From the NCBI RefSeq assembly GCF_018780565.1, contig NZ_JADMJN010000003.1, forward strand, positions 372,001 to 436,000: DNA of 64,000 nucleotides. Direction: 5' to 3'. The position numbers were made by a program, and so were the translations under genes. Each line of letters starts with the position of its first letter. The first letter of the stretch is position 1. The notes under the pieces were generated by a model. The model was given only the letters and a program-made list of their open reading frames with translations, was not told where the DNA came from and ran no database searches. This DNA is from Rhodoferax sp. (GTDB taxonomy: Bacteria; Pseudomonadota; Gammaproteobacteria; Burkholderiales; Burkholderiaceae_C). Positions 1 through 64,000 of this stretch are shown piece by piece.

Positions 1-171
1 GGTAGGCACAATTTTGTAATCCTTCTGGCTGGCATTGAAGTCCTTGGCCAGATCATTGACCCATTCGCCGTTGACGGCGGTCATTGAGTGCCACCACTGG
101 ACTTCGGTTTGTGCCTGGACCGACAGCGAACATGCGGCTGCAAGGCCAATGGCAGCAAATTTCAATTTCAT
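1..171 (-). CDS. ugpB: sn-glycerol-3-phosphate ABC transporter substrate-binding protein, N-terminal part
   Basis: Only the first 57 codons are present; the gene runs off the left edge. The start ATG at 171 has an AAGGAG ribosome binding site six bases upstream. The first 20 residues form a Sec signal peptide (MKLKFAAIGLAAACSLSVQA). The mature start has EVQWWHSM and a following NGEWVNDLAKDFN stretch, typical of UgpB-type periplasmic binding proteins that deliver glycerol-3-phosphate to an inner-membrane ABC transporter. Family placement is from recognition of this short N-terminus, so another sugar-type binding protein of the same family is possible. The 243-base gap to the divergent gene at 415 must hold both promoters; no clear core promoter was picked out there. 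Confidence 0.72.
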   Translation of the reverse strand, partial: MKLKFAAIGLAAACSLSVQAQTEVQWWHSMTAVNGEWVNDLAKDFNASQKDYKIVPT

Positions 172-414
172 GCGAACTCCTTGGGTGTAAGAGGGACGAG
201 CTTAATGGGGCACTGTGACGCTTATGCGACAAAAATAAGTCAAGACCCGAGCGAACCATTAAACACCTGTTTTTTACCGGCGGTTATCGGGGTTTCCATC
301 AGGTGGAGTCCATCCGGTCAGTGGGTGAATGCTGCACTGCGGTAACATCTCAGCCCAGCCGGGCGCAGCTTCACGCCACCCCGTGTCACGTTCTGGCTGT
401 AACTACACAACCCG

Positions 415-3400
415 ATGAACGCCCCCATCCAGCTCAATCATTTAGTGTCCGCGTCCGCTCACGAGCAGCACGCGCACGCCCGCATTCGCGAAATTCCCTA
501 CAACTACACCTCGTTTTCAGACCGTGAAATCGTGATCCGCTTGCTGGGTGCACCAGCCTGGGAATGGCTGAACCGCCTGCGCGATGAACGCCGTACGGGC
601 CGGTCCGCCCGCATGTTGTATGAGGTGTTGGGTGACATCTGGGTGGTGCAGCGCAACCCCTATTTGCAGGATGACCTGCTGGACAACCCCAAGCGGCGTG
701 TGCTGCTGGTCGAGGCGTTGCAGCATCGCCTGGGCGAGGTGCAAAAGCGCCGCACGCCCGAAACCGACCCCGAGCGCGACGCTTTGGTGGGTGAACTTCT
801 CAAGGGTGCCAATGCGGCTGTGCAGGCTTTTGATGCGGCCTTCATCGAAACAGCATCGTTGCGGCGCAAGACGCAGAAGCTGCTGGTCAAGCTGACGGCC
901 AAAGACAACATCAAGTTCGATGGTCTCTCGCGCGTCAGTCACGTGACCGATGCCACCGACTGGCGTGTGGAGTACCCGTTCGTGGTGCTGACGCCCGACA
1001 CCGAGCTGGAAATGGCGGGTTTGGTCAAAGGCTGTATTGACCTGGGACTGACCATCATCCCCCGGGGTGGCGGCACCGGCTACACGGGTGGTGCGGTTCC
1101 CCTGACCTGGAAGAGCGTGGTCATCAACACCGAAAAGCTCGAAGCCATGACCGAAGTCGAGATGCTGACGCTACCGGGCTTGTCCCAGCCTGTGGCCACG
1201 GTCTGGACCGAAGCGGGCGTGGTTACCCAACGTGTGGCTGATGCGGCCGAACGCGGCGGTTTTGTGTTTGCGGTGGACCCGACCTCGGCCGAGGCGTCGT
1301 GCATTGGCGGCAATATCGCCATGAACGCAGGCGGAAAGAAGGCCGTGCTGTGGGGCACAGCGCTGGACAACCTTGCCAGCTGGCGCATGGTGACGCCGCA
1401 AGCCGAGTGGCTGGAGGTGACGCGCCTGAACCACAACATGGGCAAGATTCACGATGCTGAAGTGGCCAGTTTCGAACTGAAATATTTCAAGGCTGACGGC
1501 AAAACCCCGATCCGCACCGAACGGCTGGATATTTCAGGCAAGTCATTTCGCAAGGAGGGGCTGGGCAAGGATGTCACTGACAAGTTCCTGAGTGGTCTGC
1601 CGGGTATCCAGAAAGAAGGCTGTGACGGCCTGATTACCAGTGCCCGTTGGGTGGTGCACCGCATGCCGGTGCACACGCGCACCGTGTGCCTGGAATTTTT
1701 TGGCAATGCCAGGGACGCAGTGCCCAGCATTGTGGAGATCAAGGACTTGATGTTTGCCGAGCAAAAGCGCTCGGGCGTGCTGCTGGCCGGCCTGGAGCAT
1801 CTGGATGATCGCTACCTCAAGGCCGTGGGTTATGCCACCAAGTCCAAGCGCGGTGGCCTGCCCAAGATGGTGTTGTTTGGCGACATCGCGGGTGACGACG
1901 CCGATGCGGTGGCGCGTGCCACCTCCGAGGTGGTCCGCATTGCGAATTCACGCAGCGGCGAGGGCTTCATCGCCATCAGCCCCGAGGCGCGCAAGAAGTT
2001 CTGGCTGGACCGCAAGCGCACCGCGGCAATCTCCAGGCATACCAATGCCTTCAAGATCAACGAAGACGTGGTGATTCCTTTGCCGCGCATGGCGGAATAC
2101 ACCGACGGTATCGAGCGCATCAACATCGAGTTGAGTCTGAACAACAAGATTGCCTTGTGCGACGCGCTGGAAGACTTCTTTGCCAAAGGCGATTTGCCTC
2201 TGGGCAAGCACGACGACGCCAATGAGATTGCGTCGGCTGAATTGCTCGAAGACCGGGTGGTGCAGGCGCTGACCCTGATTCGTGATGTGCGTACGCAATG
2301 GCAGGGCTGGCAGCGGGATGTGGAGGCGCTGTTTCCCCAGTTGCAGGACCATACTTTGCGCGCCAGCTGGAAGACTCAACTTCGGGCACCGCTGCAGCAC
2401 ATCTTCACCGGTGGTGCCTTCGAGCCCATCCTGCTGGAGTGCAATACCATTCACCAACGCGTGCTGAAGGGCCGTGTCTGGGCGGCTCTGCACATGCACG
2501 CGGGCGACGGTAACGTGCATACCAACCTGCCTGTCAACAGTGACGACTACGAAATGTTGCAGGCGGCGCATGGCGCTGTGAAACGCATCATGGCGCTGGC
2601 GCGCTCACTCGACGGTGTGATTTCCGGCGAACACGGCATTGGCATCACCAAGCTGGAATTCCTGACCGATGAAGAGCTGCGGCCCTTTACCGAGTACAAG
2701 GCCAAGGTGGATCCGCAAGGGCGTTTCAACAAGGGCAAGTTGCTGCGAAATTTAGAGCATTCCGCGCAGATAGATCAAGGACTAAGCTCCGATTTAACCA
2801 ATGCCTATACCCCCAGCTTCGGGCTGATGGGGCACGAGTCGCTCATCATGCAGCAAAGCGATATTGGCGCCATTGCCGACAGCGTGAAAGACTGCCTGCG
2901 CTGCGGCAAGTGCAAACCGGTGTGTGCCACTCACGTGCCGCGCGCCAACCTGCTTTACAGCCCGCGCAACAAGATTCTGGCCACGTCCTTGTTGGTGGAG
3001 GCGTTCCTTTACGAAGAGCAGACACGCCGCGGCATCTCTATCCGTCATTGGCAGGAGTTTGAAGATGTGGCCGACCACTGCACGGTTTGTCACAAGTGTC
3101 TGTCGCCGTGTCCGGTGAACATTGACTTTGGCGATGTCACCATGAACATGCGCAATCTTCTGCGCAAGATGGGCAAGAAGAGTTTCCGTCCGGCAGGGGC
3201 GGCCGCCATGTTCATGCTCAACGCCACCAATCCCGAGACCATCAAGTTTGCCCGTTCCATGATGGTCGATGTGGCGATCAAGGCGCAGCGTCTGGCAGCT
3301 GACGTGATGAAGGTCATCGCCCGCAAGCAGACCAAGGCCCCGCCCGCCACGCTGGGGACTGCGCCGATCAAGGAGCAGATCATCCACTTCGTGAACAAGA

Positions 3401-4305
3401 AGCTCCCTGGCGGCTTGCCCAAGAAGACCGCCCGCGCCTTGTTGGATATTGAAGACAAAGACTACGTGCCCATCATCCGCGACCCGAAGACCACGACTGC
3501 GGAGACCGAGGCCGTGTTCTATTTTCCCGGCTGTGGCTCCGAGCGCCTGTTCAGCCAGGTGGGCCTGGCCACGCAGGCCATGCTGTGGCACGCGGGTGTG
3601 CAAACGGTGCTGCCACCGGGTTATCTGTGCTGTGGTTATCCGCAGCGCGGTTCGGGTTTGTTCGACAAAGCCGAGAAGATGATCACCGACAACCGGGTGC
3701 TGTTCCATCGGGTTGCCAACACCTTGAACTACCTGGACATCAAGACCGTGGTGGTGAGTTGTGGCACCTGTTACGACCAGTTGCAGGGCTATGAATTCGA
3801 CAAGATATTCCCTGGCAGTCGCATCATCGACATTCATGAATACCTGCTGGAGAAGGGCATCACCCTGCAAAATGCGGGCTCCTTCCTGTTCCACGATCCC
3901 TGCCACAGCCCGATGAAACTGCAGGAGCCGATCAAGACCGTGAAGGCCTTGCTGGGTGATAACGTGATCCAGTCAGACCGCTGCTGCGGTGAGTCTGGCA
4001 CGCTGGCGCTGAATCGGCCCGACATTTCGACGCAAGTGCGTTTTCGCAAGGAAGAAGAGATTCGCAAAAACGAGACTCAACTGCGCGAAAAAGGCGGTTT
4101 GGCACCGAAGGAAAACATCAAGATGTTGACCTCCTGCCCGGCCTGTCTGCAGGGTTTGAGCCGCTATGGTGACGACTTGAGCAATGGGTTGCTGGAGGCA
4201 GATTACATTGTGGTGGAGATGGCGAACCAGATTCTGGGTACGCAATGGATGCCGGACTATGTCAAGCGTGCCAACGATGGCGGCATTGAGCGGGTGCTGG
4301 TGTAA
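415..4305 (+). CDS. DUF3683 / FAD-linked oxidase / Fe-S (GlpC-like) fusion oxidoreductase
   Basis: A 1296-residue single-chain oxidoreductase. The N-terminal 100 residues ([17 protein letters not shown]) match the DUF3683 domain. A GlcD/D-lactate dehydrogenase type FAD domain follows, with the pyrophosphate loop [10 protein letters not shown] near residue 215. The C-terminal third carries two [4Fe-4S] motifs, [11 protein letters not shown] near 827 and [12 protein letters not shown] near 888. Two CCG half-domains near 1072 and 1189 (YLCCGYP, DRCCGES) are of the heterodisulfide-reductase/GlpC type. The architecture suggests oxidation of a 2-hydroxy acid such as D-lactate or glycolate, with electrons passed through Fe-S clusters to a membrane or cytosolic acceptor; the substrate cannot be read from sequence. 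There is no good ribosome binding site before the ATG, but the N-terminus fits the family. It stands just ahead of the DUF971-ubiE operon. Confidence 0.85.
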
Positions 4306-4335
4306 GGGCTTCAATTTTTTCAGAGGTGGTCAAAC

Positions 4336-4749
4336 ATGGCAGGTTTGCATTCAGGCGCTCCGACGCCGCAGTCGATTACGGTGCACAGCCAGTCGAAAGT
4401 GCTGGAGGTGAGCTTTTCTGACGGGGCCGAGTTCCGTATCCCGTTCGAGCTGATGCGCGTGTATTCCCCCTCTGCCGAGGTGCAGGGTCACGGGCCTGGC
4501 CAGGAGGTGCTGCAAAGCGGCAAGCGCGAGGTTGGCCTGGTCGGGCTGGAGCCGGTAGGCAACTACGCGGTTCAGCCAGCCTTTTCGGATGGGCACGATT
4601 CAGGCATTTTCTCGTGGGATTACCTCTATTTCCTGGGCTCTCAGCAGGAAAAACTGTGGGCTGACTACAGTGTCCGCTTGACCGCCGCCGGGGTGGACCG
4701 CGATGCGCCCATGCCCGAAAAAGCCGGCCACGGATGCGCCAGTCACTGA
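4336..4749 (+). CDS. DUF971 (gamma-butyrobetaine hydroxylase-like N-terminal domain) protein
   Basis: A 137-residue protein made of one DUF971/GBBH-like_N domain, recognised by ITVHSQSKVLEVSFSDG and by GIFSWDYLYFLG in the second half. The domain occurs at the N-terminus of 2-oxoglutarate dioxygenases and alone in many proteobacteria, where its role is unsettled. The stand-alone gene directly before ubiE is a common Burkholderiales arrangement. An AGAGGTGG ribosome binding site precedes the ATG. It ends 63 bases before ubiE and is probably co-transcribed with it. The C-terminal GHGCASH tail carries one Cys and two His residues, but nothing shows that it binds metal. Confidence 0.85.
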   Translation: MAGLHSGAPTPQSITVHSQSKVLEVSFSDGAEFRIPFELMRVYSPSAEVQGHGPGQEVLQSGKREVGLVGLEPVGNYAVQPAFSDGHDSGIFSWDYLYFLGSQQEKLWADYSVRLTAAGVDRDAPMPEKAGHGCASH

Positions 4750-4812
4750 GTTATCAGGCGCGGTGTCATCAAAAGATGCACAGCGTCGCATTTCGGATCT
4801 AGTATTGCAGCC

Positions 4813-5544
4813 ATGACAACAACACATTTTGGTTTCCAATCGGTTGACGAGGCCGAGAAGGCAAAACACGTGCGAGGCGTGTTTGATTCGGTCGCGCCCA
4901 AGTACGACTTGATGAACGACTTGATGTCGATGGGCCTGCACCGTGCCTGGAAGGCATTCACCGTGATGGTGGCCAATATCCGCGAGGGTTATCAGGTGCT
5001 GGACATCGCGGGAGGCACCGGCGATCTGGCGCTGGCTTTTTCCAAAAAAGTGGGTAAAACCGGCCGTGTGGTGCACACCGACATCAATGAAGCCATGTTG
5101 CGAACCGGGCGCAATCGTTTGCTGGATGCAGGTGTTTCATTGCCCACGTTGGTGTGTGATGCCGAGAAGCTGCCGTTTCCCAACAACCATTTCGATGTCG
5201 TGAGTGTGGCATTTGGCTTGCGCAACATGACCCACAAGGATCTGGCCCTGACCGAGATGAACCGCGTGCTCAAGCCCGGGGGCAAGTTGCTGGTGCTGGA
5301 GTTTTCCAAGGTGGCCCCCCCCTTGGAGAAGGTTTACGACTGGTATTCGTTCAAGGTCTTACCCAAGTTGGGTCAGTTGGTCGCGGGTGATGATGCCAGC
5401 TACCGTTACCTGGCTGAGTCGATTCGTATGCATCCGGGGCAGGAAGAGTTGAAAGCCCTTATGCAAAATAATGGCTTTGGCCATGTGGATTACCACAACC
5501 TCACCGGCGGGCTGGTAGCCTTGCATGTTGGAATCAAGTGCTGA
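4813..5544 (+). CDS. ubiE: Ubiquinone/menaquinone biosynthesis C-methyltransferase UbiE
   Basis: A SAM-dependent methyltransferase of 243 residues, the normal length. It C-methylates 2-methoxy-6-polyprenyl-benzoquinol in ubiquinone synthesis, or demethylmenaquinol where menaquinone is made. The UbiE signature [19 protein letters not shown] is at residues 22-40, and the SAM-binding motif [14 protein letters not shown] lies near 63-76. The RVLKPGG motif is near 150. The gene begins the run ubiE, Tim44-like, ubiJ, ubiB, so most of this operon serves ubiquinone synthesis. Confidence 0.96.
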
Positions 5545-5598
5545 AGCTTGCGAATCTGGGAATAATCCCAATGTGCGAATGAGTTTTTTGGAGACATC

Positions 5599-6585
5599 AT
5601 GAAATTCTGGTCTTTGATATTGGCGGTGTTTTTGGTCTTGGCCGGCTTCAATGCCGAGGCCGCAAAACGCATGGGTGGCGGCAAGTCCGTCGGACAGCAG
5701 TCCAGCAATGTGACACAGCGTCAGGCGACGCCGACGCAGGGTGCGACGAAGCCTGCGGCGCCCGCACCAACTGCACCTGCTGTTGCACCGAAGAAGCCAT
5801 GGGGTGCCATGCTGGGTGGTCTGGCGGCCGGACTGGGCTTGGCTTGGTTGGCGAGCTCGCTGGGTCTGGGTGAGGGCATGGGGCAATTCATGATGTTTGC
5901 GCTGCTTGCCTTGGTGATCATGATGGCCGTGGGTTGGTTCATGCGTTCCCGCAAGGCTGCGCAAGCCCAGGGTGGTGCTAGCTCCCCGTTTGCATTCCAG
6001 GGTGCAACACCAGGAGGCGGTGCTGCGCAGGCGCCGGCGAGTTACCGTCCCGAAAATGTCGGCAACGACGCCTCGGCGCGCCCTTGGGAGCGCAACAGCA
6101 TGGCATTTGACGCCACCAAGACAGGGACTGCTTCTGGCTCAATGATTGGCGCTGGCCTGGCGGGTTCGTCGGGTCTGTCGGGTTCGCAAAGCTGGGGTAT
6201 CCCTGCCGGCTTTGACACTGATGGCTTCTTGAAGGCCGCAAAGACGAATTTCATCTCCCTGCAGGCAGCGTGGGACAAGTCGGACGTCAATGCACTGCGG
6301 GTCATGATGACGGACACCATGCTGGCGGAAATCCAGACCCAACTCAATGAACGCGAGGTTCACACCGGTGGTCCCGTCAATCTGACCGATGTAGTGATGA
6401 TCGAAGCTCAGTTGCTGGGTATCGAAGATCTGGGCAATGAATACATGGCCAGTGTGGAGTTTTCCGGCATGATTCGTGAAGAACCTTCTGCCGGCCCGAG
6501 CCCGTTCCGGGAAGTCTGGAACATGACCAAGCCGAAAAGCGGTAGTGGTGGTTGGCTGGTCGCCGGGGTGCAGGCATTGCAGTAA
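5599..6585 (+). CDS. Tim44-like domain membrane protein
   Basis: A 328-residue protein with an N-terminal signal or anchor (MKFWSLILAVFLVLAGFNAEA) followed by the AKRMGGGKSVG motif seen in bacterial Tim44-like proteins. An Ala/Pro/Gln-rich linker leads to two membrane segments near residues 70-88 and 95-115. After a low-complexity Gly/Ala/Ser stretch, the Tim44-like domain occupies about residues 205-328 (FLKAAKTNFISLQAAWDKSD). The fold is related to mitochondrial Tim44, but the bacterial role is not established. A GGAG site precedes the start. Its place between ubiE and ubiJ is common in Burkholderiales and hints at a membrane or quinone-related role, which is inference. Confidence 0.88.
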   Translation: MKFWSLILAVFLVLAGFNAEAAKRMGGGKSVGQQSSNVTQRQATPTQGATKPAAPAPTAPAVAPKKPWGAMLGGLAAGLGLAWLASSLGLGEGMGQFMMFALLALVIMMAVGWFMRSRKAAQAQGGASSPFAFQGATPGGGAAQAPASYRPENVGNDASARPWERNSMAFDATKTGTASGSMIGAGLAGSSGLSGSQSWGIPAGFDTDGFLKAAKTNFISLQAAWDKSDVNALRVMMTDTMLAEIQTQLNEREVHTGGPVNLTDVVMIEAQLLGIEDLGNEYMASVEFSGMIREEPSAGPSPFREVWNMTKPKSGSGGWLVAGVQALQ

Positions 6586-6604
6586 GCGCCGGCGGCGGGT
6601 GAGG

Positions 6605-6626
6605 TTTCCCCGACGCTTGGGGGAAA
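6605..6626 (+). other. hairpin between the Tim44-like gene and ubiJ
   Basis: TTTCCCC at 6605-6611 pairs perfectly with GGGGAAA at 6620-6626 over an eight-base loop. No T-run follows, so it is not a standard terminator. The 3' arm overlaps the GGGGGAAA that would be the ribosome binding site for a start at 6631. The stem could therefore damp translation from that codon and favour the ATG at 6649 or 6658. Confidence 0.5.
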
Positions 6627-6657
6627 TTCAATGCATAAACAGGGAATAATGGGGACT

Positions 6658-7209
6658 ATGGCAACACAGTCCCCATTTCTTTTGCTGGAAAGCTTTCTCC
6701 AGACCCTCTCTCCGGCCAATTTTCAGCCGCCCGTATGGCTGATGGATGAGGTGCAACGCCGCCTCGTTTTGTTGTTGAATCACATTCTTTCCCAAGAAAA
6801 AGAAGCTACCAACCGCCTTGCAAGGCAAAAAGGCCGCGTAGTCCATATGCAATGGCGCTTTCTTGCTATGGAGCTGGTAGCAACGCCGGCCGGCCTGTTG
6901 GATCGCGCACCCAGTGGCGCCAAACCGGATCTGGTTTTGGCGGTCACTGAAGAGTCCCCGTTGGCATTGGCTCAGGCCGCCTTGCGTGGCGACAAGCCTG
7001 CTGTTCGCATTGAGGGTGATGTGCAACTGGCGGCTGAAGTGAATTGGCTGGTTGATCATGTTCGCTGGGATATGGAAGAAGACCTCTCCAAAGTGATTGG
7101 CGATGCACCCGCGCACGCTTTGGGCCAAGCTGCCCGGGGCATGGCTGCCGCCTTGCGGCAGTTCCTCGGAGCGGCTGCCGCCAAGGGTGCCGACCAGGCG
7201 CAAACATGA
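6658..7209 (+). CDS. ubiJ: Ubiquinone biosynthesis accessory factor UbiJ-like (SCP2 domain)
   Basis: About 183 residues from the chosen ATG. In-frame ATGs at 6631 and 6649 would add nine or three residues; [15 protein letters not shown] best resembles relatives. The C-terminal half has [20 protein letters not shown], the characteristic UbiJ segment after an SCP2-type lipid-binding domain. UbiJ helps assemble the soluble ubiquinone-synthesis complex and binds hydrophobic intermediates. The position directly before ubiB, with a 4-base ATGA overlap, matches the ubiE-ubiJ-ubiB order of other proteobacteria. Bases 6827-6883 belong to a dispersed repeat described separately. Confidence 0.82.
6827..6883 (-). 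repeat. dispersed GCTA-N9-TAGC repeat, copy inside ubiJ
   Basis: Read on the minus strand, this begins TTGCTA, nine bases, TAGCAA. After 12 more bases comes GCATATGGA and then a GGCCTTTTT tail. The copy at 48591-48649 has the same TTGCTA-N9-TAGCAA head and the same GCATATGGA, with a seven-base length difference between them. It lies wholly within the ubiJ frame without a stop. Confidence 0.5.
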
Positions 7210-8771
7210 CGCGCCTGTTTCGCGGTGTGTTCATCGTCTGGGTGGTGCTGCGATACGGCCTTGACGAATTGTTTTTGACCAGTTTTCAGAAACCCTGGCT
7301 GCATGTGATTGCCCGTATCGTGTCGGTCGGGCGCAACCTGAATGCACCGCGTGGTCAGCGCATCCGCGAGGCGCTTGAGCGTCTGGGGCCCATTTTTGTC
7401 AAGTTCGGGCAGGTGCTATCCACCCGGCGCGATCTGATGCCACTGGACATCGCGGACGAGTTGGCCCGCCTGCAGGATCGGGTGCCACCTTTCAGCAGTG
7501 ACGTGGCCATTGCCACTATCGAGCGCTCGTTCAACAAAAAGATCGGTGATATCTTCGTCTCGTTCGATCGTGAGCCCATCGCCAGCGCCTCGATTGCACA
7601 AGTGCATTTCGCGGTGCTCAAGGACCGGTCGGGTGGCACCCGGGAGGTGGCAGTCAAGGTCTTGCGTCCCGGCATGCTGGCGGCGATCGACAAGGACTTG
7701 AGCCTGATGCGCATGATGGCGGGCTGGGTCGAGGGATTATCCGCCGATGGCAAGCGCCTCAAACCGCGTGAAGTGGTGGCTGAATTCGATAAATACCTGC
7801 ATGACGAGCTTGATCTGGTGCGGGAGGCGTCCAGCGCAGCGCAATTGCGACGCAACATGGCTGGACTTGATTTGGTGCTGATTCCGGAGATGTTCTGGGA
7901 CTACTGTATGACCGATGTCATCGTGATGGAGCGCATGACGGGTATCCCCATCAGTCAGGTGGATCGCCTGCGGGAGGCGGGGGTCGATATTCCCAAGCTG
8001 GCTCGCGATGGTGTCACAATTTTTTTCACGCAGGTCTTTCGGGATGGATTTTTCCACGGCGACATGCATCCCGGTAATATTCAGGTCAGCTTGGACCCTG
8101 CCACCTTTGGTCGCTACATCTCGCTGGATTTTGGCATTGTGGGCACGCTGACCGAGTCAGATAAGGAGTATCTGGCGCAGAACTTCACCGCATTTTTCAG
8201 GCGCGATTACAAGCGGGTGGCCGAGTTGCATATTCAGTCAGGCTGGGTGCCGGCGGCAACGCGGGTGGATGAACTTGAGTCCGCCATCCGCTCGGTGTGT
8301 GAGCCTTACTTTGACCGGCCGCTGAAGGAAATTTCCCTGGGGATGGTTTTGATGCGCCTGTTCCAGACTTCGCGGCGCTTCTCGGTTGAAATTCAACCGC
8401 AACTGGTGCTGCTGCAAAAGACGCTGCTCAATATCGAAGGACTGGGACGCCAGCTTGATCCGGAACTGGACCTCTGGAACACAGCCAAGCCGTTTCTCGA
8501 GAAATGGATGATCGATCAGCTGGGACCGGCCAAGCTGGTCGAGCAGCTGCGCAACGAAGCGCCCCAATATGCCAAGCTCCTGCCGGAGTTGCCGCGCCTG
8601 CTGTTTGATTTCCTGCAACACAGCAAGTCCAACTCTGGCCGGGTCGTGGAAGAACTGCTGGCCGAACAAAAGCGTACCAACAAGTTGTTGCAGGCTTTGA
8701 TGTACGGTGGCGTTGGGTTCTTGCTCGGCCTGGTGGTCATGCAGTTGATCGTTCGGGTACGGGTTTTCTAA
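7206..8771 (+). CDS. ubiB: UbiB, ABC1/ADCK-type atypical kinase for ubiquinone biosynthesis
   Basis: A 521-residue protein of normal UbiB length. It carries the family-specific KxGQ motif ([15 protein letters not shown], near residues 65-79), the Ala-rich nucleotide loop [11 protein letters not shown]-type segment near 125-135, the HGDMHPGN catalytic loop near 285 and the LDFG metal-binding motif near 307. Two C-terminal hydrophobic segments (about 490-520) anchor it in the membrane. UbiB is an ATPase or atypical kinase needed for ubiquinone synthesis, probably extracting lipid intermediates for the Ubi complex. The start overlaps the ubiJ stop by four bases (ATGA), which points to translational coupling. 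Confidence 0.95.
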
Positions 8772-8811
8772 GCTACTTTACCGAATAGCCGCGCTGAACG
8801 GGTCGACGCCT

Positions 8812-8817
8812 TATAAT
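8812..8817 (+). promoter_or_regulatory. possible -10 element before fmdB
   Basis: A perfect TATAAT sits 38 bases before the fmdB start. No TTGACA-like hexamer lies at the right distance upstream, so this is a weak promoter candidate for the fmdB-DUF502-aspS group. Confidence 0.3.
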
Positions 8818-8854
8818 TAAAGGCTTTGCAACTTGTAATCAGAGCCCTATCTCC

Positions 8855-9196
8855 ATGCCAATTTACGCCTACAAATGCGAGTCCTGCGGGTTTGCCAAGG
8901 ACGTGTTGCAGAAAATGTCGGACGCCCCTCTGACCGACTGTCCGACATGTGGTGCTTCTGCCTTCAAGAAGCAGGTCACGGCCGCGGGCTTTCAGCTCAA
9001 GGGGTCAGGCTGGTACGCCACTGATTTCAAGGGAGGTGCCTCGGGTACCTCCGCGCCGGCCACAAGCCCTGCCAGTACCGATTCAGCAACGAGTTCGACA
9101 GACAGCGCCAAGCCTTCCGATAGTTCATCGTCCAAATCAGATTCAGCACCGGCCGCTGCTGCGGGCGGTTGTGGCAGTTCCTGCGCTTGCCATTGA
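8855..9196 (+). CDS. FmdB-family zinc ribbon protein
   Basis: A 113-residue protein with the FmdB putative regulatory domain (MPIYAYKCESCG) and two CxxC pairs, CESC at 8-11 and CPTC at 30-33, forming a small zinc ribbon. After GSGWYATDFKGG the chain becomes a Ser/Thr/Ala-rich tail ending in the Cys-rich GGCGSSCACH. The family's molecular role is unknown; the name comes from a gene linked to formamidase in Methylophilus. The location just ahead of a DUF502 membrane protein and aspS is conserved in betaproteobacteria. Confidence 0.92.
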   Translation: MPIYAYKCESCGFAKDVLQKMSDAPLTDCPTCGASAFKKQVTAAGFQLKGSGWYATDFKGGASGTSAPATSPASTDSATSSTDSAKPSDSSSSKSDSAPAAAAGGCGSSCACH

Positions 9197-9224
9197 GCGT
9201 GTTTGACCTAACCTCAGGATTGCC

Positions 9225-9866
9225 GTGCCTATAAAGAAGTACCTGCTCACCGGCTTGCTGGTCTGGCTGCCCCTCGCGATCACCCTGTGGGTGCTTTTGT
9301 GGCTGGTGGGGCTGCTTGACGCCATCTTTGGCGGCTTTCTGACCGGTCTGGGTGCCGTCACACCACAGTCGACCGCTGAGGTGATTGAGCAGATGCGCCA
9401 CATCCCGGGCTTGGGTGTGCTCCTGGTCTTCTCGGCCCTGTTGATCACGGGTGCCCTGGTCTCCAATGTGGCGGGACGCTGGTGGCTCAAGCAGTGGGAC
9501 CGGTTGTTCACGCATATTCCGGTGTTCAAATCGATTTACAACAGCGTGAAAAAGGTGTCGGACACACTTTTTTCCAGCAATGGCAATGCGTTTCGAAAAG
9601 CCATGTTGGTTCAGTATCCCCGCGCAGGTGTCTGGACCATTGCGTTTCAGACCGGCGCGCCTGGCGGTGAAGTGGCCGAGCATTTGGGACCGGATCATGT
9701 GAGCGTTTATGTGCCCACCACCCCCAACCCGACCAGCGGTTTCTTCCTGATCCTGCCGCGAGCCGAAGTCATTGAATTGAAAATGAGTGTTGATGAGGCG
9801 TTGACTTACGTCATCTCCATGGGGTCGGTTGCCCCTTCCGCTGTCACTGGCACGCCCGTCAAATAA
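9225..9866 (+). CDS. DUF502 family membrane protein
   Basis: A 213-residue protein starting at GTG 9225, with AGGA a few bases upstream. Two transmembrane helices (about residues 5-30 and 62-85) precede a conserved cytoplasmic part that includes PVFKSIYNSVKKVSDTLF. The family is widespread in bacteria and its function is not established. It lies 28 bases after fmdB and 59 bases before aspS, which suggests co-transcription. Confidence 0.9.
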   Translation: MPIKKYLLTGLLVWLPLAITLWVLLWLVGLLDAIFGGFLTGLGAVTPQSTAEVIEQMRHIPGLGVLLVFSALLITGALVSNVAGRWWLKQWDRLFTHIPVFKSIYNSVKKVSDTLFSSNGNAFRKAMLVQYPRAGVWTIAFQTGAPGGEVAEHLGPDHVSVYVPTTPNPTSGFFLILPRAEVIELKMSVDEALTYVISMGSVAPSAVTGTPVK

Positions 9867-9925
9867 GTTCCTGATTTTTATTGAAAACCTGTGCCGCCCC
9901 TCCAGGCGGGCTTTGAAAGTTGTCT

Positions 9926-11740
9926 ATGGCCATGCGCTCTCACTATTGCGGTCTTGTGACCGAGGCCTTGCTGGGCCAAACCGTAACCCTGTGTGGTTGG
10001 GTCAACCGTCGTCGCGATCACGGCGGTGTGATCTTTGTTGATGTGCGCGACCGCGAGGGTTATGTTCAGGTGGTGTGCGATCCCGATCGCGCTGAGATGT
10101 TCAAGACAGCCGAAGGCTTGCGCAATGAGTTTTGTATCCAGGTCAAGGGACTGGTCCGCGCGCGTCCTGAAGGCACGACCAACGACAGCCTCAAGAGCGG
10201 CAAGATCGAGTTGTTGTGCCACGAGTTGACGGTGCTCAATCCTTCGGTGACGCCGCCGTTCCAGCTGGATGACGACAACCTGAGCGAAACCACGCGCTTG
10301 ACGCACCGTGTGCTGGATCTTCGTCGCCCTTACATGCAGAACAACCTGATGCTGCGTTACCGCGTGTCCATGGAAGTGCGCAAGTTTCTGGACGCCAATG
10401 GTTTCATCGACATCGAAACGCCGATGCTGGGCAAGTCCACACCTGAAGGTGCCCGTGACTATCTGGTGCCCAGCCGAGTGCATGATGGGCACTTCTTTGC
10501 CTTGCCGCAAAGCCCCCAGTTGTTCAAGCAGCTGCTGATGGTGGCCGGTTATGACCGTTATTACCAGATTACCAAGTGCTTCCGCGACGAGGATCTGCGT
10601 GCTGACCGTCAGCCTGAATTCACGCAAATCGATATCGAAACTTCGTTCCTGAGTGAGCAGGAAATCCGTGACATGTTCCAGGGCATGATCACCACGGTGT
10701 TCAAGAACACCATGAATGTCGATTTGGGCGAGTTTCCCGTCATGGCTTATAGCGAAGCCATGCATCGCTACGGCTCCGACAAGCCCGATCTGCGCATTCC
10801 GCTGGAATTTGCCGAGTTGACCGATGTCATGGGTGATGTGGACTTCAAAGTGTTCGCTGGTGCTGCGACCATGAAGGGCGGCCGCGTGGTTGCGCTTCGC
10901 ATCCCCGGCGGTGCGCGTGAAGTGGGCGGCCTGAGCCGCAGCGAGATTGACGCGTACACCGAGTTCGTCAAGATCTACGGTGCCAAGGGCCTGGCCTACA
11001 TCAAGGTCAATGAACTGGCCAAGGGCCGCGATGGACTGCAGTCACCTATCGTCAAGAACATTCACGACAAGGCCCTGGCTGAGGTGCTGGCACGCACCCA
11101 GGCACAGGATGGCGATCTGATTTTCTTTGGCGCGGACAAGGCCAAAATCGTCAACGATGCCATCGGTGCGCTGCGTATCAAAATCGGCCACAGCGAGTTC
11201 GGGAAGAAGAACGGGCTGTTTGAGAATGCCTGGCGCCCCATGTGGGTGGTTGACTTCCCCATGTTTGAATTCGACGAGGAGGCGCAGCGTTACACGGCAG
11301 TCCATCATCCGTTCACGGCGCCCAAAGAGGGCCATGAGGACTGGATGGTTACTGCGCCCGAGAAGTGCATTTCCCAAGGTTACGACATGGTGCTCAACGG
11401 CTGGGAGATGGGTGGTGGCTCGGTGCGTATCCACCGCGCCGATGTGCAGCAAAAAGTGTTTGACGCTCTGAAAATCACGCCCGAGGAAGCGCAGGATAAA
11501 TTCGGTTTTCTGCTGGATGCCCTGCAATATGGCGCGCCTCCCCATGGTGGTCTGGCCTTCGGCTTGGACCGTATCGTCACCCTGATGACGGGTGCCGAGT
11601 CCATCCGTGATGTGATTGCCTTCCCCAAAACCCAGCGGGCTCAGTGCTTGCTGACGCAGGCTCCTTCGCCTGTGGATGAAAAGCAATTGCGCGAATTGCA
11701 CATTCGCCTGCGCACGGCCGAACCCGTCAAGGCGGTTTGA
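9926..11740 (+). CDS. aspS: Aspartate-tRNA ligase
   Basis: A bacterial-type class II aspartyl-tRNA synthetase of about 604 residues. The N-terminal OB-fold anticodon-binding domain ([20 protein letters not shown]) is followed by motif 2 ([18 protein letters not shown]), the bacterial GAD insertion domain and motif 3 ([10 protein letters not shown]). It charges tRNA-Asp. In betaproteobacteria the enzyme may be non-discriminating and also charge tRNA-Asn for transamidation, but sequence inspection alone does not settle this. An in-frame TTG at 9920 is possible; ATG 9926 is preferred, and ATG 9932 is the next choice. Confidence 0.97.
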
Positions 11741-11772
11741 ACAGGCCCCCGTGCGGGGCTTCAGGCAGAATG

Positions 11773-11801
11773 AAAGGGCGCTCGACAAGTGCCCTTTTTT
11801 T
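11773..11801 (+). terminator. Rho-independent terminator after aspS, abutting the nudB start
   Basis: AAAGGGC (11773-11779) pairs with GCCCTTT (11791-11797) across an 11-base loop, and the T-run continues to 11801. The next three bases are the nudB ATG. A smaller GCCCC/GGGGC hairpin lies just upstream, near 11745-11760. The arrangement leaves no room for a normal ribosome binding site before nudB. Confidence 0.75.
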
Positions 11802-12281
11802 ATGCCTCCAATTTTCAAAATTCCCCAATCCGTTCTGGTCGTTATTTACACCCCGGCACTGGATGTATTGCTTATAAAAAGAGCCGATGCACTGGATTTC
11901 TGGCAATCGGTGACCGGCAGCAAAGATGCGCTGCAGGAGACTTTCTTGCAAACGGCGGTGCGTGAAGTGGCTGAGGAAACCGGCATCGACTGCGGCCCCG
12001 GCAGGCCTTTGGCAGGTAGCCTGTTCGACTGGGAACTGGAAAACGTTTACGACATTTATCCCCGCTGGCGGCATCGTTATGCACCGGGCGTTACCCGAAA
12101 TACGGAGCATTTGTTTGGTCTAATGGTTCCGGCAGGAACCCCGGTTCGTTTGAGCCCGCGTGAGCACACGCACTACCAGTGGTTACCTTACTTGCAGGCG
12201 GCCGAGGCCTGTTTTTCACCGTCTAATGCGGAGGCTTGTTTGATGTTGCCAAGGTTCGCTTCTTCGAGGGTTCAAACATGA
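11802..12281 (+). CDS. nudB: Dihydroneopterin triphosphate diphosphatase (Nudix)
   Basis: A 159-residue Nudix hydrolase. The start MPPIFKIPQSVLVVIYTP and the Nudix box (Gly39 to Gly61, with REVAEETG at 54-61) match NudB, which removes pyrophosphate from dihydroneopterin triphosphate in folate synthesis. folE, which makes that substrate, lies about 2 kb downstream on the same strand. The ATG directly follows a terminator T-run and lacks a Shine-Dalgarno sequence; no other in-frame ATG gives a sensible N-terminus. The stop overlaps the next start (ATGA at 12278-12281). Confidence 0.85.
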   Translation: MPPIFKIPQSVLVVIYTPALDVLLIKRADALDFWQSVTGSKDALQETFLQTAVREVAEETGIDCGPGRPLAGSLFDWELENVYDIYPRWRHRYAPGVTRNTEHLFGLMVPAGTPVRLSPREHTHYQWLPYLQAAEACFSPSNAEACLMLPRFASSRVQT

Positions 12282-13012
12282 ATATTGTGCGTGTCGCCAC
12301 CTATAACATTCACAAGGGTGTACAGGGTGTGGGGCCGCGGCGCAGGTTGGAAATTCACAATCTGGGGCACGCCGTTGAGCAGCTTGATGCAGACATCGTT
12401 TGTCTGCAGGAAGTGCGCAAGATGCATCGCAAGGAGGAGGAGTATTTCACGCGCTGGCCCGATATGCCTCAGGCCGATTTCCTGGCCCCCGAGGGCTACG
12501 AAGCGGTCTACCGCACCAACGCATTCACGCGCCATGGCGAGCATGGCAATGCCTTGTTGTCGCGCTGGCCTGTTGTCACTCACCAGCATGAAGATATTTC
12601 AGACCATCGGTTCGAGCAGCGTGGTTTGCTGCATGTGGAAGTGATGGTGCATGGATGTCCTGTGCATGTGCTGGTGGTGCATCTGGGCTTGATCCGGGCC
12701 AGCCGCGCGCGCCAGGTGGCACAGTTGCAGCGTTTTATCGAGCGTGAAGTGCCGTCCGGCGCACCCCTGCTTGTGGCAGGTGATTTCAATGACTGGGGAA
12801 CCTTGGTGCACAAGGCATTTCGATCGTCGCATTTGAGCACTTTCGAGGGCGAGCGACAGCCCACTTTTCCTGCCCGGATGCCCATCGTGCAGTTGGATTA
12901 TGTGTATGCAAGGGGATTGCTGCCCTTGGGGGTCCATGTACCGCGTGGTCGCATCTGGTGGCGCATGTCTGATCATTTGCCCTTGATCGCCGAATTCTCC
13001 CTGCCGACCTGA
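12278..13012 (+). CDS. Endonuclease/exonuclease/phosphatase family protein
   Basis: A 244-residue protein of the metal-dependent EEP fold (DNase I / exonuclease III / inositol phosphatase). Visible motifs are ATYNIHKG near the start, DIVCLQEV with the metal-binding Glu, VVHLGL, LVAGDFNDW, and the C-terminal SDHLPL with the catalytic Asp-His pair. It is translationally coupled to nudB by a 4-base overlap and stands 12 bases before clsB. The clsB-linked EEP protein in enterobacteria is YbhP, so a membrane or lipid-related role is plausible; the substrate is unknown. Confidence 0.85.
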   Translation: MNIVRVATYNIHKGVQGVGPRRRLEIHNLGHAVEQLDADIVCLQEVRKMHRKEEEYFTRWPDMPQADFLAPEGYEAVYRTNAFTRHGEHGNALLSRWPVVTHQHEDISDHRFEQRGLLHVEVMVHGCPVHVLVVHLGLIRASRARQVAQLQRFIEREVPSGAPLLVAGDFNDWGTLVHKAFRSSHLSTFEGERQPTFPARMPIVQLDYVYARGLLPLGVHVPRGRIWWRMSDHLPLIAEFSLPT

Positions 13013-13024
13013 GCCGCCTTGTCC

Positions 13025-14245
13025 ATGCCGCAACTCCCCTCTGGCCATCAAGTCCTGTTGTTGCAGGGTGGCGAGGATTTTTTCCCTGCCTTGGTGGAAG
13101 CTATTGACCGCAGCCTGCGCGAGGTCCGGATGGAGACCTATATTTTCAGTATCGAAGCGTCTGGCGAGCGTGTGGCCAGTGCGCTGGAGCGCGCTGCCTT
13201 GCGCGGTGTTTCGGTGTATTTGGTGGTAGATGGTGTCGGTACGCCAGATATCCCGCTGCAGTGGAAGGAACGCTTCAATGCGGCAAGTGTGAATTGGCGC
13301 ATTTTTTCGCCGCTTGGCCGTTTGGGCATGTTGATCCCCAGCCGCTGGCGGCGTTTGCATCGAAAGCTGTGCGTGGTCGATGGCGCGGTGGCGTTTTGTG
13401 GCGGCATCAATGTGCTGGACGATTATTTTGACCCCAATCATGGCACCCTGGAGGCGCCGCGGTTTGACTTCGCGGTACGCGTGACGGGTCCGATGGTGCA
13501 GGAGATGCATGAAACGATGGCGCAGTTCTGGTGGCGTCTGCAAGCCAGCAGGAAAGCGCGTCAGATCGATATTCCGGCCGTCTGGCGGGCGCTGCAGGAG
13601 GCTGTGACGGCATCGCAAGTCGGCGTGACCCCAGAGGTCGCAACTCCTGGCCCGGACGGACTCGCCTGCAACACCCGTGCGGATCTGGTGCTGCGCGACA
13701 ACGTGCGTAACCGCTCCCGGATCGAGCGCAGCTATCGAACGGCCATCGGTGAGGCGACCGAAGAAATCATCATCGCCAATGCCTATTTCCTTCCTGGGCG
13801 AAAATTGCGCCAAGGCTTGATTCATGCCGCGCGACGAGGAGTGAGGGTGCGCTTGTTGTTGCAGGGCCGGTATGAGTATTTTATGCAGTACCATGCGGCG
13901 CGCCCCGTGTACCGCGCCCTGCTGGCCGCAGGTGTTGAAATTCATGAGTATTCGGTCAGCTTTCTTCATGCCAAGGTCGCGGTGATTGACCGGCACTGGG
14001 CCACAGTGGGTTCATCCAACCTGGATCCTCTAAGTTTGTTGCTGGCACGCGAGGCCAACGTGGTGGTCGACGATGCGTTTTTTGCGCAGGATTTGCGCGC
14101 CCGGTTGGAGCACGCCATGGTTCATGGCGGGGCCCGGGTTGACCCTGCTGTTGATGCCAACCGGCCTTGGCGCCAGCGCTTTTTGGACCGTGTCGCCTTT
14201 GGATTGATGCGCAGCCTTTTGTTCCTGAGCGGCAATCGCTACTGA
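13025..14245 (+). CDS. clsB: Cardiolipin synthase B-type phospholipase D family protein
   Basis: About 406 residues with two phospholipase D HKD motifs: HRKLCVVDGAVAFCGG near residue 118 and HAKVAVIDRHWATVGSSN near 315. This two-HKD soluble form matches ClsB, which makes cardiolipin from phosphatidylglycerol and also phosphatidylglycerol from phosphatidylethanolamine. An in-frame TTG at 13019 would add two residues; ATG 13025 is preferred. The last codons overlap the head of a dispersed repeat (14238-14291), so that repeat supplies the stop codon. Confidence 0.88.
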   Translation: MPQLPSGHQVLLLQGGEDFFPALVEAIDRSLREVRMETYIFSIEASGERVASALERAALRGVSVYLVVDGVGTPDIPLQWKERFNAASVNWRIFSPLGRLGMLIPSRWRRLHRKLCVVDGAVAFCGGINVLDDYFDPNHGTLEAPRFDFAVRVTGPMVQEMHETMAQFWWRLQASRKARQIDIPAVWRALQEAVTASQVGVTPEVATPGPDGLACNTRADLVLRDNVRNRSRIERSYRTAIGEATEEIIIANAYFLPGRKLRQGLIHAARRGVRVRLLLQGRYEYFMQYHAARPVYRALLAAGVEIHEYSVSFLHAKVAVIDRHWATVGSSNLDPLSLLLAREANVVVDDAFFAQDLRARLEHAMVHGGARVDPAVDANRPWRQRFLDRVAFGLMRSLLFLSGNRY

Positions 14246-14291
14246 TTTGATAGCTGCTGACGCTCATTTGACAAGGGCGGATGCTGAAAAA
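14238..14291 (+). repeat. dispersed GCTA-N9-TAGC repeat between clsB and folE
   Basis: GCTACTGATTTGATAGC starts at 14238 (GCTA, nine bases, TAGC) and continues through GGGCGGATGCTGAAAAA. It overlaps the last codons and stop of clsB. A TTGACA at 14268-14273 falls inside the repeat and could serve as a -35 element. Confidence 0.55.
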
Positions 14292-14300
14292 CCCTACAAT
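14268..14300 (+). promoter_or_regulatory. weak promoter candidate for folE
   Basis: TTGACA at 14268-14273 and TACAAT at 14295-14300 lie upstream of folE, but the 21-base spacer is longer than normal for sigma-70. The -35 half lies inside the dispersed repeat. Listed as a weak candidate only. Confidence 0.25.
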
Positions 14301-14323
14301 TAAAACGCTGGTACCATCATCCG

Positions 14324-15049
14324 ATGTTAATGAAAAGTCAAAGCTCCATGAACCCAATTGATGCCGATGAGGGCACTCCCGTATCCATCAAAATCCGGGA
14401 GCGCCTGCTGGCAGCGCGCAAACGCTTCAATGCCAACGACAACATAGCCGAGTTCATCCAGCCGGGCGAGCTGGAAAAACTGCTCGATGAAGTTGAAGAC
14501 AAGATGCAAGGCGTGCTCAACAGCCTGGTGATCGACACCGAACGCGATCACAACACCGGCAATACAGCGCGCCGTGTGGCCAAGATGTACCTCAACGAGG
14601 TGTTTCGCGGTCGTTATGTCAATGCCCCCACCATCACCGAATTCCCCAACGCCGAACACCTGAACGAGTTGATGATTGTCGGCCCGATCACCGTGCGCAG
14701 TGCCTGCAGCCACCATCTGTGCCCGGTCATCGGCCAGATCTGGATTGGCGTGCTGCCCAATGAGCATACCAACGTGATTGGCCTGTCCAAGTACGCCCGT
14801 CTGGCGGAGTGGGTCATGGGTCGACCGCAGATTCAGGAAGAGGCGGTTGTGCAACTGGCTGATTTGATTCAGCAGAAGACCCAGCCGGATGGGCTGGCGA
14901 TCGTGATGGAGGCCACTCATTTCTGCATGGGCTGGCGTGGTGTGAAAGATGTGGAGAGCAAAATGATCAACTCGGTCATGCGGGGCAGTTTCCTGAAGGA
15001 CTCCAACTTGCGTCGCGAATTCCTCTCGCTTTTGCCAAGGAAAAGCTGA
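14324..15049 (+). CDS. folE: GTP cyclohydrolase I
   Basis: A 241-residue GTP cyclohydrolase I, the first enzyme of tetrahydrofolate synthesis, converting GTP to dihydroneopterin triphosphate. Zinc and active-site residues are visible in RSACSHHLCPVIG and in EATHFCMGWRG. The start is uncertain: in-frame ATGs at 14324, 14330 and 14348 all lack a strong ribosome binding site, and the folE domain proper begins only after about residue 25. Two bases separate its stop from the BLUF gene, so the two are almost certainly co-transcribed. Confidence 0.93.
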   Translation: MLMKSQSSMNPIDADEGTPVSIKIRERLLAARKRFNANDNIAEFIQPGELEKLLDEVEDKMQGVLNSLVIDTERDHNTGNTARRVAKMYLNEVFRGRYVNAPTITEFPNAEHLNELMIVGPITVRSACSHHLCPVIGQIWIGVLPNEHTNVIGLSKYARLAEWVMGRPQIQEEAVVQLADLIQQKTQPDGLAIVMEATHFCMGWRGVKDVESKMINSVMRGSFLKDSNLRREFLSLLPRKS

Positions 15050-15051
15050 TC

Positions 15052-15474
15052 ATGCTGGTACGTTTGCTTTACGCCAGCCGCGCAATCGACACCAGTGCCG
15101 ATGCGATTGATGCCATTTTGAGCCAGTCGCGCCAGCACAATCCAGAGTGCGGCATCACGGGCATTCTTTGCTATGGCGGCGGTATTTTCCTTCAGGCGAT
15201 TGAAGGCGGTCGCATGCCGGTGAGCGAGTTATATGGTCATATCCAGCGAGACCCCCGCCACAAGGATGTGGTGCTGCTGCACTACGAAGAAATTTCCGAA
15301 CGCCGGTTCGGCGGTTGGACCATGGGGCAGGTCAACATGTCCAAGATCAACGCCTCCATTTTGCTCAAGTACGCAGAGAAGCCGGAGCTGGATCCCTACT
15401 CGGTATCGGGCAAAGTGTCCCTGGCCTTGCTGGAAGAGTTGATGGCCACTGCGTGCATTATTGGGCGTGCCTGA
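15052..15474 (+). CDS. BLUF-domain blue-light sensor protein
   Basis: A 140-residue single-domain BLUF photoreceptor. BLUF domains bind FAD and sense blue light through a Tyr-Gln-flavin hydrogen-bond network. Key residues are present: Tyr7 (LVRLLYASR), Asn30 in NPECGITG, Gln48 in IFLQAIEGG, and Trp89/Met91 in GGWTMG. No output domain is fused, so it presumably acts through a protein partner. The start lies two bases after the folE stop, and its 3' end overlaps the DUF429 gene. Coupling to folate or pterin synthesis is suggested by position only. Confidence 0.9.
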   Translation: MLVRLLYASRAIDTSADAIDAILSQSRQHNPECGITGILCYGGGIFLQAIEGGRMPVSELYGHIQRDPRHKDVVLLHYEEISERRFGGWTMGQVNMSKINASILLKYAEKPELDPYSVSGKVSLALLEELMATACIIGRA

Positions 15475-16333
15475 CGCGGTGTCTGGTGTGGTAGTGGTAG
15501 GCTGTGATTTTTCCAGCAGTCCTTCCCGAAAAAAACCAATCGTTCTGGCGCTGGGGTCCTCGCAAAAAGGACGTGTGTTGCTATCAAATTTGGAGCAAAT
15601 GGCGTCCCTGGATGCGTTTGCCCAATGGTTGGCGCGTCCGCAAAGTTGGGTGGGTGGCTTCGATCTCCCGTTTGGACTGCCCCGTGAACTGGTCGAGAGA
15701 CTGGCGTGGCCCACGGTCTGGGAAGATTGCATCCGTCACTATGCAAGCTTGAGCCGGGCGGAGATTCGCGCCACGTTTGCCGCCTTTTGCGATGCACGGC
15801 CCGTCGGGGGTAAATTTGCCCACCGGGCGACAGATCTTCCGGCGGGTTCCAGCCCTTCCATGAAATGGGTCAATCCGCCGGTGGCCTACATGCTGCACGC
15901 GGGGGTGCCTCTGTTGCTGGCAGCAGGTGTGCGTTTGCAAGGACTGCATGCGGGGGATCCGAAGGACGTTGATGCGGACGGGCACGCGCGCCGCGTGGCT
16001 CTTGAAGCCTACCCTGGTTTGTTGGCGCGTGAAGTATTGGGCAACCGAAGCTACAAAAGCGACGACAAAGCCCGTCAGACGCCGGAGCGCCTGATTGCGC
16101 GCAAGGACCTGATTACTGCACTTGAGCATGGCCAGACCCGACTGGGCTTGCGCCTCAAGCTGACGCATGCGCAGCGCGATCTGCTGACGGACGACGCCAG
16201 CGGTGATTCTCTGGATGCTGTGTTGTGTCTGATGCAGGCCGCGTGGGCCGAGTCCCGCCATGCCAGTGGCGACGCACGCTACGGTTTGCCCGCAAACATG
16301 GACTCACTGGAAGGCTGGATTGTCACTGCCTGA
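15467..16333 (+). CDS. DUF429 domain protein
   Basis: About 288 residues from GTG 15467; TTG 15461 and GTGs at 15479 and 15488 are alternatives. The start VVVVGCDFSSSP followed by WVGGFDLPFGLPREL is typical of DUF429, an RNase H-like fold family of unknown function. Later motifs such as EAYPGLLAREVLG and DDASGDSLDAVLCL carry the conserved acidic residues. It overlaps the BLUF gene by eight bases and should be translationally coupled to it. Codons from 15580 onward match a dispersed repeat. Confidence 0.8.
   Translation: MPDAVSGVVVVGCDFSSSPSRKKPIVLALGSSQKGRVLLSNLEQMASLDAFAQWLARPQSWVGGFDLPFGLPRELVERLAWPTVWEDCIRHYASLSRAEIRATFAAFCDARPVGGKFAHRATDLPAGSSPSMKWVNPPVAYMLHAGVPLLLAAGVRLQGLHAGDPKDVDADGHARRVALEAYPGLLAREVLGNRSYKSDDKARQTPERLIARKDLITALEHGQTRLGLRLKLTHAQRDLLTDDASGDSLDAVLCLMQAAWAESRHASGDARYGLPANMDSLEGWIVTA
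15580..15633 (+). repeat. dispersed GCTA-N9-(T/G)AGC repeat, copy inside DUF429
   Basis: It starts GCTATCAAATTTGGAGC, which differs at two positions from the head of the gpsA copy (GCTATCAAATCAGGAGC). Similarity weakens after about 20 bases, and the tail has only a loose TTTGCCCAATGG match. It stays in frame. Confidence 0.5.
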
Positions 16334-16476
16334 TGATTGCTGGGCCTTTCGAAACGCCACTGGACCATGTCTGCAGCACAGTCCTTCTATAGTCTGACAG
16401 TTTGATCATCAGGTCAGCCATGCAACTCTTTTCGGCTAGAGTCCGTTAAAGTGAAAAAGCTGTGGCTAAGCTGTAC

Positions 16477-16497
16477 GTGAAACCGGGGCCGGTTCAC
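16477..16497 (+). other. inverted repeat upstream of the exported Cys-rich protein gene
   Basis: GTGAAACCGG (16477-16486) can pair with CCGGTTCAC (16489-16497), giving a nine-pair stem with one bulged A and a two-base centre. It lies 26 bases before the ATG at 16523. An operator or an mRNA hairpin are both possible. Confidence 0.4.
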
Positions 16498-16522
16498 TAC
16501 GAAACACTTGGGGAGTTTTACG

Positions 16523-16993
16523 ATGAATGTTTCCTTCTATGAAAAACAAACATCCAATCAGATGCTTGAGCCGTATCTTCGGATGTGTGTGCTTGTCGCA
16601 GCAATGTTTTTAACCTCAAGTTGCCACTCTCTGCCACCGAATGACAGGGCCGTCACACTACCCGACACGCATCTGATTGACCCTCAAGCAGAGGCGATGC
16701 TGTTGAAGCGGATTCAAGCAGAAATAAGTGATGCGAGATGCAGCGCCGATAGCCAATGTCGCACTTTGCCAATCGGTGAGAAGAGTTGTGGTGGTCCCGT
16801 GTCCTGGGTGCCATGGTCGGCCTCCGTTTCCAACGGCGAGCAACTGCGGGTTTGGACTGCCCAATTGGCTGCGATGCAACGTCGTCGCAACGAAGTCAGT
16901 GGTGTGATGTCAAACTGTCAATACATTGCGGATCCGGGTGCCAGTTGCGTCGCTCAGCATTGCGAACTGCGCAGTCTGAACCATTCCAATTGA
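16523..16993 (+). CDS. small Cys-rich exported protein, possible lipoprotein
   Basis: About 156 residues from ATG 16523, chosen because GGGGAG lies at 16510-16515. A hydrophobic segment (MCVLVAAMFLTSSCHSL) could be a lipoprotein signal, but the lipobox TSSC lacks the usual Leu at -3, so plain secretion is also possible. The mature part has regularly placed Cys residues (DARCSADSQCRTLP, EKSCGGP, SNCQYI, SCVAQHC) that probably form disulfides in the periplasm. I do not recognise the family by name. The gene is isolated, with a strong terminator shared with the convergent subtilase gene. Confidence 0.65.
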   Translation: MNVSFYEKQTSNQMLEPYLRMCVLVAAMFLTSSCHSLPPNDRAVTLPDTHLIDPQAEAMLLKRIQAEISDARCSADSQCRTLPIGEKSCGGPVSWVPWSASVSNGEQLRVWTAQLAAMQRRRNEVSGVMSNCQYIADPGASCVAQHCELRSLNHSN

Positions 16994-17001
16994 AAACAAA
17001 A

Positions 17002-17026
17002 AAAGAGCCGCAGTTAGCGGCTCTTT
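17002..17026. terminator. bidirectional Rho-independent terminator
   Basis: AAAGAGCCGC (17002-17011) pairs perfectly with GCGGCTCTTT (17017-17026) over a five-base loop. A run of As precedes it, which becomes a T-run on the minus strand. It can end both the gene at 16523 and the convergent subtilase gene. Confidence 0.9.
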
Positions 17027-17045
17027 GATATGCAAGAAATTGCTT

Positions 17046-20033
17046 TCAGTGGTTATCCACAAATACCATGGTTGATCCGATAACTGCACCGGTGCCATTA
17101 CGGTATTGGACATTGCCCAGGTAACGACTGCCAGCGATTACCGACCAGCCCAGACCAACGGATGTGGCCGTATTGCCATAAACCGTAGTCGGCGCACTCG
17201 CCCTCAAGGTTTGTATACCCACAGCAGGTCCAACCACCCAGCTTGATAGCGTGAAGCTCGTATTACCAGCAGGCGTATCGTATCCGAGGACGCATGCAGA
17301 ATAAGTACCACCGGCGGGGTTCAGCAATGTGACCATTTCATCCGATCCGGAATGACCGGCATACCCGACTACGGCTCCTGTGCCATTCGCACCCCTGTAG
17401 ACGGTGAGATCAAGATCCGTTGAAGCGCCTCCCAGGGTATCGGCGTTGAATAGCTGAAAGCGGGCCAACTGAGCACCGGAGGGGACGGTGAAATTGAAGC
17501 ACTGAACGGCATTGAAAGTCACAGCACCAGCAGACAAAGTCGCTGGCACAAGCCCAGTGGCAGCCACAGACAGGGTGCCTGTGTAGTTGGAGTTGATAGA
17601 GTAGACTTTGGTGCCCTTGCCTGAGGCCCTGGTGTCAGACACCTCGGCAGGTGCTGTAAACGGAGCACGACGCATGCTGAGTGGACTGCGCACGGTGCGC
17701 ACACCATCGGTCCAGGTCAGGTTGCCGAAGCTCCAGGCCCCAGTCGTCGCCGAAACAGCGGTCACCGTCACACTGAAGTTGGCCGTGGCACCGGGTGCAA
17801 TCGTCAGACTGGCAGGTGACACCACAACATTCCAACCTGGCACACTTGCATTTGACACAAAAGTAGAGCTGGCAAGTGTGGTGTTTGTCAATCTACGGTT
17901 AAAGGTGAGCGTGTAGGGCACAGCAGAGGCCGTCAGAGAAGCCAGGTTCAGATTCCAGGGTTCAATCGTGCCGACTGTTGAGCACGGACCAAGACCCGCT
18001 GGTGGTGCCAGACTCAAGCCGCACAAGAACCGACCGTAGTCCGCCGGGCTGATGTCATAGATCAGACCTGGGTTGGCCGCACCATTGGGATCCATGTGTC
18101 CGGCACCGTATCCCCACCGATTCGCGTCCAATGCGCCCGTTGCAAGCTTCACATCAGTGGCCGAGGTCATCAAGGCTGATTTGATGGCGGCCGGCGACCA
18201 CGTCGGATAAAGCTGCTTGAGCAAGGCAGCAGCACCGGCCACGTGCGGGCTGGACATTGAAGTGCCTTGAAGCAAGTTTGCGCCGGGTCCGGGAATGAAG
18301 GTTCCTAGCGCCACACCATCGTGCTGTGCTTGCGTCAGTGACACATCAATATAAGCGGCCAGGACCTCCACGCCCGGACCCGTGATGTCCGGCTTCAGGA
18401 TGTTGTTATTGGCCTGGTTGGGGCCACGTGATGAAAAATCGGCCATGACGGGAGCCACCACAGGCGTCGGATTGAGGGTTGGTCTGATTGAACCAACCGC
18501 ACCCACGAGTGCAACGTAATCGCGCACTGCTGTCCGCACTGAGTACTGCAAGTGCACGGTGGGCACACTGTGAAAATCCGCCACAAGATCGCTGGTGACG
18601 GGATTGATCAGCACCATGCCGATCCCCCCTACGCGTTTGACTTCGGCACTTTTTTCAACACGGTCATTGGTGCCTCGGTCGCAGACGACGATTTTGCCTA
18701 CGGCGGCACCTGTATCGAGACTGTTCAAAAGGCACAGATTGGCATTGTTGACCGAAACACCCGGGGCCGGGATGCTACTGGACAGCACCATCGGTGCGCT
18801 CGGCAAAATACTGGCAAATATCGACGCACCGGTGTATGCGGTGCCATTGCCCAGATTCACATCAGCAATGGACTGCCGATCGTGCGTAGATGCCGCGACC
18901 GTCATAATCCAGGGGCTGATATGCGCCACTGCATTGCCGGGACCGCTGTTGCCTGCGGAAGCCGCAACAAAAACACCGGCTGTCGTTGCATTCAAGTAGG
19001 CAATTTCGACCGGATCAACGAAATTGTTGAGCGTACCGCTAATTGAGTGATTGAGGACATCCACGTCATCGCTCACGGCATCGTCGATAGCCTTCACCAT
19101 ATCAGCCGAATAGCAGGCATCCCTCCCGGAGATAGCGGACCCCCAGCAAACCTTGTAGGCCGCCACTCGCGCCCGTGGGGCAATACCTGTGATGGCGCCA
19201 ATGCTTGTGCCATTGATGGAGGCCTGCACGTTGGCATTGCCACCTGCCGTCGACGCAGTATGACTACCGTGGCCATCGCCGTCACGCGGCGACTCGTATT
19301 CCAACGTGGTCAGCGAATTGTTACTCTTGAAGGCATTCACGTAGTAACGTGCGCCAATCAGTTTGTTGTTGCACATGGCCGCCGTAAACCCGGCCCCCGT
19401 CTGGCAAACGCCTTTCCACTTGGCGGGTGGGGGCCCATACACTTGAGTGCCAACCTGGTTGTAGGCAACGGGTGTGCCAAAGGCATCGACTTTGTCGCTG
19501 AAAGAAGGATTTTCAGGCCAGATGCCACTGTCTATCACACCAATGATGACGTTTTCACCTTTGACAACGGACCCGCTGGCATCCAGCTGTGACCATAAAC
19601 CACCCGGTGCATTGATGCCCAGGAAACCGGGGGTGCGGGTGGTGTCCAACCTGTGTATTTCGGACTCGGTAATCGACCTGACACCCGCGGAGCTTGCCAG
19701 CGCCTTGGCCTGAGCCTCCGTCAGTCTGGCAGAAAAACCATTGAACGCCACCGAGTAGCGATGCAGAGTAGGGATATTGCCAATTTTTGCCAGTGCCTGG
19801 TCTTGTCGGATGCTGAGGAAGCTCCGGTAAGCGCGCACGTTAGGTGAGTTAGCGTCCAGTTTCGCGCCACGCATGGGGCGCGTCGCCGCCAGACCGCGAA
19901 TCTGACCAGAATAGGTGGCTGCAGGCGCATCGGCCAGCTCGACAATATAGGTTTTGGTCCCACCGGTCTGTGCGCCGACTGACATGGTCATGGCAATGAG
20001 CCCGACCCCCAATACGTATCGATGAAATTTCAT
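17046..20033 (-). CDS. secreted S8 family serine peptidase (subtilase) with PA domain
   Basis: A 995-residue secreted subtilisin-like protease. A Sec signal peptide ends at about residue 21 (SVGAQ) and an inhibitor-I9-type propeptide spans about 27-125. The catalytic triad is visible: Asp168 (VIDSGIWPE), His255 (GDGHGSHTAS) and Ser592 (GTSMSSPHVAG), with oxyanion Asn362 (SAGNSGPG). A protease-associated (PA) domain is inserted at about 410-515, as in plant cucumisin-type subtilases, and an Fn3-like domain follows near 690-800. The C-terminal about 180 residues look like a pre-peptidase or beta-sandwich extension. No PEP-CTERM or autotransporter signal is present. The gene lies 25 bases downstream of a PEP-CTERM protein gene on the same strand, so they are probably co-transcribed. 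Confidence 0.93.
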   Translation of the reverse strand: MKFHRYVLGVGLIAMTMSVGAQTGGTKTYIVELADAPAATYSGQIRGLAATRPMRGAKLDANSPNVRAYRSFLSIRQDQALAKIGNIPTLHRYSVAFNGFSARLTEAQAKALASSAGVRSITESEIHRLDTTRTPGFLGINAPGGLWSQLDASGSVVKGENVIIGVIDSGIWPENPSFSDKVDAFGTPVAYNQVGTQVYGPPPAKWKGVCQTGAGFTAAMCNNKLIGARYYVNAFKSNNSLTTLEYESPRDGDGHGSHTASTAGGNANVQASINGTSIGAITGIAPRARVAAYKVCWGSAISGRDACYSADMVKAIDDAVSDDVDVLNHSISGTLNNFVDPVEIAYLNATTAGVFVAASAGNSGPGNAVAHISPWIMTVAASTHDRQSIADVNLGNGTAYTGASIFASILPSAPMVLSSSIPAPGVSVNNANLCLLNSLDTGAAVGKIVVCDRGTNDRVEKSAEVKRVGGIGMVLINPVTSDLVADFHSVPTVHLQYSVRTAVRDYVALVGAVGSIRPTLNPTPVVAPVMADFSSRGPNQANNNILKPDITGPGVEVLAAYIDVSLTQAQHDGVALGTFIPGPGANLLQGTSMSSPHVAGAAALLKQLYPTWSPAAIKSALMTSATDVKLATGALDANRWGYGAGHMDPNGAANPGLIYDISPADYGRFLCGLSLAPPAGLGPCSTVGTIEPWNLNLASLTASAVPYTLTFNRRLTNTTLASSTFVSNASVPGWNVVVSPASLTIAPGATANFSVTVTAVSATTGAWSFGNLTWTDGVRTVRSPLSMRRAPFTAPAEVSDTRASGKGTKVYSINSNYTGTLSVAATGLVPATLSAGAVTFNAVQCFNFTVPSGAQLARFQLFNADTLGGASTDLDLTVYRGANGTGAVVGYAGHSGSDEMVTLLNPAGGTYSACVLGYDTPAGNTSFTLSSWVVGPAVGIQTLRASAPTTVYGNTATSVGLGWSVIAGSRYLGNVQYRNGTGAVIGSTMVFVDNH

Positions 20034-20058
20034 TGAAAACTCCAGGTTCAGTTTGGGA

Positions 20059-20784
20059 TCAAGATTTCAGGTGACGGCGACGCAAACCCAAGCCCATCAA
20101 GCCAAGCATCAGCAGGGCGACAGTGGAAGGTTCAGGCACGCTACCCCCGTCAAGATGGGTCGCCAAGAGAAGGTTGTCGAGGGCGAATTGCCCTAAATTG
20201 TCGGAAGGATATGTGCATGCATCATTTGCGTCGTAGATGCATGCAACAAAACTTAGTTTGCTCAGCCCGGTTGTTGTGTGGGCAGGGAGGTCGAAACCAT
20301 GGAAAGAAAATTCACCGAGTGGGTCCGCGCTCCAGGCGACAGTGATCGGCGCTATAGAGTTACCGTTGCCGTCCCATCCTTGAATCCGCAGAGCGCCCGG
20401 CATGGCCAAAGGGGCGTAACTTTTACCCGCAATAAATCCATAATCCATGCCCAAGAGGGTGAATAGCTGACCATCGGCACGTGTGATTTCGAGGGCGTTG
20501 TCGTCAAATGCGCCGAAAAACTGTGTGGCATTGCCTTTGGGGGCTTTGACGCCAGAGTAGCTTGCAGCCGTGTCAACAGTCGCGAATGAACCACTCGTGG
20601 GGCCACCATTGACCAAAAAGGAAAAACCGGAAGCAGTGAAAGTATCACCACCAAAATATAAATTTGTCAGCTCCGGGTCTTCAAAATCGATGGTGCTGAC
20701 AACTGGAGCTGCATGCACTTGGGGCAGCAGCATGGCACCTACAAGCATCGCGCCACCACACAACTGATGAATAGATTTGAGCAT
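20059..20784 (-). CDS. PEP-CTERM sorting domain-containing exported protein
   Basis: A 241-residue exported protein. An N-terminal signal peptide (about 25 residues, ending QVHAA) is followed by a body with a GFDLPAHTTTGLSKLSF segment and QFALD near residue 202. The C-terminus is a canonical PEP-CTERM signal: VPEPSTVALLMLG, a hydrophobic stretch and RRRHLKS. Such proteins are cut and anchored or released by an exosortase (EpsH family) and are typical of biofilm-forming bacteria with exopolysaccharide loci. The QFALD segment recalls a PEP-CTERM subfamily with a QFxxD motif. No exosortase gene is in this window. Together with the subtilase it may act at the cell surface; its function is unknown. 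Confidence 0.9.
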   Translation of the reverse strand: MLKSIHQLCGGAMLVGAMLLPQVHAAPVVSTIDFEDPELTNLYFGGDTFTASGFSFLVNGGPTSGSFATVDTAASYSGVKAPKGNATQFFGAFDDNALEITRADGQLFTLLGMDYGFIAGKSYAPLAMPGALRIQGWDGNGNSIAPITVAWSADPLGEFSFHGFDLPAHTTTGLSKLSFVACIYDANDACTYPSDNLGQFALDNLLLATHLDGGSVPEPSTVALLMLGLMGLGLRRRHLKS

Positions 20785-21299
20785 TTTTTGTTCCTGAATG
20801 AAGGTCGATGGGTAAGGAATACAACACGTTTAAATTGAATCTCAACGCGTTGTGACTCCTCCTGAGTGCTTGGCGTGTTCGACACTTCAAGCAGCAATTT
20901 TCATGCCCCAAGTCAAGAAATCAGTGCAAACACTTAGGTGTTCTCCTGAAATGCATCAGTAAATCGTGAAGTATTTGAATTTACTTCGTTCAGCAATCTT
21001 GCTCTGTTAAATTTTCCGACATTTCATCAAATCAAATCATGAATCTCTGGGCCGCAGATTCGTGACGGTATGGAAATTCTTCATGAATTCGCAAAATTGC
21101 CGAAAAATTTCAAGAAAAAAGACGGTTTTTTGAAATTTCAAAGAAAACGGTGTGTTCTTTGACTTGCAATTGGAAACAAAGTGTAAATTTTTTCGACAAC
21201 TGGATTGGAAACTGCTATTGCGGTACTTCCATTGCCTTGCCAGACGGTCAAGCCCTTCGCCCAGCAGCGAAGCGGCAAATCAGGGCGAGATTTCCAAGC
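20785..21299. other. 515-base AT-rich non-coding gap
   Basis: No convincing gene was seen on either strand. Base composition is clearly richer in A+T than the flanks. It should hold the promoter of the PEP-CTERM/subtilase pair (minus strand). It also holds the palindrome TGAAATTTCA (21131-21140), the inverted repeat at 21138-21162, and a promoter-like pair facing right (TTGACT 21159-21164, TGTAAA 21182-21187, 17-base spacer) with no gene downstream of it. Confidence 0.6.
21138..21162. repeat. 8-bp perfect inverted repeat in the AT-rich gap
   Basis: TCAAAGAA (21138-21145) and TTCTTTGA (21155-21162) are perfect complements with nine bases between them. The half-site spacing of 17 bases and the overlap with the palindrome TGAAATTTCA fit a regulator-binding region. 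No binding protein is identified. Confidence 0.45.
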
Positions 21300-22136
21300 C
21301 TACTGGGGCTGATTGATAACGGTGTCTTCGAGTTTGCCGGCCAGCTGGGAAATCGCCAGCGCTGCCGGGCAACCGGGTGTGGATTGCATCAGCAATTGGC
21401 GACGCATCACCGCCTGCCGCACGGAGGGATCCGCCGGGATGTCGCCAACGTGGATGAGGCGAATCGGACGCCCTGGCTCGGTCACCACAAAACGGTCCAG
21501 CACCTGCTGCAATTGCGTGGTGATGGCGCGACCATCACCCAGACGTGCGGTCTGGTTGATGACCATGCGGATGTTTTGCCGCTTTTGCTGACCCACTAGC
21601 ACCTTGATCGTGGCATAGGCGTCGGTCAGTGAAGTTGGCTCGGGCGTTGCCACCACCAATACTTCGGAGGCCAGTGAGACAGCAAAAAGCACCACATCCG
21701 AAATACCGGCTCCGGTGTCCAGTATCACGATGTCATAGTGCGGCATCAGCCCGCTCATGATGCGCAGGAAATCGTCACGAACTTCGGGTGTCAGGCGTGA
21801 ATATTCCACCATGCCGGAGCCTGCCAGCAGAACCGAAAAACCGCCCGGAGCGCGCACAATGGCTTCTTCGAGCTTGGCTTTTCCGGTGAATACATCGTGC
21901 AGGGTGATCTTGGGATAGAGGTTCAGCACCACATCCAGGTTGGCCAGGCCCAGGTCCGCGTCCAGCACCAGGACACGGTGCCCGCGTTTGGCCAATGCTG
22001 CTGCCAGATTGGCTGCCACAAAGGTCTTGCCGACACCCCCTTTTCCGCTGGTGACAGCGAGCACCTTGCCAAGCGGCTTGAGGGGTACCGCGGTAGCAGC
22101 CGCGTTGCCTTGTGGTGGATTCAGGACATCGCTCAT
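21300..22136 (-). CDS. MinD/ParA family ATPase, FleN/FlhG-like
   Basis: About 278 residues with a deviant Walker A motif (VTSGKGGVGKTFVAANLA) near residues 28-45, the LVLDADLGLANLDVVL switch, and VILDTGAGISDVV. The LGLANLDVVLNL wording is typical of FleN/FlhG, the MinD-like ATPase that limits flagellar number. No flagellar genes are nearby. A TTG at 22142 is possible, but ATG 22136 is preferred. It lies two bases after a diguanylate cyclase gene on the same strand, pairing an ATPase of this class with c-di-GMP signalling. FleN-like activity is inference; a generic MinD-like role cannot be excluded. Confidence 0.8.
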   Translation of the reverse strand: MSDVLNPPQGNAAATAVPLKPLGKVLAVTSGKGGVGKTFVAANLAAALAKRGHRVLVLDADLGLANLDVVLNLYPKITLHDVFTGKAKLEEAIVRAPGGFSVLLAGSGMVEYSRLTPEVRDDFLRIMSGLMPHYDIVILDTGAGISDVVLFAVSLASEVLVVATPEPTSLTDAYATIKVLVGQQKRQNIRMVINQTARLGDGRAITTQLQQVLDRFVVTEPGRPIRLIHVGDIPADPSVRQAVMRRQLLMQSTPGCPAALAISQLAGKLEDTVINQPQ

Positions 22137-22138
22137 TA

Positions 22139-22933
22139 TCAATTCACCCTATTCATTGCATTGCCCGTCGTACCACCCGATGCTTCGCTCGGAATACTTT
22201 CGATCCATGCGGGATCGCCGGTGGTGAGATGGCCAAACAACAGACTTTTTTCTTCGGCACTAACGGCGATAACTTGCTGCTGGTCGATAAAAACACGATT
22301 ACGCCCCTCGGATTTGGCCCGGTAGAGCTGGATATCGGCACGATCAGTCCACAAGGACGTCGTCGAACGCACCCATTCCGGTGCGTAGGCTCCTCCGATA
22401 CTGACAGTGACATGGATATTGACTTGTGGCGAAATGGAGATGAGGAGGGACTCAATGGTTTCACGGATGCGTTCTGCCACGGTCTGGCCAAACGTGACCT
22501 GGCAGTTCGGCAAGATCACCGCGAACTCTTCGCCGCCATAGCGTGCGACCGTGTCCATGGGGCGTACGCACGTCGCCAGGCATTTGGCTACAGCCTGAAG
22601 CACCTGGTCGCCAGCGTGATGGCCGTACGTATCGTTGACTTGTTTGAAATGGTCAATGTCCAGCATCAGCAGCAGTGCGTGGTCACCCGAGCGGGCCACG
22701 ACATCGATTTCGCGGCTCAGCACATTGCGGAATTGACGTCGGTTGGCCAAGCCTGTGAGCGGGTCCTTGAGGGATAGTTCGCACAAGTTGTCAATGACGC
22801 TCTGGACATAAACGGTGGCGGACTCTTTCGCTTCGGGCAAGCTGTCCGGCATGTCATGCACCAGCAGGGCACGTGCATCGTCCAGACGTAAATCACGCAG
22901 ATCAATCACGGAGGATGCAATCTTGGGGGCCAC
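22139..22933 (-). CDS. GGDEF-domain diguanylate cyclase
   Basis: A 264-residue soluble diguanylate cyclase. A helical N-terminus of about 55 residues leads to the GGDEF domain. Substrate and metal motifs DIDHFKQVNDTYGH and RYGGEEFAVILP are intact, so the enzyme should convert two GTP to c-di-GMP. An RxxD inhibitory site (RPMD) sits five residues before GGEEF, which indicates product feedback. The final ADIQLYRAKSEGRNRV is normal. About 40 residues beyond the domain have no recognised function. No sensor or membrane segment was found. Its stop is two bases before the MinD-like gene. Confidence 0.92.
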   Translation of the reverse strand: MAPKIASSVIDLRDLRLDDARALLVHDMPDSLPEAKESATVYVQSVIDNLCELSLKDPLTGLANRRQFRNVLSREIDVVARSGDHALLLMLDIDHFKQVNDTYGHHAGDQVLQAVAKCLATCVRPMDTVARYGGEEFAVILPNCQVTFGQTVAERIRETIESLLISISPQVNIHVTVSIGGAYAPEWVRSTTSLWTDRADIQLYRAKSEGRNRVFIDQQQVIAVSAEEKSLLFGHLTTGDPAWIESIPSEASGGTTGNAMNRVN

Positions 22934-23041
22934 GGCGTATTAGGGTCTTGTTGATTTGACGATTTAAGTCTAACAGGTACCAGTTTCGAATGCGACGAAA
23001 AATCCAGGTGATTCGCCATCTATTCATCACGTTGGAAAGGT

Positions 23042-23794
23042 TCAGTGCATGCTGCCACAGACACTGCAGTTTGCCTGGCGCCCGATGCGCATTTCAGTGA
23101 ATTCCATGGAGCGACCATCCAGCATCAACAGTCGGCCGGTCAGGGGGCGACCGGCGCCGCTGAGCAGCTTGAGCGCTTCGGCCGCCTGCATGGAGCCGAT
23201 GATGCCCACCAGCGGCGCAAATACGCCCATGGTGGCACAGCGGGTTTCCTCAAATGTGGTGTCGGGGGGGAAGACGCAGGCATAGCAGGGCGAGCTTGCA
23301 TCGCGCGGGTCGTAGACACAGACCTGTCCGTCAAAGCGGATGGCCGCGCCCGACACCAGGGGTTTGCGGTGTTTGACACAGGCGGCATTGATGGCGTGAC
23401 GCGTGGTGAAGTTGTCACAGCAGTCCAGCACCACATCGGCCTGCGCTACCAGGGTATCGAGCAAAGCGGCATCCGCGCGCGCCATGACCGGGGTTACCTG
23501 CACTTCCGGGTTGATGGCCGCAATGGCGACCTGCGCTGATTCCACCTTGGGCCGTCCGACGCGCTGCATGGTGTGGGCGATTTGCCGCTGCAGATTGGTC
23601 ATGTCCACGGCGTCATGGTCCACCACCGTGATCTGCCCCACGCCTGCAGAACCGAGATACAGGGCCACTGGCGAGCCCAAGCCACCGGCACCGATCACCA
23701 GCGCATGACTGCCTTGAATTCTCTCCTGGCCGTCAATCCCGATTTCGTTGAGCAGGATATGGCGCGAGTAGCGCAGGAGCTGTTCGTCAGTCAT
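23042..23794 (-). CDS. moeB: Molybdopterin-synthase adenylyltransferase (MoeB/ThiF/HesA family)
   Basis: A 250-residue E1-like enzyme that adenylates the C-terminal Gly of a sulfur carrier such as MoaD (or ThiS). The nucleotide-binding loop GAGGLGSP is at residues 35-42. Zinc Cys pairs are Cys170/Cys173 (CYAC) and Cys243/Cys246 (CSVC). Cys186 in ETRCATMG is the equivalent of the conserved Cys near the crossover loop. MoeB supports molybdenum cofactor synthesis, needed by both formate dehydrogenases at 48-64 kb. ThiF-type use in thiamine synthesis is the alternative. It starts eight bases after ctpA. Confidence 0.9.
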   Translation of the reverse strand: MTDEQLLRYSRHILLNEIGIDGQERIQGSHALVIGAGGLGSPVALYLGSAGVGQITVVDHDAVDMTNLQRQIAHTMQRVGRPKVESAQVAIAAINPEVQVTPVMARADAALLDTLVAQADVVLDCCDNFTTRHAINAACVKHRKPLVSGAAIRFDGQVCVYDPRDASSPCYACVFPPDTTFEETRCATMGVFAPLVGIIGSMQAAEALKLLSGAGRPLTGRLLMLDGRSMEFTEMRIGRQANCSVCGSMH

Positions 23795-23802
23795 GAGAGC
23801 GC

Positions 23803-25275
23803 TTATTCTTCTTTCTTTTCTTCCTTGCGTTCAACCATGGTCTTGCTGACCATGACGGTACGGCCCTTGAGCTGGTTGACGGCTTGAGCCAACTGGAAGT
23901 CCTTGTCCGAGCCAAATTCGGGCAGCTTGCGATCAGCCACCGGCTTTTTCAGTTCTTCTTCCAGCTTCTTGCGCGCTTCTTCGCGTGCTTTCTCGCGGGC
24001 TTCGTCTTTTTTCTCCTCGCCCTGGCCACTGTTCAGGTGCTTCTCCAGGTCGGCCTCACGGGTGCGCAGCGCGGCAAACAGGTTGCCGTCTTCGGTTTCA
24101 TCCACCATGACATCGGGCACGATGCCTTTGGCCTGGATCGACTTGCCGCTGGGCGTGTAGTAACGGCTGGTGGTGAGTTTCAGTCCGGCGGTTGGGCAGT
24201 TGTCCATGCGGAAGGCAGGATCCAGACATACTGCTGTTTGCACCGAGCCTTTGCCGAAGGTCTGGTTGCCCAGCACCGTGGCGCGTTTGTGGTCCTGCAG
24301 CGCGCCGGCCACGATCTCGCTGGCGGAAGCGGAGCCTTCGTTCACCAATACCACCAGAGGCACGGTTTTCAAGGCTCCTTTGGTCACCTCGTTGAGGCGC
24401 TTCAGGGGATCAGCACCGCCGCGGCGCTGGTAATACTCCGGTGCGGCCTTGTAGGTGTACTTGCTCTCGGCCAACTGGCCATTGGCGGACACCACGGTGA
24501 CGTTTTCAGGCAAAAAGGCCGCCGACACCGCCACTGCAGCGTCCAGATAGCCGCCGGGATCGTTGCGCAGGTCCAGCACCAAGCCCTTGAGATGGGGCTC
24601 CTGCTTGTAGATTTCTTCGATCTTGCGGGAAAAGTCCTCGACCGTGCGTTCCTGGAACTGGCTCAGCCGAATCCATGCATAGCCGGGTTCCAGCACCTTG
24701 CTGCGAACGGACTGGGTGCGGATTTCCTCGCGTGTGATTGTTACCGGGAAGGTGCGGCTTTCAGCTTTGCGGAAAACGCTGAGGATGACTTTGGTATTGG
24801 GTTCGCCGCGCATGCGCTTGACGCCCTCGCTGAGGGTCAGGCCCTTGACCGGAGTCTCGTCGATCTTGACGATCAGATCGTTGGGTTTGAGGCCGGCCCG
24901 GAATGCCGGTGAACCTTCGATAGGGGAGACGACCTTGATCAGGCCGTCTTCCTGCGAGATCTCGATGCCGACGCCAACAAACTTGCCGGTGGTGCCTTCG
25001 TTGAATTCCTTGAGTGCCTTCTTGTCAAGGTACTGCGAGTGGGGGTCCAGGCTGGATACCATGCCCACGATGGCATCGGTGATCAGCTTCTTGTCGTTGA
25101 CCGGTTCAACATAGTTGGTCTTGACCATGCCGAACACGGCGGCCAGCTGCTGCAACTCTTCAAGCGGCAGCGGCGCCAGGGTGCCGCGCGCCACGGTCTG
25201 CAGCGAAACTGTGGTCAAAGCACCAGCTACCACGCCCAGAGAGACCCAGCCTGCAATTTTCAATTTTCGACCCAT
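23803..25275 (-). CDS. ctpA: S41 family C-terminal processing peptidase
   Basis: A 490-residue periplasmic protease from ATG 25275, chosen because the next residues form a signal or anchor (MGRKLKIAGWVSLGVVAGAL). A PDZ domain (about 95-180, GVGIEISQEDGLIKV) precedes the S41 protease domain. The Ser nucleophile lies in GSASASE at 314-320 and the Lys in FGKGSVQ near 342, forming a Ser/Lys dyad. The C-terminus is a long charged, probably coiled-coil segment (about 430-465). Such proteases trim or degrade envelope proteins by recognising C-termini. It lies between gpmA and moeB in one minus-strand run. Confidence 0.94.
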   Translation of the reverse strand: MGRKLKIAGWVSLGVVAGALTTVSLQTVARGTLAPLPLEELQQLAAVFGMVKTNYVEPVNDKKLITDAIVGMVSSLDPHSQYLDKKALKEFNEGTTGKFVGVGIEISQEDGLIKVVSPIEGSPAFRAGLKPNDLIVKIDETPVKGLTLSEGVKRMRGEPNTKVILSVFRKAESRTFPVTITREEIRTQSVRSKVLEPGYAWIRLSQFQERTVEDFSRKIEEIYKQEPHLKGLVLDLRNDPGGYLDAAVAVSAAFLPENVTVVSANGQLAESKYTYKAAPEYYQRRGGADPLKRLNEVTKGALKTVPLVVLVNEGSASASEIVAGALQDHKRATVLGNQTFGKGSVQTAVCLDPAFRMDNCPTAGLKLTTSRYYTPSGKSIQAKGIVPDVMVDETEDGNLFAALRTREADLEKHLNSGQGEEKKDEAREKAREEARKKLEEELKKPVADRKLPEFGSDKDFQLAQAVNQLKGRTVMVSKTMVERKEEKKEE

Positions 25276-25342
25276 AAATATTCCTGTTTGGGACCAATAT
25301 ACACGGTTGGATGCTTCTTCCCGGGAGTGGTTCCCTATTTGT

Positions 25343-26086
25343 TCAGGCTTTTCCCTGCGAGGCCACGGCAGCGGCTGCCTTGGCCGCCGCTTCGGCGTCT
25401 CCCAGGTAGTAGTGGCGGATGGGCTTGAGGTTTTCGTCCAGCTCGTAGACCAGCGGAATGCCATTGGGGATGTTCAGGCCCACGATGTCGTCGTCCGAGA
25501 TGTTGTCCAGGTATTTCACCAGAGCCCGGATCGAGTTGCCGTGCGCCGCCACCACCACGCGCTTGCCAGCCTTGATGGCGGGCGCGAGGGCTTCGTTCCA
25601 GAACGGCATGACCCGTGCCACCGTGTCTTTCAGACATTCGGTCAGGGGAATCTGATCGGGTTGTAACTTGGCGTAACGCACGTCGTTGCGTTCGCTGCGC
25701 GGGTCGCTGGACTCCAGCGCCGGTGGTGGGGTGTCGTAGCTGCGGCGCCATACCAGCACCTGGGCGTCGCCATATTTCTTGGCGGTTTCACCCTTGTTGA
25801 GCCCTTGCAGGGCGCCATAGTGGCGCTCATTGAGGCGCCAGCTGTTGACCACGGGCAACCAGGTCCGGTCCATTTCGTCGAGCACATGCCACAGGGTGCG
25901 GGTGGCACGCTTGAGAACGCTGGTGTAAGCCACGTCAAATTCGTAGCCTTCGGCCTTGAGCAGGCGCCCGGCCTCTTTGGCCTGGTCAATGCCGGTAGGC
26001 GTCAGGTCGACGTCGGTCCAGCCGGTAAAGCGGTTGTCAAGGTTCCAGGTGGATTCGCCGTGGCGGATGAGAACGAGTTTGTACAT
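25343..26086 (-). CDS. gpmA: 2,3-bisphosphoglycerate-dependent phosphoglycerate mutase
   Basis: A 247-residue enzyme of normal length for the cofactor-dependent type, interconverting 3- and 2-phosphoglycerate in glycolysis and gluconeogenesis. The phosphohistidine motif [10 protein letters not shown] puts the active-site His at residue 9. Further signatures are [26 protein letters not shown] and [12 protein letters not shown] with the second His. It heads the run gpmA-ctpA-moeB and is divergent from the rhodanese gene at 26225, so the 138-base gap holds both promoters. Confidence 0.97.
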
Positions 26087-26224
26087 GGTGTTTTCAGGTG
26101 ATCAGGGGCCACAACGACGGCAAATGCAGAGGTCGGGGCAGGGGCAAAACAGGGGAGTCAATGCGCTGGGCACCCCGGCATTCTAAAATAGGTGGTTTGC
26201 CGCAAGCTACTTCTAAGGATTCAA

Positions 26225-26632
26225 GTGAAATTTGTTCTCGACAACTGGATGATCATCTCTGTGGCACTGCTCTCGGGCGCCATGCTGTTCTGGCCCGCGC
26301 TCAAGGGTGCAACCGGAGGCGCGCTGACGGCGGCGGGTGCAGTGCAGCTGATCAACCGCGAGAAAGCGGTTGTCATTGATGTGTGTGAAACCGAAGAATT
26401 TGCGGCAGGCCACGTGGGCGGCTCCAAAAATATTCCCCTGAACCAGCTCGAAGAAAAACTGCCTTCGGCGGTGAAGAACAAGGCCTTGCCGGTCATTCTG
26501 GTATGCCAGAGCGGAGCCCGTTCCAACCGCGCGCTGGCCATTGCAAAGAAGCTCGGCTACGAGCAGGCGCAGGCCCTGGGTGGTGGCATGACCGCCTGGA
26601 AAGCCGCCAATCTGCCTGTTGAAAAAGCCTGA
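26225..26632 (+). CDS. membrane-anchored rhodanese-like protein
   Basis: A 135-residue protein starting at GTG 26225, with AAGGA seven bases upstream. An N-terminal transmembrane segment (about residues 8-25) is followed by one rhodanese domain. The active-site loop CQSGARS starts at Cys94, so sulfurtransferase activity is plausible. Conserved DVCETEEFAAGHVGGSKNIP and GGGMTAWKAA are present. It is 17 bases before grxC. The rhodanese-grxC-secB-gpsA order is common in proteobacteria, but the substrate of this protein is not known. Confidence 0.92.
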   Translation: MKFVLDNWMIISVALLSGAMLFWPALKGATGGALTAAGAVQLINREKAVVIDVCETEEFAAGHVGGSKNIPLNQLEEKLPSAVKNKALPVILVCQSGARSNRALAIAKKLGYEQAQALGGGMTAWKAANLPVEKA

Positions 26633-26649
26633 TTTAAAGAGGAAAAGCC

Positions 26650-26913
26650 ATGCAAGCCGTCAAGATGTACACCACCGCAGTCTGTCCCTACTGTGTGCGA
26701 GCCAAGCAGATTCTCAAGTCCAAAGGCGTTGAGAGCATTGAAGAAGTCCGCATCGACGTCGACCCCGTTCAGCGCCAGGCGATGATGGAACTCACCGGGC
26801 GGCGAACAGTTCCGCAGATATTTATTGGACAGACCCACGTTGGCGGTTGCGATGATTTGGTGGCGCTGGATGGGCAGGGGGGCTTGCTGCCTCTGCTGAA
26901 CGCCGCCACCTGA
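26650..26913 (+). CDS. grxC: Glutaredoxin 3
   Basis: An 87-residue dithiol glutaredoxin. The active site CPYC is at residues 12-15, the cis-Pro motif TVPQIF is near 57, and GGCDDL forms the glutathione-binding end. It reduces disulfides and glutathione mixed disulfides with glutathione in the cytosol. AGAGG sits before the ATG. A terminator follows at 26941-26975, so rhodanese and grxC form a two-gene unit. Confidence 0.96.
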   Translation: MQAVKMYTTAVCPYCVRAKQILKSKGVESIEEVRIDVDPVQRQAMMELTGRRTVPQIFIGQTHVGGCDDLVALDGQGGLLPLLNAAT

Positions 26914-26940
26914 GATAATTCCCCTCGATTCCGATCCTGT

Positions 26941-26975
26941 GCCCGCTCAAGCCAAGTCAGAGCGGGCTTTGTTTT
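26941..26975 (+). terminator. Rho-independent terminator after grxC
   Basis: GCCCGCTC (26941-26948) pairs with GAGCGGGC (26960-26967) around an 11-base loop and is followed by TTTGTTTT. It separates grxC from secB. Confidence 0.85.
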
Positions 26976-26990
26976 GACTAGAAAGAACCT

Positions 26991-27446
26991 ATGGCCGACC
27001 AACAAGAACCCGTTTTCCAGATCCAACGCGTCTACCTCAAGGAAGCGTCCCTGGAGCAGCCCAACTCCCCCGCTATTCTGCTGGAGCAGGAGTCGCCCAC
27101 GGTGGACATTCAGCTGGGCGTGAATGCCGCGCCGGTTGCAGAGGGGATTTTCGAAGTCACGGTGACGGCCACGGTACAGACCAAGATCAAGGAAAAAACC
27201 GTGTTTCTGGTGGAAGCCACTCAAGCCGGTATTTTTGAAATCCGCAATTTGCCCCAGGAGCAAATGAGCCAGATCATGGGCATTGCCTGCCCGCAGATCG
27301 TTTACCCCTACCTGCGTGGCAATGTGGCCGACCTGATTCAGCGTGGTGGCTTTCCGCCGGTGCATTTGTCGGAAATCAACTTCCAGGCCATGTACGAGCA
27401 GCAGCAGGCGGCGGCAGCGGCCAATGCCACTGGCGTTACTCAGTAA
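26991..27446 (+). CDS. secB: Protein-export chaperone SecB
   Basis: A 151-residue SecB, a tetrameric cytosolic chaperone that keeps preproteins unfolded and hands them to SecA. Family features include [20 protein letters not shown] near the N-terminus, the beta-strand [20 protein letters not shown] and the conserved [15 protein letters not shown]. The Gln/Ala-rich C-terminus is usual for betaproteobacteria. The start lies 15 bases after the grxC terminator, so its promoter must overlap the terminator or lie further upstream. Confidence 0.97.
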
Positions 27447-27498
27447 ATACCGACCGTATTTTCAACCTCTGGCCCTCTAGATAGGGGTTTGGTTTGCT

Positions 27499-28515
27499 AT
27501 GAAAATCGTAGTGCTTGGGGCTGGTGCCTGGGGTACCGCACTGGCAGTCAGTGCTGGCGGTAATCCCTTGGCCCGGCATGCGGTGACGCTCTGGGCGCGA
27601 GATGCCGCGCAGGCGTCCGTCCTGCAGACGCAGCGCGAAAACACACGCTACTTGCCAGGCATTGCACTGCCTTCCTCGCTGGCCATCAGTTCCGTTGCGC
27701 CAAAGCAGATAGACAGCCTCGTGGCTGGCGCTGATCTGGTCATCATCGCTACGCCGATGGCGGGTTTGCGCGGCATGCTGGAGCATTTGCAGCTTTGCAA
27801 AGTGCCGGTAGCTTGGCTGTGCAAGGGCTTTGAAGCTCCGAGTTCGGGGTCTTTTGGGCTTCTGGCCCACGAAATACAAGCGCAGGTAGCTCCTGATTTG
27901 ATAGCGGGTGTGCTCAGTGGACCCAGCTTTGCGCTGGAAGTTGCGCGTGGACAACCGACCGCGCTGGTGGCCGCCAGTGTGCATGCACCGGTACGCCTGG
28001 CGCTGGTAGAGGCTTTTCACAGCCCGACCGTGCGTGTCTATGCCAATGATGACATCGTGGGCGTGGAAGTGGGTGGTGCGGTGAAGAACGTGCTGGCCAT
28101 TGCCACCGGCTTGTGCGATGGCCTGAATCTGGGCCTCAACGCCCGCGCTGCGCTCATTACCCGGGGTCTTGCCGAGATGACCCGCCTGGGCGTGGCGCTC
28201 GGTGCCCGGGTGGATACTTTCATGGGCTTGAGCGGCCTGGGTGATCTGGTGCTGACAGCTACTGGCGATTTGTCGCGCAACCGGCAGGTGGGCCTGGCCT
28301 TGGCGCAGGGGCATACCCTGGCGCAGGCGGTGGCATCGCTGGGCCATGTGGCCGAAGGTGTCTATTCCGCCCGCACGGTGGTGCAGCGTGCTGCTCTTCT
28401 GGGGGTGGAGATGCCGATTGCGCAGGCGGTGGTGGCTTTGCTGGATGGCCAGATCAAGCCGCCTCAGGCCATAGCCTTGTTGATGGGACGCGAGCCGACG
28501 GTTGAATTGGCGTGA
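27499..28515 (+). CDS. gpsA: Glycerol-3-phosphate dehydrogenase [NAD(P)+]
   Basis: A 338-residue enzyme reducing dihydroxyacetone phosphate to sn-glycerol-3-phosphate for phospholipid synthesis. The nucleotide-binding loop [12 protein letters not shown] is at residues 4-15, and [15 protein letters not shown] and [13 protein letters not shown] follow, the latter with the catalytic Lys. Length and motifs are complete. Residues about 117-136 are encoded by a dispersed repeat copy (27849-27905), yet the protein there ([19 protein letters not shown]) still looks like normal GpsA. Confidence 0.96.
27849..27905 (-). repeat. dispersed GCTA-N9-(T/G)AGC repeat, copy inside gpsA
   Basis: On the minus strand it begins GCTATCAAATCAGGAGCT and ends in GGGCCAGAAGCCC then AAAAGAC. 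It is 57 bases long, the same length as the intergenic copy at 37103-37159, and the two agree at 37 of 57 positions without gaps. The first 18 bases match the torD copy (56921-56976) at 17 positions. It is in frame in gpsA. Confidence 0.75.
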
Positions 28516-28549
28516 ACCCGCCCCGATGTGAAACCCTATGGGGACCCCG

Positions 28550-29428
28550 ATGACTTCTTATTTCGATTTTTCTCCCGCTGCGATCACTGCGCTGGCCCAA
28601 GCCGATGTGGCGCGCGCCTTGCAGGAAGACGTGGGCGCCGGCGATCTGACCGCCGGTTTGATTGACCCGACCCGCCGCGCCCGTGCGCGGGTGCTGGCAC
28701 GCGAAGCGGCTGTCATGTGTGGTGCGCCGTGGGCTCAAGCCGCGTTGCAGCAGCTTGACCCGCAGGTCAAAATCACTTGGCATGTGCAGGAAGGGCAGCG
28801 CTGCGCGCCAGACCAAGTGGTGCTGGAGATGGAAGGCTCGGCCCGTGCCCTGCTGACTGCCGAACGCACCGCGCTCAATTTTCTGCAGCTGCTCAGCGCC
28901 GTGGCCAGCAAAACCGCCACTTATTGCGAAGCAGTGCAATCCGTGCCTGGCAACCGGGCGCAGATCGTGGACACGCGCAAGACGCTCCCCGGCTTGCGCC
29001 TGGCCCAGAAATATGCCGTGCGCACGGGTGGCGGCACCAACCACCGTATCGGCCTGTACGACGCCGTGCTGATCAAGGAAAACCATATCGCAGCAGCCGG
29101 TGGTGTCACCGCGGTGCTGCAACGTGCCGCAGCGATTGCGCCCACCGCTAAGTTCGTCGAGATTGAAGTGGAAACCATTGCGCAGCTGGCCGAGGCCCTG
29201 GGTGCTGGCGCGACCATGGTGTTGCTCGACAACATGGACCTGGCCCAATTGCGTGAGGCCGTCAAGCTCAATGCCGGGCGCGCCATTCTTGAAGTGTCGG
29301 GCGGCGTCAACATGCGCACCGTGCGCGATATTGCCGCTACGGGTGTTGACCGGATTTCGATTGGTGCCCTGACCAAAGACGTCCAGGCGACCGATTTCTC
29401 CATGCGTTTCAGTTCGGACCCAACATGA
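28550..29428 (+). CDS. nadC: Nicotinate-nucleotide diphosphorylase (carboxylating)
   Basis: About 292 residues. It converts quinolinate and PRPP to nicotinate mononucleotide in de novo NAD synthesis. Motifs include [49 protein letters not shown] and EVSGGVN. ATG 28550 is preferred because GGGGA lies five bases upstream; ATG 28538 would add four residues. The gene overlaps nadA by four bases (ATGA), so the two enzymes are translationally coupled. Confidence 0.96.
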
Positions 29429-30561
29429 GCAGCATTCCCACCACTGTGATGGACGTCGAATACGAGCAGCCGCAAACCGATGCTGCGCCGGGCGCCAGCG
29501 CCTGCGCCACCAAACATGCCTGGGCCCGTGTGCCGGTCGAGCCCGGCCCTGCTGAGCGTGCCGCGCTCAAAGACAAAATTCGTCGACTGCTTAAAGAGCG
29601 CAACGCGGTGATGGTGTCGCACTACTACGTGCACCCGGACTTGCAGGACTTGGCCGAGGAGACCGGTGGCATCGTCAGCGATTCACTGGAGATGGCCCGC
29701 TTCGGACGGGACCATGCGGCCACCACGCTGGTGGTGTCGGGTGTGCGATTCATGGGCGAAACCTCCAAGATCCTCTCGCCCGAAAAACGCGTGCTGATGC
29801 CCGACCTGGACGCCACCTGTTCGCTGGATCTGGGCTGCCCGGTGGACGACTTCAGCGCTTTTTGCGATGCCCATCCCGACCGCACCGTGGTGGTCTATGC
29901 CAACACCAGCGCGGCGGTGAAGGCACGGTCCGACTGGCTGGTGACCTCCAGCTGTGCGCTGGACATCGTGCGTGCGCTCAAGGACAAGGGCCACAAGATT
30001 TTGTGGGCGCCGGACCGCCATCTGGGTGGCTACATCCAGCGCGAAACCGGGGCCGACATGGTGATGTGGGGCGGCTCCTGCATCGTGCACGACGAGTTCA
30101 AGGCCTTTGAGCTGCAAGCCCTGATGAAGGAACACCCCGGCGCCAAGGTGCTGGTGCACCCTGAGTCCCCGGCCGACGTGGTGGCCCTGGCCGACGCCGT
30201 GGGCTCCACCTCCGGCATCCTCAAGGCCGCGCACGAGATGGACGCCAAAGAGTTCATCGTGGCCACCGACAACGGCATGATGCACAAGCTGCGCACCCTG
30301 AACCCGACCAAGACATTCATCGAAGCCCCCACCGCCGGCAACAGCGCCACCTGCAAAAGCTGCGCCCATTGCCCCTGGATGGCCATGAACAGCCTGGCGG
30401 GTCTGGCACAAGTTCTGGAATTGGGTACCAATGAAATTCACGTCGACTCTGCCTTGGGCCTGCGTGCCCGGCTGCCGATTGACCGCATGCTGGCATTCAC
30501 CTCTGCGCTCAAGGGGGGGCAGGATGCGGGTAGCCTGGTGCCCCTCATTGGTGCTGCCTAA
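29425..30561 (+). CDS. nadA: Quinolinate synthase
   Basis: A 378-residue [4Fe-4S] enzyme that condenses iminoaspartate with dihydroxyacetone phosphate to quinolinate. Cluster ligands are visible in [11 protein letters not shown] (Cys132), WGGSCIVH and [10 protein letters not shown]. The [13 protein letters not shown] and [15 protein letters not shown] segments are typical. A poorly conserved N-terminal extension of about 45 residues includes a Cys. It follows nadC by overlap. Its partner nadB (aspartate oxidase) is at 34.6-36.2 kb on the opposite strand. Confidence 0.97.
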
Positions 30562-30564
30562 GTC

Positions 30565-30618
30565 GCTATTGAATTTGTAGTAAGAAAGTTGCCGACCTGA
30601 TCGGACGGTGGCAACTTT
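30565..30618. terminator. convergent terminator hairpin with repeat-like head after nadA
   Basis: AAAGTTGCC (30585-30593) pairs perfectly with GGCAACTTT (30610-30618). The stem can continue with ACC/GGT inside after a one-base bulge. It lies between nadA and the convergent gene ending at 30617, whose stop codon overlaps the right arm. The bases just before it, GCTATTGAATTTGTAGT at 30565, match the head of the dispersed repeat (GCTA-N9-TAGY), so the terminator may be built on a repeat copy. Confidence 0.55.
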
Positions 30619-31222
30619 AAAGATCTGCAGCGTAGCGCGCTTGCATCTCTTCTTGCGTTTCCGCAGGAGACTCGATACCCGTCTGGCTGTTGATCATTTG
30701 CCCCATCGTGGGCAGCAGAGATCGGTCTACTTGGGCGTCCGCTTGCCACAGCCTGGAGCGCATGAAGGCCTTGGCGCAATGCAGGTAGGCTTCTTCGACC
30801 AGCACTTCAATGACCAGTGTGGGCATGCGCTTCGCCCCGGCGAAGACCTGCATGTGATCTTCACGCCGTGACAGCTGCGCACTGCCGTTGATGCGCAGCG
30901 TTTCATCAACGCCGGGAACCATGAAGAGCAGTCCTAGCTTGCCGGTTGCAATGATGTTTTCCAGCGTGTCCAGTCGGTTGTTGCCAGGCGCATCCGGGAT
31001 GAGCAGCGTTGCGTCATCGAGCACTTTGACAAAGCCGGGAGCGCCACCCCGGGGCGATGCGTCCATCGCCTGATGCAATCCACTGCTGGCTAGGACCAAA
31101 AACGGCGAGAGCCCAATAAAGTGCCTGCAATGCGGGTCCAGCTTGGAGAGTGACTTTTTGATCGCTCGTTCTTTCGGCATGGCGTACAAGGCGCGCAGTT
31201 TTTCAACGGTATCGATGTTCAT
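30617..31222 (-). CDS. pyridoxamine 5'-phosphate oxidase family flavin-binding protein
   Basis: About 201 residues from ATG 31222; an upstream in-frame start would add 18 poorly conserved residues. The split-barrel FMN-binding fold is suggested by LDPHCRHFIGLSPFLVLAS, APGFVKVLDDATLLIPD and GLLFMVPGVDETLRINGSA. These match the MSMEG_1061-type branch of the PNPOx-like family, whose members bind FMN or a related cofactor and whose substrates are mostly unknown. It is convergent with nadA and shares its terminator. About 280 bases upstream (31223-31505) contain no gene I can support. Confidence 0.85.
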   Translation of the reverse strand: MNIDTVEKLRALYAMPKERAIKKSLSKLDPHCRHFIGLSPFLVLASSGLHQAMDASPRGGAPGFVKVLDDATLLIPDAPGNNRLDTLENIIATGKLGLLFMVPGVDETLRINGSAQLSRREDHMQVFAGAKRMPTLVIEVLVEEAYLHCAKAFMRSRLWQADAQVDRSLLPTMGQMINSQTGIESPAETQEEMQARYAADL

Positions 31223-31505
31223 GGTGCTTTTGGTATTGCGATCAATTGAAGTCGTCAACAGCACGATAGCATCCAAGCGGGCTTGCGGCGTTTTGGTTTG
31301 ACGACGTGGCGGCTTTGAGTCGTGACAACATGCAATGTTGACGAGTTGGGATTGAATGCCCGGTCAGGAAAAGGCTCATAGCGGTCCTACAAAATTCCAG
31401 ACTGCGGTCATTAAAAACTATGATTTCGCGCTTTTACGTGAAAGTAACCGGTGACTTGCGCCAGAAGCGCGCGGGCGCCGCAAGGCGTCCGTGTTGGCTG
31501 ACATG

Positions 31506-32000
31506 TTAAAGCGCGTTCTCAACATATTTGACGAGCCCTTCAGTGAGGCATTCCAGTTCAGACGGGTAGTACCGAATATCGGCCTCGTCAATCGGCGCGC
31601 CGCGTTTCTCCCACTTGCGCCCCTTTTCGCTCACTTGCTCGGGGGTTTGGCCGTCCTGTAGCTCGTAGCTGTATCGGGCCTTCTCGAAAACGAACTGGAA
31701 CCAGTGAAGCAGTTTGCCGACGTCCGCCAGGTCCGCATGGCCCGGCATTCTTGCGCGGGCTATGCCCATGATTTCATCCTGCGATGCGGTCGGAAGCATT
31801 TTCCACAGTTGCTTGTAGTCGTGGCCGCCGGCCCGCGGCTGCCCGGACGCAAGAATGGCCGCTTTCAGCAGCACTTCGAAGGCAAGCACTCGCAGGAATG
31901 CTTGAGAGTCTGAGCGCGTGTCCAAGGACGCCCCAAGAATGTCGGCGTCATGGCGCCGGCCTTGAGCTTCATGCAGCATGCGTGCGACACGATGCTTCAT
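31506..32000 (-). CDS. hypothetical protein, possibly HEPN-like
   Basis: A 164-residue soluble, largely helical protein that I do not recognise with certainty. ARMLHEAQGRRHDADILG and AFLRVLAFEVLLKAAIL resemble the first helices of HEPN-type proteins, which include RNases and nucleotidyltransferase partners. The classic RxxxxH catalytic motif is not seen. No signal peptide or membrane segment is present. The neighbour at 32072 and the flanking gaps suggest a small accessory patch between the NAD and pantothenate genes. Confidence 0.5.
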   Translation of the reverse strand: MKHRVARMLHEAQGRRHDADILGASLDTRSDSQAFLRVLAFEVLLKAAILASGQPRAGGHDYKQLWKMLPTASQDEIMGIARARMPGHADLADVGKLLHWFQFVFEKARYSYELQDGQTPEQVSEKGRKWEKRGAPIDEADIRYYPSELECLTEGLVKYVENAL

Positions 32001-32071
32001 AGCGCTTTAACGTTGAAGCCAAGCGGGGCCGAAGGCGTCCGGCTTGGGCGACCAGTTGGAAGTCGAGCGGA

Positions 32072-32485
32072 TCATTTCGGGAGAAGAGTAGGAAGGACGA
32101 TGTTCTCAATGTCACTGTCTTGACTCTCCAGCCATGTTGGCATGCGGCTGCATATACCTTGCATGTCGGATTGGTTCTTAAGTTGGAGAAGGATCTGCTC
32201 TTCCATTTCCCCAAGCTCGATTATGAAACGCGCTCGCTCCTGTAGCGGAGGAAATGCGAAACAGGCCTCTTTCACCTTCACAGCCTTTGCTTCATTTCGG
32301 CGCTTCCATGAAACAAAAGCATCGGTCATCCGAATTTTTAGTTCGGGCTGTGCTGCAATGCATTGGTTGCCCCACTTTTCGTGGAAACCACTGGGATCGC
32401 AACTGCTCACCATAGCAAACTCGATATTTGCAAGCGCTGCTGGCGAAAAAATGACGAAAATGGTAAGTATCCCAATTCGGTTCAT
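32072..32485 (-). CDS. hypothetical secreted protein
   Basis: About 137 residues from ATG 32485. MNRIGILTIFVIFSPAALA is a clear Sec signal peptide, which decides the start over an upstream in-frame codon that would add 16 residues. The mature part contains four Cys residues (VSSCDPSG, NQCIAAQ, EACFAFP, GICSRMP), probably two disulfides. Charged helices near EMEEQILLQLKNQ end the protein. No family was recognised. Base composition is richer in A+T than the neighbouring biosynthetic genes, which fits acquired DNA but does not prove it. Confidence 0.6.
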   Translation of the reverse strand: MNRIGILTIFVIFSPAALANIEFAMVSSCDPSGFHEKWGNQCIAAQPELKIRMTDAFVSWKRRNEAKAVKVKEACFAFPPLQERARFIIELGEMEEQILLQLKNQSDMQGICSRMPTWLESQDSDIENIVLPTLLPK

Positions 32486-32831
32486 GGCGAAATCCAACGT
32501 GATGTAGACCGTACGCCCTGAGGTGTATCCCAATACACCGCAGCGGAACTTGAGTGAGCACTTTCGTTGCAGCCCTTATGAGGCCTGCATGCGTTTGAAA
32601 TTAGCATGTTCATGCTCCCTGAATGATCCGTGAAACCCGGCAATTTTTTGGCTCATTCTACGGACAAACAAGGCCTCGAATCGACATTGAAGACAAGCGT
32701 GAGTTTGCCGCGCTCAATTTGCAGTCGACATCTACTCCAAGCGGCTCGCAGGGTTTGGGGCACTGGCCCCGGCCGATTTCTGGGCATTTGACAGTATGAG
32801 GCCGGGGCCAGTGCCCCAAACCCTGCCACCG
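32486..32831. other. 346-base non-coding gap
   Basis: No gene is supported here. Short reading frames lack a ribosome binding site or recognisable protein. The right end holds the perfect 27-bp inverted repeat at 32748-32826, just after the panC stop. Confidence 0.6.
32748..32826. repeat. perfect 27-bp inverted repeat after panC
   Basis: Bases 32748-32774 are the exact reverse complement of 32800-32826, with a 25-base spacer. Each arm contains GGGTTTGGGGCACTGGCCCC or its complement. The outer arm ends six bases after the panC stop. No T-run follows on either side, so it is not a normal Rho-independent terminator. It could block or stabilise the 3' end of the panBC message, or be a small REP/MITE-like element. 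Confidence 0.85.
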
Positions 32832-34548
<1,717 letters not shown>

Positions 34549-34623
34549 GCGAATCTCCCAGGAAATTTGGCGCGAGTCTATAACAAATGAAAAGTGCCGG
34601 CTGCAGCAAGCCCTGGCTTGCTG

Positions 34624-36216
34624 TCAGGGCTCCAGGATGGTGGGCAGTGCCACCGGTGCGAGTTCGGGGTAATCACGGCTGAAATGCAGGCCACGGCTTT
34701 CATGACGGGCCTGGGCGCTGCGCACGATCAGGTCTGCCACTTGCACCAGGTTGCGCAATTCCAGCAGGTCACGGGTGACATGGAAGTGGGCGTAGAACTC
34801 CTGGATTTCACCCTGCAGCAGGGCAATGCGGTGGGCAGCGCGCTCAAGCCGCTTGTTGGTGCGCACGATGCCCACGTAGTCCCACATGAAGCGGCGCAAC
34901 TCGTCCCAGTTGTGCGAGATGACCACGGCTTCGTCGGCGTCGCTGACGCGGCTCTCATCCCAGGCCGGCAGAACGGGCGGCTGGGTGGGCGCTGTGCGCT
35001 CAATCGCCTGCGTGGTGGCTTGTGCAAACACCATGCATTCCACCAGGGAGTTGCTGGCCAGCCGGTTGGCGCCGTGCAGGCCGCTACAGGCGGTTTCGCC
35101 AATCGCGTACAAGCCGTTCACATCGGTGCGGCCAGCCAGGTCGGCCATGACGCCGCCGCAGGTGTAATGCGCGGCGGGCACCACGGGGATGGGTTGTTTG
35201 GAGATGTCGATACCCAACTCCAGGCAACGTGCATAGATGTTGGGAAAGTGCTCTTGCAGAAAGCTCAGGGGCTGGTGCGAAATGTCGAGGTAAACGCAGT
35301 CCAGACCGCCTTTTTTCATCTCGAAGTCGATGGCGCGGGCCACCACATCGCGCGGGGCGAGTTCGGCGCGTGCGTCGTGCTGCGGCATGAAGCGCGTGCC
35401 ATCGGGCAGCAGCAGGCGACCCCCTTCGCCACGCACGGCTTCGCTGATCAGGAAGGACTTGGCGTGCGGGTGGTACAGGCAGGTGGGGTGGAACTGGATG
35501 AACTCCATGTTCTGCACCCGGCAGCCCGCGCGCCAGGCTGCGGCAATGCCGTCGCCGGTGGCGGTGTCGGGGTTGGTGGTGTACAGATACACCTTGCCAG
35601 CGCCGCCGGTGGCCAGAATGGTGTGCGGTGCGCTGAAGGTCAGGACTTCATCCGTTGCTTCGTCCAGCGCGTACAGGCCCAGGCAGCGCCTGGGGCTTGG
35701 CGTCTTGCCTTTGCGCGCGCTCAGCTTGGCGTCGGTGATCAGGTCCACCAGCGTGTGGTGTTCAAAGAGTGTGATGCTGGGCGTCTGGCGCACCTTCTCG
35801 ATCAAGGTGCGCTGTACCGCCGCACCGGTGGCGTCGGTCACATGCACAATGCGCCGGGCGCTGTGCCCGCCTTCGCGGGTGAGATGCAGGTGGCCGTCTT
35901 CTTCCGAGAACGGTACGCCCATTTTTTGCAGCCATGCGATGGCCTGGGGTGCCTGCTCCACCACGAAGCGGGTAGCGGCCAGATCGCACAGGCCGGCACC
36001 GGCCACCAGCGTGTCGTCCACGTGGGCGTCAAAGCTGTCGTCCTTGCTCCAGACGGCGGCAATGCCGCCCTGTGCCCAGCCGCTGGAGCCTTCCTGCACG
36101 GCGCGCTTGGTGATCACCGCCACACGGTGATGAGGTGCCAGCAGCAGGGCGGCGCTCAAGCCTGCCAAGCCGCTGCCGACGATCAGAACGTCAAAATGAT
36201 GGGAAGAAGGAGTCAC
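34624..36216 (-). CDS. nadB: L-aspartate oxidase
   Basis: A 530-residue flavoprotein, the usual length, from GTG 36216. This start is chosen because [16 protein letters not shown] leads straight into the FAD-binding motif; no upstream ATG fits and no clear ribosome binding site was seen. It oxidises L-aspartate to iminoaspartate for Nad[45 protein letters not shown] and [12 protein letters not shown] are characteristic of the succinate dehydrogenase/fumarate reductase flavoprotein family and of NadB. It stands apart from nadCA and next to scpA and panBC. Confidence 0.95.
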
Positions 36217-36238
36217 GAGAGGGGCGCAGTGGATGCGT

Positions 36239-37096
36239 TCAAGCGGGAGAGTAGGCCAGGCGGACGTAAATGGGCGCAAATACCTCGGCCTGGGTGATTT
36301 CAATCAGGGTTTCCTTGGCGAGCTCAAGCAAGGCAATGAAGGTGACGACGAGTACCGGCGTGCCTTTGTGGGGGTCGAACAGTTCTTCAAATTCGACAAA
36401 GCGTCGTCCTTGCAGTTTCTTGAGCACCATGCTCATGTGTTCGCGTACCGACAGCTCTTCACGCGTGATCTTGTGGTGCTGTACCAGCTTGGCACGCTTC
36501 AAAATGTCGCGCCAGGCTTCCTGCAGGTCCACCAGATGGACATCCGGAAAACGCGGCTGCAGGGATTGCTCAATGTAGACCTGCGCCTTGAGGAAGTCTC
36601 GGCCAAACTGCGGCACCGCGTTGAGCCTGGCGGCTGCCAGCTTCATCTGCTCATATTCCAGCAGCCGGCGCACCAGTTCGGCACGGGGGTCTTCTGCCTC
36701 CTCGCCTTCGGCCACCTTCTTGGGCGGCAGCAGCATGCGTGATTTGATTTCAATCAGCATGGCAGCCATCAGCAGATATTCTGCTGCCAATTCCAGGTTG
36801 CGACCGCGAATTTCGTCAACGTACACCAAGTACTGGCGCGTCAGACCCGCCATTGGAATGTCCAGAATATTGAAATTCTGCTTGCGAATCAGGTACAGCA
36901 GCAGGTCCAGCGGGCCTTCGAAGGCTTCCAGAAAGACTTCCAGCGCATCGGGGGGAATGTACAAATCCCGCGGCATGGTGAACAGGGGCTCGCCATAGAG
37001 CCGGGCCACCGCAACGTTGTCCACCACGTTCGGCATACCGGCCAGCTCAGGCGCCGCTGCGTCAGCAAGCGCGTCGTGGTTCGATGGGTGGGTCAT
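36239..37096 (-). CDS. scpA: Segregation and condensation protein A
   Basis: A 285-residue ScpA, the kleisin partner of the SMC condensin complex with Scp[26 protein letters not shown] in parts ([21 protein letters not shown]) is the N-terminal SMC-neck-binding signature, and the C-terminal winged helix contains [17 protein letters not shown]. An about 45-residue N-terminal extension is typical of betaproteobacteria. It ends 22 bases before nadB. Upstream lies an intergenic copy of the dispersed repeat. Confidence 0.94.
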
Positions 37097-37102
37097 TGAT
37101 TA

Positions 37103-37159
37103 GCTATCAAATAAATAGCTTCCAGTGCCCTGTATTCAAGGGCCAGAGGCTGATTTGAC
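37103..37159 (+). repeat. dispersed GCTA-N9-TAGC repeat, intergenic copy before scpA
   Basis: It begins GCTATCAAATAAATAGC (GCTA, nine bases, TAGC) and ends GGGCCAGAGGC then TGATTTGAC, 57 bases in all. It lies in the 76-base gap between DUF3460 and scpA. This copy and the reverse-oriented gpsA copy define the repeat length used here. Confidence 0.75.
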
Positions 37160-37172
37160 TGCTGTATTTGGG

Positions 37173-37379
37173 CTACTTGGCGTCAGTCTGGTAGACGTAG
37201 GGCTTTTGGGCAACCTGGGCTGCGCGGTACTCGCTCCAGGCGCTGCGGTCCACCGACTTGTCCCACAGCAGTTCGCGGCCCTTGCGTTGCTTGGCTTCCA
37301 GATCCGCATCCTTGGCTTTGAGCTGTTCGATGAACTGGGTGGCGTCAGACTGGTACTTGGGGCGGTAAAAAATATTCAT
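37173..37379 (-). CDS. DUF3460 family protein
   Basis: A 68-residue protein beginning MNIFYRPKYQSDATQFIEQL and ending in YVYQTDAK, matching DUF3460, a small family found in betaproteobacteria with unknown function. ATG 37379 has AGAGG upstream at good spacing. It is soluble and highly charged. It lies between the SulP transporter and scpA on the same strand. Confidence 0.88.
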   Translation of the reverse strand: MNIFYRPKYQSDATQFIEQLKAKDADLEAKQRKGRELLWDKSVDRSAWSEYRAAQVAQKPYVYQTDAK

Positions 37380-37402
37380 GAACTTAACCTCTTTGTGGCA
37401 TT

Positions 37403-39100
37403 TTACCGGGCCAGCGCCACGGCCATGCCGGTACCCAGGTCCGGGAAAATATGGGTGGCACCCACCAGTTCGACAAAACCGCAACGCCGGGCAATGTCCA
37501 GGGGTTGGTGGTTGAGCCCGCACACCAGCAAACGCACGCCGTTTTTGGTACAGCTTCGGGCCAGATCATTGAGCGTGTCAGCACCCGAGGAGTCGATGTA
37601 GATGACGTTTTTCAAATCCAGCACCAGTGTTTCTGCCGGCAAATGGTCCTGCAGGTCTTCCACCAGTTTCACCGCGCCAAAGAACAGGGCGCCGTAAAAC
37701 CGGTAGCTGGCCACCTTGTCCGCGAGGGTTCCCAGGGCCGGAAAATAGGCGGTCCCCACTTCCTCGCGGCGTGACAGGCTGGAAATCCGGTAGATGAAGG
37801 TCATGCATGCCGCCACCAGGCCCACTTCAACAGCCACGGTCAAATCGAACACCACGGTAAGGAAAAAAACCGCCAGCAGCGTTGCCCGGTACGGCAGACG
37901 GTATTGGCGCAAATGCGCGAACGCACGCCACTCGCCCATGTTCCACGCTACAAACATCAGAATCGCAGCCATCGCGGCCAGCGGAATGTCGCGCGCCAGG
38001 GGTGCGGCGACCAGCATCACCAGCAGCAGGGTTAGCGCATGCACCATGCCGGCCACCGGGCTGGTTCCGCCACTTTTGATGTTGGTAACCGTGCGTGCAA
38101 TGGTGCCTGTGGCGGGCATACCGCCAAAAAAGGGGGTGACGAAGTTGGCGATGCCCTGCGCCATCAGCTCCTGGTTGGGGTTGTGGCGATCGTCGATCAT
38201 GCCATCGGCCACACGGGCGCAGAGCAGCGATTCGATCGCGCCCAGCAGTGCCAGCGTGGTGGCGGGGATAAACAGAAAGCGCGCCGATTCCCACGACAGG
38301 TCCGGCCACTGCATGGCGGGTAGCGAGGAAGGAATGCCACCGAAGCGGCTGCCTATGGTTTCCACCGGCAACTGCCACCACCCGACAATGACGGTGGCAA
38401 GTACCAAAGCCACGACCGAGCCGGGCACCAGTGCCAGGCGGGCTGCCCAACGGTGCTCCTTGCCCAGTCGGGGCATGAACAATTGCCACAGGATAATGAG
38501 CCCCAGGCAGGCCAGCGCCAGGCCTGTGGCGTACCAGTTCAGGGTGTGCAGGGCCTGACCCAGTGTGGACAGCATGCCGAAAAAATTGGAGGGCATGGCC
38601 GCCACGCGCAGGCCCAGAAAATCCTTGACCTGCGACAGTGCAATCAGCACCGCAATGCCATTGGTGAAGCCAATCACCACGGCAATCGGAATGAAGCGCA
38701 CCAGGGTGCCCAGCTTGAAGACACCCATGGCAAACAGCATCACACCCGACATGGCGGTGGCGATGATCAGGTTGGCCAGGCCGTAGCGTTCCAGAATGCC
38801 GTAAACAATCACCACAAAAGCGCCGGCCGGCCCGCCAATCTGCACGCGGCTACCACCCAATGCCGAGATCAGGAAGCCCGCGATGATGGCGGTGAACAGG
38901 CCGGCTTCGGGCTTGAGTCCGCTGGCAATCGCAAAGGCCATCGCCAGGGGCAGGGCGACGATGCCCACGGTCAGGCCAGCGCCTATGTCCTTGATGAGCT
39001 GGGGTCGGTCATAGTTCCGCAGTACGCCCACCAGACGGGGCCGGAAAAAGGGCTGCGACTTGGGCGGGGCCGGTGGACGGGGGGCGGCAGTCATGGGCAT
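37403..39100 (-). CDS. SulP family inorganic anion transporter with STAS domain
   Basis: A 565-residue membrane transporter with about 10-14 transmembrane segments followed by a cytoplasmic STAS domain (about 440-560). The signature GLTVGIVALPLAMAFAIASG near residues 43-62 and the later GGMPATGTIARTVTNIKSGG are typical of SulP proteins. The STAS loop IDSSGADTL contains the Ser that is phosphorylated in related anti-sigma antagonists. Members carry sulfate, bicarbonate or dicarboxylates; the substrate cannot be read here. A second in-frame ATG lies at 39094. Confidence 0.92.
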   Translation of the reverse strand: MPMTAAPRPPAPPKSQPFFRPRLVGVLRNYDRPQLIKDIGAGLTVGIVALPLAMAFAIASGLKPEAGLFTAIIAGFLISALGGSRVQIGGPAGAFVVIVYGILERYGLANLIIATAMSGVMLFAMGVFKLGTLVRFIPIAVVIGFTNGIAVLIALSQVKDFLGLRVAAMPSNFFGMLSTLGQALHTLNWYATGLALACLGLIILWQLFMPRLGKEHRWAARLALVPGSVVALVLATVIVGWWQLPVETIGSRFGGIPSSLPAMQWPDLSWESARFLFIPATTLALLGAIESLLCARVADGMIDDRHNPNQELMAQGIANFVTPFFGGMPATGTIARTVTNIKSGGTSPVAGMVHALTLLLVMLVAAPLARDIPLAAMAAILMFVAWNMGEWRAFAHLRQYRLPYRATLLAVFFLTVVFDLTVAVEVGLVAACMTFIYRISSLSRREEVGTAYFPALGTLADKVASYRFYGALFFGAVKLVEDLQDHLPAETLVLDLKNVIYIDSSGADTLNDLARSCTKNGVRLLVCGLNHQPLDIARRCGFVELVGATHIFPDLGTGMAVALAR

Positions 39101-39138
39101 GATTGTGGGCCATGTGCGGGCCTTGTGGCGCGAACTTT

Positions 39139-39900
39139 TTACCGGTCCTGGTCCGTTTGGTGCGGGTCGATCCAGTTCTTGGCGTCGTTCAGTACGGGGC
39201 GCCAGACCAGAAGCAGCAGGAACAGGGAAAGTGGCAGCGTGGAAATGAACCCGATGGTCTTGAATCCCCAGGCGCCCAGCAAACCGCCAATGAAGAAGCT
39301 GGCGATCAGCTTGAAGTGAATGATCAGCTTGGCGCGGTTGGCCGTGACCAGTTTTTCACGTGTCAGGCGGTTGATATAGAACAGCTTGCCCAGTTCAATA
39401 CCCAGATCGGTGACCAGGCCCGTGACGTGGGTGGTGCGAATCTCGGCATGGGAGATTTTGGTGATCACGGCGTTCTGCAAGCCCATGATGAAGCACAGCA
39501 CCAGCACCGTCAGGGGCACAAACAAGCCCGCTTGCCAGGTGATGCCAGCGCCGAACAGTCCAAATACCAGCAGCAGTAGTGCTTCCAGAAGCAGGGGGCG
39601 TCCATAGGCACTGTGCAGATTGCGCCGCAGCGCCCAATTCACCATCCAGGCGGTGGTCATGGCGCCACTGATGAAGGCGACCAGGGAGGCCACACCCGCC
39701 AGGGCCAGGGCGAGTTGGCCCATGACCAGGTTGTCGGCCACCGAGGACACCACCCCCGTCATGTGCGAGGTGTACTGCCCAACGGCCAGAAAGCCACCTG
39801 CATTGGTGGCGCCTGCGACAAAGCTCAGCGTGGCACCCAGCCGGATGTTGTTCTGGGAGGTTCGCTGAACCGAGGTCCATCCGCGCAGCTGGGGAATCAT
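39139..39900 (-). CDS. YoaK/DUF1275 family membrane protein
   Basis: A 253-residue integral membrane protein with about six hydrophobic segments. GATNAGGFLAVGQYTSHMTG near the N-terminus and HAEIRTTHVTGLVTDLGIELG in the middle are the DUF1275 signatures. The family is widespread and its function is not established. It starts 12 bases after the metG stop and probably belongs to the metG transcript; the SulP gene follows 38 bases later. Confidence 0.88.
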   Translation of the reverse strand: MIPQLRGWTSVQRTSQNNIRLGATLSFVAGATNAGGFLAVGQYTSHMTGVVSSVADNLVMGQLALALAGVASLVAFISGAMTTAWMVNWALRRNLHSAYGRPLLLEALLLLVFGLFGAGITWQAGLFVPLTVLVLCFIMGLQNAVITKISHAEIRTTHVTGLVTDLGIELGKLFYINRLTREKLVTANRAKLIIHFKLIASFFIGGLLGAWGFKTIGFISTLPLSLFLLLLVWRPVLNDAKNWIDPHQTDQDR

Positions 39901-39912
39901 GGCTTGGCCGTG

Positions 39913-41997
39913 TCAGCGCACCCGCATGCCGGGCTGCGCCCCGGGGAATGGCTCCAGCACAAAGATGCCGGGGTGGGCTTTTTCGTCGGCATGGCTGGCC
40001 GCCAGCACCATGCCTTCAGAGATGCCGAATTTCATTTTGCGTGGCGCCAGGTTGGCCACCATCACGGTGAGCTTGCCAATCAGCTCCTGCGGCTGGTAGG
40101 CGCTGGCGATGCCGCTGAACACGTTGCGCGTCTTGTCTTCGCCGACATCCAGCGTCAGACGCAGCAGTTTGGTGGAGCCCTCCACCGCTTCGCAGTTCAG
40201 GATTTTGGCAATGCGCAGATCGACCTTGCTGAAGTCGTCGATGCCAATCACAGGCGCGATGTCCTCGCCGCCGGGCGCTATTGATTCAGTAGCGTTTTGT
40301 GCAGATTCCACGAGGGGTGGGGCCTCAAAAAGTGCCTCAAGTTGCTTGATGTCGACACGCTGCATCAGGTGCTTGTAGTCGCCGATGCGGTGGTCGGCAC
40401 CCAAGGCCTTGCTGGCGCCGCCAAATGACAGGGGCTCCGTCATCAGGAAGGTTTCCACCTGCGCCGCCAGCGCGGGCAGCACGGGCTTGAGGTAGCTCGT
40501 GAGCACAGCGAAGGCTTCGATGCACACGGTGCAAACGTCGTGCAGGCGGGCGTCCATGCCTTCCTTCTTGGCCAGTTCCCAGGGTTTGTTGGCATCCACG
40601 TATTCGTTCACGCGGTCGGCCAGCAGCATGGTCTCGCGCAGCGCCTTGGCGAACTCGCGACTCTCGTACAGTTGCTCGATGCTGGCGCGCTCGATGCGTA
40701 GCTGCGTCAGCAGGGCCGCGCCGTCGGCTGAAATCTCGCCCAGCTTGCCGTCAAAGCGTTTGGCAATGAAGCCCGCCGCCCGGCTGGCAATGTTGATGTA
40801 TTTGCCCACCAGGTCGCTGTTGACCCGCGCCATGAAGTCTTCGGGGCTGAACTCCACGTCTTCATTGCGCGCGTTGAGCTTGGCGGCGATGTAGTAGCGC
40901 AGCCACTCGGGGTTCATGCCCAGGCTGAGGTATTTGAGCGGGTCCAGACCGGTGCCGCGGCTTTTGCTCATCTTCTCGCTGTTCACGGTCAGGAAACCGT
41001 GCACAAACACCGCGTTGGGCGTCTTGCGACCGCTGAAGTGCAGGGTGGCAGGCCAGAACAGGGTGTGGAAGGTGACGATGTCCTTGCCGATGAAGTGGTA
41101 CTGCTCCAGCGCCGGGTTGGCCATGTAGTCGTCATAGCTCTCGCCGCGTTTTTCCAGCAGGTTCTTCAACGAGGCCAGGTAGCCAATCGGTGCGTCCAGC
41201 CACACATAGAAGTACTTGCCCGGCGCATCGGGGATTTCGATGCCGAAGTAAGGTGCATCGCGGCTGATGTCCCAGTCGCCCAGTCCTTCGCTTTTTGACC
41301 CATCGGGGTTGGTGCGTACCGAGAACCACTCTTTGACCTTGTTGGCGACTTCGGGCTGCAGCTTGCCGTCCTGTGTCCACTGCTGCAGAAATTCGACGCA
41401 GCGCGGGTCGGAGAGCTTGAAGAAAAAGTGCTCCGAGCTTCGGAGCACCGGCGTCGCGCCCGACAGGGCCGAGTAGGGCTTGATCAGGTCGGTGGGCGCA
41501 TACACGGCACCACACACTTCGCAGTTGTCGCCGTACTGGTCCTTGGCGTGGCATTTGGGGCACTCGCCCTTGATGAAGCGGTCGGGCAGGAACATGTTCT
41601 TTTCGACATCAAAGAACTGCTCGATGGTTTTGGTTTCGATCAGCGAACCGGCGGGGTTGTCGCGCAGGTCGCGGTAGATTTGTCGCGCCAGTTCGTGGTT
41701 TTCCGGCGCATCGGTGCTGTGCCAGTTGTCAAAGCTGATGTGAAAACCGTCCAGATAGGGCTTGCGACCAGCGGCGATGTCGGCCACGAATTGCTGGGGT
41801 GTCTTGCCGGCTTTTTCCGCCGCAATCATGATGGGGGCGCCATGGGTGTCGTCGGCACCACAGAAGTTCACGGCGTTGCCCATCATGCGCTGGTATCGCA
41901 CCCAGATGTCGGCCTGGATGTATTCCATGATGTGGCCAATGTGGAAGTTGCCATTGGCATAGGGCAGGGCGGTGGTGACGAAAAGTTGGCGTGACAT
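39913..41997 (-). CDS. metG: Methionine-tRNA ligase
   Basis: A 694-residue class I synthetase. The HIGH motif is at residues 19-22 ([10 protein letters not shown]), KMSKS lies near 340 ([12 protein letters not shown]), and the zinc knuckle [17 protein letters not shown] is near 145-161. A helical anticodon-binding domain is joined by a linker to a C-terminal tRNA-binding OB domain ([20 protein letters not shown]). The linker, residues about 556-574, is encoded by a likely dispersed repeat copy. It charges initiator and elongator tRNA-Met. Confidence 0.97.
40277..40332 (+). repeat. dispersed GCTA-N9-TAGC repeat, copy in the metG linker
   Basis: GCTATTGATTCAGTAGC (GCTA, nine bases, TAGC) is followed by TTTTGTGC and, at the far end, GGGGCCTCAAAAAG. 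It lies antisense to metG at the codons joining the anticodon-binding domain to the C-terminal OB domain. No frame is broken. Confidence 0.5.
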
Positions 41998-42091
41998 GGG
42001 GCAATGGGCTTTCTTGAGACTGCCCCGATTTTAGTCGCCGCCCTTGCATCCCCCGGTTTGGGGTGCCTGCGTCATGTTGCGGGTAGCAAGC

Positions 42092-42107
42092 TGGCACAGG
42101 CATTGCT
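42092..42107 (+). promoter_or_regulatory. sigma-54 (-24/-12) promoter for cynS
   Basis: TGGCACAGGCATTGCT matches the sigma-54 consensus TGGCACG-N4-TTGCW at every specified position but one (A for the last G of the -24 block). GG and GC are at the exact spacing. Transcription would begin near 42118, about 86 bases before the cynS ATG. An imperfect inverted repeat (TTGCATCCCC / GGGGTGCC, about 42046-42066) lies upstream and could be a regulator site. Confidence 0.8.
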
Positions 42108-42203
42108 AACCGGACAGTGTGCCAGGTGATGCTGGCGTGGCAAGTGCACCAGATGTGTGCGTATGTCGAATCACCTTTTCAACTTCAAATGAATGGAATG
42201 CGC

Positions 42204-42647
42204 ATGAACCGCAACGACGTGACCGAAAAAATCATCTCGACCAAAGTTTCCAAGGGCATCAAATGGGAGGATGTGGCCCAAAAAGTGGGTCTGAGCAAGG
42301 AGTGGGTGACCGCCGGTTGCCTGGGTCAGATGAGCTTTGACGGAAAACAGGCCAGGATTCTCGGGAAGATTTTTGGTTTGAATGCCGAAGAGCAGAAATG
42401 GCTGCAGGTTGTTCCCTACAAGGGCTCCCTGCCGTCGCCTGTGCCTACCGATCCCCTGATCTACCGCTGGTACGAGATCGTCAGCGTATACGGCAGCACC
42501 ATCAAGGAGCTGATCCATGAGGAATTCGGCGACGGCATCATGAGTGCCATTGATTTTTCGATGGACATCGTGCGCCAGCCTGACCCCAAGGGCGACCGTG
42601 TCAATGTGGTGTTGTCAGGCAAGTTTCTGCCCTACAAGCAGTACTGA
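42204..42647 (+). CDS. cynS: Cyanate hydratase (cyanase)
   Basis: A 147-residue enzyme that converts cyanate and bicarbonate to ammonia and carbon dioxide. The catalytic residues appear in YRWYEIVSVYG (Arg and Glu) and in GDGIMSAIDF (Ser). The length from ATG 42204 (MNRNDVTEKIIS) matches the family; ATGs at 42189 and 42198 would add a few residues. The gene is monocistronic, without the transporter or carbonic anhydrase of the E. coli cyn operon. The sigma-54-type promoter suggests expression under nitrogen limitation, with cyanate as nitrogen source. Confidence 0.95.
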   Translation: MNRNDVTEKIISTKVSKGIKWEDVAQKVGLSKEWVTAGCLGQMSFDGKQARILGKIFGLNAEEQKWLQVVPYKGSLPSPVPTDPLIYRWYEIVSVYGSTIKELIHEEFGDGIMSAIDFSMDIVRQPDPKGDRVNVVLSGKFLPYKQY

Positions 42648-42682
42648 TGCGGGACGGCCCGCCGGGATGTTGACTCAGGGCT

Positions 42683-43960
42683 CTAGCGCAGTCGCAAGGG
42701 GTCGCGCCTTCGCTCTATCCGGGGTGCTTCAGCCCCTGACTTGTCAGCGGGCGCAGTGTATGGCCAGTCAAAAAACCTGCAGATTTCGCCCTGCTGGCGC
42801 TGCGCATCGGCATAGCCCAGAGCCATCAACTCCTGGGTGAACTTGCCCTCGAACAGCAAATAGCTGGCCAGTGCAGACCCCTTGGCGTCGGCTTTGCTGG
42901 AAGACACACCGACGCCACCGAGCATGGTTCTGACTGCGGGCGGCAAATCGCCCACATGGCGGGCGGCAATGGCATCCAGTCGTTGCGAGGGTGAAATGAC
43001 CAGCAAATCCACGGGCCGCAAGGCACTGGCACTGCGCGACTCGGGAGGCACCAGCGACATGGTCTGGTTGATGCGGCGAACCCGCTCAATATCAACCGCC
43101 AGCGAATCCAGAAAAATACTGGACAAGGCATGGCCGGCGATTTGCGCCAGCGAAGGGTAGGTGTTGGTGGCGTTCGGGGTTTCCGACAGTTTGGGTTCGG
43201 TCATGCGACCGGCCCCCACCACCAGCACACGCGTGGCCCCCAGATGGATGGCGGCCGATACCGGCGCGGATTGACGCATGGAGCCATCGCCAAAGTACTC
43301 TGTTTGACCTTCAAGCTGCAGCGCTGTGGCGGGGAAGACGAAGGGAATGGCCGATGAAGCCAGCAGATGGGCGTGCGAGATGCGGTCACGCACAGCGCGA
43401 CGTTGCGATCTCACCCAGGGCATGAGGCGCTTGTCGCCTTCGTAAAACGTAATGTGGTCGCCCGAACTGTAGCTCGATGCGGTAACCGCCAGCGCCTGCA
43501 CATGTCCTTGCCGGATCAACTCGGGCAAGCGATCCAGCGGCACCAGTTGGTTGAGGAGCTCATGCAATGGGGAGTTGTCCAGCAGGGAGCGCGGCTTCAG
43601 GCGCCGCCACTTGGCAATCAGCCAGCCCACCGACAGCAAGGTCATCCAGCTGGCCCCCGAACGCAGCACGCTCAGGGAATCGGCCCGGTAAACCTGGGCT
43701 GCGTGGAAATTCTTCCAGACATCGACGATGCGACGCACGGCCCCATCAAAATCATCCGCGCCACAGGCCAGCGCCGAGGCATTGATGGCCCCTGCCGAAG
43801 TGCCGGTGATGATGGGAAACGGATTCGCCTCGGCCAGCGCACCAGCGGCCTTGCGCATGTCGGCAATGGCCTCCAGAACCCCGACCTGGTAGGCCGCACG
43901 TGCGCCACCGCCGGTCAATAGAAGCCCGGTTGCGGGTTTCGTGGGTGAATCGGTTTGCAT
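42683..43960 (-). CDS. patatin-like phospholipase family protein
   Basis: A 425-residue patatin-domain protein. The oxyanion loop GGGARAAYQ is at residues 17-25, the nucleophile Ser55 lies in GTSAG, and Asp225 in GDGSM completes the Ser-Asp dyad. A lipid acyl hydrolase role is expected, with the substrate unknown. There is no signal peptide, so it is probably cytosolic or peripheral at the membrane. The C-terminal about 70 residues are specific to this group. It is convergent with cynS and divergent from mrp. Confidence 0.9.
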   Translation of the reverse strand: MQTDSPTKPATGLLLTGGGARAAYQVGVLEAIADMRKAAGALAEANPFPIITGTSAGAINASALACGADDFDGAVRRIVDVWKNFHAAQVYRADSLSVLRSGASWMTLLSVGWLIAKWRRLKPRSLLDNSPLHELLNQLVPLDRLPELIRQGHVQALAVTASSYSSGDHITFYEGDKRLMPWVRSQRRAVRDRISHAHLLASSAIPFVFPATALQLEGQTEYFGDGSMRQSAPVSAAIHLGATRVLVVGAGRMTEPKLSETPNATNTYPSLAQIAGHALSSIFLDSLAVDIERVRRINQTMSLVPPESRSASALRPVDLLVISPSQRLDAIAARHVGDLPPAVRTMLGGVGVSSSKADAKGSALASYLLFEGKFTQELMALGYADAQRQQGEICRFFDWPYTAPADKSGAEAPRIERRRDPLRLR

Positions 43961-44133
43961 GAAAACATTATGAATCTCAGACCTGCGCAGGATGAAGGAA
44001 CGGGCTGGAAAATATCAATGCGCCCGCCCGCCTATGGGGCAAATGCAACACCCCGCCATGGGTAAACCCGGATTCGCCCTGGTCGGCAAGGTTAAAGCAG
44101 TCTTGGATAGACTATCTGCCTCAGGAGAACTCA

Positions 44134-45225
44134 ATGGCAGTGACAGAACAGATGCTGATGGACGCACTCAAAAGTGTGGTCGATCCCAACACCGGGCGGG
44201 ACTTTGTGTCGTCCAAATCCATCAAGAATTTAACCCTTACCGAGGGTGACGTGGCTTTTGACGTGGAACTGGGCTACCCGGCCAAAAGCCAGATTCCGGG
44301 TTTTCGCAAAGCCCTGGTTGCTGCTGCCAAAGGCGTGGCCGGCGTTGACAACGTGTCGGTCAATGTCAGCATGAAGATCGTGCCGCATTCGGTGCAGCGC
44401 GGTGTGCAACTGCTGCCCAAGGTCAAGAACATTGTGGCCGTGGCCTCGGGCAAGGGTGGTGTGGGCAAAAGCACCACCGCCGTCAACCTGGCGCTGGCGC
44501 TGGCCGCCGAGGGCGCCAGTGTCGGCTTGCTGGATGCCGATATTTACGGGCCGAGCGTGCCCATGATGATGGGAATTGATGGTCGTCCCGAGAGTGAGGA
44601 CGGACAGACCATGGAGCCGCTGGAAAACTATGGCGTGCAGGTCATGTCCATCGGGTTTCTGGTGGCGCAGGACGAAGCCATGATTTGGCGCGGTCCCATG
44701 GCCACCCAAGCGCTGGAGCAGTTGCTGCGTCAGACCAACTGGCGCGAACTGGATTATCTGATTGTGGACATGCCACCGGGCACCGGAGATATCCAGCTGA
44801 CCCTGTCACAGCGTGTGCCCATGACCGGTGCCGTGGTGGTGACCACGCCACAGGACATTGCCCTGCTGGATGCCAAGAAGGGCATCAAGATGTTTGAAAA
44901 AGTCGGCGTGCCGATTCTGGGCATTGTGGAAAACATGGCGGTGCACGTGTGCAGCAACTGCGGCCATGTGGAGCACATCTTTGGCGCCGACGGCGGCAAG
45001 AAGATGGCCGCCGAATACGGCATGGACTATCTGGGCGCCTTGCCACTGAATATGCAGATTCGCATGCAGGCCGATAGCGGCAAACCCACCGTGGTGTCTG
45101 ATCCCGACAGCGAAGTGGCTGGCATTTACAAAGCGGTGGCGCGCAAGGTGGCGGTGTCCATCGCGGCCAAGAACAAGGATTTTTCGTCCAAGTTCCCGTC
45201 TATCAAGATTTCAAAAGACACCTGA
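44134..45225 (+). CDS. mrp: Mrp/NBP35 family iron-sulfur cluster carrier ATPase
   Basis: A 363-residue protein with an N-terminal DUF59/MIP18 domain (about 1-90) and a P-loop ATPase domain. The deviant Walker A GKGGVGKST starts at residue 106, and the cluster-binding pair Cys273/Cys276 is in VCSNCG. It carries and transfers [4Fe-4S] clusters (ApbC/Mrp function), relevant to the many Fe-S enzymes encoded downstream. AGGAG precedes the ATG. A palindromic GATAG-A-CTATC lies at 44106-44116 between a possible promoter and the start. Confidence 0.94.
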   Translation: MAVTEQMLMDALKSVVDPNTGRDFVSSKSIKNLTLTEGDVAFDVELGYPAKSQIPGFRKALVAAAKGVAGVDNVSVNVSMKIVPHSVQRGVQLLPKVKNIVAVASGKGGVGKSTTAVNLALALAAEGASVGLLDADIYGPSVPMMMGIDGRPESEDGQTMEPLENYGVQVMSIGFLVAQDEAMIWRGPMATQALEQLLRQTNWRELDYLIVDMPPGTGDIQLTLSQRVPMTGAVVVTTPQDIALLDAKKGIKMFEKVGVPILGIVENMAVHVCSNCGHVEHIFGADGGKKMAAEYGMDYLGALPLNMQIRMQADSGKPTVVSDPDSEVAGIYKAVARKVAVSIAAKNKDFSSKFPSIKISKDT

Positions 45226-45253
45226 TCGCTTTTACTCAGACAGGGTGACTGGC

Positions 45254-46198
45254 ATGAATCTGCTTTCTTCCCTGCGCTATCTGGTGGCATTGCACGAGCA
45301 CCGGCATTTTGGTCGTGCCGCGCAAGCCTGCCATATCACCCAGCCTGCACTCTCCAATGCCCTGCGCGCGCTGGAGCGTGAATTCAAGGTTGTCATTGTC
45401 AAACGTGATCGCGTTTATGCTGGTTTGACCCCCGAAGGGGAGCGCGTGCTGGCCTCTGCCCAACTGATGCTGCATGAGCATGCGGTGCTGCAACAGGATT
45501 TGCGTAGCGAAACCCACATGCCACGCGGCGCCCTGCGCATTGGCGCCGTACCCACGGCCATGCCGATCGTGGCGCGTTTTGGGGCGATGCTGCAGGCGCG
45601 ACACCCTGGCATTCTTCCGGTGGTGCTGTCGCTGAGTTCAGGGGCGCTGGAAAAAGGGCTTGAGGATCTCTCCATCGATCTTGCCTTGGGCTACACCGAT
45701 CGCATGGGCCTGTGTGACACCCGGCTGTCGGCCTGGCCTCAATACACAGAACACTATTTCTTGCTGCGCCGTATCACCACGCCGCATGCGGACTCCCTGC
45801 AGTTCGGACCCCGGATGCGTTGGGAGGCTGCCGCCAGGCTGCCGCTGTGTCTGCTCACGGATGATATGCACAACCGCACGATTGTTGATGCTGCCTTCAC
45901 CACGGCTGGCGCGTCGGTCAAACCGGCCATCGAGACCAACTCCATCCTCACCATGGCCCTGAGTGTGGTGGCAGGCAGCGTGTGCAGTGTCATGCCGGGT
46001 GCTTTGGTGGGGGCTGTGCGCAGCTATCGTGAGCTTGAGGCCTTGCCCCTGTGCAGTCCGGAGATACTCACACCCATCGGGTTCATGTCCCACGCTGTGG
46101 CGCGACCCTCGCGTGCGCTGGAGGCGGCAATTGCACTGGCACAGGACGCGGCCTGGCTGCGTCATGCCGCCGCCTACAGCGGACTGCTGTCGGTCTAA
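45254..46198 (+). CDS. LysR family transcriptional regulator
   Basis: About 314 residues from ATG 45254. The N-terminal winged helix-turn-helix is LRYLVALHEHRHFGRAAQACHITQPALSNALRALE in overlapping pieces (HFGRAAQACHITQPALS), and an effector-binding domain follows. It directly precedes the OFA transporter and formate dehydrogenase genes on the same strand. It is therefore a candidate formate or oxalate-responsive regulator comparable in role to FdsR of Cupriavidus; the inducer is not shown by sequence. Confidence 0.9.
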   Translation: MNLLSSLRYLVALHEHRHFGRAAQACHITQPALSNALRALEREFKVVIVKRDRVYAGLTPEGERVLASAQLMLHEHAVLQQDLRSETHMPRGALRIGAVPTAMPIVARFGAMLQARHPGILPVVLSLSSGALEKGLEDLSIDLALGYTDRMGLCDTRLSAWPQYTEHYFLLRRITTPHADSLQFGPRMRWEAAARLPLCLLTDDMHNRTIVDAAFTTAGASVKPAIETNSILTMALSVVAGSVCSVMPGALVGAVRSYRELEALPLCSPEILTPIGFMSHAVARPSRALEAAIALAQDAAWLRHAAAYSGLLSV

Positions 46199-46381
46199 GG
46201 CGACCGTCAAATCCCTCAAACTTTGGGCATTTGTGATGCGCGTTTTTGCTGCGTTGCAACATTTATTTTTTGAATCCCCTCATGTTCCAATCCAATTGGA
46301 CGCCGGGTGGCAGTCGCCCGGATACTCGCTGGCGCTGCAGCAATGCCGGTCATCGCTAAAAACATAATATTGGAGTCATCA

Positions 46382-48022
46382 ATGACGCGTTCATCCCCAG
46401 GTATTTTGGACAAGGAGAGGACCATTGCCGGTCCGGGTTTCAACCGGTGGCTGGTTCCGCCCGCCGCTTTGGCGATTCATTTGTGCATCGGCATGGCTTA
46501 CGGGTTTTCCGTGTTCTGGCTGCCCTTGTCCAAGGCGCTGGGCATCAAGGATGCCATCAAGTGTGGCCCTGACGTTGGCTTCATTGCACAGCTTTTCACC
46601 ACCAGTTGCGATTGGCAAATTTCCACCCTGGGCTGGATGTACACCCTGTTTTTTGTCCTGCTGGGCTCCAGTGCGGCCATTTGGGGCGGCTGGCTGGAGC
46701 ATGTGGGCCCGCGCAAGGCTGGCGTGGTGTCGGCCTTGTGCTGGTGCGGTGGCATGCTGATTTCGGCGCTGGGCGTTTACCTGCACCAGTTCTGGCTCAT
46801 GATCCTGGGTTCTGGCGTGATCGGTGGTATTGGCTTGGGCCTGGGCTACATCTCCCCGGTGTCGACGCTGATCAAGTGGTTTCCAGACCGCCGTGGCATG
46901 GCCACTGGCATGGCCATCATGGGCTTTGGTGGCGGCGCCATGATTGGCTCGCCTCTGGCGGCGGACCTGATGAAGTACTTTGCCACGCCCACCAACGTCG
47001 GCGTGATGCAAACCTTTGTGGTGATGGCGTTGGTGTACTTCGTCTTCATGATGGCGGGGGCTTTTGGCTACCGCGTGCCAGAGACGGGTTGGAAGCCTGC
47101 TGGCTGGACACCACCTCCTGCCTCGGCCAATGCGATGATCACGCAGCGCCACGTGCACGTCAAAAAAGTGTGGGGCATTCCGCAGTTCTGGTTGATCTGG
47201 ATGGTGCTGTGCATGAACGTCAGCGCCGGCATCGGGGTGATCGGCATGGCCTCTCCCATGCTGCAGGAAGTCTTTGGCGGTTCCCTGATCGGAGTGAGCA
47301 AGAAGTTCGGTGAACTTGACAAAGCGCAACTGGCTGCGATCGCAACGGTGGCTGCGGGCTTTACAGCCTTGTTGAGTTTGTTCAATATTGGCGGGCGGTT
47401 TTTCTGGGCCAGCCTGTCTGACAAATTGGGTCGCAAGATGACCTACGTGGTGTTTTTTGTGTTGGGTGGCGTGCTGTATTTCAGTGTGCCGGGTAGTGCG
47501 GCTGCGGGCAGCATTGTGTTGTTTGTAGCGGCTTTTTGCGTCATATTGAGCATGTACGGCGGTGGCTTTGCGACAGTACCTGCCTATCTGGCAGACATCT
47601 TTGGTACGCAGATGGTGGGCGCTATTCACGGTCGCTTGTTGACCGCCTGGGCTACGGCGGGCGTGCTGGGCCCCGTGGTGGTGAACTACATGCGCGAATA
47701 CCAACTGGGATTGGGGCTGCCGCGTGAGCAGGTCTATAACCAGACCATGTACATCCTGACCGGGATGCTGGTGGTGGGCTTGATCTGCAACCTGCTGGTG
47801 CGCCCGCTGAACCCCAAGTGGTTCATGACGGATGCCGAACTGGCCGAGGAAAAACGCCTGGCGCATGAGAAGGCAGCGGCCTCCGTCATGCTGCGTGGCA
47901 GCAATGGCGGCACCGATGCAGTCAGTCCTGCCGTGGTGGTGCTGGCCTGGGCGGCGGTGGGCATTCCGCTGGCCTGGGGCGTGTACCGCACGCTTCAAAG
48001 CGTTGCCAAGTTTTTTGCCTGA
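46382..48022 (+). CDS. MFS transporter, oxalate/formate antiporter (OFA) family
   Basis: A 546-residue transporter with 12 predicted membrane helices and a large loop of about 50 residues in the middle. Typical stretches are GMAYGFSVFWLPLSKALG, YISPVSTLIKWFPDRRGMA and PAYLADIFGTQMVGAIHGR. ATG 46382 has GGAG six bases upstream and is preferred to an earlier in-frame start. It lies 22 bases before the fdsGB fusion, so formate or oxalate uptake would be expressed with formate oxidation. The 183-base gap upstream holds a perfect palindrome TCCAATTGGA (46291-46300). Confidence 0.88.
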   Translation: MTRSSPGILDKERTIAGPGFNRWLVPPAALAIHLCIGMAYGFSVFWLPLSKALGIKDAIKCGPDVGFIAQLFTTSCDWQISTLGWMYTLFFVLLGSSAAIWGGWLEHVGPRKAGVVSALCWCGGMLISALGVYLHQFWLMILGSGVIGGIGLGLGYISPVSTLIKWFPDRRGMATGMAIMGFGGGAMIGSPLAADLMKYFATPTNVGVMQTFVVMALVYFVFMMAGAFGYRVPETGWKPAGWTPPPASANAMITQRHVHVKKVWGIPQFWLIWMVLCMNVSAGIGVIGMASPMLQEVFGGSLIGVSKKFGELDKAQLAAIATVAAGFTALLSLFNIGGRFFWASLSDKLGRKMTYVVFFVLGGVLYFSVPGSAAAGSIVLFVAAFCVILSMYGGGFATVPAYLADIFGTQMVGAIHGRLLTAWATAGVLGPVVVNYMREYQLGLGLPREQVYNQTMYILTGMLVVGLICNLLVRPLNPKWFMTDAELAEEKRLAHEKAAASVMLRGSNGGTDAVSPAVVVLAWAAVGIPLAWGVYRTLQSVAKFFA

Positions 48023-48044
48023 CTGCCTATTCTTCTGAGCCACT

Positions 48045-49856
48045 ATGCACCCATCTGCCCTGTCCCCAGAAATCAAGCCCGTGCCGCTGGCAAGCGTGGA
48101 CGATATGCGCGAGCGTATCCGCAAGAAGAGCAAGCTCAAGGGGCGCCAGGCGGATGAAGTTTCGGTGGCTGAGGTGCAGGCCTTGCTGGGCCGCCGGCCT
48201 GATGCAGGGCACCGTCGCGACCTGCTGATTGAGCATCTGCACCAACTCAACGATACCTACCGCTGCCTGCATGACCGGCATCTGGTGGCCCTGGCCAAAG
48301 AGATGAACATTCCCATGGCCGAGGTCTTTGAGGTGGCCACCTTCTACCACCACTTTGAAGTGCTCAAAGGGGATGAAAAAGCGCCCGACCTGACCGTGCG
48401 GGTGTGTGATGGCCTGAGTTGTGCCATGGCCGGGGCCCAGGATTTGCTGGCCCGGCTGCCTACTTTGCTGGGATCGGCCGATGTGCGGGTGATTCCAGCG
48501 CCCTGTCTGGGGCGTTGCGAGCAGGCGCCCGTGGCGGTGGTGCACCAAAACCCGGTGCTGCATGCCACGCCGGAGGCGGTATTTTCAGTGATAAATGCGG
48601 CTCAAGCCATTCATCCATATGCCCAAATTGCTACTAATTTCCTAGCAAGCGCGTTGGCCGAAGAAAGCGTGTCACCACCGCCTGCGCAAATGCAGGTGGC
48701 TCCGGCCTATGCGGATTACGACCTCTACCGCGCCAACGGAGGCTATGCGCTGGCTACAGCCTTGGCCAATGGCCAGCATGACGCCGAAAGCGTTGTCAAT
48801 GCCATGGAAGATTCCGGCTTGCGGGGTCTGGGTGGCGCAGGCTTCCCGGCAGGGCGCAAGTGGCGCATTGTGCGCGAGCAGCCGGCGCCGAAATTGATGG
48901 CGGTGAACATCGACGAAGGCGAGCCCGGTACTTTCAAGGATCGCACGTATCTGGAGCGTGACCCGCACCGGTTTCTGGAAGGGCTGCTGATTGCGGCCCG
49001 GGTGGTGGGCATAGACGCCTGCTACATCTACTTGCGCGACGAATACCATGGCTGTCGTGCCATTCTGCAAACTGAACTGGCGAAGCTGCAAGCGCACCCG
49101 CCGTATCCCTTGCCAATCATCGAGTTGCGCCGTGGGGCCGGTGCCTACATCTGCGGCGAAGAATCCGCCATGATCGAGAGCATTGAGGGCAAGCGCGGCG
49201 AGCCCCGCATGCGTCCGCCCTATATTGCCCAGGTCGGCCTGTTCGGCCGGCCGACGCTGGAGCACAACTTCGAGACCCTGTACTGGGTACGCGATATCCT
49301 TGAAAAAGGCCCGGCCTGGTTCAGTGGTTTTGGCCGCAATGGTCGCAAGGGCTTGCGCTCTTTCAGTGTGAGCGGACGCGTGAAGTACCCTGGCGTGAAG
49401 CTGGCGCCGGCAGGTATCTCACTCCATGAGCTGATCGAAGAGTATTGCGGCGGCATGCTGGATGGGCACTCCCTGTACGCCTATCTGCCGGGTGGCGCTT
49501 CCGGCGGCATTTTTCCGGCCAGCCTGGCGCACTTGCCGCTCGACTTTGACACCCTGCAGCCGCACGGCGGTTTCATTGGGTCGGCGGCGGTCATTGTTTT
49601 GGGTCACCATGACCGGGCACGCGATGCCGCCTTGAACATGATGCGCTTCTTTGCCCATGAAAGTTGCGGCCAGTGCACCCCGTGCCGCGTCGGAACTGCC
49701 AAGGCTGCCAAGCTCATGGAGGCATCTGCGTGGGATAACGCCACGCTGGAGGATTTGAATGTGGTGATGACCGATGCCTCCATTTGCGGGCTGGGGCAGG
49801 CCGCGCCCAATCCGGTGCGTTGCGTGCAAAAATATTTTCCGCAGGAGATTGCATAA
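48045..49856 (+). CDS. NAD-dependent formate dehydrogenase FdsG-FdsB fusion subunit
   Basis: A 603-residue fusion. Residues about 40-170 are NuoE/FdsG-like, with the [2Fe-2S] ligands Cys121, Cys126, Cys154 and Cys158 in the C-x4-C...C-x3-C pattern. Residues about 225-603 are NuoF/FdsB-like, with the FMN/NADH segment GLRGLGGAGFPAG at 258-270 and the [4Fe-4S] ligands Cys541, Cys544, Cys547 and Cys581. In Cupriavidus and Rhodobacter these are two genes, fdsG and fdsB. The linker (about 183-220) is Ala/Pro rich, and its first part is encoded by a dispersed repeat copy. The stop abuts the fdsA start with no gap. Confidence 0.93.
   Translation: MHPSALSPEIKPVPLASVDDMRERIRKKSKLKGRQADEVSVAEVQALLGRRPDAGHRRDLLIEHLHQLNDTYRCLHDRHLVALAKEMNIPMAEVFEVATFYHHFEVLKGDEKAPDLTVRVCDGLSCAMAGAQDLLARLPTLLGSADVRVIPAPCLGRCEQAPVAVVHQNPVLHATPEAVFSVINAAQAIHPYAQIATNFLASALAEESVSPPPAQMQVAPAYADYDLYRANGGYALATALANGQHDAESVVNAMEDSGLRGLGGAGFPAGRKWRIVREQPAPKLMAVNIDEGEPGTFKDRTYLERDPHRFLEGLLIAARVVGIDACYIYLRDEYHGCRAILQTELAKLQAHPPYPLPIIELRRGAGAYICGEESAMIESIEGKRGEPRMRPPYIAQVGLFGRPTLEHNFETLYWVRDILEKGPAWFSGFGRNGRKGLRSFSVSGRVKYPGVKLAPAGISLHELIEEYCGGMLDGHSLYAYLPGGASGGIFPASLAHLPLDFDTLQPHGGFIGSAAVIVLGHHDRARDAALNMMRFFAHESCGQCTPCRVGTAKAAKLMEASAWDNATLEDLNVVMTDASICGLGQAAPNPVRCVQKYFPQEIA
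48591..48649 (-). repeat. dispersed GCTA-N9-TAGC repeat, copy in the fdsG/fdsB linker
   Basis: On the minus strand: TTGCTA, nine bases, TAGCAA, then GGGCATATGGA and a GAGCCGCATTTAT tail. The ubiJ copy shares the head spacing and GCATATGGA. It encodes residues about 183-202, exactly at the end of the FdsG-like domain. Confidence 0.55.
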
Positions 49857-52736
49857 ATGAACGCACCTGCAGTACCCGCGGAAGTTACCCGTGTCACCGT
49901 CGAGTTCAAGCTCGACAGCCAGCCCCTCCAGGCCTTCGAGGGCGAATCCATCCTCAAGGCGGCCAGGCGCCACGGCATCGACATTCCCCACCTTTGTTAC
50001 AAGGACGGCTACCGTGCCGATGGCAACTGCCGTGCCTGCGTGGTCGAGATCAAGGGCGAACGCACCCTTGCACCCAGTTGTTGCCGCAGCGTCACCGCCG
50101 GCATGGAGGTGCAGGCCAGCAGCGAGCGTGCTGTCAAGAACCAGAAGATGGTGCTGGAGATGCTGCTGTCCGACATGCCGGACACCGGCTACAAGTGGAA
50201 TGCCAAAGACGAGTCGCAGCAGCACGGCGAGTTGAGCGATTGGGCCGCACGCATGGGTGTCACGGTGCGCCCCGAACTCAAAGCCCTGCGGCGCGAACAG
50301 CCCAAGGCCGATGTGTCGCACCCGGCTATGGCCGTCAATCTGGACGCCTGCATCCAGTGCAACCGTTGTGTCAGAGCCTGTCGCGAAGAGCAGGTCAACG
50401 ACGTGATTGGCTACGCCCTGCGCGGCGCTCACAGCGAGATTGTGTTTGACCTGAACGATCCGATGGGGGACAGCACCTGTGTCGCTTGCGGCGAATGTGT
50501 GCAGGCCTGCCCTACGGGTGCGCTGATGCCCAAAACACAAATGGGCTCGCAGGTGGTGGACAAAAAGGTGGACTCGGTCTGCCCCTTCTGCGGCGTGGGT
50601 TGCCTGCTGACCTACAACGTCAAAGACAACAAAATCGTCAGTGTGGACGGACGCGATGGCCCGGCCAACCACAATCGCCTGTGCGTCAAGGGCCGGTTTG
50701 GTTTTGACTACGCCCACAGCCCGCAGCGCCTGACCGTGCCGCTGATTCGCAAGGCTGGCGTGCCCAAGAATCCCGAAGCCCTGAATGAACTGAACCGCCG
50801 GATGTCGGAACAGGGGGCAGACTGGTCTGACGTGTTCCGCGAAGCAACCTGGGACGAGGCGTTGGCTCTGTCCGCCGGCACGCTCAGGAGCCTGCGCGAT
50901 ACCCATGGCAAAAAATCATTGGCCGGCTTCGGCTCTGCCAAAGGCAGCAACGAAGAAGCGTACCTGTTTCAGAAGCTGGTGCGTACCGGCTTTGGTTCCA
51001 ACAACGTAGACCACTGCACCCGCCTGTGCCATGCCTCCAGCGTGGCGGCGCTGCTGGAGGGGGTGGGCTCGGCTGCGGTGAGCAACCAGGTGAACGATGT
51101 CGAACACTCGGACCTGATTTTTGTGATTGGCTCCAACCCCACGTCCAACCATCCGGTGGCTGCCACCTGGATGAAGAACGTGGTTAAAAAGGGCGCCAGA
51201 ATCGTGGTGGCCGATCCGCGTGGCACCGACATCGGCAAGTACGCCTGGCGCACACTGCAGTTCAAGGCCGATACCGATGTGGCCATGCTCAACGCGCTGA
51301 TCCACACCATCATTGAAGAGGGCCTGACTGACGAGGAATTCATTCGCAAGCGGGTGAACAACTTTGAAGCCTTGCGCGAAAACGTCAAGGGCTACAGCCC
51401 TGAGGCCATGGCGCCCATCTGCGGCATTGCGGCGCAAACGCTGCGCGAAGTGGCCCGTGCCTATGCCACGGCCAAAGGCGCGATGATCCTGTGGGGCATG
51501 GGCGTCAGCCAGCACGTGCACGGCACCGACAACGCCCGCTGCCTGATCGCCCTGGCTACCGTGGCGGGCCAGATCGGCAAGCCCGGCTCGGGCCTGCATC
51601 CCCTGCGTGGCCAGAACAATGTGCAAGGCGCCAGCGATGCGGGCCTCATCCCCATGATGTACCCGAACTACCAGCGCGTGACGAACAAGGCCGCGCACGA
51701 CTGGTTTGAAGACTTTTGGGGCATGCCGCTGGACAACCAGCCCGGCTACACCGTGGTGGAAATCATGCATAAGGCCCTCGCGCCGGACAGCGATCCGCAC
51801 AAGGTGCGCGGCATGTACATCATGGGCGAGAACCCGGCCATGAGCGACCCCGACCTGAACCACGCGCGCCACGCACTGGCCAGTCTGGAGCACTTGGTGG
51901 TTCAGGATATTTTCATGACCGAAACCGCCTGGCTGGCCGACGTGGTGCTGCCCGCCACTGCCTGGCCCGAAAAAACCGGCACCGTGACCAACACCGACCG
52001 CATGGTGCAAATGGGCCTGCAGGCCGTCGACCCGCCAGGGCAAGCCAAGCCCGACTTGTGGATCATCCAGCAAATCGCCCAGCGCATGGGCTTGGACTGG
52101 CACTACGAAGGGGAGGGCAGTGGTGTGGCTGCGGTGTATGAAGAAATGCGCCAAGCCATGCATGCAGCCATCTCGGGCATTTCATGGGAGCGCCTGCAGC
52201 GCGAATCGAGCGTGACCTACCCCTGCCTGAGTGCAGAGGACCCCGGTTCGCCCACCGTTTTTCTGGAGCATTTCGATACAGACGACGGTCGCGTGCACCT
52301 GGTGCCCGCCGACATCATCCCTGCCAACGAGCGCCCCGATGCCCAATTTCCGTTTGTGCTGATCACCGGGCGCCAGTTGGAGCATTGGCATACTGGCAGC
52401 ATGACGCGTCGAGCCACTGTGTTGGACGCGCTGGAGCCGCTGGCAACCGCCTCACTCTGTGGCGACGACCTGCAGGCCCTGGGGCTGGCACCGGGCGATG
52501 TGATCACCGTGCAATCGCGCCGGGGCGAGGTGGCCATCCATGTGCGCCGGGATGACGGCACGCCGCGTGGTGCGGTGTTCATCCCGTTCGCCTATTACGA
52601 AGCGGCAGCCAATTTGATGACCAACGCGGCGCTTGATCCATTTGGCAAGATTCCCGAATTCAAGTACTGCGCAGTGGCCATTCGCCGTGGGGGCGTAGCA
52701 CGTGCGGTGTCGGGATATGGTGTGGGTGACAACTGA
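49857..52736 (+). CDS. fdsA: NAD-dependent formate dehydrogenase alpha subunit
   Basis: A 959-residue soluble molybdenum (bis-MGD) formate dehydrogenase catalytic subunit. An N-terminal [2Fe-2S] ferredoxin domain (Cys47, 58, 61, 75/76) is followed by 2x[4Fe-4S] (Cys165/168/171/175 and 208/211/214/218). The molybdopterin domain has its own cluster Cys242/245/249/276. The Mo ligand is Cys391 with the adjacent His392 (RLCHASS), so this is a Cys, not selenocysteine, enzyme. It oxidises formate to CO2 and passes electrons to NAD+ through the FdsGB fusion. The fdsC and fdsD genes that follow fdsA in Cupriavidus are absent here. Confidence 0.96.
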   Translation: MNAPAVPAEVTRVTVEFKLDSQPLQAFEGESILKAARRHGIDIPHLCYKDGYRADGNCRACVVEIKGERTLAPSCCRSVTAGMEVQASSERAVKNQKMVLEMLLSDMPDTGYKWNAKDESQQHGELSDWAARMGVTVRPELKALRREQPKADVSHPAMAVNLDACIQCNRCVRACREEQVNDVIGYALRGAHSEIVFDLNDPMGDSTCVACGECVQACPTGALMPKTQMGSQVVDKKVDSVCPFCGVGCLLTYNVKDNKIVSVDGRDGPANHNRLCVKGRFGFDYAHSPQRLTVPLIRKAGVPKNPEALNELNRRMSEQGADWSDVFREATWDEALALSAGTLRSLRDTHGKKSLAGFGSAKGSNEEAYLFQKLVRTGFGSNNVDHCTRLCHASSVAALLEGVGSAAVSNQVNDVEHSDLIFVIGSNPTSNHPVAATWMKNVVKKGARIVVADPRGTDIGKYAWRTLQFKADTDVAMLNALIHTIIEEGLTDEEFIRKRVNNFEALRENVKGYSPEAMAPICGIAAQTLREVARAYATAKGAMILWGMGVSQHVHGTDNARCLIALATVAGQIGKPGSGLHPLRGQNNVQGASDAGLIPMMYPNYQRVTNKAAHDWFEDFWGMPLDNQPGYTVVEIMHKALAPDSDPHKVRGMYIMGENPAMSDPDLNHARHALASLEHLVVQDIFMTETAWLADVVLPATAWPEKTGTVTNTDRMVQMGLQAVDPPGQAKPDLWIIQQIAQRMGLDWHYEGEGSGVAAVYEEMRQAMHAAISGISWERLQRESSVTYPCLSAEDPGSPTVFLEHFDTDDGRVHLVPADIIPANERPDAQFPFVLITGRQLEHWHTGSMTRRATVLDALEPLATASLCGDDLQALGLAPGDVITVQSRRGEVAIHVRRDDGTPRGAVFIPFAYYEAAANLMTNAALDPFGKIPEFKYCAVAIRRGGVARAVSGYGVGDN

Positions 52737-52741
52737 GCTGG

Positions 52742-53503
52742 TTACTTTTTTGACGGGGCTTTCCGGGTGAACTTGTCCAGGGTCTGAAGCAGGTTGCCCG
52801 GTTTGGCCAGTTCCCTGGCCAAATCCTGAGCGGCCTTGATTTCCCTGACGGACATGGAGGCCGCCAGTTTGGTGCGACTCTCTGTTGCCTTGTTGCCGTT
52901 GGCTGGATCACCCGCCGCTGCAAGGCTGAACAGCGCGTAGGCAATGATCGCGTTGGGCGGCACGCCTTGACCGTCTTTGTACATGTCGCCCAGGTTGTTT
53001 TGCGCGTCGGGATCGCCCTGGTCCGCTGCCAGGTGATACCACTTGGCCGCCTCCCGGTAGTCCTGCGCGACGCCCCTCCCGTTGTCGTACATCACCCCCA
53101 GGTTGTGCTGCGCACTGGCATTGCCTTGCTCGGCCGCCAGGCGATACCACTTTACCGCCTCCCTGTAGTGCAGGGCAACGCCGCGGCCTTTGTCGTACAT
53201 CACGCCCAGGTTGTTCTGCGCGCCCGCATAGCCCTGATTCGCCGCCAGGCGGTACCATTTCATCGCTTCCCGGTAGTCCTGTGTGACGCCCTGACCGAGT
53301 TCGTACATCACCCCCAGGTTGTTTTGTGCGTCAGCATCACCCTTGAGCGCAAGCGGCCTGAATTCACGCAGTGCGCTGGCAAAGTCTTCCCTGTCCAGCG
53401 CGGCCACGCCTTCATTGAAACCGGCGATAGAAATACCGGACACAAGAGTGGCGCACAGAACGAGGGTCCACAAGACAGCGCGCACGCTCAATTTATTGCT
53501 CAT
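52742..53503 (-). CDS. Sel1-repeat exported protein
   Basis: About 253 residues from ATG 53503. The N-terminal SVRAVLWTLVLCATLVSGISIA is a signal peptide or anchor, and an upstream in-frame start would hide it. Four Sel1/TPR-like repeats (for example AQNNLGVMYELGQGVTQDYR then EAMKWYRLAA) cover about residues 55-205. Such repeats bind proteins, often in the envelope. The gene is antisense to the formate operon direction and sits six bases after fdsA, splitting it from the accessory genes. The near-identical repeats could recombine. Confidence 0.88.
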   Translation of the reverse strand: MSNKLSVRAVLWTLVLCATLVSGISIAGFNEGVAALDREDFASALREFRPLALKGDADAQNNLGVMYELGQGVTQDYREAMKWYRLAANQGYAGAQNNLGVMYDKGRGVALHYREAVKWYRLAAEQGNASAQHNLGVMYDNGRGVAQDYREAAKWYHLAADQGDPDAQNNLGDMYKDGQGVPPNAIIAYALFSLAAAGDPANGNKATESRTKLAASMSVREIKAAQDLARELAKPGNLLQTLDKFTRKAPSKK

Positions 53504-53637
53504 AACCCTGCCCAACGGATCTCCGGTCATTGATGGATAGAGGTGGCATGGTACAGAACTGAGGCAGGGGATGCCGCAAGCGCATGGATGGCTTCGTTTT
53601 CGCGGGGCAATTGGCAATGCGGTACATTGCGATAGCC

Positions 53638-54195
53638 ATGACTTTTCAACGCCCATCCATCGAAGTTTCCGTTGTCATGCGCCGTGAGCGCATTGAAGGG
53701 CCTGCCAGCCGCTGGCAGACCTGGCGCTGGGTGCTGGATGAAGTCATCAGCGGCGCGCCGGACTTTGGTGCCGAGCCGCGCCTTCTCTATAAAAATGATA
53801 GCGGGGAGCGCTGGTTGCACACCGGCTTCAGCGTTGAATTGTTCAAGGACGACGCCGAGGGCTATTACCTCAACGCCACCACCCCCGCGCCGTGCTGGTT
53901 TGTGCTGTGGCGCATGGAAGAGGAGGCCGGCATCGCTGATGAACCCATGCCCAAACCTGTGGCCGTGAGTCTGAGCTACCACGATGCGGGTCGCTGGCTG
54001 GATGCACAGGAAACCGTGGAGCAGCTGCCTGCACCCGCACCGGTTGTGGCGTGGTTGCAGGCGTTTGTGGACGAACATCATGTGCTCGAAACCAAGCGCC
54101 GCAAGCGCCCCGAGAGCTTTCGTTCGCTGACGGACCGGTTTGGCAACCCCGTATCCATCAGTACCGAAAAAAAATCAGGTGGCGGTCATGGCTGA
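53638..54195 (+). CDS. DUF3305 domain protein (formate dehydrogenase accessory)
   Basis: A 185-residue soluble protein; WQTWRWVLDEV and GFSVELFKDDAEGYYLNATTP in parts match DUF3305. This family occurs almost only with DUF3306, multi-cluster ferredoxin and TorD-like genes next to periplasmic formate dehydrogenases, so a maturation or electron-transfer role is likely but untested. ATG 53638 is chosen by homology. It overlaps the next gene by eight bases. Part of it (53787 onward) has repeat-like sequence. Confidence 0.85.
   Translation: MTFQRPSIEVSVVMRRERIEGPASRWQTWRWVLDEVISGAPDFGAEPRLLYKNDSGERWLHTGFSVELFKDDAEGYYLNATTPAPCWFVLWRMEEEAGIADEPMPKPVAVSLSYHDAGRWLDAQETVEQLPAPAPVVAWLQAFVDEHHVLETKRRKRPESFRSLTDRFGNPVSISTEKKSGGGHG
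53787..53840 (+). repeat. possible dispersed repeat copy inside the DUF3305 gene
   Basis: TCTATAAAAATGATAGC (53786-53802) fits the GCTA-N9-TAGC head with one change in the first arm, followed by GAGCGCTGG. The tail is poorly conserved. This is the least certain of the copies listed. Confidence 0.35.
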
Positions 54196-54832
54196 CGGAT
54201 TTCTCGGACGCTGGTCTCAGCGCAAGCAGGCGGTGCGTGAGGGCAGGCCGCTGGATGAACCTGTTGCCCCCAAGCCTGTGCCGCCCCATGCTGGTCAGGA
54301 AACGCCGGCCCCGGCTGCGGTCATGCAGCCCGCGGTTGAGGGGCAAGACGCAACACTGCCCCCGCCCCCGCCCCCGTCGATGGAAGACGTCAAGGGTCTC
54401 ACTGCCCAGTCTGACTTCAAACCCTTTGTCGCGCGCGATGTGGCGCCAGAGGTTCGCAACGCAGCGATGAAGAAATTGTTTGCCGATCCGCACTACAACG
54501 TGATGGACCGCCTCGACATTTATATCGACGACTATTCCAAGCCAGACCCTTTACCGGAGTCCATGTTGCGACAAATGGCCAGTGCCAAGTTTCTGAACTT
54601 GTTTGATGATAAGGAAGAAGACGAGGCCAAAGCCAGGGCGGCGCTACGGGATGATGCCAATACCCCGCATGTGCAATCCGTGGCACAGTCCGGGCAATCG
54701 CCACACATCGGCTTAGAGCCTGCAACAGAACAAACGCCCCCAGCGCGGGATACAGACCATGACAACACTGATTTGCGACTGCAACCAAACCATGCCGCTG
54801 GACCCCAGGAGCCTGGGCGCAGCACTGAATGA
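54188..54832 (+). CDS. DUF3306 domain protein (formate dehydrogenase accessory)
   Basis: A 214-residue protein. FLGRWSQRKQAVREG is the usual DUF3306 start, and a Pro/Ala-rich linker leads to the conserved DFKPFVARDVAPEVRNAAMKK core in two parts, with HYNVMDRLDIYIDDYSKPDP following. Function unknown; it is found only beside formate dehydrogenase genes in many proteobacteria. It starts eight bases inside DUF3305 and its own 3' end overlaps the ferredoxin gene by 74 bases in another frame, so all three are tightly coupled. Confidence 0.87.
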   Translation: MADGFLGRWSQRKQAVREGRPLDEPVAPKPVPPHAGQETPAPAAVMQPAVEGQDATLPPPPPPSMEDVKGLTAQSDFKPFVARDVAPEVRNAAMKKLFADPHYNVMDRLDIYIDDYSKPDPLPESMLRQMASAKFLNLFDDKEEDEAKARAALRDDANTPHVQSVAQSGQSPHIGLEPATEQTPPARDTDHDNTDLRLQPNHAAGPQEPGRSTE

Positions 54833-56855
54833 AAACCTGACGCTTCATTCCACCCTGTGCCGCCGTGAGGCTGGTGCATTTGTCAAGGCAATCCAGTCCG
54901 GCGACGATGTGGTGGTGGCCTGCACCCAGGAAAAGCGCCTGTTTTCCGAGTTGGCGCAGCAGACCGAAGGTGCCGTCTCCGTGATCAGGTTCGTGAACAT
55001 CCGCGAGACCGGTGGCTGGAGCAAGGACGCAAGCCAGGCCAGTCCCAAACTGGCTGCCTTGTTGGCAGCGGCGCACTTGCCGGAACCCGAACCGGTCAGC
55101 ACCGTCACCTACAAGAGTGCCGGGCGCTTGCTGATCATTGGCACGTTGGGTGCCGCCGAGCGTGCGGCAGAGTTGCTGGGTGATGATCTCGACATTACCT
55201 TGTTCACCCAGGGTGCGGGCGATCTGGGCGCCATGCAGGAGCGGCGTTACCCGGTGCTGGGCGGACAAGTCCAGTCGCTGACGGGTTGGCTGGGTGCGTT
55301 TGAGTTGAAGTGGCTGCGCAACAACCCGATTGACCTGGATTTGTGCACGCGCTGCAATGCCTGCCTGGTGGCGTGTCCGGAAGATGCCATCGGGCTGGAT
55401 TACCAAATTGACCTCGATTTGTGCCAATCGCACCGTGCCTGTGTCAAGGCCTGCAAGGTGGCGGGTGCGATTGATTTCAATCGTGAACCGGAGGCTCTGA
55501 ATGAGACTTTTGATCTGGTACTGGATCTGCGGGCCACACCGGCTTTCACCCAGCACGCCTTGCCCCAGGGTTACCTGCGTTGGGACGGCAAGGACCTCAA
55601 ACCCCTGAACAAACTGCGTGCGCTGGTGGGCGAGTTTGAAAAGCCCAGGTTTTTTGCTTACAAGCAGAAGCTCTGCGCTCACAGTCGCAACGAGAAGACC
55701 GGTTGCAATGCCTGTATCGACGTATGTTCTGCCTCGGCCATCACCAGCGAGCGTGATCGGCAGCAAATCAAGGTCAACCCCAATTTGTGCGTGGGCTGCG
55801 GGACCTGCACCACAGTGTGTCCAACAGGCGCACTGACTTATGCCTACCCGCGTGCCAGCGAGCAAGGCGTCAAGCTCAAGACACTGCTGGGCACCTATGT
55901 CCGCAATGGCGGAAAAAATGCCGCTCTGTTGTTGCACAGCCAGGAGGGCGGTGCGCGCTTGCTGGGTGACCTGGGCCGTGCCGCGCAGCTGGACAGTGCG
56001 AGCAAGGGGGGGCTGCACGGTGTCCCGGCACGCGTGTTGCCGGTGTCACTCTGGCACACCTCCTCGCTGGGGCTGGAGGTGTGGCTCACCGCCGTGGCCT
56101 ATGGTGCCTCACAGGTGTGGGTGCTGATGACGGACGAAGAGGCACCGCAATACCATGAGGCAATCCGCAGCCAGATGGCTGTGGCGCAGGCGATTTTGAC
56201 CGGGCTGGGCTACCAGGGCGAACATTTCCGGGTGTTGCATGCCCGCGATGCGCGCGACCTGGCTGCCCTCGATGGCGATTTGCAGGCAACTCCTGCACAG
56301 GTTGTCAGCCGCAGCGCCGGCTTTGCGGTTCAGGCTGACAAGCGGGCCACGCTGGAGCTGGCGCTGGATCACTTGATCGAGCATGCCCCCGTCAAGCCGC
56401 AGAGCATTGCCTTGCCCGCCATGGGTTCACCGTTGGGCGGGTTGATTCTCAACAAGGATGCCTGCACCCTGTGCCTGAGCTGCATCAACGCCTGCCCCGC
56501 CAGTGCCTTGCAGGACAACCGTGATTCACCCCAGCTCAAGTTCATTGAGAAGAACTGCGTGCAGTGTGGTTTGTGCGTGAAGACCTGTCCGGAAAAAGCC
56601 CTGACATTGGTGCCGCAGCTCAACCTCATGCCGCAGCGCAAGGAAGCCGTCGTGATCAACGAGATGCAGCCCTACGCGTGCGTGCGCTGCAGCAAGCCTT
56701 TTGGTACCGTCAAGGCGATTGAGGCCATGCTGGGCAAGCTCGGCGGCCACAGCATGTTCCAGGGTGCAGCGCTGGAACGCCTGAAAATGTGTGGTGACTG
56801 CCGCGTCATCGATATTTATTCGAACCAGAACGAAACCAAAATTACGGACCTCTGA
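54759..56855 (+). CDS. multi-cluster 4Fe-4S ferredoxin-like protein of the formate dehydrogenase region
   Basis: A 698-residue protein with about six [4Fe-4S] motifs, including CTRCNACLVACP (Cys196-206), CNACIDVC, CVGCGTCTTVCP, CTLCLSCINACP and CVQCGLCVKTCP, plus a final CVRC and CGDC pair. The first about 180 residues resemble the HdrA-like or NAD-like segment often found in this family. No signal peptide is seen, so it is cytosolic. It probably moves electrons to or from formate dehydrogenase assembly or the quinone pool; the partner is unknown. It overlaps DUF3306 and is two bases before the TorD-like gene. Confidence 0.87.
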   Translation: MTTLICDCNQTMPLDPRSLGAALNENLTLHSTLCRREAGAFVKAIQSGDDVVVACTQEKRLFSELAQQTEGAVSVIRFVNIRETGGWSKDASQASPKLAALLAAAHLPEPEPVSTVTYKSAGRLLIIGTLGAAERAAELLGDDLDITLFTQGAGDLGAMQERRYPVLGGQVQSLTGWLGAFELKWLRNNPIDLDLCTRCNACLVACPEDAIGLDYQIDLDLCQSHRACVKACKVAGAIDFNREPEALNETFDLVLDLRATPAFTQHALPQGYLRWDGKDLKPLNKLRALVGEFEKPRFFAYKQKLCAHSRNEKTGCNACIDVCSASAITSERDRQQIKVNPNLCVGCGTCTTVCPTGALTYAYPRASEQGVKLKTLLGTYVRNGGKNAALLLHSQEGGARLLGDLGRAAQLDSASKGGLHGVPARVLPVSLWHTSSLGLEVWLTAVAYGASQVWVLMTDEEAPQYHEAIRSQMAVAQAILTGLGYQGEHFRVLHARDARDLAALDGDLQATPAQVVSRSAGFAVQADKRATLELALDHLIEHAPVKPQSIALPAMGSPLGGLILNKDACTLCLSCINACPASALQDNRDSPQLKFIEKNCVQCGLCVKTCPEKALTLVPQLNLMPQRKEAVVINEMQPYACVRCSKPFGTVKAIEAMLGKLGGHSMFQGAALERLKMCGDCRVIDIYSNQNETKITDL

Positions 56856-56857
56856 TC

Positions 56858-57481
56858 ATGATGCCTGCGTCCCCTCCCATGTCATCCAGCGCCCTTGACG
56901 AGGAAACTGCCCGTTCTGAGGTTTATGGACTCCTGGCCCTCTTGTTTTATGCAGTTCCAGCTCCTGAATTGATAGCGAATTTGCGCGCTGCCGCGACCGA
57001 TGCGCCCACCGCGGGTGCTTTTCTGGAAGAGCCCTGGCGTACTTTGGTGGGTGTGGCGCGTGAGATGAGCGATGCGGCCATTCAAAGCGAATACAACAGC
57101 TTGTTTGGCGGTATTGGCAAGCCAGAGGTTTACTTGTACGGCTCCCATTTCCTCAGCGGCTTCCTGAACGAAAAGCCGCTGGCCAAACTGCGTACCGATC
57201 TGGGTCAGCTGGGTCTGGCACGCGATGAGAACATGTCCGAAACCGAGGATCACTTTGCCTATTTGTGCGAAGTGATGCGCTACCTCATCGCCGGCGACGA
57301 TGTGGCCGTGGCGAACCTGACCCGTCAACGTGAGTTCTTTGCCAGTCACCTCCAGCCCTGGGTGACGATGATGTGCGACGACTTGCAGAAGCACCCGCGG
57401 GCGCAGTTTTATGCGGCACTGGCTGGATTTACCCGCGCCTTTATGGGCGTCGAAGCCCAGGGCTTTGACATGCTGGCTTAG
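56858..57481 (+). CDS. TorD/DmsD family molybdoenzyme chaperone
   Basis: A 207-residue all-helical chaperone. ARSEVYGLLALLFYAVP near the N-terminus and EYNSLFGGIGKPEVYLYGS plus EDHFAYLCEVMRYLIAGDD match TorD-like proteins. Such chaperones bind the Tat signal and cofactor-free form of a molybdoenzyme before export. The expected client is the Tat-dependent formate dehydrogenase at 61598. It ends the accessory operon and overlaps the convergent histidine kinase gene by four bases. Residues about 22-40 coincide with a dispersed repeat copy. Confidence 0.9.
   Translation: MMPASPPMSSSALDEETARSEVYGLLALLFYAVPAPELIANLRAAATDAPTAGAFLEEPWRTLVGVAREMSDAAIQSEYNSLFGGIGKPEVYLYGSHFLSGFLNEKPLAKLRTDLGQLGLARDENMSETEDHFAYLCEVMRYLIAGDDVAVANLTRQREFFASHLQPWVTMMCDDLQKHPRAQFYAALAGFTRAFMGVEAQGFDMLA
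56921..56976 (-). repeat. dispersed GCTA-N9-(T/G)AGC repeat, copy inside torD-like gene
   Basis: On the minus strand it begins GCTATCAATTCAGGAGCT, 17 of 18 identical to the gpsA copy, and ends GGGCCAGGAGTCC then ATAAAC. The middle is divergent. It is 56 bases long and in frame. Confidence 0.7.
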
Positions 57482-59568
57482 TCTTCCTGCTTTTGTGGTT
57501 CGCTCAGCAGCGAAATGCTGAACACCGCACCCGGCGCGTCTTCTCCGCGGTCGCGGCGGTTGGCCCCGCTGATGCTGCCACCGTAGCGCTCAACCAGCCC
57601 TAGGCTGATCCACAGGCCCAACCCATTGCCGTCGTTCTTGGTGGTGAAGAAGGGACGAAACAGTTTTTCACGTGCTGGCGGGCTCAGCCCCGCGCCGCTA
57701 TCCCGGACCTCGATCACCACACCGGCGCTGGTCGGCGTCTCGCCCCGATCATGTGTGTCCAGCAGCAAGGTGCCGCCTTCGGGCATGGCCTGGATCGCAT
57801 TGATCAGCAGATTGATCACCACCTGCTGCAGTTCCTGCTCGTTGATGCCAATGTTCCTGGTGGCCTGCAGCCTGCGCACGACTTCAATGCGGGTGTGTGC
57901 CAGCAGATGGCTCACCAGAACCAGTGAGTTTTCCAGTACGCGGTTCACATCCACCGTCTCCACATAGCCGGCGTATTCCGTGGGCCTTGCGTATTGCAGG
58001 AGTTGGGTGACGATCAAGCGCATGCGCTCCACTTGCTGGTCCATCAGCCGCAGCTCTGCGGCCACGGGCCTGGCATGATCGCCCAGCGTTTCACGCATCA
58101 GGTCGAGGTTGCCCTGCATCACGGCAATCGGGTTGTTGATCTCGTGCGCTACGCTGGCCGTCAGCTGGCCGATGGCTGCGAGCTTCTCTGATTTGACCAG
58201 CTTCTGCTGGGCCTGCTGCAGCGAAGCTGTGCTCTGGGCCAGTTCGTGGGTTCGCTCGGTTACTTTGGCGTCGAGTTCGCCAGCCCAGCGCTGTAGCGCA
58301 CGGGTTTTTTCGTCGATCACATCCAGCAACTGGTCCAGGTGAATGGCCAGTGCGCCAATCTCGTCGCGGGCCTCGACCGCACCAACGCGTGCACTTGTGT
58401 CGCCTTCCTCTGCATGCTGCATGGTGCGGTTCATCTGCTCCACCGGGCGAAAGATGCTGCGGGCCCAGCGTACCGAGAACACGGCGGCGAGCACGATCAC
58501 GAACAGGAAAATACCGATGATCAGGCTCAGAATGTTGTACTTGACCAGACGGAAAGGCTCTTCCAGATAACCCACGTAGAGCATGCCGACGCGCCGGCCA
58601 GCTGCATCCATCAGCGGCTCGTACGCTGATACATACCAGTCGTTCACCACGAAGGCCCGGTCCAGCCAAGTGTCCCCGCGAGCCAGGACAGCATCACGCA
58701 CGGCCTGCGACACCCGGGTGCCGATGGCGCGCTGGTCCTGGAACAAGCGCACGTTGGTGGTAATGCGAACATCGTCCATGAACAGGGTGGCGGTTCCATT
58801 GCTGCCAAAGGGAAGCGAGCCGTCGGGATAGACGATCCGGTTGATGTGGTCAATGAGGTCCAGGTTCTGGTTGAGCAGGACGCCGCCTCGCAGCAGCGCC
58901 AGCGTTTCGCCCTTCAAGCCCAGCACGGGCGTATTCGACAGCATCACCAGTGCGCGGTCTTCAACCGTCCGCTCGATAGGTGCTGCGCCACGCGTGGCAA
59001 TCAGCGGGATCCGGATGCGTGGCGCCAGATGAGGCGCCAGGGCCAGCAGCTCATTGGCGTTGAGCAAGGTCAGGCTGGCGTTGCGGGGTGCCGGTTGATG
59101 CGTGCTTGCCATACCGGACGCTGTTGCCCTCAGTGCTGCGCTGGTGGATTGTGCGGATTGATGAGAGGGTGTCCAGTCGGCAGTGAGCAGGACTCCTTGC
59201 GGGCTGTAAAGATTGATGAAGTCAAAGCCGAGTCGACGCCGTTCCTTTTCCAGCAGAACCTGCAGGCTCTGCAAGTCATGTTGCGCCAGGGCCAGATGCA
59301 GGGTGTGCGATTGGGCCACGGCCAGCGTGCCAGAACCGACCTCGCCCAGGACTTGTCCAAAGTAGCCGCGAGCCACGGCCAGATCGCTGCGCACTTTGGT
59401 GATCAGGAGCCGGTCATAGGCTGCATTGCCCCAGATCACAAGCGCGCCAAGCAGAAGGGGTAGGACCACCAGCAAGGGCAGCAGTGCCATGGCCAGCAGT
59501 TTGTTGCGGATGGAACGGGTGAGCCAGCGCGGTGCCAGCAGGTTATGCAGCTTCACATAAGGGCCCAT
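57478..59568 (-). CDS. two-component sensor histidine kinase
   Basis: A 696-residue membrane kinase. Two transmembrane segments (about 24-46 and 345-367) flank a large periplasmic sensor domain of the double-Cache type. A HAMP domain (about 365-420), a coiled coil, the phosphoacceptor His475 (SVAHEINNP) and an HATPase domain with N, G1 and G2 boxes (VINLLINAIQAM, DSGAGLSPP, GNGLGLWIS) follow. It should sense a periplasmic ligand, perhaps formate or a redox signal; the ligand is unknown. It overlaps its response regulator gene by 16 bases and is convergent with the torD-like gene. Confidence 0.92.
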   Translation of the reverse strand: MGPYVKLHNLLAPRWLTRSIRNKLLAMALLPLLVVLPLLLGALVIWGNAAYDRLLITKVRSDLAVARGYFGQVLGEVGSGTLAVAQSHTLHLALAQHDLQSLQVLLEKERRRLGFDFINLYSPQGVLLTADWTPSHQSAQSTSAALRATASGMASTHQPAPRNASLTLLNANELLALAPHLAPRIRIPLIATRGAAPIERTVEDRALVMLSNTPVLGLKGETLALLRGGVLLNQNLDLIDHINRIVYPDGSLPFGSNGTATLFMDDVRITTNVRLFQDQRAIGTRVSQAVRDAVLARGDTWLDRAFVVNDWYVSAYEPLMDAAGRRVGMLYVGYLEEPFRLVKYNILSLIIGIFLFVIVLAAVFSVRWARSIFRPVEQMNRTMQHAEEGDTSARVGAVEARDEIGALAIHLDQLLDVIDEKTRALQRWAGELDAKVTERTHELAQSTASLQQAQQKLVKSEKLAAIGQLTASVAHEINNPIAVMQGNLDLMRETLGDHARPVAAELRLMDQQVERMRLIVTQLLQYARPTEYAGYVETVDVNRVLENSLVLVSHLLAHTRIEVVRRLQATRNIGINEQELQQVVINLLINAIQAMPEGGTLLLDTHDRGETPTSAGVVIEVRDSGAGLSPPAREKLFRPFFTTKNDGNGLGLWISLGLVERYGGSISGANRRDRGEDAPGAVFSISLLSEPQKQED

Positions 59569-60968
59569 TCGGCGCAGCGCCGCTCCAGCGTGCGCCGCGA
59601 AATGCCGAGCAATTGAGCGGCCCGGGTCTTGTCTCCCTGCACCGAGTCGAGAATCGTGCAGATATGCTGCTTTTCCAGGGTTTGCAGATCGGTCGCCGCA
59701 GCGCCCGGTGCTGTGGCCGTTGCAGGGGCTGATGCATCTTTCCCCAGCGAATACAGTGCCGAGACATTCAATGCCCCCAGGATCAGGGAGCGCTCAATCA
59801 GGTTGCGCAACTCTCTGACATTGCCGGGCCAGTCGTACTGCATCAGGTAGCTCATCTGCGCCGCAGAAATGTCCAGGGGTGCTGCGCCCAGGACAGGCGC
59901 CAGGTTGGCCATGAAGTGCTGCACCAACTCGGCGATGTCTTCCTTGTGCTCACGCAAGGGAGGCAGCGTGATTTCGACCACCTGCAGGCGGTAGTAGAGA
60001 TCTTTGCGAAAGCGCCCGGCAGCCACTTCTTCGATCAGGGATCGGTTGGTGGCGGCAATGATGCGCACATTCAACGGCAGCAGCTTTTCGCTGCCAACTG
60101 GACGGATCTGGAGATCCTCCAGGGTGCGCAGCAGCGTGGCCTGCACCGGCAAAGGCAGGTCGGCCACTTCATCCAGAAACAGGGTACCGCCCTGGGCGTA
60201 ATAAAACAGGCCATCGCGTGCCTTGGTGGCGCCTGCGAAGGCCCCCTTGGCGTGACCAAAGAGCTCGCTTTCGATCAGCTCGGGCGACATGGATGCGCAA
60301 TTGACCGGCACGAACGGGCCCTGGGCGCGCGGGCTTAAGTGATGCAGTGCGCGGGCCACCAGTTCCTTGCCGGTGCCAGACTCTCCCTGCAGCAACACGG
60401 TGCTGTTCACGGCAGCCACTCGCCCCAACGATTGCGACACGCCGCGCATGACCGAGGACTGGCCCACCAGTCCACTGCCGATATCCTGGCGCACCGACAG
60501 GGTGTGGCGCAGCACGTAATTTTCCCGGGCCAGCCGGGAATTTTCGTGGCAATGCTTCACGGCGTTGAGAATCTGCGGCACCCGAAAGGGTTTGAGAATG
60601 AAATCCGAGGCCCCGGCGCGCAGCGCTTCAATGGCCGTTTCCAGGTCGGCAAAGGCGGTGATCAGAATGACTTGGCCCGAGAAACCCTGCTCGCGAAGCT
60701 CTTTGAGCCAACTGACCCCGTTGCGACCCGGCAGCGAGATATCCAGAATGATCAGATCGACGTGAGTCTGTCGCAGTATTTCGGCGCCTTCTTCCGCGCT
60801 ACCCGCACTCATCACCGACTGGCAGCGAGGAACCAGTGTCTTCACCAGAAAGTTTCGCATGCCAGGTTCGTCGTCCACGATCAGGATCGACCAGAAGGGC
60901 CAGCCTTCAGCGCTTCGTTCATGCAGCGGGGGTGGGGTGGTGTGATCCAGGGTACTGGGTAGAGACAT
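59553..60968 (-). CDS. NtrC-family response regulator with variant GAFAGA motif
   Basis: A 471-residue regulator: receiver domain (phospho-acceptor Asp76 in ILDISLPG, with the Lys in ILKPF), AAA+ domain (Walker A GESGTGKE at 195-202, Walker B GGTLFLDE at 260-267) and a C-terminal Fis-type helix-turn-helix (QLLGISRRTLERR). The sigma-54-contacting loop is GAFAGA at 242-247; position 245 is Ala (codon GCA) where Thr is expected. It is divergent from the Tat formate dehydrogenase genes and most likely controls them through the sites at 61025-61163. Confidence 0.93.
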   Translation of the reverse strand: MSLPSTLDHTTPPPLHERSAEGWPFWSILIVDDEPGMRNFLVKTLVPRCQSVMSAGSAEEGAEILRQTHVDLIILDISLPGRNGVSWLKELREQGFSGQVILITAFADLETAIEALRAGASDFILKPFRVPQILNAVKHCHENSRLARENYVLRHTLSVRQDIGSGLVGQSSVMRGVSQSLGRVAAVNSTVLLQGESGTGKELVARALHHLSPRAQGPFVPVNCASMSPELIESELFGHAKGAFAGATKARDGLFYYAQGGTLFLDEVADLPLPVQATLLRTLEDLQIRPVGSEKLLPLNVRIIAATNRSLIEEVAAGRFRKDLYYRLQVVEITLPPLREHKEDIAELVQHFMANLAPVLGAAPLDISAAQMSYLMQYDWPGNVRELRNLIERSLILGALNVSALYSLGKDASAPATATAPGAAATDLQTLEKQHICTILDSVQGDKTRAAQLLGISRRTLERRCAEWALM

Positions 60969-61024
60969 TTCAATGCATCTGCAACAGAAGGGGCTTAAGT
61001 GGAGGTGGCCTCAGGCAAAGCAGC

Positions 61025-61055
61025 CACAAATTGTGTTTGCGACAAATTGTCGCAA
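61025..61055. promoter_or_regulatory. paired upstream activator sites
   Basis: CACAAATTGTG (61025-61035) and TTGCGACAAATTGTCGCAA (61037-61055) are both perfect palindromes around a central A and share ACAAATTGT, with centres 16 bases apart. They lie about 145 and 129 bases before the predicted sigma-54 start site, the usual range for NtrC-type enhancers. They are also 57-87 bases from the regulator's own ATG, so autoregulation is possible. Confidence 0.7.
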
Positions 61056-61148
61056 CAGGTTTGCCAAATTGACGCTGGTGTGGCTGTGTCATTTGCCCAA
61101 ATGAGCTGATGTCGTTGATTTGGATAGACGGTATGCCAGCATTGAAGA

Positions 61149-61163
61149 TGGCATGGTTTCTGC
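61149..61163 (+). promoter_or_regulatory. sigma-54-type promoter for the Tat formate dehydrogenase genes
   Basis: TGGCATGGTTTCTGC matches TGGCACG-N4-TTGC at all but two specified positions (T for C, C for T), with GG and GC at the exact spacing. Transcription would start near 61175, about 170 bases before the first ATG at 61345. Confidence 0.65.
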
Positions 61164-61344
61164 GTAGGCTTCAACGACGACACGGTAGTGCTGACCTGTG
61201 AATTTGATAAATGACAAAGTGTATCGGCGTCGGGTTGGGGCAAGGGTTTATTTCTACTTGCTGAAATGTTTCGTGCTCGCTATATTCGCCAGAAGTTCCG
61301 ATATGCAGTCCAGTTCCTAGGCGGAACTTTTCAGGAGACACAAG

Positions 61345-61554
61345 ATGAGTCAATCCACGTCCCGGTTATCACGGCGCACCTTGTTTGCGGGCGCCGGTGC
61401 TGTTGGCGCCCTCACGACCGCAGCCAGTCTGATGCCCGTGATTCAGCAGCAGGCCGTTCCCGCCAACTTGCAGCCCAAAGCGATGCCGGACAGGGGTGGT
61501 GGTTACAGCCTGAGCGCGCATGTCAAACAGTATTACAAGACGACACTCGTCTGA
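61345..61554 (+). CDS. formate dehydrogenase region Tat-target small protein
   Basis: A 69-residue protein with a twin-arginine signal (SRRTLFAGAGAVGAL, Arg10-Arg11) and a short mature part ending YSLSAHVKQYYKTTLV. It matches the small 'formate dehydrogenase region TAT target' family that precedes periplasmic formate dehydrogenase genes; its function is unknown, and a structural or assembly role is likely. AGGAG precedes the ATG. The alpha-subunit gene follows after 43 bases. Confidence 0.9.
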   Translation: MSQSTSRLSRRTLFAGAGAVGALTTAASLMPVIQQQAVPANLQPKAMPDRGGGYSLSAHVKQYYKTTLV

Positions 61555-61597
61555 TTTCCCCGCATCAAACCGACTCACGCCGACTTTGGAGAGTTCC

Positions 61598-64000
61598 ATG
61601 TTGTTGACCAAAAAATCGGGTTCGTCCGATACCGCTTCCCGTTCACCCTTTGTGCACAGCTTGCGCCGTGGTTTGTCCCAGGCCTTGCCGACCATGGACC
61701 GGCGTGCCTTTTTGCGCCGCTCCGGCATGGGTGTGGGTGTGGGCCTTGCCGCTTCGCAATTGACGCTGGTCAAAAAAGCCGGTGCAGCGCAAGGTGCTGT
61801 CGCGGTGGGCGAGGGGAAAATTGAAATCAAACGCACGATATGCACCCATTGTTCGGTAGGGTGTGCAGTCGACGCAGTGGTCGAAAACGGTGTGTGGGTA
61901 CGTCAAGAGCCGGTGTTCGACTCCCCGATCAATCTAGGTGCTCATTGCGCCAAAGGCGCAGCTTTGCGCGAGCATGGCCACGGCGAGTTCCGTTTGCGTT
62001 ACCCCATGAAACTGGTCAACGGCAAGTACGAGCGCATCAGCTGGGATACAGCGCTGACCGAAATCAGCGCCAAGTTGATGGAGCTGCGCAAAGCCAGCGG
62101 ACCGGATTCGATCTATTGGGTGGGCTCATCCAAGCACAATAACGAGCAGGCCTACCTGTTGCGCAAATTTGTGAGTTTCTGGGGCTCCAACAACTGTGAC
62201 CACCAGGCCCGTATCTGTCACTCCACCACAGTGGCCGGTGTGGCCAACACCTGGGGCTATGGGGCCATGACCAATTCGTACAACGACATGCAGAACAGCA
62301 AGGTCGCCCTGTACATTGGCTCCAACGCGGCAGAGGCGCATCCGGTGAGCATGTTGCACATGCTGCACGCCAAGGAGAATGGCTGCAAGATGATCGTGGT
62401 AGACCCACGCTTCACGCGAACCGCCGCCAAAGCGGACGAGTACGTGCGCATTCGCTCGGGCTCTGACATTCCCTTTTTGTTTGGTCTGCTCCACCATATT
62501 TTCAAGAACGGCTGGGAAGACAAGAAGTACATCAATGACCGTGTCTACGGCATGGACAAGGTCAAGGAAGATGTGCTCACCAAATGGACACCGGACAAGG
62601 TGGAGGAAGCCTGCGGCGTCAAAGAAGCGCAGATGATCAAGATCGCGACCATGCTCAACGAGAGCCGTCCCGGCACCATCGTGTGGTGCATGGGGCAGAC
62701 CCAGCACAGTATCGGCAACGCCATGGTGCGTGCTTCGTGCATCTTGCAGTTGGCCTTGGGCAACGTGGGCAAGTCCGGTGGCGGCACCAACATTTTCCGC
62801 GGCCATGACAACGTGCAGGGAGCTACCGACGTTGGCCCCAACCCCGATTCCTTGCCCGGCTATTACGGTATTGTGGAAGGCTCATGGAAGCATTTCGCCA
62901 AAGCCTGGGGCGTTGATTTTGAATGGATCAAGGGCCGGTTTTCATCGCCTGCGATGATGAGCAAGCCCGGCATCACCGTGTCGCGCTGGATTGACGGCGT
63001 GCTGGAGAAAAACGAGCTGATTGACCAGGACTCCAATCTGCGTGGCGTGTTCTATTGGGGCCATGCACCCAACTCCCAGACCCGCGGGCTGGAGATGAAG
63101 CGTGCCATGGACAAGCTTGATTTGCTGGTGGTGGTGGACCCCTATCCATCGGCCACGGCAGCCATGGCCGCCATGCCTGGCAAGGCGGAAGATTTAAACC
63201 CCAACCGTTCGGTGTATTTGCTGCCCGCGGCCACGCAGTTCGAAACCAGTGGTTCGGTGACGGCTTCCAACCGTTCGATTCAATGGCGTGAAAAAGTGAT
63301 TGAGCCCTTGTGGGAGAGCCGTAGCGACCACATGATCATGCAGCAGTTCGCCGACAAGCTCGGCTTTGGCAAGGAACTGTCCAAGAACTACAAGATGCAA
63401 AAGGTCAAAGGCATGGACGAACCCATGCCCGAAGACATCCTGCGCGAGATCAACAAGTCGGTGTGGACCATCGGCTACACCGGCCAAAGTCCGGAGCGTC
63501 TCAAAGCGCACATGCGCAACATGAACCTGTTTGACGTCAAAACGCTCAAGGCCAAAGGCGGCAAGGACAAGGAAACCGGATACGACTTCACGGGTGACTA
63601 CTTTGGCCTTCCCTGGCCTTGCTATGGCACCCCGGCGCTCAAGCACCCGGGTTCCCCCAACCTGTATGACACCTCCAAGCATGTGATGGATGGCGGCGGC
63701 AACTTCCGCGCCAATTTTGGCGTGGAGCGTGAAGGCAAGAATTTGCTGGCCGAGGATGGGTCCCACTCCAAAGGCGCTGACATCACCACAGGCTATCCGG
63801 AACTGGACCATGTGCTGCTCAAGAAACTGGGCTGGTGGGATGAGTTGAATGAGGCCGAAAAAACAGCGGCTGAAGGCAAGAACTGGAAGACCGATGCCTC
63901 CGGCGGCATGATCCGCGTGTTCATGCAAAACCATGGTTGCCACCCGTTTGGCAATGCCAAGGCGCGTGCCGTGGTGTGGAACTTCCCCGATGCGATTCCG
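61598..64000 (+). CDS. Tat-exported formate dehydrogenase alpha subunit, N-terminal part
   Basis: 801 codons are present with no stop; the gene runs off the right edge. A Tat signal (DRRAFLRRSGMGVGVG, Arg35-Arg36) sends it to the periplasm. The [4Fe-4S] ligands are Cys82, Cys85, Cys89 and Cys117 (ICTHCSVGC). The molybdenum ligand is Cys207 followed by His208 (RICHSTT), so no selenocysteine is used. It matches the respiratory formate dehydrogenase group (FdnG/FdoG-like), which passes electrons through an Fe-S beta and a cytochrome b gamma subunit to quinone; those genes should follow the window. GGAGA precedes the ATG at 61598. Confidence 0.94.
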   Translation, partial: MLLTKKSGSSDTASRSPFVHSLRRGLSQALPTMDRRAFLRRSGMGVGVGLAASQLTLVKKAGAAQGAVAVGEGKIEIKRTICTHCSVGCAVDAVVENGVWVRQEPVFDSPINLGAHCAKGAALREHGHGEFRLRYPMKLVNGKYERISWDTALTEISAKLMELRKASGPDSIYWVGSSKHNNEQAYLLRKFVSFWGSNNCDHQARICHSTTVAGVANTWGYGAMTNSYNDMQNSKVALYIGSNAAEAHPVSMLHMLHAKENGCKMIVVDPRFTRTAAKADEYVRIRSGSDIPFLFGLLHHIFKNGWEDKKYINDRVYGMDKVKEDVLTKWTPDKVEEACGVKEAQMIKIATMLNESRPGTIVWCMGQTQHSIGNAMVRASCILQLALGNVGKSGGGTNIFRGHDNVQGATDVGPNPDSLPGYYGIVEGSWKHFAKAWGVDFEWIKGRFSSPAMMSKPGITVSRWIDGVLEKNELIDQDSNLRGVFYWGHAPNSQTRGLEMKRAMDKLDLLVVVDPYPSATAAMAAMPGKAEDLNPNRSVYLLPAATQFETSGSVTASNRSIQWREKVIEPLWESRSDHMIMQQFADKLGFGKELSKNYKMQKVKGMDEPMPEDILREINKSVWTIGYTGQSPERLKAHMRNMNLFDVKTLKAKGGKDKETGYDFTGDYFGLPWPCYGTPALKHPGSPNLYDTSKHVMDGGGNFRANFGVEREGKNLLAEDGSHSKGADITTGYPELDHVLLKKLGWWDELNEAEKTAAEGKNWKTDASGGMIRVFMQNHGCHPFGNAKARAVVWNFPDAIP

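Follow-up and report, generated by a model that had tools for sequence, protein, structure and literature searches.

The window analysed here, a stretch of 64,000 nucleotides of a Rhodoferax genome, carries close to its end the start of a formate dehydrogenase operon and, divergent to it, the genes of a two-component system:

57478..59568, minus strand: membrane sensor histidine kinase with sCache_3, HAMP, HisKA and HATPase domains, overlapping the regulator gene by 16 bp
59553..60968, minus strand: NtrC-family response regulator with the order REC-AAA+-Fis HTH
61345..61554, plus strand: small Tat-signal protein of 69 amino acids, 'formate dehydrogenase region TAT target' (TIGR02811, below cut-off)
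61598..64000, plus strand: fdhA, the Tat-signal molybdopterin formate dehydrogenase catalytic subunit in its Cys form, running past the window end

The 69-residue protein scores 31.4 bits against TIGR02811, under the family cut-off of 48.45. Frames resembling fdhB and fdhC, named solely from their translated starts, follow fdhA outside the window, while the upstream genes on the plus strand encode a polyferredoxin and a TorD-like chaperone. The domain content of the two minus-strand genes bears out what a sequence-only reading of this DNA had proposed, a divergent NtrC-type regulator accompanied by a membrane kinase. Neither a named regulator of the fdh operon nor an experiment on this regulator family was found in the literature.

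The following elements were recognised between the divergent genes:

61025..61035, no strand assigned: CACAAATTGTG, the second palindrome of the sequence-only reading, without conservation in relatives
61037..61055, no strand assigned: predicted main operator (UAS), the palindrome TTGCGACAA-A-TTGTCGCAA
61061..61075, no strand assigned: second, degenerate site TTGCCAAATTGACGC, its centre 22 bp (about two helical turns) downstream of that of the main site
61108..61120, plus strand: degenerate IHF-like site GATGTCGTTGATT with 2 mismatches, where relatives with an intact sigma-54-contact loop have YAANNNNTTGATW
61149..61164, plus strand: -24/-12 (sigma-54-type) element TGGCATGGTTTCTGCG, conserved in position in relatives, with a weak -12 (TGCG)
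61258..61286, plus strand: sigma-70-type promoter TTGCTG-N17-TATATT, about 59 bp before the TAT gene, on which the hits converge across loci

Whole-genome searches with the regulator, together with fetched stretches, yielded 145 orthologues, and in 70 loci the regulator gene is divergent to TAT-fdhA or fdhA. With up to 3 mismatches allowed, the exact 19-bp palindrome TTGCGACAAATTGTCGCAA at 61037-61055 is the single match in the window, where chance would give 0.07, and across the 4.08 Mb genome it is the sole match when 0-2 mismatches are allowed; its core GCGACAANTTGTCGC is also genome-unique at 0 mismatches. The search of other genomes carrying the regulator that had been suggested earlier recovered this palindrome in all 70 fdh-linked loci, with 12-14 of the 14 consensus positions matched. 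These data support the assignment of the palindrome as the operator of the divergent regulator, which we infer to bind there. Two perfect palindromes with centres 16 bp apart had been described at this place, and both sequences and their spacing are present, as are the distances of 129 and 145 bp to the predicted start; CACAAATTGTG, however, was rejected as a part of the operator, since over the 70 orthologous loci the score at an offset of -16 is 3.66/14 and that of the background 3.63. That pairing had overlooked the conserved partner on the downstream side at 61061-61075, the offset of +22 being the best secondary one across the same loci (5.89/14; the copy in the window reaches 10/14). Conservation of the palindrome in every linked locus, together with the divergent kinase-regulator pair, strongly supports the earlier proposal of a dedicated sensor-regulator circuit for the Tat-exported formate dehydrogenase. 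The same palindrome precedes Sec-type fdnG-like genes, rather than TAT-fdhA, in some members of the clade (L220, L224, L210, L027 and L200).

The sequence GAFTGA in the AAA+ domain is the customary test of a working sigma-54 activator, and sigma-54 promoters are regarded as strictly dependent on it. In the window regulator this loop reads GAFAGA, as seen from the sequence and the alignment:

60234..60236, minus strand: codon GCA for Ala245, changing GAFTGA to GAFAGA in the sigma-54-contact loop

The identical replacement of Thr by Ala is known as T86A in PspF, where it leaves the ATPase intact and abolishes engagement of the sigma-54 closed complex; rings mixed with wild-type subunits are inefficient as well (PMC4132715). 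PspF T86A is a laboratory mutant, whereas GAFAGA in the window is a natural allele that recurs in several lineages. The window regulator has probably lost sigma-54 activity.

In order to place this change, a tree of 144 regulators was built with the loop columns left out. The fdh-associated regulators form a well supported clade of 95 members, of which 30 retain the loop intact and 65 have it altered or missing, the alterations comprising Ala or Pro at the position of Thr, multiple substitutions (SAVKGA, PGSHGS) and deletions of up to the entire loop. Orthologues outside this clade retain GA[FY][TS]GA, with one case of GAFTGS. The tree requires 13 loop changes, of which at least 10 are forced by well supported branches and one is the minor GAFTGS; about 12 independent changes fall within the fdh clade. 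The remainder of the AAA+ domain is kept, the window showing a point change and 53 relatives full loss of the loop, and Walker A, Walker B, the arginine-finger region, the phospho-accepting Asp and the HTH are conserved in loop-less members. A profile search of genome contigs with the alignment returned mostly unrelated activators, adding to the clade only L037, L038 and L041 and to the outer family L039. Loss of sigma-54 itself was rejected as the cause, since rpoN was detected in 19 of the 20 genomes examined and the exception is an assembly 89% complete. A general decay of such loops was likewise rejected, other activators read in these genomes retaining GAFTGA, GAYTGA or close variants.

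The sigma-54-type promoter proposed earlier is present in so far as TGGCATGGTTTCTGCG has the GG-N10-GC core, at a spacing of 103 bp from the palindrome. The element is weak when taken by itself, and it is credible only because relatives have a -24/-12 at the same place. A consensus scan of the window at 1 mismatch returned 5 sites against 5.6 expected by chance, TGGCATGGTTTCTGCG not being among them, and is uninformative as evidence. Elsewhere in the window, at 42092-42107 on the plus strand, there is an exact match to TGGCACNNNNNTTGCW, to be read against the chance number of sites at 1 mismatch. Scored with approximate weights from the consensus, a -24/-12 was present in 21 of 25 intact-loop loci, 26 of 45 altered-loop loci and about 6% of shuffled sequences; in intact loci it most often lies 104-105 bp from the palindrome centre. 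The IHF-like sequence YAANNNNTTGATW, 40-43 bp upstream of -24, was seen in 12 of the 25 loci with an intact loop and in none of the 45 with an altered one, the background being 0.3%; this difference has a raw Fisher p of 5e-7, but on the tree it amounts to only 2.2 independent contrasts, all in the same direction, and is not significant.

Between the -24/-12 and the operon of the window lies the sigma-70-type promoter. In most loci, with intact or altered loop, the unconstrained best match to such a promoter keeps the same distance to the TAT gene and has a spacing of exactly 17 bp; single matches are often no better than those in shuffled sequence, and the evidence lies in this positional convergence. 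Just 3' of its -10, at 61302-61307, is the sequence TATGCA, which recurs at this place in many loci, with equivalents in L012, L018, L023, L028, L207 and L211. In the loci with a short intergenic region it is part of an inverted repeat TATGCA-N6-TGCA(TA), possibly the operator of another regulator. A further inverted repeat, AGTTCC-N5-GGAACT at 61312-61328, is located just 5' of the ribosome-binding site of the TAT gene; it is kept in the close intact-loop relatives L182, L183, L184 and L196 and absent from the loop-less clade of the same genus. The leader gave no Rfam match to a riboswitch or other known RNA.

Loop-less clades have taken different courses at this promoter region. One has a short intergenic region and has lost the -24/-12. 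Within six loci (L021, L023, L028, L207, L211 and L227), and in this group only, a fixed 58-59 bp separate the palindrome centre from the last base of a sigma-70-like -10 downstream, which puts the palindrome at about -66 from the start, the geometry of a class I activator. The other, belonging to the genus of the window (L170 and L186-L195), keeps TGGCAT-N6-TGCT near-invariant in 11 loci with one change of T to C, against an identity of 28%, as in random sequence, over 88 flanking positions; the distance from palindrome to promoter drifts there between 104 and 245 bp. These opposite fates indicate that loss of the loop and loss of the -24/-12 are not tightly coupled, and no correlation between the two was found on the tree. 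Since the -24/-12 core is kept in the window and invariant in this same-genus clade, a role of sigma-54 may persist. It is rather doubtful that selection maintains the element in L170 and L186-L195 for use with a loop-less NtrC-type protein at the enhancer, which would regulate a sigma-54 promoter with no canonical loop contact.

The explanation that best fits these observations, to which a probability of roughly 0.6 is given, is that the contact loop has been lost repeatedly and that transcription in the window has passed from sigma-54 to mainly sigma-70. The divergent kinase-regulator pair would control the Tat-exported formate dehydrogenase operon, the regulator binding the main palindrome and the weaker site 22 bp downstream. 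Sigma-54 control is very probably ancestral, and the original state would have been a normal switch with UAS, IHF site, -24/-12 and a GAFTGA-bearing AAA+ activator. The clade appears to drop the contact loop again and again, with the ATPase, receiver and DNA-binding parts remaining under constraint, and the window may represent an early stage, with the key threonine alone gone, a degenerate IHF site and a weak -12. Its regulator is most likely unable to open a sigma-54 promoter by the classical route; it would act as a phosphorylation-controlled, DNA-bound regulator, and the operon would be transcribed mainly from the sigma-70-type promoter at 61258-61286. One point against this explanation is the distance of about 245 bp by which the palindrome of the window precedes the sigma-70-type start, more than classical class I activation allows. 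The 'complete sigma-54 layout' claimed in the sequence-only reading is not upheld in view of the GAFAGA loop, the degenerate IHF-like site, the conserved sigma-70-type promoter and the repeated loop loss in relatives, some of which also lack the -24/-12.

A classical sigma-54 switch, in which the regulator activates the -24/-12 despite GAFAGA and with reduced or normal activity, would account for the UAS and the correctly built GG-N10-GC element standing 103 bp apart in the window, and for the conservation of that element in relatives. Loops with several substitutions (GVATGV) are predicted to be active at sigma-54 promoters in Desulfovibrio (PMC4641369), and GAFAGA itself is found in several lineages, the -24/-12 of some of these being good (L168, L013). 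Against this stand the inactivity of PspF T86A and the inefficiency of its mixed rings (PMC4132715), a GAFAGA clade without the -24/-12 (L163, L165 and L166) and the degenerate IHF-like site of the window. Because the threonine is gone, the IHF-like site degenerate and the -12 weak, sigma-54 activation by the window regulator is judged unlikely, and sigma-70 transcription of the operon is predicted to be more likely than such activation.

It is more doubtful still that two promoters are in use, another activator driving the -24/-12 in trans while the window regulator serves the sigma-70-type promoter or competes at the UAS. Loop-less loci conserve the two promoter-like elements, and these genomes have rpoN and other GAFTGA activators, but the upstream region showed no further conserved operator block. 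A paralogue with the same recognition helix that could supply the loop in trans was also sought, and none was seen among those activators of G000, G879 and G1162 that were read. Decay of the regulator gene into a pseudogene, with its sites as relics, would agree with the many independent loop losses but is very improbable, because loop-less members have open frames with conserved Walker A, Walker B, phospho-Asp and recognition helix and the palindrome is invariant.

Several known systems resemble the one described here. The NtrC proteins of Rhodobacter capsulatus and Caulobacter have no GAFTGA and act at sigma-70 promoters (PMC10274813); like the loop-less fdh regulators they are of the REC-AAA+-HTH type with the sigma-54-contact loop deleted and the receiver and AAA+ domains retained. 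They are nitrogen regulators in which the deletion is fixed in the lineage; the dedicated fdh regulator, by contrast, is seen at a single orthologous promoter with the loop as GAFTGA, as GAFAGA, wholly deleted and at every step between. HupR, TyrR, DhaR and VpsR are GAFTGA-defective activator homologues, the first three reported to be sigma-70 dependent (PMC3162934); they share the defective motif with the fdh regulator and differ from it in family and targets. With classical sigma-54 two-component switches such as NtrC, ZraR and DctD, the intact relatives have in common the domain order, UAS palindromes, an IHF-like site and the -24/-12, whereas the window is without the essential loop threonine, lacks a well-matching IHF site and carries in addition a sigma-70-type promoter that is conserved. 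Thus, GAFTGA-less NtrC-type proteins at sigma-70 promoters are already known, and the novelty lies in a loss that is both graded and repeated while the orthologous operator and operon stay the same, as well as in a loop-less clade that retains the -24/-12; the literature yielded no orthologue set in which members with the loop and members without it coexist on one target operon.

Distant orthologues adjoin what we take, from translated starts, to be Sec-type fdnG (read through TGA), tungstate-binding TupA, MobA/MobB or MoeA. Such neighbours, TupA-like, MobA/MobB or a Sec-type formate dehydrogenase, stand beside the regulator orthologue in L118, L121, L127, L139, L149, L150, L155, L158, L159, L161 and L229. 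This neighbourhood fits an old role in formate dehydrogenase and molybdenum/tungsten metabolism and suggests a wider molybdenum/tungsten-formate regulator family.

For the prediction of regulation, these results are a caution that the layout of sites alone is insufficient for calling sigma-54 control. A single orthologous regulator, operator and operon can be traced here from the intact loop to a single-residue change, to several substitutions and to deletion, some of these states occurring within one genus. The system therefore allows testing of how a promoter shifts from sigma-54 to sigma-70 control, and of whether loop-less NtrC proteins still serve a -24/-12 promoter.
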